The notes beneath the pieces are model-generated. The model was not told the origin of the DNA. It was given only the letters and a program-made list of their open reading frames with translations, and did not search any database. 28,746 nucleotides of DNA. Origin: a virus. The stretch covers positions 1 through 28,746 of IMG/VR virus record IMGVR_UViG_3300044742_000412, one strand, 5' to 3'. A program made the translations under genes and the position numbers. This document shows positions 1 through 28,746 of the stretch, piece by piece (the first letter of the stretch is position 1; every line of letters begins with the position of its first letter).

Positions 1-537
1 ACAGCTTGCGACGGCGTCACCGAAGGACGGGGCAATAATCCGGCCGCGCAAGTTCGGATGGGCGGACATGAAACGGTGCAGCCAGCGACTTCCGGCGTAC
101 GTCTTGCCGGCGTTACGGCCGGCGAGCATCACCCAGCCCGTGATCCCGTTGGCGGGGTCGTCGTGTTCGGGGGGCGGAATCTGGTGCGAGGCAAGGGCCT
201 GGCCGGAGTGGGGGGCGAGTCGCTCGAGGGCCTCGGCGACCTGGGCGGCGAAGCCGTCGTCGGGTTCGGGATCGCCGTAGACGGGGGCGGGCTCCGGGGG
301 CGCGGGCGCGAAGCCGAGATTGCCGTGATCGTCGTAAGCGCGGCCGGGCGGAGGGACGGGAAGTGGCCCCTGGACGTGGTGATCGACGAAAGCCGGAGGG
401 CCGGTCGGGGGTGCGAAGGGCCGGAAGAAGATGGAGTCCTCTGGGAGAGGGACATCCTGGAGGAGGGTGCGGAAGTCTACGTGGACGGGAGGCGGGAGGT
501 CGAGGAGGGGGTCCTCGGTCTCGTCGTAGAGGGGCAC
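1..537 (-). CDS. terL: Terminase large subunit, N-terminal part (runs off left edge)
   Basis: Packaging ATPase that pumps DNA into the prohead. Only the first 179 codons are in the window and the frame is open to base 1. Residues 133-179 look like a terminase ATPase: a beta strand GWVMLAG, a Walker A loop AGRNAGKT ending in Lys145-Thr146, then RGRIIAPSFGDAVASC, which matches the strand after the P-loop in actinophage terminases. About 135 proline- and acid-rich residues precede the P-loop, longer than the usual N-terminus. The frame runs upstream to a stop overlapping the start of the 35-aa gene, and GTG at 537 is the only plausible start in it. No Shine-Dalgarno is visible, but TACAAT ends 7 bases before the GTG, as at the leaderless promoters. 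The nuclease domain is outside the window. Confidence 0.85.
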   Translation of the reverse strand, partial: MPLYDETEDPLLDLPPPVHVDFRTLLQDVPLPEDSIFFRPFAPPTGPPAFVDHHVQGPLPVPPPGRAYDDHGNLGFAPAPPEPAPVYGDPEPDDGFAAQVAEALERLAPHSGQALASHQIPPPEHDDPANGITGWVMLAGRNAGKTYAGSRWLHRFMSAHPNLRGRIIAPSFGDAVASC

Positions 538-544
538 GCGGGGG

Positions 545-550
545 ATTGTA
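545..550 (-). promoter_or_regulatory. Possible -10 element for a leaderless terL transcript
   Basis: On the minus strand TACAAT is followed by 7 bases and then the GTG start of the large terminase. This spacing equals that at 6856-6861 and 19901-19906. A TG one base upstream gives an extended -10. No TGGACA-like -35 lies 17 bases upstream, so the call rests on the -10 and its spacing alone. Confidence 0.35.
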
Positions 551-658
551 TCAGGCAGGCGGGACGGGCGGTTGGGTTTCGCGTTCGTCGTCGGGTTCGG
601 GGTCGTAGGGCGGATCGCGACGGGGGCGGCCCTGGCCGGGATTCTGTCCGGGTCTCAT
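551..658 (-). CDS. Small proline-rich acidic protein (35 aa), unknown function
   Basis: ATG at 658, TGA at 553-551. The product begins MRPGQNPGQGRPRRDPPYDP and is rich in Pro, Asp, Glu and Arg. It has no membrane segment or recognised domain and is probably disordered. It lies between the one-membrane-segment gene and the large terminase, 10 bases downstream of the former's stop. Its last codons contain the TACAAT proposed as the terL promoter. The ATG start and its place in the co-directional string support it, but so short a frame could be chance. Confidence 0.45.
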   Translation of the reverse strand: MRPGQNPGQGRPRRDPPYDPEPDDERETQPPVPPA

Positions 659-668
659 GGGTGGGGCG

Positions 669-788
669 TCAGACTCGACGGCCGAGGATGAAGAGGACGA
701 GGGCGACGATGGCGAGGATGATGAAGATGGTGTAGAGCACGAGGGGGTGTACCCCGTTAGGGGGAGGGTGAATCGCGCTGGGCGTCAT
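669..788 (-). CDS. Small single-pass membrane protein (39 aa)
   Basis: ATG at 788, overlapping the stop of the upstream gene (ATGA). Residues 1-14 are polar and Pro-rich (MTPSAIHPPPNGVH). About residues 16-36 form a strong hydrophobic helix (LYTIFIILAIVALVLFILG), and the chain ends RRV, so by the positive-inside rule the C-terminus is probably cytoplasmic. It sits with a lipoprotein-like gene just before the large terminase. Tiny membrane proteins near terminase or lysis genes are sometimes holins or spanin parts, but this one has too few features to say so. Confidence 0.65.
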   Translation of the reverse strand: MTPSAIHPPPNGVHPLVLYTIFIILAIVALVLFILGRRV

Positions 789-913
789 TCACAGCGGACG
801 CCTTTCGGGCAGGGGCCGCAACGTTTGGCAGCGGAACGGAGGAGAGTGCAGGCGATGGAAGGGAGGGCGGAGGTGAGTATGAGGAGGAGGGCGATGCGGA
901 AGGGGTGAGTCAT
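785..913 (-). CDS. Small exported, possibly lipid-anchored Cys-rich peptide (42 aa)
   Basis: ATG at 913, TGA at 787-785. The N-terminus MTHPFRIALLLILTSALPSIAC looks like a short signal peptide with a possible lipobox (SIAC, Cys22). The remaining 20 residues are basic and include CGPCPKGVRC, three cysteines that could form a disulfide or bind metal. No Shine-Dalgarno precedes the start. A TACACT lies 6 bases before the ATG, the same distance as the -10 boxes of the leaderless genes. It is the first gene of the minus-strand string leading to the large terminase. Export of a small accessory protein, or an Rz1-like role, is a guess. Confidence 0.55.
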   Translation of the reverse strand: MTHPFRIALLLILTSALPSIACTLLRSAAKRCGPCPKGVRCE

Positions 914-1170
914 GGGGACAGTGTAGCAGAGTGAGGGAGGGAGATTGTACAATAGGGGGGAGGGGTCTCGTGGGCGAAAGGTGTCGAGTGCGGACCTGGC
1001 AAGCTGGGCCTGCAGTACGGGCCACCCCCAGCCTGGGCTTGCATCTGCCCGAGAGCCCCGTCGAGGCTCCGCAGCGGGAGTCGAGGGTTGCAGCAGCCTG
1101 CAGGCCAAGCATCAATGCACACTTCAAGCCTCGCAAGCCACGCAGTGCGAGGATTTCAAGCACAAATGTC
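914..1170. other. Intergenic region between minus-strand terL string and plus-strand island
   Basis: No convincing gene is seen. The stretch holds the palindrome ATTGTACAAT (944-953), giving a TACAAT on both strands, without a clear -35 on either side. It is G-rich on the plus strand near 954-966. At 1129-1135 and 1146-1152 CCTCGCA pairs with TGCGAGG across a 10-base loop, with TTCAAG on both sides. This hairpin ends 18 bases upstream of the -35 of the next promoter and could be an operator or a boundary element. Confidence 0.5.
944..953. promoter_or_regulatory. Palindromic -10-like site ATTGTACAAT
   Basis: The 10-base perfect palindrome gives TACAAT on both strands. On the minus strand it lies 31 bases before the lipoprotein-like start at 913. 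The same palindrome occurs at 4295-4304 upstream of the small terminase block, so the two copies bracket the inverted plus-strand island. Neither strand has the TGGACA -35 found at the other promoters, so use as a promoter is uncertain. Confidence 0.3.
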
Positions 1171-1199
1171 TGGACATTCCGCACCTGTCATAGTACAAT
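1171..1199 (+). promoter_or_regulatory. Promoter of the small-gene island (TGGACA-17-TACAAT)
   Basis: TGGACA at 1171-1176, a 17-base spacer and TACAAT at 1194-1199. Sequence just upstream (ACAAATGTC) matches that upstream of the promoters at 6833, 7263 and 7969. The predicted transcript start near 1206 leaves a leader of about 40 bases before the ATG at 1246, so this is one of two promoters in the set that are not leaderless. Confidence 0.85.
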
Positions 1200-1245
1200 G
1201 AAATCATCAGGTCGGAGCAACCAGCCCCGGCAGACAGGCAGACAC

Positions 1246-1404
1246 ATGACAGACAACCCCATCACCACCCTCGCCCAGCTCGCCAGGCTCGACATCGGCT
1301 CGGACGCCAGTCCAGCAGACATCGACTACCACATCGGCTGGCTCCTCAACTTCACGGCAGCTGAGTTTCAGCACTATTGCCGCCGCCTCGGGGTCATCTC
1401 ATGA
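1246..1404 (+). CDS. Small hypothetical protein (52 aa), first gene of the island
   Basis: ATG at 1246. The product, MTDNPITTLAQLARLDIGSD onward, is an acidic peptide predicted to be helical, ending CRRLGVIS. No family is recognised. A frame reading in from 931 is longer, but its upstream part runs through the promoter at 1171-1199, so the ATG after the promoter is taken. The Shine-Dalgarno is weak (AGACAGGCAGAC). The stop overlaps the next start (ATGA). Confidence 0.6.
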   Translation: MTDNPITTLAQLARLDIGSDASPADIDYHIGWLLNFTAAEFQHYCRRLGVIS

Positions 1405-1574
1405 CCCCCCGGCAGGTACAGCGCATCGTCGCTCGGGACCGCTCAGAATCTGAGGATTGTGAGCGCTTGACCCCGGGCTGCTCGATCAACCACACGGCCG
1501 AGGCCAGCCTCAACCAGGACCAGGCCGAGGCACTTGGCTTGGACACCCGCTTCGATGGGTGTGAGACCTGGTAG
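1401..1574 (+). CDS. Small hypothetical protein (57 aa)
   Basis: ATG at 1401 overlaps the preceding stop. The product begins MTPRQVQRIVARDRSESEDC; its basic N-terminal helix gives way to an acidic region with three cysteines spread through the chain. No domain is recognised. The stop at 1572-1574 is followed after 10 bases by the first 40-nt structured element. Tight coupling to the upstream gene is the main support. Confidence 0.55.
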   Translation: MTPRQVQRIVARDRSESEDCERLTPGCSINHTAEASLNQDQAEALGLDTRFDGCETW

Positions 1575-1584
1575 TTCGATTGAC

Positions 1585-1624
1585 GCCTGACCAGCAGGCA
1601 TCCGGGTGCAAGCCCCGGACAGGC
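1585..1624 (+). ncRNA. 40-nt T-loop element, copy A (structured intercistronic RNA)
   Basis: The order is: 5-base outer strand GCCTG (1585-1589), 11-base linker ACCAGCAGGCA, 6-bp stem TCCGGG/CCCGGA closing the 7-base loop TGCAAGC, then CAGGC (1620-1624) pairing with the outer strand. Copies B and C have exactly the same segment lengths. The loop resembles a tRNA T-loop and the stacked outer stem resembles an acceptor stem, so the whole looks like a tRNA minihelix without D and anticodon arms. It sits between a stop codon and the RBS of the next gene. A role in RNA processing or translation is inferred; no known family is recognised. Confidence 0.65.
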
Positions 1625-1664
1625 ACCAGCATCATCCAGGTGCTTGAGCAAGGAGATTGACCAC

Positions 1665-1895
1665 ATGACAGCCGAGTTCATTCACAGCGCCCGCGAGGAC
1701 AGCGTCGAGCTCGTCCTGGTCCGGTACCAGAAGGGCCTTTGGGCCTTCTGCTTCCACGAGGACCCGGCATTCGACTACGCAGTTGACCCCACCGGCTACA
1801 CCTGCACCGGCATCTGGGACCCTCACGGCCCCTACGCCCACTACCGGGTCCCCGCCGAGCTCTTCGAGCAGGTCACCCAGCACCCGTTCCCCTGA
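1665..1895 (+). CDS. Hypothetical protein (76 aa)
   Basis: ATG at 1665 has a clear Shine-Dalgarno (AAGGAG, 9 bases upstream), which decides against a longer frame starting with TTG at 1644. The product MTAEFIHSAREDSVELVLVR continues with aromatic-rich strands (KGLWAFCFHEDPAFDYAVDP) and is probably a small beta-rich domain. No family is recognised. It lies between structured elements A and B and would be translated from its own RBS. Confidence 0.7.
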   Translation: MTAEFIHSAREDSVELVLVRYQKGLWAFCFHEDPAFDYAVDPTGYTCTGIWDPHGPYAHYRVPAELFEQVTQHPFP

Positions 1896-1906
1896 CACCG
1901 ATTGCC

Positions 1907-1946
1907 GCCCCACCAGCAGGCACCCAGGCGCGAGCCCTGGGAGGGC
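1907..1946 (+). ncRNA. 40-nt T-loop element, copy B
   Basis: Same geometry as copies A and C: GCCCC (1907-1911), linker ACCAGCAGGCA, 6-bp stem CCCAGG/CCTGGG around loop CGCGAGC, then AGGGC (1942-1946). The outer stem changes together on both sides (GCCT/AGGC in A and C, GCCC/GGGC here), and all six stem pairs hold although the bases differ. One outer pair, C-A at the junction, is lost. A separate 6-bp hairpin (TCCGCC/GGCGGA, 1949-1965) follows just before the next RBS. The conserved linker is identical to copy A. Confidence 0.65.
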
Positions 1947-1982
1947 ACTCCGCCACCCAGGCGGATGACAAGGAGAATTGAC

Positions 1983-2207
1983 ATGACAACCATGTTCACG
2001 TTCGCCCTCGAGTACCCGGTGCCCTCGGCACCAGATGACAGCGATGTCTGGTACGAGGAGATCGACGTTTGGGCCGACAGCCGCGAGGCAGCCCTGACCG
2101 AGGTCACCCGGCAGGCCCAAGAGGACTACGAGCCCGGCTACCGTCGGATCATCGAACTCCCGGCGGGCGGATCGGGCGGCTTCGTCCAGGTCTGGAGCCT
2201 CAAGTGA
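1983..2207 (+). CDS. Hypothetical protein (74 aa)
   Basis: ATG at 1983 with AAGGAG 8 bases upstream. The product starts MTTMFTFALEYPVPSAPDDS, continues with an acidic strand-rich part (DVWYEEIDVWADSREAALTE) and ends with a Gly-rich turn and a strand (GGSGGFVQVWSLK). It may be a small alpha/beta domain. No family is recognised. The stop overlaps the next GTG start (GTGA). Confidence 0.7.
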   Translation: MTTMFTFALEYPVPSAPDDSDVWYEEIDVWADSREAALTEVTRQAQEDYEPGYRRIIELPAGGSGGFVQVWSLK

Positions 2208-2503
2208 CCGTCAACGAGCTCAAGGCAGCCCTCCAGGCAGCCCTCGACCGGGGCCTCCCAGGCTCCACCACGGTCGTCTTCGGCGACCACCCGGACCTCG
2301 ATTGGGCCGTCGTCGAGGTCCAGGGCGACCCGTCCGATGGCACGGAGGACTACGACATGTGGTTCACCCTCGGGGGCAGCGAGCCCGCCGACGCCCGCTT
2401 CACCGAGGGGGGCATGAGCCCCGAGTGGTACCTTGGCAGGGAGTCCGTCGTCGAGCAAGTTGCCAAGGAAGGGGGCTACACCAACGCCTGGCCCTCCAAG
2501 TGA
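2204..2503 (+). CDS. Hypothetical protein (99 aa)
   Basis: GTG at 2204 overlaps the previous stop, and the product begins MTVNELKAALQAALDRGLPG. The helix followed by a strand with acidic residues (TTVVFGDHPDLDWAVVEVQG) recalls small phage proteins of the form MTVxELxxxL, which have no assigned function. The frame is open further upstream, but that part overlaps the previous gene. The stop at 2501-2503 is followed after 8 bases by structured element C. Confidence 0.65.
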   Translation: MTVNELKAALQAALDRGLPGSTTVVFGDHPDLDWAVVEVQGDPSDGTEDYDMWFTLGGSEPADARFTEGGMSPEWYLGRESVVEQVAKEGGYTNAWPSK

Positions 2504-2511
2504 CTCAAGGC

Positions 2512-2551
2512 GCCTGACCGGCAGGCATCGAGGTTCGAGCCCTCGACAGGC
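2512..2551 (+). ncRNA. 40-nt T-loop element, copy C
   Basis: GCCTG (2512-2516), linker ACCGGCAGGCA, 6-bp stem TCGAGG/CCTCGA with loop TTCGAGC, then CAGGC (2547-2551). The loop matches the T-loop consensus of tRNA (TTCRANY) exactly. The linker differs from A and B at one base. No complete tRNA can be folded here because D-arm and anticodon-arm sequences are absent. It lies between a stop codon and the RBS of the gene at 2577. Confidence 0.65.
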
Positions 2552-2576
2552 ACTCACCAACAGAAAGGCAATCCAC

Positions 2577-2873
2577 ATGACACCAGCAGCAGCAGTGCTG
2601 ACCGGGCTCGCCGAAGAGGTGGCCCGAGCCGAGAAGAGCCTCACCGAGGGCCCGCTGTACTGGGCCCGCAGCAGGGTCGAGAGCGTCACCCGGAGCCTCG
2701 CCGCAGGCGAGTCGATGAACAGCCTGGGCGAGCTCCAGGCAACCGGCCCCGCCTTCGACGCCGCCGTCGCCAGACTCGAGCAGGCAGCCAACGCCTTCGG
2801 CGCCGCCCTCAGGGCCCTCTCGGGCGAGGTGATGGCCGCCTCGGAGAGCGATTGGCTGGTGGTGATCAAATGA
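2577..2873 (+). CDS. Helical hypothetical protein (98 aa)
   Basis: ATG at 2577 follows a moderate Shine-Dalgarno (AAAGG, 9 bases upstream). The Ala- and Glu-rich product (MTPAAAVLTGLAEEVARAEK and AVARLEQAANAFGAALRALS) is predicted to be almost all helix, with heptad-like spacing that suggests a coiled coil or helical bundle. No family is recognised. The longer frame from 2433 would run through structured element C and is not chosen. The stop overlaps the next start (ATGA). Confidence 0.7.
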   Translation: MTPAAAVLTGLAEEVARAEKSLTEGPLYWARSRVESVTRSLAAGESMNSLGELQATGPAFDAAVARLEQAANAFGAALRALSGEVMAASESDWLVVIK

Positions 2874-3043
2874 CCGCCACCACCCACTTCAAAGTCGGCT
2901 TCAAATCCGGCGCCGGCTTCCCGGTCATGTTCAACGGGCAGTACCCCAACCTCGAAGCGGCCCAGGAGTTCGTCCAGTCTCAGACCCGGGCCGGCTACGG
3001 CAAGCACTACGTCTGGAAGATCACAGTTGAGGAGATCCAGTGA
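2870..3043 (+). CDS. Small hypothetical protein (57 aa)
   Basis: ATG at 2870 overlaps the previous stop. The product MTATTHFKVGFKSGAGFPVM continues with an alternating beta and helix pattern (PNLEAAQEFVQSQTRAGYGK) and a final strand (HYVWKITVEEIQ). It could be a small beta-alpha-beta fold. No family is recognised. The stop is shared with the next GTG start. Confidence 0.65.
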   Translation: MTATTHFKVGFKSGAGFPVMFNGQYPNLEAAQEFVQSQTRAGYGKHYVWKITVEEIQ

Positions 3044-3336
3044 TCGACACCTTCCTCCCCGTCTACGCCGCCCTCCGGCTGACAGGGCCGTCCAAGCCGA
3101 CGCTCTCGGGGGCTGTCGCCCGGGGGCTCGTCCTCGTAGCGGTCAGCCCCCTGATCGCCTTCGTCCTCATCATCCACGCACTTGTCTGGATGATCGACCG
3201 CAGGCGTCGTCTAACCGCCGCCCAGATCAAAGTCCGCGCCAATCAGGCAGCCTTCCAGGCCCGCCAGGCGACCAAGCCCCAGGGGTTCGCCGGCCACGTC
3301 GCCGAACTCCGCAAGACACAGGGAGAGCAGCCATGA
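3040..3336 (+). CDS. Membrane protein with one strong TM segment (98 aa)
   Basis: GTG at 3040 overlaps the previous stop (GTGA). Residues about 26-51 are strongly hydrophobic (VARGLVLVAVSPLIAFVLII then HALVWMI) and are followed by DRRRR, so the C-terminus is expected in the cytoplasm. The last 45 residues are a basic Gln- and Ala-rich helix (QIKVRANQAAFQARQATKPQ). Its role is unknown. It is the only clear membrane protein of the island. Confidence 0.7.
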   Translation: MIDTFLPVYAALRLTGPSKPTLSGAVARGLVLVAVSPLIAFVLIIHALVWMIDRRRRLTAAQIKVRANQAAFQARQATKPQGFAGHVAELRKTQGEQP

Positions 3337-3500
3337 TCGTCCGACACCGAGTTTCCGCCGCCATCGGCCAGGTCCTATCCCGGCACCAAATGCCCGTCGA
3401 GCGAGTCGGCGACATGGCCGGCCTCTGGTACGAGGTCAACTGGGGCGACGGGTTCATCACCTGGGTCCCGGCGACCGTAGTCGAGGAGGTCCCGGCATGA
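3333..3500 (+). CDS. Small hypothetical protein (55 aa)
   Basis: ATG at 3333 overlaps the previous stop, with GGGAGAG upstream. The product MIVRHRVSAAIGQVLSRHQM continues with LWYEVNWGDGFITWVPATVV, an aromatic-rich strand pair typical of a small SH3-like barrel, but no named family is recognised. A different frame starting at 3027 gives a longer but compositionally odd product and is rejected. It couples to the gene at 3497. Confidence 0.65.
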   Translation: MIVRHRVSAAIGQVLSRHQMPVERVGDMAGLWYEVNWGDGFITWVPATVVEEVPA

Positions 3501-3760
3501 CCGTCCACACCTTCTCCGTCGGCGACCCAATCCGCACCTCTGCCACCATCAAGTCCGGCAGGTACAGGGACCGTCCCGGCTTCGTCGTCACTGTCAATCA
3601 CGGTGGAGGGCCCAAAGGCGCACCCGAGTACGGCGTGATCCTCGGCACTCAACGCCCCCAATGGCGCCGTGAACCCGACCGTCGGCACGAGGTCCTCTAC
3701 GACAGCGACCAACTTGCCTGGTTCGCCCCTCACGAGCTCAACCCCCGCCCGGAGGGTTGA
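3497..3760 (+). CDS. Small beta-rich protein, KOW/SH3-like (87 aa)
   Basis: ATG at 3497 overlaps the previous stop. The pattern VGDPIRTSATIKSGRYRDRP, then GFVVTVN and EYGVILG, ending VLYDSDQLAWFAPHEL, suggests a small SH3-like or KOW-type barrel with the typical end WFxPxEL. Function is unknown. It is the last gene of the island, and its final 23 bases overlap the 3' end of the small terminase on the opposite strand, so the two units converge with no terminator between them. Confidence 0.7.
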   Translation: MTVHTFSVGDPIRTSATIKSGRYRDRPGFVVTVNHGGGPKGAPEYGVILGTQRPQWRREPDRRHEVLYDSDQLAWFAPHELNPRPEG

Positions 3761-4178
3761 TCACACTCACGTCCGAACTCTCGGCTTCGATTGCCATCAA
3801 CTGGGCCCGTAACACTCCCGGTGCTCGGTCCCGCACTTCGGCAGGCAGATCCAACGCCTCGAGAGTTGCCAAGAGCACACGCGCCACAAGCTCCGCTCTG
3901 CGCTCCTCAACGCGCACCACTCGCTCCTCCAGGCCCAATCTCACAGCCGTCTCCGACGCCTTCCGCAGTGCCTCACGCTCCGACCTGTACAGCCTCAACC
4001 ACGGCGCCCAATCGTCCAACAAGCTCTCGTCCGTCGGTGCACCCGCCACCTTTGTCCCAAGCCAAGCAACGTGCCCCGCAGCCCTCCTCACCTCCTCCAA
4101 CAGCGCCATGAACGGGTTGATCCCTCGCTCCGCTCCATACCTCCGGGCCTCGTCCTTTGCCATTTCCACGTTACTCAT
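3738..4178 (-). CDS. terS: Terminase small subunit
   Basis: Binds packaging sites and loads the large terminase. The 146-aa product has the organisation of actinophage small terminases: an N-terminal segment GINPFMALLEEVRRAAGHVA, then WLGTKVAG, a central DDWAPWLRLYRSEREALRKA, and ERRAELVARVLLATLEALDL near the C-terminus. This is recognised from family pattern, not from a search. ATG at 4178 is chosen for its strong Shine-Dalgarno GGGAGG (4186-4191, 7 bases away) and its ATGA overlap with the upstream small ORF. The large terminase lies 3.2 kb further along the same strand, split off by the inverted island. Confidence 0.75.
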   Translation of the reverse strand: MSNVEMAKDEARRYGAERGINPFMALLEEVRRAAGHVAWLGTKVAGAPTDESLLDDWAPWLRLYRSEREALRKASETAVRLGLEERVVRVEERRAELVARVLLATLEALDLPAEVRDRAPGVLRAQLMAIEAESSDVSVINPPGGG

Positions 4179-4282
4179 TGTACAACCTCCCTGCCACACT
4201 TTCTGTGGCACACAAACAAACCCCATCTACACGCGAAGAGGGGACTACCAGAAACATTGCTCTGCCTCACTTTCTCAGGCAT
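4175..4282 (-). CDS. Small Cys-rich, zinc-finger-like protein (35 aa) upstream of terS
   Basis: ATG at 4282 has a strong Shine-Dalgarno (GGAGGG, 4287-4292, 4 bases away), and its TGA overlaps the terS ATG, the same coupling as elsewhere in this genome. The product MPEKVRQSNVSGSPLFACRW ends GLFVCHRKCGREVVQ. The CHRKCGREV tail resembles the second half of small actinobacterial zinc-binding proteins (YCSxxCRxR), but the first CxxC pair is reduced to one Cys, so the finger may be degenerate. An overlapping 28-codon frame (ATG at 4257) also exists and is less well supported. Two similar hairpins lie within this gene. Confidence 0.5.
   Translation of the reverse strand: MPEKVRQSNVSGSPLFACRWGLFVCHRKCGREVVQ
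4192..4210 (-). repeat. Hairpin H1 with GAAAG loop, next to the terS RBS
   Basis: As minus-strand RNA, UGCCACA pairs perfectly with UGUGGCA around a GAAAG loop. The stem ends directly against the GGGAGG Shine-Dalgarno of the small terminase. A second hairpin with the same loop and the same outer TGCC/GGCA lies at 4263-4281. It could control terS translation. Confidence 0.55.
4263..4281 (-). repeat. Hairpin H2 with GAAAG loop, at the start of the Cys-rich ORF
   Basis: On the minus strand TGCCTGA and TGAGGCA flank GAAAG: six pairs with one internal G-G mismatch. The fifth pair is T-A here and A-T in H1, a compensating change that argues for a kept structure. The stem includes two bases of the ATG at 4282, so folding would hide that start codon. 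Confidence 0.5.
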
Positions 4283-4294
4283 TCAACCCTCCAC

Positions 4295-4304
4295 ATTGTA
4301 CAAT
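4295..4304 (-). promoter_or_regulatory. Palindromic -10-like site upstream of the terS unit
   Basis: ATTGTACAAT gives TACAAT on both strands. On the minus strand it lies 16 bases before the ATG at 4282 and could start a terS transcript, with +1 near 4292 at the Shine-Dalgarno. The -35 position reads ATCAAT, unlike TGGACA. It overlaps nothing but the short gap after the primase stop. Confidence 0.4.
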
Positions 4305-4311
4305 ACGATTA

Positions 4312-6669
4312 CTATACATTGATCGACCGACCACTCTCTGTAACCGACCATCCTCGATACCCCGTCACCCTCTGACCGTCCGTCAACAAGAATCGCTCAC
4401 GCATCACCCCCCTTTCACCCAACGCCGCCGCGAATTTCGACGGCCCCATCGGCTTTGCGATCCGCTCCGTCACACACCACGATTCGTACGCCGCGAACAT
4501 TGTCGTTGTCTCAAGCCACGCCCCCTCCACTTGCACCAACACCTCCTCTATGAAACGTCGCACCGGGTCCGACCTCAACAGGTGCTCCTCAACCTCCACA
4601 TCCGACCTTTCCGGCCTTCCAACCCCAACCCCACTGAGCACCTTCTGCCACCCTTCCACCGCCCACCGAAGTATCGCCCGCTGCGAACCTACGTCCTCCT
4701 CTAAGATCGTCTTCACTCGCGGATCTTGCTCCGCCCTACTGAGTTCCCGGCCCATCCGCAGGAAGGCGAATCTCCGCATCAGAGCGTCATCCGAAGAATC
4801 CGGTACGAAGTTGGTGTGCACCCACAGCTTGAATTGCGGGCGGTACTGTATCCCACTCATGTAGAGCCCGCGGGCCGCGACTGTGTCGCCCCCTGTCGCT
4901 GCTTTCACGACCCCCTCATTCAACCTGGTGCCCCGTCGCATCTCCGATACGGTCACCAACCGGGCTCCCCGCACCCGGTACATCGCCTCATCCACATTCA
5001 CCGAGGACCGATCCACGATCACGTCCGGCTGCCATGTCTGTGCATACTGTCCTAGCGCCCGACTGAAAGGTTCCGACACGGTGCTCTTACCGGACCCGGC
5101 GGGGCCGTGTATCGCAAGGATCACCTTCTCCGAGGTCCGCCCGGTCAGGCAATACCCGCACCACCTCTGCAACCACTCCCGGTCCACCGCGGAGGGTATC
5201 AACTGTTCCAACACTCGGTCCCAGAGCGGATCACCGACAGCGGAGTCATATCCCGCTGCCGTGATGCGTGTCACCAAGTCCGCGGGACGGGCGGAACGCA
5301 CGTCCCCAGTCTCCAGATTCACCATCCCGTCCGGCGTGTTGATCCAATCGACGGCCGCGTCCAAGCGCTCCACATCGACCGCGAACAGGTCACGGGCGTA
5401 GTTGAGACAGGCGTCACGTCCCTGTACGATGCCGAGGCGATTCGCACGGCGCATGAGTTCGGTGTATCCATCGACGCCGGCCAGGGCGGCTTGCCGGATC
5501 AACTCATGTCCGAACTCCCGGATGATCTGGTGCCGCTTGTCGTTCGCATCCCGTTGCCAGACTCTCCCGTCCCAAATCATCCATTCCCTATTCACGGATA
5601 GCAATCGCTCCGCCGCGAACAACCTGAATTCCTGCCCGTTCTCATCGTCCGGGCCCACGGTCTGCGGGGGCTCCCCCAAGACGGCCGCTCCGGACGGAGG
5701 GGGTAACGGTACCGCCGGCCCCTGCGATTCCACCTCAGCGGACGAAGGGGCGCTCTCGGCTATCTGCACCAACCCCGGACTTTCCGCCCAAGCTGATAAC
5801 TCGTCGCCGACGTCCGCCGGCCGGTACTTCGCCCACGCGCCAGCGACCATTGCAAGGACATCTACGTCCGTCCAGGGTCCTTTATCAGGGTCCGTCGCGA
5901 GCAACTTCATCGCATCGATCGCAGCCTGATCCGCGATAATCCGGGCATACCCACGGCGCCTCAACGAGGCCGTGAAGGCGAGAAGCGCCGAGCGCTGTCC
6001 ACCCACAGGCGTCGCTCCAATCCTCACAACCTCGCTATTCAGCCACTCGTCCGGTCCGGCATTGCCGTCTTCGCCGCTCCAGTCCGCGCCATCTTCCGGT
6101 TGCGTCGGATTACCGACCAATGCAAATGACACAAGCCACAAAGGAGCCGGCCTCAACTCGGATCCTCCAGGGATCAGATCGTATCGCCCGGCATCACTCC
6201 AAGACCCCGGCGCTGCCACCCAACCACCACCGGCAATCACGTCCAAGCCAGGCGCCGCTGCGTGCTTCCGCAACCCCGCACACTCCGGGGTCCACTCGAA
6301 ATAGTAGTGCCAGCCACCGCCAGGAGTTGTCACCATGAACGTGTCCGGCGGGAGCTCACCGTACCTGACAACGAGATCAGCAAGTGCCAAATCACCGCCA
6401 TTACGGGGGTCGATGTCCAACACCCAAAGCCGAGACTCCGCTCCGCACACAATCCCAGGGCTGTGCCCGAAGTTGATCCCCCACCACGCTCGGACGTCAT
6501 CCTCCGTTCGGAACGCCGCCCCCGCCTGCCACGCCCGGATCTGCGGGACCTTCCGGCCCTCCATCATCATCCAGGGCAGCACCTGCCACCCAAGCCGCAC
6601 GGATGCCACCGCTGCCTGCCCGTTCCGGTTCCGCCGTTGCTCGATGTCTCCGACGCTTACCGTTGCCAT
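4312..6669 (-). CDS. Primase-polymerase / D5-type replicative helicase fusion (785 aa)
   Basis: Likely primes and unwinds DNA at the phage origin. Residues about 20-190 form an archaeo-eukaryotic-type primase-polymerase domain: VLDIDPRNGG (Asp85, Asp87), TPGGGWHYYF (His121) and GLDVIAGGGWVAAPGSW. A Pro- and acid-rich linker (about 300-345) follows. The C-terminal half is a D5/P4-like SF3 helicase with Walker A GPAGSGKST (522-530) and a conserved core (VTVSEMRRG, ATGGDTVAARGLY, LWVHTNFVPD, MRRFAF). The end, KFAAALGERGV, resembles a winged-helix tail. ATG at 6669 has GGAGG 4 bases upstream. It lies on the terminase strand, divergent from the other replication genes. Confidence 0.85.
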   Translation of the reverse strand: MATVSVGDIEQRRNRNGQAAVASVRLGWQVLPWMMMEGRKVPQIRAWQAGAAFRTEDDVRAWWGINFGHSPGIVCGAESRLWVLDIDPRNGGDLALADLVVRYGELPPDTFMVTTPGGGWHYYFEWTPECAGLRKHAAAPGLDVIAGGGWVAAPGSWSDAGRYDLIPGGSELRPAPLWLVSFALVGNPTQPEDGADWSGEDGNAGPDEWLNSEVVRIGATPVGGQRSALLAFTASLRRRGYARIIADQAAIDAMKLLATDPDKGPWTDVDVLAMVAGAWAKYRPADVGDELSAWAESPGLVQIAESAPSSAEVESQGPAVPLPPPSGAAVLGEPPQTVGPDDENGQEFRLFAAERLLSVNREWMIWDGRVWQRDANDKRHQIIREFGHELIRQAALAGVDGYTELMRRANRLGIVQGRDACLNYARDLFAVDVERLDAAVDWINTPDGMVNLETGDVRSARPADLVTRITAAGYDSAVGDPLWDRVLEQLIPSAVDREWLQRWCGYCLTGRTSEKVILAIHGPAGSGKSTVSEPFSRALGQYAQTWQPDVIVDRSSVNVDEAMYRVRGARLVTVSEMRRGTRLNEGVVKAATGGDTVAARGLYMSGIQYRPQFKLWVHTNFVPDSSDDALMRRFAFLRMGRELSRAEQDPRVKTILEEDVGSQRAILRWAVEGWQKVLSGVGVGRPERSDVEVEEHLLRSDPVRRFIEEVLVQVEGAWLETTTMFAAYESWCVTERIAKPMGPSKFAAALGERGVMRERFLLTDGQRVTGYRGWSVTESGRSINV

Positions 6670-6699
6670 CCATCCTCCAATCTAAGTCACGCCCAGAGC

Positions 6700-6739
6700 G
6701 ACCGGACGGAGCGGATTGGGGGCGACGCCCCGTCCGGTC
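6700..6739. repeat. Inverted repeat in the divergent control region, possible origin or operator
   Basis: GACCGGACGG (6700-6709) pairs perfectly with CCGTCCGGTC (6730-6739); inside, after one mismatch, GCG pairs with CGC. A competing hairpin GGGGC-GAC-GCCCC is nested in its right half. It lies 31 bp upstream of the primase start and about 95 bp before the rightward promoter, the only divergent gene start in the window. No iterons or AT-rich unwinding region are seen, so the origin role is only inferred. Confidence 0.4.
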
Positions 6740-6832
6740 CTCTGTGCCGACCTCGCCGTCGCGAGATGCCCGTAACCTACCACCCCGGCCGCCGGCCGTC
6801 CAACATTTCTGCCCCGGGCCGACACAAATGCC

Positions 6833-6861
6833 TGGACGGGCGCGCTAATTCATAGTACAAT
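6833..6861 (+). promoter_or_regulatory. Rightward leaderless promoter (TGGACG-17-TACAAT)
   Basis: TGGACG at 6833-6838, 17-base spacer, TACAAT at 6856-6861, then 7 bases to the ATG at 6869. The upstream ACAAATGC matches other promoters in the set. It starts the long rightward arm. Confidence 0.8.
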
Positions 6862-6868
6862 CTTTAGT

Positions 6869-7084
6869 ATGACCATCAGAGCTATCCTCAAGCCGGGGAT
6901 CCCGGCTACCGCGAACCTATTCGCGGACACCCAGGAGGAGCTAGCCAACTGGCTCCTCAACGACTACTGCGGCGGGGACTCGGACGCCTTCCTCGATGTC
7001 GAGCCCGACATCCAATTCACCCCCGACGACGGTTGGTCCATCTTCGACCTCGACGTCACCGAGCATGAGGGGTTCTGGTCGTGA
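6869..7084 (+). CDS. Acidic hypothetical protein (71 aa)
   Basis: The ATG at 6869 lies 7 bases after the -10 box, so the mRNA is probably leaderless. The product begins MTIRAILKPGIPATANLFAD, is acidic throughout (CGGDSDAFLDVEPDIQFTPD) and has no recognised domain. Its stop overlaps the GTG of the broken DUF2493-like gene (GTGA). Confidence 0.7.
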   Translation: MTIRAILKPGIPATANLFADTQEELANWLLNDYCGGDSDAFLDVEPDIQFTPDDGWSIFDLDVTEHEGFWS

Positions 7085-7278
7085 CTCGCCTTCTCGTCTG
7101 AGGCGGTCGCGACTTCCGCGATCGCGAACTAGAGCAGGGCGGACCAACCTATGCCGTCGCCTTCTTCGATCGGCCCCGTGCCGAGAGCCGGGGAACGGCA
7201 GACATGGTCCGCCGCCTGGAGATGGCCGGCATTGAAGTCCTCGAAATTCTTCCGCAAATGTCTGGACAAGTCGACTGA
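7081..7278 (+). pseudogene. DUF2493 (SLOG-family) remnant with in-frame UGA and internal deletion
   Basis: Reading from the GTG at 7081 gives VTRLLV, a UGA at 7099-7101, then GGRDFRDRELEQGG and 58 sense codons to TGA 7276-7278. DUF2493 proteins open with a strand and a [T/C/S]GGRDF loop, so the UGA replaces the residue before GGRD, one base from a Cys codon. The end, PTYAVAFFDRPRAES then RGTADMVRRLEMAGIEVLEI, matches the family's C-terminus, but the middle of the usual 110-150 residues is absent. It is either a decaying gene or, less likely, a recoded one. Its 3' end contains the next promoter's -35. Confidence 0.65.
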
Positions 7279-7291
7279 GATATGGTACAAT
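7263..7291 (+). promoter_or_regulatory. Leaderless promoter (TGGACA-17-TACAAT)
   Basis: TGGACA 7263-7268, 17 bases, TACAAT 7286-7291, then 6 bases to the ATG at 7298. It lies inside the 3' end of the DUF2493 remnant. Confidence 0.85.
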
Positions 7292-7297
7292 GTTCTC

Positions 7298-7519
7298 ATG
7301 ACCAACGACGACTCCAAGACTAGCTACCGCATCCGCTTCACCTGCCACAGCAGCCAGGCCGTCAAGGACATCGTCCGCGAGGACATCCTCCCGGCCGACC
7401 CTGAGTCCGGCCTCTCTGCGCACATGTTCTGGCTCTCTGGTGCCGAGCCCGGCGCCGTCATCACCTACGTCCAGGGCACGTACGTCCGCACCTGGACCCT
7501 CCTCGAGATCCTGCCATGA
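7298..7519 (+). CDS. Hypothetical protein (73 aa)
   Basis: The ATG at 7298 lies 6 bases after the -10 box, and the longer frame from 7151 would cross the promoter, so the short form is chosen. The product starts MTNDDSKTSYRIRFTCHSSQ and ends with two strands (GAVITYVQGTYVRTWTLLEI). It is probably a small alpha/beta domain with no recognised family. The stop overlaps the next start. Confidence 0.7.
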   Translation: MTNDDSKTSYRIRFTCHSSQAVKDIVREDILPADPESGLSAHMFWLSGAEPGAVITYVQGTYVRTWTLLEILP

Positions 7520-7770
7520 TTACCCCGTCACTGAGTGATCGGGTTGAGGCTGCCTACCGCAGGCGCCACGGTCCGTCCACCCCAGAGCGCATCCCTGAGG
7601 GCGTGGGCTACGTGGAGGCTGACTACATCGTGCCTCAAGCCCTTGCCTGGCTCCGTAATGGCCGCACCGATGACATCGAGCAGGCCCTCGACTGGGCAAT
7701 CGCCCGGGCCCGCAACATGACCGAACAGAAGGCTCGCCGCATCTCTCACGAGACGGGAGCCGAGCGGTGA
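7516..7770 (+). CDS. Hypothetical helical protein (84 aa)
   Basis: ATG at 7516 overlaps the previous stop. The product MITPSLSDRVEAAYRRRHGP continues with several amphipathic helices (DIEQALDWAIARARNMTEQK) and is rich in Arg, Ala and Glu. No family is recognised. The middle gene of a three-gene unit starting at the promoter at 7263. Confidence 0.7.
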   Translation: MITPSLSDRVEAAYRRRHGPSTPERIPEGVGYVEADYIVPQALAWLRNGRTDDIEQALDWAIARARNMTEQKARRISHETGAER

Positions 7771-7967
7771 ATGTCGACGAGGCCTGGGCCACCCTCACCT
7801 CCGCTGATAGCACACCCGTCCAACGGCGTGATGTAGCGCTTGAATTGCTGCTCTTCTTTGCGCGAGGCGGTGACAGTGACTTCGTTGACGAGTTCCACAT
7901 CATCGCCGCCTGTGAAGCCGTCATCCGTGCCGAGTTCGCATTCATCGACAAATTCCCGCACAAATGA
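7767..7967 (+). CDS. Small acidic helical protein (66 aa)
   Basis: GTG at 7767 overlaps the previous stop (GTGA). MNVDEAWATLTSADSTPVQR is followed by helical LELLLFFARGGDSDFVDEFH and AACEAVIRAEFAFIDKF. No family is recognised. It ends 1 base before the next promoter. Confidence 0.65.
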   Translation: MNVDEAWATLTSADSTPVQRRDVALELLLFFARGGDSDFVDEFHIIAACEAVIRAEFAFIDKFPHK

Positions 7968-7968
7968 C

Positions 7969-7997
7969 TGGACAACCTCGCTGAGATATGTTACAAT
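7969..7997 (+). promoter_or_regulatory. Promoter with a leader (TGGACA-17-TACAAT)
   Basis: TGGACA 7969-7974, 17 bases, TACAAT 7992-7997. The start codon of the DUF932 gene is 47 bases further, with an RBS (AGAAGGA near 8030), so the mRNA carries a leader of about 41 bases, unlike most sister promoters. Confidence 0.85.
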
Positions 7998-8044
7998 GAT
8001 CTCAGACAGGGCAACCTAGCCCCCAACCTAGAAGGACAGATCAC

Positions 8045-8968
8045 ATGACACAGACAGCAAACACCCGCCGCCGGTTCTCCGGCACTCTGAACTTTCCGGA
8101 GCCGGTCAAGCGCGGCGAGACCGCACTCCGCCGGGCCGACATCGATTGGGAGGTCCAGGCGACCAAGCTCAGCGACCTCACCGGGAAGGTCGGAGGCGAG
8201 CGCTGGACCGCAGCGGTTCGTACCGACACCGACGAGATGATCGGAGTCAACGGCCGCCGGCACAACGTCATCCAGAACAGCGCTCTCGCTGAGCTCGGCG
8301 ACGCCATCGTCCAGATGAACGACGGCTTCGCCTACGTCGGTGGGGGTTCGATGTACGGAGGATCCAAGACCTTCCTCGTCCTCAGCTCCGACAAGGTCTT
8401 CCACTTCGGACAGGATGACGACACCGGCACCCAGAGCGTCCTCCTTGTCAACGACTTCGACGGCAACTGCCCGATCCAGGGCATCGGCTTCGTCGGTCGC
8501 TACAACTGCATGAACCAGATGAACGGTCTCCTCCGCCGCAAGACGGGCCACCGCCTCGTCAGCGTCAGTCATACGGCCAATCACACCTGGAAGTTGAAGG
8601 CCGCGAAGGACACGCTCCGCGCCCTCGCCCACGAGATGGACGACCTCGAGGTCGAGATCCAGCGCCTCCTCGCCTTTGAATTGCAGCGCGGCGACGCCGC
8701 CCTGGTCGCCGCCGGCCCCGCGCCGAAAGCAGACGGCACCAACGAGCGGGCGATCACCGCTCACGAAGCACGGATGACGGCCTTCCTCACCGAGTACACC
8801 CGGCCGTACAACCAGCACCTCGACGGCACGGCACTCGGTGCGGTGATGGCAGCCCAGGGCATCGACGAGCACATGTCCAGGAGTGCAGACCGCGAGACAG
8901 CTCGCATCAACCGGGTTATCGGCGCCAACTTCCCGACGATGCGTCGGGTCCTCACCGTCGTCTCCTGA
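8045..8968 (+). CDS. DUF932 phage/plasmid-like protein (307 aa)
   Basis: The order of segments matches the DUF932 (TIGR03299) family, common on phages and plasmids and of unproven function. An N-terminal region ends WEVQATKLSDLTGK; then come TAAVRTDTDEMIGVNGRRHN, VIQNSALAELGDAIV, GGGSMYGGSKTFLVLS, a central LLVNDFDGNCPIQGIGFVGR with YNCMNQMNG, and SVSHTANHTWKLKAAKDTL before a long helical C-terminus. It has its own promoter, leader and RBS and is followed by a strong hairpin terminator, so it is a single-gene unit, probably well expressed. Its N-terminal codons repeat the ACACAGACA start module found at 9115 and 14601. Confidence 0.8.
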   Translation: MTQTANTRRRFSGTLNFPEPVKRGETALRRADIDWEVQATKLSDLTGKVGGERWTAAVRTDTDEMIGVNGRRHNVIQNSALAELGDAIVQMNDGFAYVGGGSMYGGSKTFLVLSSDKVFHFGQDDDTGTQSVLLVNDFDGNCPIQGIGFVGRYNCMNQMNGLLRRKTGHRLVSVSHTANHTWKLKAAKDTLRALAHEMDDLEVEIQRLLAFELQRGDAALVAAGPAPKADGTNERAITAHEARMTAFLTEYTRPYNQHLDGTALGAVMAAQGIDEHMSRSADRETARINRVIGANFPTMRRVLTVVS

Positions 8969-8990
8969 AGGGACGCAGGAGGGCAGGCAG

Positions 8991-9022
8991 GCAGTAGCGT
9001 ACCGTTCGCGGTACGCTACTGC
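8991..9022 (+). terminator. Perfect 14-bp hairpin with UUCG loop
   Basis: GCAGTAGCGTACCG and CGGTACGCTACTGC pair perfectly around TTCG. It lies 23 bases after the DUF932 stop and 58 bases before the next promoter. No T-run follows, so it may stop polymerase without a U-tract, as often proposed for actinobacteria, or protect the 3' end. Confidence 0.75.
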
Positions 9023-9079
9023 CGTGTAAGGTTCTCGTGCCCCAAACGGTACTCTTCTGCCAGATTCTCGAATTTCTGC

Positions 9080-9108
9080 TGGACACCTGCCTTCATTCAT
9101 AGTACAAT
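9080..9108 (+). promoter_or_regulatory. Leaderless promoter (TGGACA-17-TACAAT)
   Basis: TGGACA 9080-9085, 17 bases, TACAAT 9103-9108, then 6 bases to the ATG at 9115. Confidence 0.85.
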
Positions 9109-9114
9109 GATCTC

Positions 9115-9399
9115 ATGACCAAGACACAGACAACCATCCAGAACTGCGGAGCCTGCGGCAAGCCGGTGACAGAGGGGCAGCACCCAGGGTGCTACACCAT
9201 CAACCAGCCGAGCGACACGCCGGACCTCGACCTCATCATCCGAATCGACAACTCCGCCGACTGGGCCGAGGTCGAACAGGACGGCATCGTCACCCGACGC
9301 TGTCACGCCGACAGCGAGCTCATCGACACCCTCACCGACATCCTGAAGTCGCTCGGCGCCACCATCGAGTGGACCACCGTCACAGGACCGCGCGTCTGA
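9115..9399 (+). CDS. Small zinc-ribbon-like protein (94 aa)
   Basis: ATG at 9115, leaderless. The N-terminus MTKTQTTIQNCGACGKPVTE is followed by GQHPGCYTI, a C-x2-C...HPGC pattern that could hold a zinc ion, then an acidic helical part (DLDLIIRIDNSADWAEVEQD). The role is unknown. The first 18 bases match those of the gene at 14601 at 17 positions. The DLDLIIR motif recurs near the N-terminus of the next gene, which overlaps by one base. Confidence 0.7.
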   Translation: MTKTQTTIQNCGACGKPVTEGQHPGCYTINQPSDTPDLDLIIRIDNSADWAEVEQDGIVTRRCHADSELIDTLTDILKSLGATIEWTTVTGPRV

Positions 9400-10184
9400 T
9401 GGCCGAGACACCAGACCTCGACCTCATCATCCGAGTGGAGAAGCTGCTCGCCCAGGGCGCCGACCCGGGATGCACCGAAGCGGAGCGGGAGTCCTTCCAA
9501 GCGAAGGCCTTCCAACTCATCGAGCGCCACCGCATCGATCGCTCCCTCATCGGCGGGCACCTCGCCGCGGACGACGTGATCATCACCGACACCGTCGGCG
9601 ACTTCAACGGCATCTACGGCCGGGTCCGCATCGAGATCGTCGATGCCGTCGCCCAGGCCTTCGATGCCAAGCTCTTCTGGACCGGCTACCAGAACAGCCG
9701 TCGCCTGAAGGCGTACGGGTTCAGGTCCGACATCGACCAGGTGATCGCCCTCGTCAATCGGCTCCTTGCCGACGCCGACCTCCGGGTTCAACTCATCGAC
9801 CCGCCTGACTACATCGACGAATACAACCCCTCTGGTGACGCCTACCGCAGTTGGAAGGGCGCAGTCCAGGCTGCCACCATCCGGGAGCGGCGCGGGTTCT
9901 ACTCAGGCTATGCCGACCAGATCCGCGCCCGCCTCCGCCGAGCGCACCAGGCCGCCCAGGCTGCAGCTACCGAAGAGGGGGTCGACGTTGCCTCTGCCGC
10001 CCTCGTACTCGTTGACCGCAAGCGTCAGGTCAACGACACCTTCCGCGCCAACGTCAAGACGCGGGCCGCCAGCGGTATCGACGGCGGCGGCCACAATGGC
10101 TACAGCCGCGGTGCCGAGGCCGGCCGCAACGCAGACCTCTCCAGCAACAACCAAGTCGGCTCGCGGAAGGCGCTTGGACGGTGA
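9399..10184 (+). CDS. DUF2786 domain protein (261 aa)
   Basis: ATG at 9399 shares its A with the previous stop; the longer frame from 9189 overlaps the previous gene throughout and is not chosen. Residues 8-50 (LIIRVEKLLAQGADPGCTEA then ERESFQAKAFQLIERHRI) fit the DUF2786 helical motif, which precedes a catalytic-looking core in some phage and host proteins. After it come DAVAQAFDAKLFWTGYQNSR and FRSDIDQVIALVNRLLADAD, consistent with the DUF7168-type C-terminal half. A Gly/Ser/Asn-rich tail ends the chain. The biochemical role is not known. Confidence 0.7.
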   Translation: MAETPDLDLIIRVEKLLAQGADPGCTEAERESFQAKAFQLIERHRIDRSLIGGHLAADDVIITDTVGDFNGIYGRVRIEIVDAVAQAFDAKLFWTGYQNSRRLKAYGFRSDIDQVIALVNRLLADADLRVQLIDPPDYIDEYNPSGDAYRSWKGAVQAATIRERRGFYSGYADQIRARLRRAHQAAQAAATEEGVDVASAALVLVDRKRQVNDTFRANVKTRAASGIDGGGHNGYSRGAEAGRNADLSSNNQVGSRKALGR

Positions 10185-10390
10185 CTCGCCTCGCCTACAA
10201 CGTCGGCCTCACCGTGCCCGAGCTCGACCTCCTCATCAAACTCATCGACGATGAGGAGGACCTCACCGACGAGGAGGAGGCCGAACTCGCCGGCATCCGT
10301 CGCAAGATGCGCACCAAACGCAAGCAACTTCGGCAACCGCGAAAGAAACGCTGGACATCCGCACGAGATCATAGTACAATGACCTCATGA
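10181..10390 (+). CDS. Small charged protein (69 aa)
   Basis: GTG at 10181 overlaps the previous stop. The product has an acidic helical half (DLLIKLIDDEEDLTDEEEAE) and a basic half (RRKMRTKRKQLRQPRKKRW), suggesting nucleic acid binding. Its last codons cover the next promoter, and its stop overlaps the next ATG. The functional end may therefore be constrained by the promoter. No family is recognised. Confidence 0.55.
   Translation: MTRLAYNVGLTVPELDLLIKLIDDEEDLTDEEEAELAGIRRKMRTKRKQLRQPRKKRWTSARDHSTMTS
10352..10380 (+). promoter_or_regulatory. Leaderless promoter (TGGACA-17-TACAAT)
   Basis: TGGACA 10352-10357, 17 bases, TACAAT 10375-10380, then 6 bases to the ATG at 10387. It lies inside the end of the preceding gene. 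Confidence 0.85.
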
Positions 10391-10890
10391 CTACGACACA
10401 GGATGAACGCGTCTATGACGCCCAGCGCCTCGCCTTCGAGGGTACGCCACTTGGAGACATGTTCGACCGGCGCTCACTGATCGCCGAGACCCGCGAGATT
10501 GCGGAGCACCCCTGGGTGCTCCCGTTCGTCGGGCAGGTGTACGTCGGTGAAGCATCAGTCCGGCTCGCTACCCAGGCTGCGTACGCCCAGTACCAGACGA
10601 TCCGGTTCGCACCGAACATCGTCGGCCGGCACGTCGCCGTCCACGAGCTCGCGCACATCATCGCTCGTCGCGCTCACGTTGACGAACGAGAGCACCACGG
10701 CCCCGGCTACCGCGCCATTTATGCCGAACTCGCAGCCGTCGTCTACGGCCCGCACTACGGCCGCCTCCTCCGCGAGGCTTTCTTCGAGCAGGGACTCGAG
10801 GTTGGCCCTGCCAAACTCCCGCTACCTGTCAGCCCGATCATCGACATCGACCGCCTCGCGGAAGTTGGCAGTGGAGTACGGTGGCTGTGA
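10387..10890 (+). CDS. TIGR04338-like zinc metallohydrolase (167 aa)
   Basis: A zinc-dependent hydrolase by motif: VAVHELAHII carries HExxH (His86, Glu87, His90) and HHGPGYRAIY supplies a third His, probably His104. The N-terminus ERVYDAQRLAF and the length near 165 aa fit the actinobacterial and phage TIGR04338 family, whose substrate is unknown. A SprT-like DNA-protein repair protease is an alternative, but the usual zinc ribbon is absent. It is first in a leaderless transcript of four overlapping genes. Confidence 0.7.
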   Translation: MTTTQDERVYDAQRLAFEGTPLGDMFDRRSLIAETREIAEHPWVLPFVGQVYVGEASVRLATQAAYAQYQTIRFAPNIVGRHVAVHELAHIIARRAHVDEREHHGPGYRAIYAELAAVVYGPHYGRLLREAFFEQGLEVGPAKLPLPVSPIIDIDRLAEVGSGVRWL

Positions 10891-11144
10891 CGAGAGTACG
10901 CACTCTCGGTGTTGTCAGCGCCCTTGCTCAGCATCACTACCGCGACGGTCGCGGCATCCGTGATACTCTCCGCGGTCAACTCACTCACGGTCAGATTGCG
11001 GAAAAGCCCAATCCGACCCGAACGCACCGTCGAGCCGACGTGTACTGCTGGTGCCAGGCCGACATCGTTCGTTCCACATTTGATCGGATCGCCCGCGGCC
11101 TCACAGAATCCTGTGGGGCCCCTGATTGCAAGGAGCCAGAATGA
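10881..11144 (+). CDS. Hypothetical protein with Cys motifs (87 aa)
   Basis: GTG at 10881, overlapping the previous gene by 10 bases. The basic N-terminal half is followed by ADVYCWCQADIV and ESCGAPDCKEPE, four cysteines in CxC and Cx4C pairs that could bind zinc. No family is recognised. The stop overlaps the next start. Confidence 0.6.
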   Translation: MAVTRVRTLGVVSALAQHHYRDGRGIRDTLRGQLTHGQIAEKPNPTRTHRRADVYCWCQADIVRSTFDRIARGLTESCGAPDCKEPE

Positions 11145-11413
11145 CTGCGCCATGGGAGGCCTTCGGTGTCAGCAATGACATAGACCCGACCGTTCGGATC
11201 GCGACTGTCGCCCGCGATTGGGAACCTCCGCCTGAGGCCGAGGTGCACCAGGGCGTCAACCTGATCACCGTCCATATCCACGGCGACGATCCGTCACTCG
11301 CCTTCATCCATGTACGCGGCCTCACCTCAGAAGCCGTCCGAACGAAGTGGTTGAACGCTCAGAAAGTCTGGAGTTGGACGAAAGTCCGCGATGAGATTTG
11401 GAGGCCGTCATGA
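11141..11413 (+). CDS. Hypothetical protein (90 aa)
   Basis: ATG at 11141 overlaps the previous stop and has AAGGAG 6 bases upstream, so it is preferred to the TTG at 11126. The product MTAPWEAFGVSNDIDPTVRI continues with strands (VNLITVHIHGDDPSLAFIHV) and a Trp-rich end (VWSWTKVRDEIWRPS). No family is recognised. Confidence 0.65.
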   Translation: MTAPWEAFGVSNDIDPTVRIATVARDWEPPPEAEVHQGVNLITVHIHGDDPSLAFIHVRGLTSEAVRTKWLNAQKVWSWTKVRDEIWRPS

Positions 11414-11922
11414 GCGGTAGCGGTGGTGCCGGGTACAGCAGCTTCATCGTCGGAGGCGGAGGCGGAGGCGGAGGCGGATCCGGATTCTTCCCAAGCATGC
11501 TCGACGGATGGACTCCATCACAACCAATCCAACTAAGGAAAGAAGACAATGACATGAAATTCGTCAATCACGAGGCACAAGAACTCGCCAGCGAGATTCT
11601 CGCCGGGCGTCGTACCGAGGGCCTGCGGGAGCGAGTGGAGGCGGCAGTCGCGCACCTGAGCGACCTGTTTGCGGGTGCCGGCGATGGCAGTGTGTTCAGC
11701 TTCGCCCGCACCGCCGACAACGGGCGAGTGTACCACTATGCTGCCATCAAGTCCGGCGGCGTTTGGTACAGCACGGGCAATGCCACGGCCCTCACGGGTG
11801 GCGACGACGACGCCCTCATCACCTGGCTCGTCGGCCTCGAGATCTACGGTGAGGACGACCTGCTCGCTGTCGCGAAGACCGACGTCCCTGCCCTCATCGA
11901 GGGCACCGCGGAAGACGTCTGA
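11410..11922 (+). CDS. Hypothetical protein with polyglycine stretch (170 aa)
   Basis: ATG at 11410 overlaps the previous stop. The N-terminus MSGSGGAGYSSFIV leads into nine glycines encoded by a tandem GGAGGC repeat (about 11455-11481), a flexible linker ending in FFPSMLDGW. From Met49 (11554) a compact domain follows: NHEAQELASEILAGRRTEGL, FSFARTADNGRVYHYAAIKS and DALITWLVGLEIYGEDDLLA. Internal initiation at 11554 would give the domain alone, with AAGGAAAG about 12 bases upstream. No family is recognised. Confidence 0.6.
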   Translation: MSGSGGAGYSSFIVGGGGGGGGGSGFFPSMLDGWTPSQPIQLRKEDNDMKFVNHEAQELASEILAGRRTEGLRERVEAAVAHLSDLFAGAGDGSVFSFARTADNGRVYHYAAIKSGGVWYSTGNATALTGGDDDALITWLVGLEIYGEDDLLAVAKTDVPALIEGTAEDV

Positions 11923-11930
11923 AGAATCAC

Positions 11931-11959
11931 TGGACATCTCCGCTGAGAGATGATACAAT
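11931..11959 (+). promoter_or_regulatory. Leaderless promoter (TGGACA-17-TACAAT)
   Basis: TGGACA 11931-11936, 17 bases, TACAAT 11954-11959, then 6 bases to the ATG at 11966. No terminator is seen before it. Confidence 0.85.
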
Positions 11960-11965
11960 GATCTC

Positions 11966-12205
11966 ATGACCATGACACACCGACTTCCTGAGTTGACCGT
12001 TGAGGCGTACGTCTCCAAGTTGCCGACGAGGTTCTGTGAGTTCGAACCCGGTCGGTGTGAGGAGGCGATCGCTTACACGGTCACACCGCCCACGCAACGA
12101 CAGGACCCGCGAGTTCATCGCGATGACGAGTACACCACCTTCGTCTGCCGCAAGCACCTCGGCGAGCTCATCGCCCTTCGTTTGGCAGGAGAGTACCCGT
12201 CGTGA
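11966..12205 (+). CDS. Small zinc-binding-like protein (79 aa)
   Basis: ATG at 11966, leaderless. RFCEFEPGRCEEAIAYTV and, after a loop, TTFVCRKHLGELIALRL give C-x6-C...C-x2-H, a likely zinc site. The CxxHLG end also occurs at 14843 (VCSDHLGPFI), so the two may share a fold. The function is unknown. The stop overlaps the next GTG. Confidence 0.65.
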   Translation: MTMTHRLPELTVEAYVSKLPTRFCEFEPGRCEEAIAYTVTPPTQRQDPRVHRDDEYTTFVCRKHLGELIALRLAGEYPS

Positions 12206-12795
12206 AAGCGCTGACACTCTGGCAGCCGTGGGCGTCGCTGTGCGTGCTCCCCCGACCGTGCGATTGCGGCGCGCCGATCGTGTGGCGGTACGGCCTATGG
12301 GTCCATCAGGAATCGTTCGGCTACACGAATATGTGTCGCATCCCCGGCAGTCTGTTCAAGGCGATCCCGTTCAAGACGATTGAGACGCGGTCGTGGCCCG
12401 CGCCGCCGGCTCTGATCGGGCAACGCATCGCCATCCACGCCGCCAAACGACGCGTTGATCAAGTCGGCTGCGACGTACTCAACGAGGCCGGATGGCCCAT
12501 CGCTATCCCGCAGGTGCCGCTCGGTGCTGTCGTCGGTACAGCGGTACTCACCGACTGCGTCCCGATCGACGATTGCGGCGGTTACTACGAGTCTGTCGTC
12601 AAGGTCCGCCGCGACAATGGCACCCTCTGGCGCTGCTACGTCGATCGGCATCCTGCGGACGCGGACGACGTGTCGGATCAGCTTCCGTTCGGTGACTTTG
12701 CCCCGGGACGGTGGGCGTGGCTGCTCGCTGACGCCGAACCCTGCGACCCGATCCCCGTCACCGGCCGGCAAGGCGTCTGGAATTGGGAGTCATGA
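12202..12795 (+). CDS. ASCH domain protein (197 aa)
   Basis: GTG at 12202 overlaps the previous stop. MKALTLWQPWASLCVLPRPC, a charged region FKTIETRSWPAP and LIGQRIAIHAAKR are the signature order of phage ASCH domains, a PUA-like RNA- or nucleotide-binding fold. VPLGAVVGTAVLTDCVPIDD and FGDFAPGRWAWLLADAEPC complete it. Insertions with several cysteines (CDCGAP, MCRIP) are unusual and may bind metal. Substrates of phage ASCH proteins are mostly unknown; some bacterial relatives hydrolyse acetylcytidine. Confidence 0.8.
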   Translation: MKALTLWQPWASLCVLPRPCDCGAPIVWRYGLWVHQESFGYTNMCRIPGSLFKAIPFKTIETRSWPAPPALIGQRIAIHAAKRRVDQVGCDVLNEAGWPIAIPQVPLGAVVGTAVLTDCVPIDDCGGYYESVVKVRRDNGTLWRCYVDRHPADADDVSDQLPFGDFAPGRWAWLLADAEPCDPIPVTGRQGVWNWES

Positions 12796-12944
12796 TGTTC
12801 CGCATTCGTAGGTGGGTCGTCCAGAACAACGGGTACCTCGAGAGTCGACACTGGACGCGTATCGGCGCGATACTAGAGTGTCGTTCGGCGAATCGGTTGG
12901 TCCGACGTGGAATGGCCATTTACCGAGTGGAGAAGCTCGCGTGA
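12792..12944 (+). CDS. Small basic protein (50 aa)
   Basis: ATG at 12792 (a second ATG follows directly) overlaps the ASCH stop, and the TGA at 12942-12944 overlaps the next GTG. The product MMFRIRRWVVQNNGYLESRH runs on to RRGMAIYRVEKLA. No family is recognised. The frame explains this stretch better than an upstream extension of the lysozyme-like gene, whose GTG at 12812 would overlap it wholly. Confidence 0.6.
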   Translation: MMFRIRRWVVQNNGYLESRHWTRIGAILECRSANRLVRRGMAIYRVEKLA

Positions 12945-13657
12945 AACGACAGGACATCGGTATCGTTGCTGCGATCCTAACATTGATGGCCGTCTGTCTT
13001 GGCGCCGCAATCGGCGGCTGCATTGACATGACCGACGAATCGCCTGACACGATCCGGACCATAGAAACGTCTCCGCCGACAATCTGGCAGACCACCAACC
13101 TTCCACCGTCGTTCACCGACGCCGCAATCACCACCAAGCCAGCAGTCCGGGCCGAGGTACAGATTCAAGTTTCGGAGCCACCGCTCCGGCCGTTCGACCC
13201 CGTCGCCTACGTCAACGGTCTCGCCTATTGCTGGCAGTGCCCGGCCCCGGCGATGGAGGCATACCGGGTGGTCGCCGCGTTCTACGGATGGAACGAGATT
13301 CAAATCGAGGCGCGGGCGACGTTCGTGCAACAGATCATGGCCGGCGAGTCGGCGTTCTGTTGGAACAGCCGAGCCTGGTCGCACGACACCTACATGCTGA
13401 TGCCGTGCACCGAGCGCGCCCATCAAGGCACCCGAGAGGATGTTGGCTTCGGGCAGATCACCGATGTCCTCCGGCCGTTCACATGCGAGAAGGTCGGGAT
13501 CTGCACGCGCGAAGCGACGATCGCAGCGCCGTGGCCGTCGATGCTTGCCTACGTCGCGGTGCTCACCGACCAAGGCAAGCGTCCGTGGTGCTACTACGAC
13601 AACGGCCGACCGAACCTGCACATCCGCAACGGGGATTGTGCGAGGTGGCCGGGATGA
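12941..13657 (+). CDS. Lysozyme/transglycosylase-like, membrane-anchored lipoprotein (238 aa)
   Basis: GTG at 12941 overlaps the previous stop. The N-terminus is a signal anchor (VKRQ, hydrophobic 6-24, then IGGC with Cys27 as possible lipid-modified residue). A Thr/Pro-rich linker reaches about residue 90. Residues 90-238 look like an SLT/goose-lysozyme domain: QQIMAGESAFC with Glu136 as likely catalytic acid, DVGFGQIT (168-174), and WPSMLAYVAVLTDQGKRPWC near the end. Nine cysteines in the outer part suggest disulfides. It probably acts on cell-wall peptidoglycan from the outer face. Its neighbours do not look like a lysis cassette. Confidence 0.7.
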   Translation: MKRQDIGIVAAILTLMAVCLGAAIGGCIDMTDESPDTIRTIETSPPTIWQTTNLPPSFTDAAITTKPAVRAEVQIQVSEPPLRPFDPVAYVNGLAYCWQCPAPAMEAYRVVAAFYGWNEIQIEARATFVQQIMAGESAFCWNSRAWSHDTYMLMPCTERAHQGTREDVGFGQITDVLRPFTCEKVGICTREATIAAPWPSMLAYVAVLTDQGKRPWCYYDNGRPNLHIRNGDCARWPG

Positions 13658-13857
13658 GCCAGTACGTCGTGATGTCGATCGGCTGCCTCTGCTGCAACGA
13701 GCCATCAATTCTGATGACCGTCGTAGACGACCTCGACGCCGCGCGTGTCCTCGGAGCGAAGCCAGTCGAGGAAGCCGACTGGGGCTACGGCGTCGGCCTG
13801 GTCGCCTTCGAGCTGCCACCATCTCAATCTCCACCAATAGAAAGCGGGCACCCATGA
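13654..13857 (+). CDS. Hypothetical protein (67 aa)
   Basis: ATG at 13654 overlaps the previous stop and the TGA overlaps the next ATG. MSQYVVMSIGCLCCNEPSIL contains a CLCC cluster; an acidic middle and a Pro/Ser-rich tail (PPSQSPPIESGHP) follow. No signal peptide or family is recognised. Confidence 0.6.
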   Translation: MSQYVVMSIGCLCCNEPSILMTVVDDLDAARVLGAKPVEEADWGYGVGLVAFELPPSQSPPIESGHP

Positions 13858-14501
13858 AGTACAAGTCCATCGCAGCCGTGTTCCTTGGAGCGCTGCTGTC
13901 CCTTCTCGTCCCAGCCGTCGCGGCGGCCCAAGACGGCGACGTCTTCTCGTGCCCGACAGGGACCACCTTTGATTACAAGGTCGAACCACTCGACGGCTAT
14001 ACGTTCACCGTTCCGACTCCGCCGTCAGGGTGGACGGTCACCGGTGTCATCTTGAAGGTCGGCGGGCCGGGCGGCGGATCGCACATCACATTCACCCCGG
14101 TCATGCCAGGCCAGGTGCTCGACGTGAGCTACCAGCAGTACGAGATCAGTCACGCCTACGTCTGCAAGAGCGATCAACCACCAGAGACCACCATCCCAGA
14201 GGAGACGACGACATCAACGACCACGACGACCCCGCCGACATCCACTTCCCCGACGACGACACAGCCGACCGATACTACGACGACCTCCCCCGCTACGTCG
14301 ACGACTACACCACCTTCATCGTCGTCGCCCTCCTCGTCGTCAGTGCCATCATCGTCTTCATTACCGTCTTCTTCCTCTGGGCCGGTCGTCACTGACCCGC
14401 CCGAACTCCCGCCGACTGGCAACTCAATCACCCTTCTGATCATCGTGACCGTGCTATTGACACTCGGAGGTACGGCGGTCAGCGTCGCCCGCCGTAAATA
14501 A
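13854..14501 (+). CDS. LPPTG cell-wall-anchored surface protein (215 aa)
   Basis: A secreted protein expected to be fixed to host peptidoglycan by the host sortase. It has a signal peptide (MKYKSIAAVFLGALLSLLVP then AVAAAQ), an ectodomain of about 80 residues with two cysteines, a Thr-rich then Ser-rich stalk (about 110-180, with PSSSS units), LPPTG at 185-189, a hydrophobic segment and the charged tail ARRK. These are the standard parts of an LPxTG sorting signal, with Pro at the variable position. It follows the lysozyme-like lipoprotein in one unit closed by a terminator. Surface display by a phage suggests lysogenic conversion or exclusion of other phages; this is inference. Confidence 0.85.
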   Translation: MKYKSIAAVFLGALLSLLVPAVAAAQDGDVFSCPTGTTFDYKVEPLDGYTFTVPTPPSGWTVTGVILKVGGPGGGSHITFTPVMPGQVLDVSYQQYEISHAYVCKSDQPPETTIPEETTTSTTTTTPPTSTSPTTTQPTDTTTTSPATSTTTPPSSSSPSSSSVPSSSSLPSSSSGPVVTDPPELPPTGNSITLLIIVTVLLTLGGTAVSVARRK

Positions 14502-14522
14502 CGTCAACCCGCACGTCACTTT

Positions 14523-14558
14523 CCCGGGCTCGCCAGTCCCTTCGCTGGCGAGCTCGGG
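14523..14558 (+). terminator. 14-bp hairpin (one G-U pair) after the LPPTG gene
   Basis: CCCGGGCTCGCCAG pairs with CTGGCGAGCTCGGG, with one G-U pair, across an 8-base loop. It starts 21 bases after the stop and ends 7 bases before the next -35. No T-run follows, as at the other terminator. Confidence 0.75.
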
Positions 14559-14565
14559 GTCCCAC

Positions 14566-14594
14566 TGGACAAACTTCATGAGATATGGTACAAT
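14566..14594 (+). promoter_or_regulatory. Leaderless promoter (TGGACA-17-TACAAT)
   Basis: TGGACA 14566-14571, 17 bases, TACAAT 14589-14594, then 6 bases to the ATG at 14601. It could drive the nucleotide and polymerase genes as far as 19917. Confidence 0.85.
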
Positions 14595-14600
14595 GTTCTT

Positions 14601-14846
14601 ATGACAAAGACACAGACAGAATCCTTCAGATTCACCCGCAACGGAACGGCCTATAACGGCAGTCCACTCTGGGACGTATTTTCGCCAGCAGGTGAATACG
14701 TTGGGTCGACCGCCAAGAGCAACGGTAAGCGTGGGGGGATATGGATAGTCCGCTTTCAACAGCACCCGGCGCTGACTTGGGTTTCCTGCGGCGGGTTCCG
14801 CAGCCGAGAGACCGCCGCCCAATTCCTCGCGAGGCAGGAGTCATGA
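14601..14846 (+). CDS. Hypothetical protein (81 aa)
   Basis: ATG at 14601, leaderless. MTKTQTESFRFTRNGTAYNG is followed by strand-rich PLWDVFSPAGEYVGSTAKSN and ends GGFRSRETAAQFLARQES. Its first 18 bases match the gene at 9115 in 17 positions, although the proteins then differ. No family is recognised. Confidence 0.65.
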   Translation: MTKTQTESFRFTRNGTAYNGSPLWDVFSPAGEYVGSTAKSNGKRGGIWIVRFQQHPALTWVSCGGFRSRETAAQFLARQES

Positions 14847-15070
14847 GGAAGTTCATCAGGGACGTCGTCCTCCGCTCGGCGGAGATCATCAAGGCGCGCG
14901 ATTTCGCCGCTCACGATCACGGCAAACCGAGCAAGTGCATGTTCTGCGATCGTCACCCAGGCTTCACAGTCTCCAACGGCAGTAAGCAGGTATTCGTCTG
15001 CTCTGATCACCTTGGGCCGTTCATTGCTGATTGGACAACAAACAAAGCATTGACGGTGGTCCGGATATGA
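14843..15070 (+). CDS. Zinc-finger-like protein (75 aa)
   Basis: ATG at 14843 overlaps the previous stop; the longer frame from 14741 overlaps that gene. KCMFCDRHPGFTV and FVCSDHLGPFI give C-x2-C...C-x2-H, a likely zinc site, in the same arrangement as the protein at 11966. A basic N-terminal helix (MRKFIRDVVLRSAEIIKARD) may bind nucleic acid. The function is unknown. Confidence 0.65.
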   Translation: MRKFIRDVVLRSAEIIKARDFAAHDHGKPSKCMFCDRHPGFTVSNGSKQVFVCSDHLGPFIADWTTNKALTVVRI

Positions 15071-15462
15071 GAGTCGTCGACCGTCACGGGTGGTTGGTGC
15101 TCTCTACAGCATCAAGCCGAACAGATCACCCAAACAAGCTTCACGACGCCCAAGGTTGTCAGGGCTGCCGGTGGTTTGAGGTCCGGCTCAGCAGCAGACC
15201 GACGGATATTGTCGATGACGAACAGCAAATTGAATACCGAGTCGAGATGATCGGTCGCTCCAGGGTGCAAGGTGAGGTGGACCGAGTCCGGGTGGAATAC
15301 ACCACGGCAGCGGGAGCGATCGTCGACTACCTCTCCATGGGCGAGCCTGGTCGGCGGTACATCCCCAAGGTCAGCCGGAAGGTCCTTCATGAGGCCGGTG
15401 AGATCGATGAGGACATCATTGACGCGCTTGACGCCTTCGATGAGATCGCAGGTGCGCGATGA
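15067..15462 (+). CDS. Hypothetical protein (131 aa)
   Basis: ATG at 15067 overlaps the previous stop. MRVVDRHGWLVLSTASSRTD contains one CxxC (GCQGCRWFEV) in a strand-rich N-terminal half. The C-terminal part, GAIVDYLSMGEPGRRYIPKV then LHEAGEIDEDIIDALDAFDE, is acidic and helical. No family is recognised. It precedes the nucleotide kinase and overlaps its start. Confidence 0.65.
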   Translation: MRVVDRHGWLVLSTASSRTDHPNKLHDAQGCQGCRWFEVRLSSRPTDIVDDEQQIEYRVEMIGRSRVQGEVDRVRVEYTTAAGAIVDYLSMGEPGRRYIPKVSRKVLHEAGEIDEDIIDALDAFDEIAGAR

Positions 15463-16064
15463 TCATCCTCCTTGAAGGTCCGGACTGCGCCGGCAAGTCG
15501 ACCCTCCGCGACGAACTCATCCGAGTGTACGCAGAAGAAGGTCGCGGGGGCAGCGCCGTTTGGAACCGCGGGCCCTTCACGGCAGAGCACGGACCCTGGG
15601 AGGAGTACGCTCAGGATCTCCTCGCATTGACCCCGAACCAGGACTGGCTCGTCGTGATGGATCGCTGGCACCTCGGCGAGCTCGTGTACGGGCCGATCCT
15701 GAGGGGTGCAAGCAAACTGAGCCTAGCGCAGGCACGCTGGCTTGACGGACTACTCCGCGACAGGGGTGCGTTGTATGTTCACGCACATGCCCCCAGCCCC
15801 GTCCTCATGAAGCGTCTCGCGGAGCGGGGTGACGACCTCATCGACCCGCACCTCCTGCCTAAGATCAACAATGCGTATGCCGGGCTGTTCTTGGATGTGC
15901 AATTCATGACACCCGGCCCTAAGTTGAAGGTCGTTAACACTGACCTCACACAAGCGAGCGCTATTGCGCCAGCCATTCTAGCCAGCGCTCGCATGGAGGC
16001 ATCGGTTGCGGGGTACAGAAATCCGATCCCAACCTACGAGGAGACACATCCATGGCCTACATGA
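15459..16064 (+). CDS. Deoxynucleoside monophosphate (thymidylate-like) kinase (201 aa)
   Basis: Expected to phosphorylate a dNMP to dNDP, possibly the modified nucleotide made by the neighbouring synthase. Walker A GPDCAGKST (7-15), the DRWHLGELVYGP motif (a DRxHxGE version of the thymidylate kinase DR[YFW] motif) and a helical lid region around MKRLAERGDDLIDP are visible. Length is close to the usual 200-210 aa. ATG at 15459 overlaps the previous stop. Base specificity cannot be read from the sequence. Confidence 0.8.
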   Translation: MIILLEGPDCAGKSTLRDELIRVYAEEGRGGSAVWNRGPFTAEHGPWEEYAQDLLALTPNQDWLVVMDRWHLGELVYGPILRGASKLSLAQARWLDGLLRDRGALYVHAHAPSPVLMKRLAERGDDLIDPHLLPKINNAYAGLFLDVQFMTPGPKLKVVNTDLTQASAIAPAILASARMEASVAGYRNPIPTYEETHPWPT

Positions 16065-16933
16065 ACGACTATTACGACGATTGGCGAAAAGGGTACATGT
16101 CCCTCGTCCGACGAGTCGATCGGCACTACGACACCGTTATTAAGAGCCGGGCTGGTATGGCATATGAGACTGACGACTTCGTATTCACGCTCGCTCCTGA
16201 AGCGCTCGACCTTCCGCTCGGCGTCGGACGCAAGATCAATACAAACCTCGCCGCAGCCGAAGCCATTCAACTCTGTGCCGGTATTGAATTACCACGCCTC
16301 ACTGAGGCCGTCGCAGCGGGGGTGGCTGATTACGTCCGGGAAGCCGACGGTACCGTCCACGGGAACTACGGTGGGCGCATCGACAACCAGATCATGGATG
16401 TTGTCAACAAGTTGAAGATGGACCCGAGCAGTCGGCAGGCCGTGATCCAGATTTGGGACAAGAACGAAGACAGTGAGTGGCGTGATCCGATGCCGAAGGA
16501 CATCCCGTGCACCATTGCGCTAACATTCCGCATCCGGGATGAGTTGCTCCTTCTCAGTGTTGTCATGCGATCGAGCGATGTGTGGCTCGGTATGCCGTTC
16601 GACGTGTTCCAATTCCGTCAGCTCCAACGTACGGTCGCCAACTTCCTCGGGCGTGAGATCGGCGAATACTGTCACCACTCCATCTCGATGCACCTCTACA
16701 AGAAAGATCTCGAACGGGCCCGGTCCCTCACCTTCGATGAAGGGTGGAAGTCGACTAACCCGCTGCCTGACGGTCTTCATCCGGCGCAAGGCGGGATGAT
16801 GTCTGGTCGGTCACTGTTGACTACGGCGTACGACATCCTCGAAGGCCGTAACATCGGAGACGAGCCGCCGTCGCACCAATGGTACCACACCCGCTTGGGG
16901 GCGGCGTGGAAGCAGGTGGAGGCGATCTCATGA
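16052..16933 (+). CDS. Thymidylate synthase family enzyme, probable dCMP or dUMP hydroxymethylase (293 aa)
   Basis: Transfers a one-carbon unit from methylene-tetrahydrofolate to a pyrimidine nucleotide. Folate and substrate motifs are present: GNYGGRI (104-110), SSRQAVIQIW with Arg128, DIPCTIALTFRI with catalytic Cys153, MRSSDVWLGMPFDVFQF, and SMHLY (His214, Tyr216). Ordinary thymidylate synthase has PFN; here it is PFD (Asp184), the change that gives T4 dCMP hydroxymethylase its cytosine preference, and PCH is replaced by PCT. A modified-base function is therefore favoured over plain dTMP synthesis. ATG at 16052 has GAGGAG 8 bases upstream. Confidence 0.75.
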   Translation: MAYMNDYYDDWRKGYMSLVRRVDRHYDTVIKSRAGMAYETDDFVFTLAPEALDLPLGVGRKINTNLAAAEAIQLCAGIELPRLTEAVAAGVADYVREADGTVHGNYGGRIDNQIMDVVNKLKMDPSSRQAVIQIWDKNEDSEWRDPMPKDIPCTIALTFRIRDELLLLSVVMRSSDVWLGMPFDVFQFRQLQRTVANFLGREIGEYCHHSISMHLYKKDLERARSLTFDEGWKSTNPLPDGLHPAQGGMMSGRSLLTTAYDILEGRNIGDEPPSHQWYHTRLGAAWKQVEAIS

Positions 16934-17394
16934 CCCGTCCAACCTGGGATGAAGTCTGGCTCGAGGCCGCGACGGTGATCGCTGAACGAAGCCTCTGCTC
17001 GCGAGCGCACGTCGGCGCCGTCATCACGGACTCACGTAATCGTGTCATCGCGACAGGGTACAACAACCCCCCTGCGCACTTCGATCACCGCGATGAGTCG
17101 TGTGTCAATTGGTGCCCGAGAGCGGTGAAATTGGGAGATGGACTCAGTCCCTTGTACGACGACTGTTACGCCCTTCACGCCGAGGCGAATGCTTTAATGG
17201 CAGCCGATCGCTCGGCCTGGCAGGGCGGCACTATCTACGTCCTCGGCGACATCTGTTTCAACTGCGCGAAGCTCATCGCGAACAGCGGACTCGCTATGGT
17301 CATCGTGAAGACTGATGCCGGCCGGGAATACCGAAAGGCGGACGAGAATTATCGATTCCTGCGCTCACTCGGTATCGGGGTGGAGGTTCTGTGA
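16930..17394 (+). CDS. Deoxycytidylate deaminase (154 aa)
   Basis: Converts dCMP to dUMP, feeding a uracil-based synthase. The zinc site is clear: LHAEANAL (His83, Glu85 as proton shuttle) and ICFNCAK (Cys109, Cys112). N-terminal CSRAHVGAVITDSRNRVIAT and GYNNPP are typical of the family. A second pair, Cys58 and Cys62 (SCVNWCPRA), may bind the structural zinc of phage-type enzymes. ATG at 16930 overlaps the previous stop; the longer frame from 16879 is not needed. It is next to the synthase homologue and the polymerase. Confidence 0.85.
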   Translation: MTRPTWDEVWLEAATVIAERSLCSRAHVGAVITDSRNRVIATGYNNPPAHFDHRDESCVNWCPRAVKLGDGLSPLYDDCYALHAEANALMAADRSAWQGGTIYVLGDICFNCAKLIANSGLAMVIVKTDAGREYRKADENYRFLRSLGIGVEVL

Positions 17395-19172
17395 GTTCAC
17401 TCGCCGACGTCAAGTTGCACCTAGTCGATGACCTCGAGACAGCGAATGAGATGATGCGCTGGCTCGGAGAGCGACGTGAAGGCGGGATCGCCGTCGACAC
17501 TGAAACGGAGGGCCTGCGTATCGAACACGACAAAGTCCGGCTTGTGCAGATCGGCGACGAAGTGCATGGTTGGGCGATCCCATGGCAGCGGTGGGGCGGC
17601 GTGTTCTTGGAAGCGATGGACCGTTACGACGGTCGCATGGTCCTGCACAACATGAAGTTCGATGTCGGGATGATCCGTGCCACCTGTGACTATCAGATGC
17701 CGCAGGATCGCTGTGATGACACAATGCTGATGGCGCACGCCATCGAGCCGAACATGTCCGGCGGATTGAAGCAACTCGCTGGCCGGTATGTGGACCCAAT
17801 GGCACTCGCTCTCCAAGATCAGTGGAAGAGTACGACAGGATGGACTTGGGCAACAGTCCCCGTCGATTACGAGCCGTATTGGACGTACGCAGCGATGGAC
17901 GTCGTCCTCACTACTCGGCTTGCCGCCATCCTCATGCCGAAAGTCCGGGAAATGGGTGCGACACGAGCGTACGAACTCGAGCTGGCAGCTGCCTGGGTCG
18001 TGGAGAAGATGGAGCGCAATGGCATCATGGTTGACCGTCCATTCGCCAGTGAGGCGCTTGTATCTTTCCGCTCATACGCCAAGTCAGTCAGCGATTGGTG
18101 CAGTGAGCACTACGGCGTCCGACCGAGTGCGAATGCATCGGTTGCTCAACGGTTGATCGCTGATGGGATACCACTCGACAAGACAACCGCCTCTGGCGCC
18201 GTTCAACTCGACAAATTCGTGCTCGGTCCCATCGCTCACCTGCACCCACTCGCAAACGCGGTACTCGAACATCGTCGGTATTCCAAGCTCGCGTCGACGT
18301 ATCTCCGTCATTTCGTCGAAGAGACGACAGACGAAGACCCTCGGCTACACCCAAGCATCAAATCGTGCGGCGCGGTGACGACTCGTATGACGATGAGTGC
18401 ACCGAACCTCCAGAACCTGCCGCGGTCCTCAGAAGACAACCCGGCTGCGATCACAGTTCGTAAGGCACTGATCGCATCGCCCGGCAATACGCTATTGATG
18501 GTCGACTACGACCAGGTCGAGTTGCGATTCCTCGCCCATGTGTCGCAAGATCTCGGGCTGATCGCGGCCTTCACCGACCCAGACGTCGATGTGTTCACGG
18601 CCATCATGCGCGAGTTGTGGGCTGAGCCGACACTCACTCGGAAGGACGAGCGCAGGCAACATACGAAGAATGCCATGTACGCAATTGGCTACGGCGCTGG
18701 CGCCGCGAAGTTCGCGAAGACGGCTGGTCTCGCAGCTGAGTACGGACAGCAGATGTACGACATGATCGCGGCTCGCTACCCGCTGATGAAAGGTCTCAAC
18801 CGGCACATCGAGAACCGAGCGAATCAGCGCCGGCAAGAGGAAGGTGTCGCCTATGCTCGTTCACCACTCACCGGCCAGATTCACCCGATGGATCACGACC
18901 GTGTGTACACGCTCGTTAACAAGTTGGTGCAGGGAGCCGCCGCAGAGTTGCTGAAGATGAAATTGGTCGAACTCGATCACGCCGGCTTCGGTCCGTACCT
19001 CGTCCTCCCAGTTCACGATGAGATCATCTTCGATGTCCCAACGGATCAGTTGCGCGAACTTGCTGACTCGGCCTGCAACATCATGGCCGATGCCAATCTG
19101 ATCAGCGTCCCCATCACGGTTGCACCGTCCGTTGGTCAGTCCTGGGGTTCCAAGGAAGACTATGCGCTATGA
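17391..19172 (+). CDS. Family A DNA polymerase with 3'-5' exonuclease (593 aa)
   Basis: The replicative polymerase. Proofreading motifs are intact: AVDTETEGL (Asp36, Glu38), LHNMKFD (Asn87, Asp91), YAAMD (Tyr166, Asp170). Polymerase motif A is LLMVDYDQVELRFLAH (Asp372; the usual DYSQIE has Asp for Ser), motif B is RRQHTKNAMYAIGYG and motif C is PVHDEI (542-544). Tyr430 sits where E. coli Pol I has Phe762, the residue that in T7-type enzymes allows dideoxynucleotide use. There is no 5' nuclease domain. GTG at 17391 overlaps the deaminase stop. Confidence 0.92.
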   Translation: MSSLADVKLHLVDDLETANEMMRWLGERREGGIAVDTETEGLRIEHDKVRLVQIGDEVHGWAIPWQRWGGVFLEAMDRYDGRMVLHNMKFDVGMIRATCDYQMPQDRCDDTMLMAHAIEPNMSGGLKQLAGRYVDPMALALQDQWKSTTGWTWATVPVDYEPYWTYAAMDVVLTTRLAAILMPKVREMGATRAYELELAAAWVVEKMERNGIMVDRPFASEALVSFRSYAKSVSDWCSEHYGVRPSANASVAQRLIADGIPLDKTTASGAVQLDKFVLGPIAHLHPLANAVLEHRRYSKLASTYLRHFVEETTDEDPRLHPSIKSCGAVTTRMTMSAPNLQNLPRSSEDNPAAITVRKALIASPGNTLLMVDYDQVELRFLAHVSQDLGLIAAFTDPDVDVFTAIMRELWAEPTLTRKDERRQHTKNAMYAIGYGAGAAKFAKTAGLAAEYGQQMYDMIAARYPLMKGLNRHIENRANQRRQEEGVAYARSPLTGQIHPMDHDRVYTLVNKLVQGAAAELLKMKLVELDHAGFGPYLVLPVHDEIIFDVPTDQLRELADSACNIMADANLISVPITVAPSVGQSWGSKEDYAL

Positions 19173-19456
19173 CCAAACGCGGGACGCGCGCTTGCTACAA
19201 CACGGGTTGCAAGCACGATGAGTGCCGGGCTGCCAACACGAAGTATAAACGAGATCGTCGCGCTGCCATACGCGCGGGTACATACGCACCGCGCCCATAC
19301 GGACGGCCCAAGCGTCGCGTCAAACTCCCGAAGAAGTACATCCTCTTACCGCCGCACGGCACTTACGAGCGCTATCAGTCTCGTTTGTCTCCTTGTCACG
19401 ACGCGTGTTGCCGTGAAGCGAATGCGGCGCATATAAGAGAATGGAGAGCGCGATGA
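19169..19456 (+). CDS. Two-repeat Cys-motif protein (95 aa)
   Basis: ATG at 19169 overlaps the polymerase stop. The protein has two copies of a motif seen in many actinophages: GTRACYNTGCKHDECRAANT then KYKRDRRA, and GTYERYQSRLSPCHDACCRE then ANAAHIREWRAR. Each copy has G-T-x3-Y, cysteines and a basic helix, linked by a basic segment (GRPKRRVKLPKK). It probably binds zinc and nucleic acid. The second copy has shifted cysteines. No established function. Confidence 0.7.
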   Translation: MTKRGTRACYNTGCKHDECRAANTKYKRDRRAAIRAGTYAPRPYGRPKRRVKLPKKYILLPPHGTYERYQSRLSPCHDACCREANAAHIREWRAR

Positions 19457-19917
19457 CCTTCCGCTACGCACTCGCCGTGGACCCTGGCGACATGACCGGA
19501 TGGGCGCATATGATGTTGGGTGGGCATTGGTCGGCTAATTCTGTCGCTGCCGGACAATGTACCGATTATGAGTTTCTCAATTGGTTCGCTGACACACCGC
19601 AATTCCTTGACTCATCGTGCTTGGTGCTCATTGAAACGTTCACGATCACCGCCCAAACCGTACGCATGAGTCAGCAGCCCATTGCCATGGAAGTGATCGG
19701 CACCATGAAGTTCCTCCTCCGCCGTGCGAGATCGTGTCCCGTAATGCAGACACCGGCAGCTGCTAAACGGTTCTGCTCCGACGCTCAGCTGCGGAAGATC
19801 GGCCTTTGGCAGCCCGGTAAGGACCACGCCCGCGACGCCATCCGGCACCTTGTTCTTGGAATAGTCACGCACGGTACTGGACAGGTACGCGAAGAGTTGA
19901 TACAATCTCTAATATGA
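19453..19917 (+). CDS. RuvC-like Holliday junction resolvase (154 aa)
   Basis: Likely resolves branched DNA before packaging. The RNase H fold is marked by ALAVDPGDMTGWA (Asp10), LVLIETF (Glu61) and KDHARDAIRHLVL (Asp124/Asp128), the standard acidic residues of RuvC-like enzymes. ATG at 19453 overlaps the previous stop. The last 40 bases contain the next promoter. Its place between the polymerase and the helicase fits a replication or recombination role. Confidence 0.75.
   Translation: MTFRYALAVDPGDMTGWAHMMLGGHWSANSVAAGQCTDYEFLNWFADTPQFLDSSCLVLIETFTITAQTVRMSQQPIAMEVIGTMKFLLRRARSCPVMQTPAAAKRFCSDAQLRKIGLWQPGKDHARDAIRHLVLGIVTHGTGQVREELIQSLI
19878..19906 (+). promoter_or_regulatory. Leaderless promoter (TGGACA-17-TACAAT)
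   Basis: TGGACA 19878-19883, 17 bases, TACAAT 19901-19906, then 7 bases to the ATG at 19914. It lies in the end of the resolvase gene and may drive the helicase and later genes. Confidence 0.85.
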
Positions 19918-20129
19918 CCACGACACCGAATCTCTACGACTTCTTCACCGGCCCCGTGATGGAGCTGACTATTGAGCCCGAAATCGTCGTCACCCTCGGC
20001 CGCTCGCGTGAGGTAGACGACGACAGCGTCGGGGTCGCAATTAGAGTCGACGGCGAGCTCACGTCGTACGTGACCATCCCGACGCCCGAGTTCGTCCGGA
20101 CGATCAACATGGTGAGGTCGCTGCTGTGA
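19914..20129 (+). CDS. Hypothetical protein (71 aa)
   Basis: ATG at 19914, leaderless. MTTTPNLYDFFTGPVMELTI is followed by strands (EPEIVVTLGRSREVDDDSVG, VAIRVDGELTSYVTI) and a final helix. It is acidic, with no recognised family. The stop overlaps a GTG. Confidence 0.65.
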   Translation: MTTTPNLYDFFTGPVMELTIEPEIVVTLGRSREVDDDSVGVAIRVDGELTSYVTIPTPEFVRTINMVRSLL

Positions 20130-20203
20130 GCAGCCCGAGGTACTGCGACGACGTGACACTCCGACGGACTGTGGAAGAGTTCTACGAGGGCGACAAGCGC
20201 TAA
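20126..20203 (+). CDS. Mini-gene (25 aa)
   Basis: GTG at 20126 overlaps the preceding stop (GTGA), and its TAA overlaps the helicase ATG (TAATG). The product VSSPRYCDDVTLRRTVEEFY ends EGDKR. It is too short for the usual gene cut-off, but both junctions follow the genome's coupling rule. It may exist mainly to carry ribosomes to the helicase start, which has only a weak RBS. Confidence 0.45.
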   Translation: MSSPRYCDDVTLRRTVEEFYEGDKR

Positions 20204-21996
20204 TGCCCCACGTCCACATTAGACACGACACCTCTGACCGGCGTCTTGACGTCGCATGTGACTTCTCCGACAAGGAGTTGATCAAGACGGTGCCCGGGTC
20301 GCGCTGGGACGCAGACCGGAAGGTCTGGCATGTGCCGATGACGTGGGCCGCCTGCGTGCAGCTCAGGGGCACGTTCTCACACCGCCTCACGATGGACGAC
20401 TTCGTCAGGGATTGGGCCCGCATCCGCAAGGTCGAGGTCGAGACGGCGAGGACATGGCACGACGTCATCGACCCCGGCGTCGAGGTCGAGGGCCTCTACC
20501 CGTGGCAGGTCGCCGACTACTTCTGGGCGAACGCTGCCGGGAGCGGCATGCTGCTCGGCAACGACCAGGGAACCGGCAAGACGATGTCCGTTGAGGTCGC
20601 TCTCCGCAGTCTGAAAGGCGCACTGCCAGCTCTGGTCATCTGCCCGAACAGCGTCAAGCGAGTCTGGGAAGCCGAGGCACGACGAGCGATGCCCGACGTC
20701 AACGTGTACGTCATTGGCGGGGGTGCTACCGCACGACAGAAGACGATCGTTGCCGGCCTCGCCGATCCGCGTGGAGTGCTCGTCATCAACTACGAATCAC
20801 TGCGATCGCACTCCAGGCTTGCGCCTTACGGCAGCATTCGACTGAAGCGGTGCCAGGCTTGCGGTGGCGAAGATAAGAAGGTACGCCCCGCTAAGTGTCA
20901 CAGTCATCCCAAGGAATTGAATGATACGGGCGTTATCAAGTCTGTCGTGATTGATGAGGCACAGCGCTTGAAGGATCCTAAGAGTCAGCAAACAAGAGCC
21001 GTGTGGGCAGTCTGTCACGACCCGTCCGTGACGCGTCGGATCGCGATGACGGGCACGCCGGTCGCGAATCACATCGGCGACCTCTGGTCGATCATGCACG
21101 CCGTCGCGCCGGAGGAGTATCCGGTTCGCTCCGCCTTCCTCGACCGCTACGCGCAGATGAGCTGGAACGCGTTCGGCGGCCTCGACGTCGTCGGCCTCAG
21201 GCAGGACCACGCCGCGGAGTTCTTCTCCTTCTTCGACGCACGGTACCGCCGCATCACGAAGGTGCAGGCCGCGCCCTGGCTGCCAGACAAGTACCGCAGC
21301 ATCAGGTACGTGACCCTGCCGACGAAGATGCTGAAGGCGTATCGCGAGCTCGATGAGCAATTGATCACTCGTCTCGATGACGGAACAATCGTGTTCGCTT
21401 CGAACAACCTCACGCAGTCGACTCGTCTCCTTCAGATGTCGTCTGCCTACGGGACTGTCGAAGCCGACGGGAAGTATATCCTGACCGAGCCGAGTCCAAA
21501 GTTGGACGTGATGGAAGAGATCCTCGCTGAGCGCGGGGGGCGACCAATGGTCGTCGCCGCGCTCAGTCGCCAGCTCATCGACCTTGCCGCGGCGCGCCTC
21601 GAGAAGAGCGGTGTCTCGTTCGGACTGATCACCGGTGCCGTCCACGAGAGTGACCGGAGGCGGAACCTCGACGCGTTCCAGGCGGGCCGACTCGCTGCCC
21701 TGCTGGTGACCATCGGAGCGGGCGGCGAGGGCCTCACGATGACAGCCGCCGACACCATCCTCTTCCTCCAGCGGTCCTGGAGCCTCATCCAGAACCTGCA
21801 GATGGAGGACAGGGTCCACCGGATTGGCAGTGAGATTCACGAAGCCATCCACGTCATCGACGTGATCACAGAAGGAACAATCGAGGAGGATCAGATCGTG
21901 AGAGTGCAAGCCAAGCTGGCCCGTCTGGAAGAGGTCCGTCGCGACGGGCTGGACTTCTCAGTCGCCGGCCCGGATGATCTAAAGGTGGTGACATGA
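20203..21996 (+). CDS. SNF2-like superfamily 2 DNA helicase/translocase (597 aa)
   Basis: ATP-driven DNA remodelling or annealing at forks. Residues 1-60 hold a HARP-like start (GSRWDADRKVWHVP). Motif I is LLGNDQGTGKT (Lys126), motif II VVIDEAQRLKD (251-254), motif III AMTGTPV; the C-terminal lobe shows MVVAALSRQLIDLA, GAGGEGLTMTAADTILF and motif VI QMEDRVHRIG. An insertion RCQACGGEDKKVRPAKCHSH (216-235) before motif II carries Cys217, Cys220, Cys232 and His residues, probably a zinc knuckle. The DNA around this insertion (about 20820-21000) is visibly less GC-rich than its flanks. Start chosen by TAATG coupling. Confidence 0.88.
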   Translation: MPHVHIRHDTSDRRLDVACDFSDKELIKTVPGSRWDADRKVWHVPMTWAACVQLRGTFSHRLTMDDFVRDWARIRKVEVETARTWHDVIDPGVEVEGLYPWQVADYFWANAAGSGMLLGNDQGTGKTMSVEVALRSLKGALPALVICPNSVKRVWEAEARRAMPDVNVYVIGGGATARQKTIVAGLADPRGVLVINYESLRSHSRLAPYGSIRLKRCQACGGEDKKVRPAKCHSHPKELNDTGVIKSVVIDEAQRLKDPKSQQTRAVWAVCHDPSVTRRIAMTGTPVANHIGDLWSIMHAVAPEEYPVRSAFLDRYAQMSWNAFGGLDVVGLRQDHAAEFFSFFDARYRRITKVQAAPWLPDKYRSIRYVTLPTKMLKAYRELDEQLITRLDDGTIVFASNNLTQSTRLLQMSSAYGTVEADGKYILTEPSPKLDVMEEILAERGGRPMVVAALSRQLIDLAAARLEKSGVSFGLITGAVHESDRRRNLDAFQAGRLAALLVTIGAGGEGLTMTAADTILFLQRSWSLIQNLQMEDRVHRIGSEIHEAIHVIDVITEGTIEEDQIVRVQAKLARLEEVRRDGLDFSVAGPDDLKVVT

Positions 21997-22406
21997 TGCC
22001 GAACGCAGTTGACTACGCGAGCATCGCCGATCACCCGCTTCGGGCGATTCCGCAGACGACACTCGGCTACTTTCGTCATGAGTTGCGAAAGGTCATGCTG
22101 ACTGGCGACATGCAGATCAGTAATGATGAGATGGTTGATCCGATCGCGGACGCGCTGTTGATGAGTGCCATCGAAGCATTGGATGATCGTCGTCACATCA
22201 CGCTGCCGTGGTGCATTCGTTGTGGTGCTCTCATCGTCGATAACTCAACGTGCTTGCGTGCTCCTGATGGCGGTGTGCATGAAGGATACAACGGTCCGCC
22301 ATTTGCAGTCCGACAAGGGCACAGTCTTCATGAGAATGGATGTCCACGCGCTTGTCCACTACCTGACTTTGATCCAATCTGCACCTGTCGTCGGGTTAGA
22401 TCATGA
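21993..22406 (+). CDS. Cys-rich hypothetical protein (137 aa)
   Basis: ATG at 21993 overlaps the helicase stop. The N-terminal 70 residues are helical. The C-terminal half has WCIRCGALIVDNSTC, then HENGCPRACPLPDFDPICTC, eight cysteines and several histidines that could hold two zinc ions. No family is recognised. The stop overlaps the HAD start. Confidence 0.65.
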   Translation: MMPNAVDYASIADHPLRAIPQTTLGYFRHELRKVMLTGDMQISNDEMVDPIADALLMSAIEALDDRRHITLPWCIRCGALIVDNSTCLRAPDGGVHEGYNGPPFAVRQGHSLHENGCPRACPLPDFDPICTCRRVRS

Positions 22407-22972
22407 TCGTCGCATTCGACTTCGACGGCACGATCTGCGACAGTATGGGCGGGTTGGAAGACCTCGCCGTGGACGTCATCGGTCGGTACTGGGATGTCGC
22501 CGATGAGAATGTGATCCGGCAACGATACCGAGAAACATCAGGCGACCCGTTCGATGTGCAGTTACCGCGGATCATGTGCTCGACCGGTCGTGAAGTCAGT
22601 CTCGCCGTCGCTGCATACGCCGCTGAGAAGTTCGACGTGACGATCCGGTCCAAGCCGAAGAAAGAGACGATCGCTGCAATTCACCAACTGATCGCCGCGC
22701 ATATCGGCGTGCACATCATCTCGTCCACCACGACACCGATCATTCGTACTTGGTTGCGAGAGCACCTCGTGCAGCTCGAGTCACTCATCCACTGTCACGG
22801 CATCGACATGGGAACGAAGATCGAGAATCTCAAACGGTGTCAGCCGGATTGGTTCGTCGGCGACAGCTTCAGCGACGCGAAGAGAGCAGCGATGCTCGGC
22901 ATCAAGTTCGAGTATGTCGACATCCACGAACACATCGACACGCTCTTACGTGAGGTGCTACGTGAGCGCTGA
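22403..22972 (+). CDS. HAD-superfamily phosphatase (189 aa)
   Basis: A Mg-dependent phosphohydrolase. Motif I is AFDFDGTICDS (Asp6 nucleophile, Asp8), motif II HIISSTTT, motif III a Lys in GTKIENLKR, and motif IV VGDSFSDAKRA, all in order, with a helical cap between I and II. The substrate is not set by sequence; phage HAD enzymes may act on nucleotides or on DNA or RNA ends. In this setting a nucleotide phosphatase is a reasonable guess. ATG at 22403 overlaps the previous stop. Confidence 0.8.
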   Translation: MIVAFDFDGTICDSMGGLEDLAVDVIGRYWDVADENVIRQRYRETSGDPFDVQLPRIMCSTGREVSLAVAAYAAEKFDVTIRSKPKKETIAAIHQLIAAHIGVHIISSTTTPIIRTWLREHLVQLESLIHCHGIDMGTKIENLKRCQPDWFVGDSFSDAKRAAMLGIKFEYVDIHEHIDTLLREVLRER

Positions 22973-23909
22973 TGTCTACCGCGAACTCTTCGTGGACTTC
23001 TGCCGGGCCGAGCTCGCGAGCGGTGGCCCGGACCCGCAGGTGACGCTTGTCGGTCGCGCTGTCCGGGAGCAGGGTCTCATTCCGGCGGAGCAGGCCGTCT
23101 TCTGCGGCTTGTTCGTCGTGCCGTACACGGTCGGTTCGGGAGCTGTCCTTTGGCACCTCCGTCAGACCGGCATCACGGATTGGGCGTCCTTCCTCATCGA
23201 ACACAAAGACGGGTTCCCGATGCGACGTGAGCGGCGGTCGGTCTGGGGTGATGACCGGCGGAAACTGATGGAGTCCGTCGTCTCGTGGATCGATTGGTGC
23301 TACACCACGTCATCCGATGAGGTCCATGCAATGACGTACGATGAGTTGTACATGAGTATCGGCAAGCGGGCGAAATACTTCGGCCGGTACGCAACGATGA
23401 AGGTCATCGAGACGATGCACCAGGCCGGTCTTCAGGTCGCACCGCAGTCATCGATCGTCGCGAAGGGAGCGAAGTACCCGCGGAAGATGCTCGCCCTGAT
23501 GTTCCCTGAATACGACGACCTGATCAACTCGAAGGACAATCGACCAGAGACTTTGGCCTGGTTGAATCAACTCGCGCTCGCGGCGTCGGCTTGGACTGAG
23601 CAGGACGTGACCTGGTTCCAGCTCGAGACTCTCCTCTGCAACGCACGACAGAGTCTCGACGGCAAATATCCGGGCCGCAGTCACGACCGCGAGCTCGCGC
23701 ACTGGCGGAAGGCGAACGGGTACTTCAACGAACGAGGCATCGTCGACCTCCGACAGGTTGTTCCGTTCTACCGTCTGCGCCTTGAGTTGTTTCCGCCTGA
23801 GTATCTCGGCGAGTACGGCGATATGAAATGGTGGGGAGCACGTCCGGATCTCGAAGCGGCGCAGAAAGAGAAGGTGAAGCGTGCCCTGGCACATCGATAC
23901 GAATCTTGA
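22962..23909 (+). CDS. Possible base-hypermodification transferase (aGPT-Pplase-like), uncertain (315 aa)
   Basis: Not firmly recognised. GTG at 22962 (11-base overlap with the HAD gene) is taken; GTG at 22950 is possible. The protein is helical with few strands. IGKRAKYFGRYATMKVIETM looks like the helix-hairpin region of the aGPT-Pplase (amino acid:DNA transferase) families, and LETLLCNARQSLDG with YPGRSHDRELAHW resembles their conserved C-terminal Cys/Arg segment. This match is from memory of the family pattern. The nearby synthase homologue and P-loop kinase are the partners expected for thymine hypermodification. An unrelated helical phage protein is the alternative. Confidence 0.4.
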   Translation: MSADVYRELFVDFCRAELASGGPDPQVTLVGRAVREQGLIPAEQAVFCGLFVVPYTVGSGAVLWHLRQTGITDWASFLIEHKDGFPMRRERRSVWGDDRRKLMESVVSWIDWCYTTSSDEVHAMTYDELYMSIGKRAKYFGRYATMKVIETMHQAGLQVAPQSSIVAKGAKYPRKMLALMFPEYDDLINSKDNRPETLAWLNQLALAASAWTEQDVTWFQLETLLCNARQSLDGKYPGRSHDRELAHWRKANGYFNERGIVDLRQVVPFYRLRLELFPPEYLGEYGDMKWWGARPDLEAAQKEKVKRALAHRYES

Positions 23910-24297
23910 GGTGTGCGGCACACCGACCGTCAAACAGGTCGAGGTCTATCAGTGGACGGCCTGCCTCACGGTCTGCACCAAGTTACCGCCCGCCGATGTA
24001 CGACGCAAACTCATGTGGTGGCAGCACGTCCCCGTGACTGACGGCAAAGGTCTTCAGGTCGATGATTACGTCCGGGCCCGCGACTACGCGCTGGCGATGT
24101 TGGATCACGGCCACCGCGTCGTCATCAACTGTCTCGCCGGCCGCAACCGATCGTGTCTAATCGCTGCTCTCGTCCTGATGGAGCGGTACCGGATCGACGG
24201 CGCGAGTGCCGCCTACATAGTGCGTGCTCGCCGGCCAAATGCCCTTGTCAACACAGTCCACTACGAGTGGCTAGAGAGTCTGGAGGCTCGAATATGA
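23881..24297 (+). CDS. Dual-specificity phosphatase-like protein (138 aa)
   Basis: GTG at 23881 overlaps the previous gene by 29 bases. The signature loop is INCLAGRNRSCLIAA: C-x5-R with Cys84 and Arg90, with Asn in place of the usual His before Cys. Asp54 in HVPVTDGKG is the likely general acid. The fold order and length fit small atypical dual-specificity phosphatases. The substrate could be a protein, an RNA 5' end or a nucleotide. Its place between a possible base-modification enzyme and a kinase suggests phosphate chemistry on DNA or nucleotides. Confidence 0.75.
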   Translation: MPWHIDTNLEVCGTPTVKQVEVYQWTACLTVCTKLPPADVRRKLMWWQHVPVTDGKGLQVDDYVRARDYALAMLDHGHRVVINCLAGRNRSCLIAALVLMERYRIDGASAAYIVRARRPNALVNTVHYEWLESLEARI

Positions 24298-24497
24298 TTG
24301 AACACCGACCGATGCGCAGCTTGAAGGCCGAACTCAGTGATTGGCTGGATGAGGACGTCGTCAAGTTCATCAAACGACGGCACAAGAACGACGGTTTGAC
24401 GTATACCGTAATCGCCAGAGAACTTCGTGAAAGCGGATTTAAAGTTAGTGAGGGCACGGTGTCTGAATGGGTGCGCAAGAGCTGGCGGGAGGGCTGA
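24294..24497 (+). CDS. Small helix-turn-helix protein (67 aa)
   Basis: ATG at 24294 overlaps the phosphatase stop. Residues 36-64 (LTYTVIARELRESGFKVSEG then TVSEWVRKSW) form a clear helix-turn-helix with a TVSEWV recognition helix. The first 30 residues are an acidic/basic helix. A small DNA-binding regulator is likely; the target is unknown. The stop shares a base with the kinase start. Confidence 0.75.
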   Translation: MIEHRPMRSLKAELSDWLDEDVVKFIKRRHKNDGLTYTVIARELRESGFKVSEGTVSEWVRKSWREG

Positions 24498-25264
24498 TGA
24501 TCCTCAACATCCGCGGCTCGTCGTGCAGCGGTAAGTCAACTAGCCTCTACCGCCTCCTGCAGGATTACCCCTCAGTCGAGGTCTGGGAGAAGGTCGGCTG
24601 GAATAAGGTCAAGCCTCGGCAAGTCGGACACCTCCTCGCCGGCGGCCTATTCATCGTCGGTCCGTACGCGCCAACGGCGAAGACCGGCGGCATGGACATG
24701 TTGATGCCCGGCAAGACCGAGTTGGTCACACTCTGGCTCGAACGGAACTGCGCCATCTACCCGCACGTCATCTTCGAGTCGATGATGGCGAGCCTCGCGA
24801 TCGGTCGCTATCACGAACTTCGTAAGCGCCTCGACGTGACGTTGGGCGTGCAGAACAGCATCACGTTCGCCTTCCTCGATACGCCGCTCGAGGTCTGTCG
24901 CGAGCGTATCCTGTCCCGTAACGACGGGAAAGGGCCGACGGGGAAGGGCATCAACGAGGAAGCGACCGTCGATCACCAGTGGAAGCGAGTCCGGCAGATC
25001 CGCGAGCGCTTCACGGAGAAGAAGGAGCGCTGTGAGACCCTCCCCTGGGAAGCGGCGTACGAGACAATGATCGCTTTGCTGATCTCTGGGGGCTGGGATC
25101 CATTCTCGACCCCGCCGCCGGCGCACCCACGGATCCGTACCCGCTACTCGCTGGAGGACGTCTGGAACGAACTCCACACCAAGGGGATGCCAGACAGCGA
25201 CCCGGAACGTGGTCAACGCTTCCTCAACGAAATCGAGAAGCACAGAGTGAAGTTCCCGTCATGA
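24497..25264 (+). CDS. P-loop kinase, possibly acting on modified DNA bases (255 aa)
   Basis: MILNIRGSSCSGKSTSLYRL carries a Walker A motif (7-15) at the N-terminus, as in nucleotide and base kinases. ATG at 24497 (after GGGAGG) is preferred to the upstream GTG at 24467. Other parts are FAFLDTPLEVCRERILSRND, a lid-like KGPTGKGINEEATVDHQWKR, and a helical C-terminal extension. P-loop kinases that add phosphate to 5-hydroxymethyluracil in DNA occur beside aGPT-Pplase genes in hypermodified phages, and this gene could be one. A plain nucleotide or polynucleotide kinase is the alternative. Confidence 0.65.
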   Translation: MILNIRGSSCSGKSTSLYRLLQDYPSVEVWEKVGWNKVKPRQVGHLLAGGLFIVGPYAPTAKTGGMDMLMPGKTELVTLWLERNCAIYPHVIFESMMASLAIGRYHELRKRLDVTLGVQNSITFAFLDTPLEVCRERILSRNDGKGPTGKGINEEATVDHQWKRVRQIRERFTEKKERCETLPWEAAYETMIALLISGGWDPFSTPPPAHPRIRTRYSLEDVWNELHTKGMPDSDPERGQRFLNEIEKHRVKFPS

Positions 25265-25653
25265 GCGCTCGCGACGACTACCCAGCCTTCGCCCCACTTG
25301 AGCAGTACGACGCGATGACCAGGGAGATCAACCGACTGCGGCGCTGGAAGACAGAGGCGCTCGAGGTGCTGAAACACTGGGACGCGGTCGGCGAGTGTTT
25401 CGATCTCTCCGGTCACCTCGGGGAGTACACCGCCGACAGCGTCCTCCAAGAGGTCACAAGACTGCAAGAGAAAGCGAACAAGCCCCCCGACCAACTGACA
25501 GAGCAGTTGGTCGAGGCCGCCCTCCGCTTTACCTTCCGCAACACGCTGCGACCCCAGGCGGACGCCGACGAGAAGCTGTCGGCGATTACCCGCATTGCCA
25601 GCGAGATTCAGCGACAGTGGCACCCGGACAAGCGGTGGGACACCGGGATATGA
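25261..25653 (+). CDS. Helical hypothetical protein (130 aa)
   Basis: ATG at 25261 overlaps the kinase stop. MSARDDYPAFAPLEQYDAMT is followed by a long amphipathic helix (INRLRRWKTEALEVLKHWDA), a likely coiled coil, and a charged helical tail ending RQWHPDKRWDTGI. No family is recognised. It sits directly before the Cas4-like nuclease and overlaps its start. Confidence 0.65.
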   Translation: MSARDDYPAFAPLEQYDAMTREINRLRRWKTEALEVLKHWDAVGECFDLSGHLGEYTADSVLQEVTRLQEKANKPPDQLTEQLVEAALRFTFRNTLRPQADADEKLSAITRIASEIQRQWHPDKRWDTGI

Positions 25654-26594
25654 GGTACTTCACCAACTCAGAGATGAGCACCTTCCGCGACTGTCGTCGC
25701 AAGTGGTGGCTGGGGACGTATCGGCGACTGAGGCCGCGGGCGAGGAAAGTCGTAGGGCCAGCGCCCATCGGTACTCGCGTGCACCAATCACTCGCGCAGT
25801 GGTACGTCCCGGAGGGCGAGGAGCGGGTGGACCCGCGGGAAGCGCTCGAGGCAATCATCACCGCGGACCGCGCCGACCTCCTCGCGGGTTTCGGCGAAGA
25901 CGAGGTCGCGAACGGCATGTTGGTAAAGGACTTCGAGGGCGAGAGTGACCTCGTCCGGGCGATGATCGAGGGGTACGTCGAGTGGCTCGCGGAAACCGGC
26001 ATCGACAGTGACTACCGCGTCGTCGGCAGCGAGCGCGCCGTCGAGTACCAGTTCGCGGACGGACTCTCGATCGCAGGTCGTATCGACACCCTGCTCGAGA
26101 AGGTCAGCGACGGCTCGCACCTCGGCATGGACCACAAGACCGGCGACTTCGGCGCCCTCGTGAAGACACTGCCCATGGAGGAGCAGATGCTGCTCTACGA
26201 GATACTCAGGCGACTGACGACCGAGGGTCGCAGCAGCGGCATGCTGTTCAACATGCTCAGGAAGGTGAAGCGAACGGCAAGGGCCAAGCCGCCCTTCTAC
26301 GAGCGTCTGCCGGTGCCGTTCAACCAACACCAACTCAACAGCGCGTGGTACCGGGTGATGGCGATCATCAACGACATTCTCGCTGTGACCGCTCGGCTTG
26401 ATTCAGGGGAGTCTCACCTCACTGCGGCGTACCCCCGACCGAACAAAGACTGCTCGTGGAAATGTGAATTCTTTGCAGTCTGCCCAATGTTCGATGATGG
26501 CAGTCGCGCTGAAGACATGATACAATCTCTATACGTCGTCGGCGATCCCCTCGACAGATACCCGGACCTTACAGGAGGGACCGCCGATGAGTGA
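25650..26594 (+). CDS. Cas4/RecB-like PD-(D/E)XK nuclease with Fe-S motif (314 aa)
   Basis: A DNA exonuclease for recombination. Active-site parts are IGTRVHQSLAQW (His45), VEYQF, SIAGRIDTLL (Asp146), LGMDHKTGD (Asp161, Lys163) and EEQMLLYE (Gln179, Tyr183). Four cysteines, Cys15 (FRDCRRKWW) and Cys268, Cys272, Cys278 (DCSWKCEFFAVCP), give the Cas4-type 4Fe-4S layout. No other Cas gene is present, so a CRISPR role is unlikely. ATG at 25650 overlaps the previous stop; the longer out-of-gene frame from 25395 is ignored. It forms a set with the Sak4-like and ssDNA-binding genes. Its last part looks AT-richer. Confidence 0.85.
   Translation: MRYFTNSEMSTFRDCRRKWWLGTYRRLRPRARKVVGPAPIGTRVHQSLAQWYVPEGEERVDPREALEAIITADRADLLAGFGEDEVANGMLVKDFEGESDLVRAMIEGYVEWLAETGIDSDYRVVGSERAVEYQFADGLSIAGRIDTLLEKVSDGSHLGMDHKTGDFGALVKTLPMEEQMLLYEILRRLTTEGRSSGMLFNMLRKVKRTARAKPPFYERLPVPFNQHQLNSAWYRVMAIINDILAVTARLDSGESHLTAAYPRPNKDCSWKCEFFAVCPMFDDGSRAEDMIQSLYVVGDPLDRYPDLTGGTADE
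26498..26526 (+). promoter_or_regulatory. Possible internal promoter (TGGCAG-17-TACAAT)
   Basis: TGGCAG 26498-26503, 17 bases, TACAAT 26521-26526, inside the end of the nuclease gene. The -35 differs from TGGACA at three positions, but the spacing is exact. It could drive the HNH and recombinase genes with a leader of about 55 bases. Confidence 0.4.
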
Positions 26595-26982
26595 TGGTTG
26601 GAAGTACCGTCCCATCTTCATCGCTGTGAACGGTCCTGGGCCGTGGCCGTGCTACCTCAACGCCTGTGAGGATCTCGTCCTACCAGACGAACTCGCCATC
26701 CATCACCTTGATGAGAATCACGAGAACAACGAACCAACGAACTTGACCGCAATGCACAAAGGGTGCCATAGTCGTCTGCATTTCGCAGGCGTTCCTCGAT
26801 CAACCGAGACACGAGCCAAAATCTCGGCGGCCAAGACAGGTAAGAAACGACCGCCAGTCACAGATGAGTATCGGCGCAAGATGAGTGAGATCAAGCGCGG
26901 AGTCAGACTCACAGACGAGCACAAGCAGAAACTATCCGACGCAACTCATGCCTATTGGGCGCGTAAGAAAGGAATCGCATGA
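26587..26982 (+). CDS. HNH endonuclease with NUMOD3-like repeats, copy 1 (131 aa)
   Basis: A free-standing homing-type endonuclease. ATG at 26587 has AGGAGG upstream and overlaps the nuclease stop. The HNH core is LAIHHLDENHENNEPTNLTA followed by MHKGCHSRLH. C-terminal to it are three NUMOD3-like DNA-binding repeats (STETRAKISAAKTGKK, TDEYRRKMSEIKRGVR, TDEHKQKLSDAT). The N-terminal GPGPWPCYL also occurs in the second HNH gene at 27763. The stop overlaps the recombinase start. It appears intact and neatly fused into the operon. Confidence 0.85.
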   Translation: MSDGWKYRPIFIAVNGPGPWPCYLNACEDLVLPDELAIHHLDENHENNEPTNLTAMHKGCHSRLHFAGVPRSTETRAKISAAKTGKKRPPVTDEYRRKMSEIKRGVRLTDEHKQKLSDATHAYWARKKGIA

Positions 26983-27770
26983 CGGTCGATCTGAGGACGC
27001 TAAGCATCCTCGTCCATGCTGAGTCCAAGGTTGGGAAATCGACACTGGGGGCAACATGTCCCGCGCCAATCTGCATTCTGGACGCCGAAGGTGGCACCAA
27101 GTTTCTCCCCGGCAGCACGTACCTCAGGGACAGACTAGGTGGCCGTCCATTCACGATCATCCCTTGGGAACCATCACAGTCACCGCCGATCCCAGATGGA
27201 ACGTGGGATGCCGCCGTTGTCACAGTCCGTAGTTGGCAAGATGTCCAGTATGCATGGCAGTGGTTAGCGCAGGGCAATCACTACTTTACGTCCGTCGTCG
27301 TCGACTCCATCACTGAGATCCAACGCCGTGCCAAGGCGAATCTGAAGGGCACGGAGGCGATGATGATCCAGGATTGGGGTCAACTTCTCACGGTCATGGA
27401 CACCGTCATCCGCGGATTCCGTGACCTCACGATCGACCCGTACAATCCGATCAGAGTTGCCATGTTCGTCGCCGAGACTCGACAGATTGACGGCAAGTTT
27501 CGCCCATATATGCAGGGACAGATCAGCACCAGCCTGCCATACTGGATGGACGTCGTCGGGTACCTCTACGTCGACCAGGCACCGGATGCAAACGGACAAC
27601 TCACGCAGATCGTCCGCAAATTGCTCGTCAACCAGACTCCTCTCTTCGAAGCCGGCGAGCGAGTTCAAGGTCTTGTCGGACCGGTCGTCGACAACCCTGA
27701 CATCTACCGCATGCTCGAACTCATCTATCCGCACTATGCCGCGCCTGCACAAGAGATTCAAAGTGCCTAA
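26979..27770 (+). CDS. Sak4-like RecA-fold recombinase ATPase (263 aa)
   Basis: A single-domain ATPase for strand annealing or exchange, usually working with an ssDNA-binding protein. Walker A is ILVHAESKVGKST (15-22; the usual first Gly is Glu), ICILDAEGGTKFL follows, and Walker B is SVVVDSIT (Asp109). Later segments DWGQLLTVMDTVIRGFRDL and RVAMFVAETRQIDGKFRPYM fit the AAA_24/Sak4 pattern. ATG at 26979 overlaps the first HNH stop. An ssDNA-binding protein of the DUF669 type follows after the second HNH gene. Confidence 0.8.
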   Translation: MTVDLRTLSILVHAESKVGKSTLGATCPAPICILDAEGGTKFLPGSTYLRDRLGGRPFTIIPWEPSQSPPIPDGTWDAAVVTVRSWQDVQYAWQWLAQGNHYFTSVVVDSITEIQRRAKANLKGTEAMMIQDWGQLLTVMDTVIRGFRDLTIDPYNPIRVAMFVAETRQIDGKFRPYMQGQISTSLPYWMDVVGYLYVDQAPDANGQLTQIVRKLLVNQTPLFEAGERVQGLVGPVVDNPDIYRMLELIYPHYAAPAQEIQSA

Positions 27771-28173
27771 GTCTCACCGCGTGTACTTCAGAATTCACGG
27801 TACTGGACCATGGTCGTGTGAAGATTGCGATATCATTCTCATTGAACTTGGACGACGATCGGGCCAGGGACAGATTCACCATATCGATCAGGATCATCAG
27901 AATGATGTCATCGAAAATCTTGCTCTTCTTTGCCGATCGTGTCATGCGCTACGTCATCGATATGATCGCGCTCGGCCGAGTACTGCTAAATCTCAGCAGA
28001 AGACGAGCGCAAGTCTGAAGGGGCATCCGGTATCACAGGAAACCCGTGACAAGATTGCTGCCGCACAGCGCGGTCGCGTATACTCAGAAGAGCGCCGCGC
28101 CGCAATGCGCGCTGGGTGGGCGTGCCGAAAGGCACATCTTGCGCAACTACCACAAAGGAGTGATTCCAGTTGA
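27763..28173 (+). CDS. HNH endonuclease with NUMOD3-like repeats, copy 2 (136 aa)
   Basis: GTG at 27763 (8-base overlap with the recombinase) is taken; ATG at 27736 would add nine residues but has no RBS. The HNH core is GQIHHIDQDHQNDVIENLAL followed by LCRSCHALRH, with CEDC giving a likely zinc pair. NUMOD3-like repeats KSQQKTSASLKGHP, SQETRDKIAAAQRGR and SEERRAAMRAGW follow. The region is visibly lower in GC than its neighbours, which suggests recent transfer. The GTGPWSC start matches copy 1. The stop overlaps the next TTG. Confidence 0.82.
   Translation: MPKSHRVYFRIHGTGPWSCEDCDIILIELGRRSGQGQIHHIDQDHQNDVIENLALLCRSCHALRHRYDRARPSTAKSQQKTSASLKGHPVSQETRDKIAAAQRGRVYSEERRAAMRAGWACRKAHLAQLPQRSDSS
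28154..28160 (+). promoter_or_regulatory. Strong RBS deciding a TTG start
   Basis: AAAGGAG lies 9 bases before the TTG at 28170. It supports TTG over the ATG at 28197, which has no similar site. Confidence 0.7.
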
Positions 28174-28746
28174 CTACGATTGATTTCGGTGCCCTCATGA
28201 AGGAGGCTGGCGAAGGATTCCAGCCGGTCCCGTCGGGACCGTACAACGTCCAGGTCTCGAAGGCCGAGGCGACCACATCGTCTACGAGCAAGCCGATGAT
28301 CAAGGTGCAACTCAGGATCGTCGGTGGACCGCACGACGGCCGACTCCTCTTCGATCAGTACGTGATCACGGCCGGTAACCCGAACGCCCTGTCTTTCTTC
28401 TTCGAACACATGGCCGCCTTCGGGCTCGACCGCACGTACTTCGCCTCGAATCCGCCGTTGGAGCAGGTCGCCGCCGCTCTCATGGGCCGACAAGTCGCTG
28501 TCAGCGTGGGCATCAAGCCGTTCAAGGGCAGTGATCGCAACGAAGTTCAGGCTTACAGTCCAATTACCGGCGGGCAAATCGGTGTCGCCGCCACGGCAGG
28601 ATTTGGTCCCGGCGCTGGCATTCCGCAGGCAGCGCCCGTACCGCAGGTCGCACCGCCTGTCGCACCCGTTCTGGTTCCCCAGGCGCCAGTCGTCGCACCA
28701 GCCCCCGCACCCGCCGCAATGGTCTGGGTCATCGACTCCGGAACCG
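28170..28746 (+). CDS. DUF669-like ssDNA-binding protein, partial (192 codons, runs off right edge)
   Basis: TTG at 28170 shares bases with the previous stop (TTGA). LTTIDFGALMKEAGEGFQPV then PSGPYNVQVSKAEATTSSTS, KPMIKVQLRIVGGPHDGRLL and FDQYVITAGNPNALSFFFEH fit the DUF669 family, an OB-like protein paired with Sak4-type recombinases. VAVSVGIKPFKGSDRNEVQA continues the domain. A Pro/Ala/Val-rich tail begins near residue 147, and the frame is open at the window end. The tail may serve as a protein-docking end as in single-strand-binding proteins, by analogy only. Confidence 0.75.
   Translation, partial: MTTIDFGALMKEAGEGFQPVPSGPYNVQVSKAEATTSSTSKPMIKVQLRIVGGPHDGRLLFDQYVITAGNPNALSFFFEHMAAFGLDRTYFASNPPLEQVAAALMGRQVAVSVGIKPFKGSDRNEVQAYSPITGGQIGVAATAGFGPGAGIPQAAPVPQVAPPVAPVLVPQAPVVAPAPAPAAMVWVIDSGT

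Follow-up and report, generated by a model that had tools for sequence, protein, structure and literature searches.

What is the 40-nt sequence that recurs three times between the small genes of a viral genome fragment, and why does it stand where it stands? The fragment, a 28.7-kb stretch of viral DNA (28,746 nt; IMG/VR record IMGVR_UViG_3300044742_000412) that was analyzed at its full length and is referred to here as the window, carries the copies on the plus strand at positions 1585-1624, 1907-1946, and 2512-2551. An initial annotation, made from the letters of the DNA alone, had described them as T-loop minihelices without D and anticodon arms. Their positions, the sequences quoted for them and their identical segment lengths (5+11+6+7+6+5 nt in each copy) were all confirmed, and an exhaustive, unfiltered covariance-model search of the window returned just these three copies, the next-best site having an E-value of 0.011.

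Three Copies of a 40-nt Element in an Array of Small Genes

In copy 1 (1585..1624, plus strand; model E-value 1.9e-14), an outer stem (GCCTG/CAGGC, 1585-1589/1620-1624) and an inner stem (TCCGGG/CCCGGA, 1601-1606/1614-1619) are connected on the 5' side by a linker (ACCAGCAGGCA, 1590-1600), and the inner stem is capped by the T-loop TGCAAGC (1607-1613). With linker and loop positions denoted by l and t, respectively, copy 1 offers the tertiary pairs l2:l8 (C-G), l9:t7 (G-C), and l10:t6 (C-G); at l4:t2 it carries a variant A:G combination, a type also present in copy 2. Copy 2 (1907..1946, plus strand; E-value 6.3e-11) possesses the outer stem GCCCC/AGGGC (1907-1911/1942-1946) with one C-A mismatch at its inner end, every other stem position being paired; its linker occupies positions 1912-1922, its inner stem (CCCAGG/CCTGGG) positions 1923-1928/1936-1941, and its T-loop (CGCGAGC) positions 1929-1935. 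Copy 3 (2512..2551, plus strand; E-value 3.2e-17) combines the outer stem GCCTG/CAGGC (2512-2516/2547-2551), the linker ACCGGCAGGCA (2517-2527) and the inner stem TCGAGG/CCTCGA (2528-2533/2541-2546) with a T-loop, TTCGAGC (2534-2540), that corresponds to the tRNA consensus. Over 48 nt, copy 3 is 94% identical to an intergenic site of the Streptomyces phage Saftant. The near-identical linker that had been highlighted in the initial annotation is indeed found in the three copies of the window; across phages, however, the linker varies in a covarying manner, so that its near-identity is partly a small-sample effect.

The same arrangement recurs among the same-strand small genes of the window: each element begins 8-11 nt after a stop codon and is followed by a start codon at a distance of 25-40 nt. 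The TAG stop codon of the upstream gene (1572..1574) lies 10 nt before copy 1, a TGA (1893-1895) 11 nt before copy 2 and another TGA (2501-2503) 8 nt before copy 3. Each copy is followed by the dinucleotide AC (1625..1626, 1947-1948, and 2552-2553), a 3' flank resembling R73-C74 of tRNA, and hairpins are located 3' of copy 1 (GCATC-ATCCA-GGTGC, 1629..1643) and 3' of copy 2 (CCGCC-ACCCA-GGCGG, 1950..1964). A gene of 76 amino acids (1665..1895) starts 40 nt past copy 1, one of 74 amino acids (1983..2207) starts 36 nt past copy 2 and overlaps by 4 nt with the next gene (2204-2503; 99 amino acids), and one of 98 amino acids (2577..2873) starts 25 nt past copy 3; the three genes that directly follow an element have no PHROG match. 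All of these features are on the plus strand.

Covariation of the Helices and of the Linker-Loop Contacts

All 11 helix pairs hold across the element set and ten of them covary; the sole other pair, the equivalent of G53:C61 in tRNA, is invariant (71/71). In the seed set, which was itself filtered for pairing, 99.6% of the cells are paired, and the covariation score is 0.82 as compared with 0.22 for shuffled sets (0/500). When sites were collected without this filter by the letters of linker and loop, both stems paired at 48 of 133 viral sites versus none of 119 bacterial ones. A strict descriptor comprising all tertiary pairs gave 307 matches in 2.22 Mb of viral loci, which had partly been fetched by the element's own letters but whose annotated phages had not been chosen by copy number; no match was obtained when these loci were shuffled by a first-order Markov model, nor in bacterial loci (0.86 Mb) or in the phages R4 and phiC31. 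The copies in the window are not random, and it is nearly certain that the RNA structure is real; covariation of the 11 helix pairs, unmatched in 500 shuffles, bears out the minihelix of the initial annotation. Since a pseudoknot is needed for the fold, it remained invisible when single sequences were folded (z -0.1 to -1.4) and emerged from covariation alone. An alternative in which the outer 5' strand pairs locally with a linker CAGGC, conceivable for elements of the GCCTG type, was rejected, since it is impossible for GGGTG, GCGTG, and other outer strands.

Repeats of this kind might also act at the level of the DNA, as a repressor stoperator, a recombination site between gene cassettes or a mobile repeat. 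R4-like phages do possess intergenic stoperators (PMC10276819), and the neighboring genes are shuffled among phages, but the compensatory changes in the element preserve RNA pairing, including G-U and tertiary pairs, and not DNA sequence. Moreover, R4, the source of the described repressor-stoperator system, is devoid of the element, and the paired sequences vary freely, so that we rejected an identity with R4-like stoperators and regard any DNA-level explanation as scarcely credible.

Mutual information was calculated from 220 unique cores that had been selected without using the covarying tertiary positions (l2:l8, l9:t7, l10:t6, l4:t2). The l2:l8 combination ranks among the helix pairs, with 216 of the 220 cores being Watson-Crick and all four pair types represented; l9:t7 and l10:t6 covary as well (pairing in 212 and 218 cores, respectively), and l4:t2 undergoes a concerted switch between G:U (206 cores) and A:G (10 cores). 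At l5:t3, two positions set by the descriptor, the pair is always G:C. Translated into tRNA numbering, l4:t2 is G18:U55 and l5:t3 is G19:C56, the contacts that build the tRNA elbow (PMC4810234). The equivalents of G53:C61, U55/C56, R57, A58, and G19 are invariant or almost so, in agreement with the published tRNA elbow (PMC4810234).

The composite helix measures 11 bp in 208 of 227 cases. From this fixed helix length and the covariation between linker and loop, we conclude that the linker is a D-loop reduced to its essentials and that the 40 nt together form a tRNA elbow. The initial annotation had recorded the 11-nt linker as it is but had missed that it takes the place of a D-loop and pairs with the T-loop. 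As judged from covariation, a small pseudoknot closes this minimal version of the tRNA elbow: the linker folds back as a minimal D-loop in which G4 and G5 stand for G18 and G19, l2:l8 closes a 5-nt loop, l9 and l10 pair with T-loop residues 60 and 59, and the 11-bp composite helix capped by the T-loop imitates the elbow and the acceptor end of a tRNA.

Distribution Among Phages and Their Hosts

A BLAST search with copy 3 retrieved 113 Streptomyces phage records and, among the matches listed, the sites were unannotated and intergenic throughout. Other queries led to Mycobacterium phages (Cborch11, Papyrus, Predator, Send513, and others) and to Riemerella phages; Microbacterium phages are represented by BLAST matches alone, with no structural check. 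The covariance-model search for homologs that had been proposed along with the initial annotation was productive: a model built from 46 sequences gave 194 matches at E <=1 in 1.1 Mb and 24 more in further phages, and the homologs revealed additional covarying pairs. In phiC31 and R4, the model found no element. Typical Streptomyces phages carry 8-10 copies, all within the leftward small-gene array, and the 30 IMG/VR records contain 1 to 15 copies each. The many IMG/VR contigs with the element span 30% to 71% GC; the contigs with 30-40% GC have A/T-rich 5' UTRs and, together with the Riemerella phages, indicate that phages of Bacteroidota are carriers.

Bacterial genomes rarely contain the element (two of about 600 searched). 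It is present in 1 of 199 Streptomyces genomes, with four copies within 5 kb that we take for a prophage, and one weak match was found in 1 of 98 genomes of a Mycolicibacterium sample; none was detected among the candidates scored from 296 Bacteroidota genomes. These genus- and phylum-wide scans scored a part of the first-look candidates and do not thereby prove absence from the hosts.

The Riemerella phage CRP19 has no protein in common with any other phage compared (threshold 1e-5), and by the same threshold the Mycobacterium phage Papyrus and the Streptomyces phage Saftant share none. Since carriers from different phyla lack a common protein, the simplest assumption is that the element interacts with a universal host factor. 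These data also bear on the idea that the element is the binding site of a phage-encoded regulator, for example an antiterminator or a translational repressor, with multiple sites per operon. While 8-15 copies per genome, all of them in early-type small-gene arrays, would suit such a regulator, the lack of a shared protein and the freely changing helix sequences speak against it, and we consider it very unlikely.

Placement at Gene Boundaries and Flanking Hairpins

Of the 60 elements in eight annotated phage loci, 57 lie entirely between genes, with a median distance of 12 nt from the stop codon (quartiles 8-28) and of 44.5 nt to the next start codon (quartiles 38-51). Placement between a stop codon and the following ribosome-binding site, as initially noted for the window, is strongly supported. 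Among the intergenic gaps measuring 60 nt or more in the small-gene arrays of these loci, 57 contain an element and 19 do not. Elements are always found on the coding strand, and in none of 47 loci with at least two strict elements are the strands mixed. Behind homologous genes, the element is kept about as often (29 both, 16 one) as in front of them (20 both, 20 one), from which we conclude that it marks boundaries and not one particular neighbor.

A downstream hairpin (stem of 5 bp or more) that starts no more than 8 nt away accompanies 62% of the elements versus 14% of shuffles, and an upstream hairpin ending within 4 nt is present at 42% versus 10%; windows further from the element show no hairpin excess. 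The stop codon is contained in 87 of 113 upstream hairpins, and such a hairpin occurs at 70% of the gene ends that are followed by an element as compared with 33% of other gene ends (p 0.00016). Among the sequences listed, AT-rich phages have no flanking hairpins, which identifies these hairpins as accessories.

Two further explanations for the conserved intergenic sequence were rejected. The copies are not conserved protein-coding sequence, the possibility against which the initial annotation had wished its proposal to be checked: apart from their intergenic position, a frame-0 stop is present in 140 of 267 cores, and variation follows the pairs. Nor are they intrinsic terminators consisting of a hairpin and a U run, since the 3' flank reads RC without a T run and a same-strand gene starts 25-50 nt downstream. 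The early region of phiC31 has terminators; a relationship to these was dismissed, given that phiC31 lacks the element.

The fixed position of the element between stop and start would also fit a tRNA mimic that is recognized by the ribosome or by some other host factor with affinity for the elbow and that controls termination, re-initiation, or RNA modification. The elbow is recognized by many host factors (PMC4810234); candidates would be the L1 stalk region of the 50S subunit, TruB, the CCA-adding enzyme, SmpB, and Rsr. Against this stand a spacing to the following start codon that varies (from 25 to 71 nt, and about 22 nt for AT-rich phages), the existence of gene-free tandem copies, and the lack of both an anticodon and CCA, so that we regard such a mimic as quite unlikely.

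The 3' Flank and Proposed Cleavage by Host RNase P

Outside the fold, two bases are conserved, R73 (207 of 214 unique elements; 97%) and C74 (205 of 214; 96%). G1 is present in 184 and C75 in 15 of the 214 unique elements, and only three of them encode CCA. At position -1, A prevails and U is rare; a depletion of -1:73 pairing was discarded as evidence because 22 such pairs were observed where 20.6 are expected from composition. We compared this flank with the tRNA genes of one Streptomyces and one Bacteroidota genome (L322-L381), whose 3' ends were set by the T-arm register, Rfam match ends being noisy. C74 was found in 26 of 26 genes and CCA in three; in the ARAGORN register, the corresponding numbers were 63 of 63 and 10. 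The element consequently obeys the rule of host tRNA genes, in that C74 is encoded and CCA is mostly absent in both.

RNase P recognizes the tRNA elbow by stacking and the 3' RCCA by pairing (PMC11143913). C74 pairs with bacterial RNase P RNA, and a pseudoknot substrate in which it was replaced (to G) is no longer cleaved (PMC12710915; PMC11143913). RNase P is known to process the C4 and M3 RNAs of phages as well as polycistronic mRNA (PMC11143913). With a probability of roughly one half, the best explanation of the element is an intercistronic punctuation mark that is cut by the host RNase P. In this scheme, the element would be a cis-acting RNA directly behind the stop codon in the polycistronic early mRNA; after docking on the elbow by stacking and on R73-C74 by base pairing, RNase P would cleave on the 5' side of the helix, and RNase Z might then make a second cut on its 3' side. 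A long mRNA would thereby be converted into independently stable gene units, whose new ends the flanking hairpins may protect in GC-rich phages. The conserved R73-C74 flank, being equal to that of host tRNA genes, supports RNase P indirectly, whereas transcription of the element, its recognition and cleavage by RNase P, and an effect on stability or expression are steps that we infer. The initial annotation had offered an RNase P cut, a protein-binding site, or operon punctuation as possible functions; punctuation is strongly supported with respect to boundary placement and structure, while the function itself is a prediction.

Several observations do not fit RNase P well. The composite helix of 11 bp is 1 bp shorter than that of tRNA (12 bp); the RCC interaction would be incomplete, because C75 is rare; and U at -1, which is favored by E. 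coli RNase P RNA in a pseudoknot study (PMC12710915), is uncommon in the elements. Upstream hairpins, ending 0-4 nt before the element, would fill the normally single-stranded leader, and some phages contain tandem elements without intervening genes. Since the close relative R4 lacks the element, it is dispensable for this type of phage.

A passive, very stable knotted fold could stop exoribonucleases or insulate cistrons without any dedicated cutting enzyme. The compact fold with its linker-loop pseudoknot would suit such a roadblock, as would the fact that many copies begin about 6-16 nt past the stop codon, near the edge of a terminating ribosome, with a further hairpin to follow. However, the strict T-loop letters and the unpaired R73-C74 exceed the needs of a roadblock, and linker length and helix length are fixed; we deem it unlikely. 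A more far-reaching version of the RNase P scheme is tentative and somewhat doubtful: unrelated phages of at least two bacterial phyla might use minimal elbow mimics that host RNase P and RNase Z excise as mini-tRNAs of about 41 nt; a single transcript would thereby be split into many messages with protected ends, and the host tRNA machinery might be burdened with decoys.

Relationship to Known RNAs

The element resembles tRNA in its T-loop (UUCRANY), the invariant G53:C61, the equivalents of G18:U55 and G19:C56, and an R73-C74 flank like that of host tRNA genes; it differs in lacking an anticodon arm, a D stem, and CCA, in its coaxial helix (11 versus 12 bp), and in the pairing of residues 59-60 with the linker. 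It is not a tRNA itself, as there is no cloverleaf, ARAGORN finds no tRNA in the window, and the Rfam tRNA model has no match. Non-tRNA RNAs that rebuild the elbow are the 3' tRNA-like structures of TYMV and TMV, mascRNA, the tRNA-like domain of tmRNA and the tRNA-like module of bacterial Y RNA, and several RNAs of this kind are RNase P substrates. These modules are single, larger and mostly terminal, whereas the element comprises 40 nt, is internal to operons, and occurs 2-15 times per phage genome.

As phage RNAs processed by host RNase P, the C4 antisense RNA (P1/P7; Rfam c4-2) and the M3 RNA are comparable (PMC11143913), but their fold differs, and the Rfam c4 models miss the element. The punctuation of mitochondrial and other tRNA-containing transcripts and the RNase P cuts in the his operon likewise employ a tRNA-like unit to divide cistrons; in those cases, a genuine tRNA or a fortuitous fold of the mRNA serves as the marker, while the element appears to be a dedicated mimic with no other apparent use. 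The start-associated sequences of cluster K mycobacteriophages and the stoperators of L5 and R4 are also short, one-orientation repeats before many small phage genes; according to their literature descriptions, they are DNA or RNA motifs that are conserved in sequence and lack this fold. The cluster K sequences are defined by specific 13-bp and extended inverted-repeat motifs at gene starts, and the analogy to them that was raised in the initial annotation is one of genomic distribution only.

Rfam 15 (4227 families) has no match in the window at the gathering threshold, none over the elements at E<=10, none over the L254 elements at E<=1, and only unrelated c4-2 and tRNA matches in 13 other loci. 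In the open-access literature we found no description of the element, an earlier one in subscription papers, which lay outside the search, being possible; a paper on related Streptomyces phages mentions intergenic stoperators and no RNA (PMC10276819). The apparent novelty concerns the RNA class, the principle of the tRNA elbow being already known. This class is compact, has a tertiary structure proven by covariation and no Rfam family, and is distributed among phages of Actinobacteria and Bacteroidota. If RNase P cuts it, viral mRNA in bacteria would have a dedicated system of tRNA-like punctuation, and the element would be the smallest natural elbow mimic known to us as well as a ready-made tool to split synthetic operons. 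It also makes the extent to which bacterial RNase P acts on mRNA testable, a question that a 2024 review places at an early stage.

Additional Observations in Phage Loci and in the Window

R4 (L250) has many genes in common with element-bearing Streptomyces phages, yet no copy of the element, and is a natural comparator. Tandem arrays of at least four elements spaced about 105-175 nt apart are present in L086 (2461-2984, minus strand) and L077 (10009-11363, minus strand); in the L086 array, no gene-length ORF is evident between the elements, the spacers being composed of GG-rich pentamers of degenerate sequence (for instance GGCAT/GGCAA/GGCAC). In Riemerella-type phages (L254 33504-33687, L111 2390-2576, and L262 at about 9437, all minus strand), a similar stretch of roughly 95 non-coding nucleotides (CACAGGATATAGTGATG...GTCAGAAATCTGGTAGGTA) is bordered by elements, of which L254 and L111 have two around it; in L254, no Rfam match was obtained. 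In L267 (900-981 and 1078-1117, minus strand), a T-loop element precedes an Rfam c4-2 RNA by about 96 nt; the phage C4 RNA, to which the latter is related, is among the known substrates of RNase P.

Positions 960-1180 of the window form a non-coding, GC-rich leader for which a long hairpin is predicted (-92.7 kcal/mol), its stability not exceeding that of shuffles (z -0.68). A palindromic motif, TTGTACAAT / TAGTACAAT, has 19 matches on both strands of the window (about 10 sites) versus 1.4 expected, with sites at 945-953, 1190-1199, 4177-4186, 4295-4304, 6852-6861, 7282-7291, 9099-9108, 10371-10380, and 14585-14594. This motif is probably an operator or promoter element distinct from the RNA elements.
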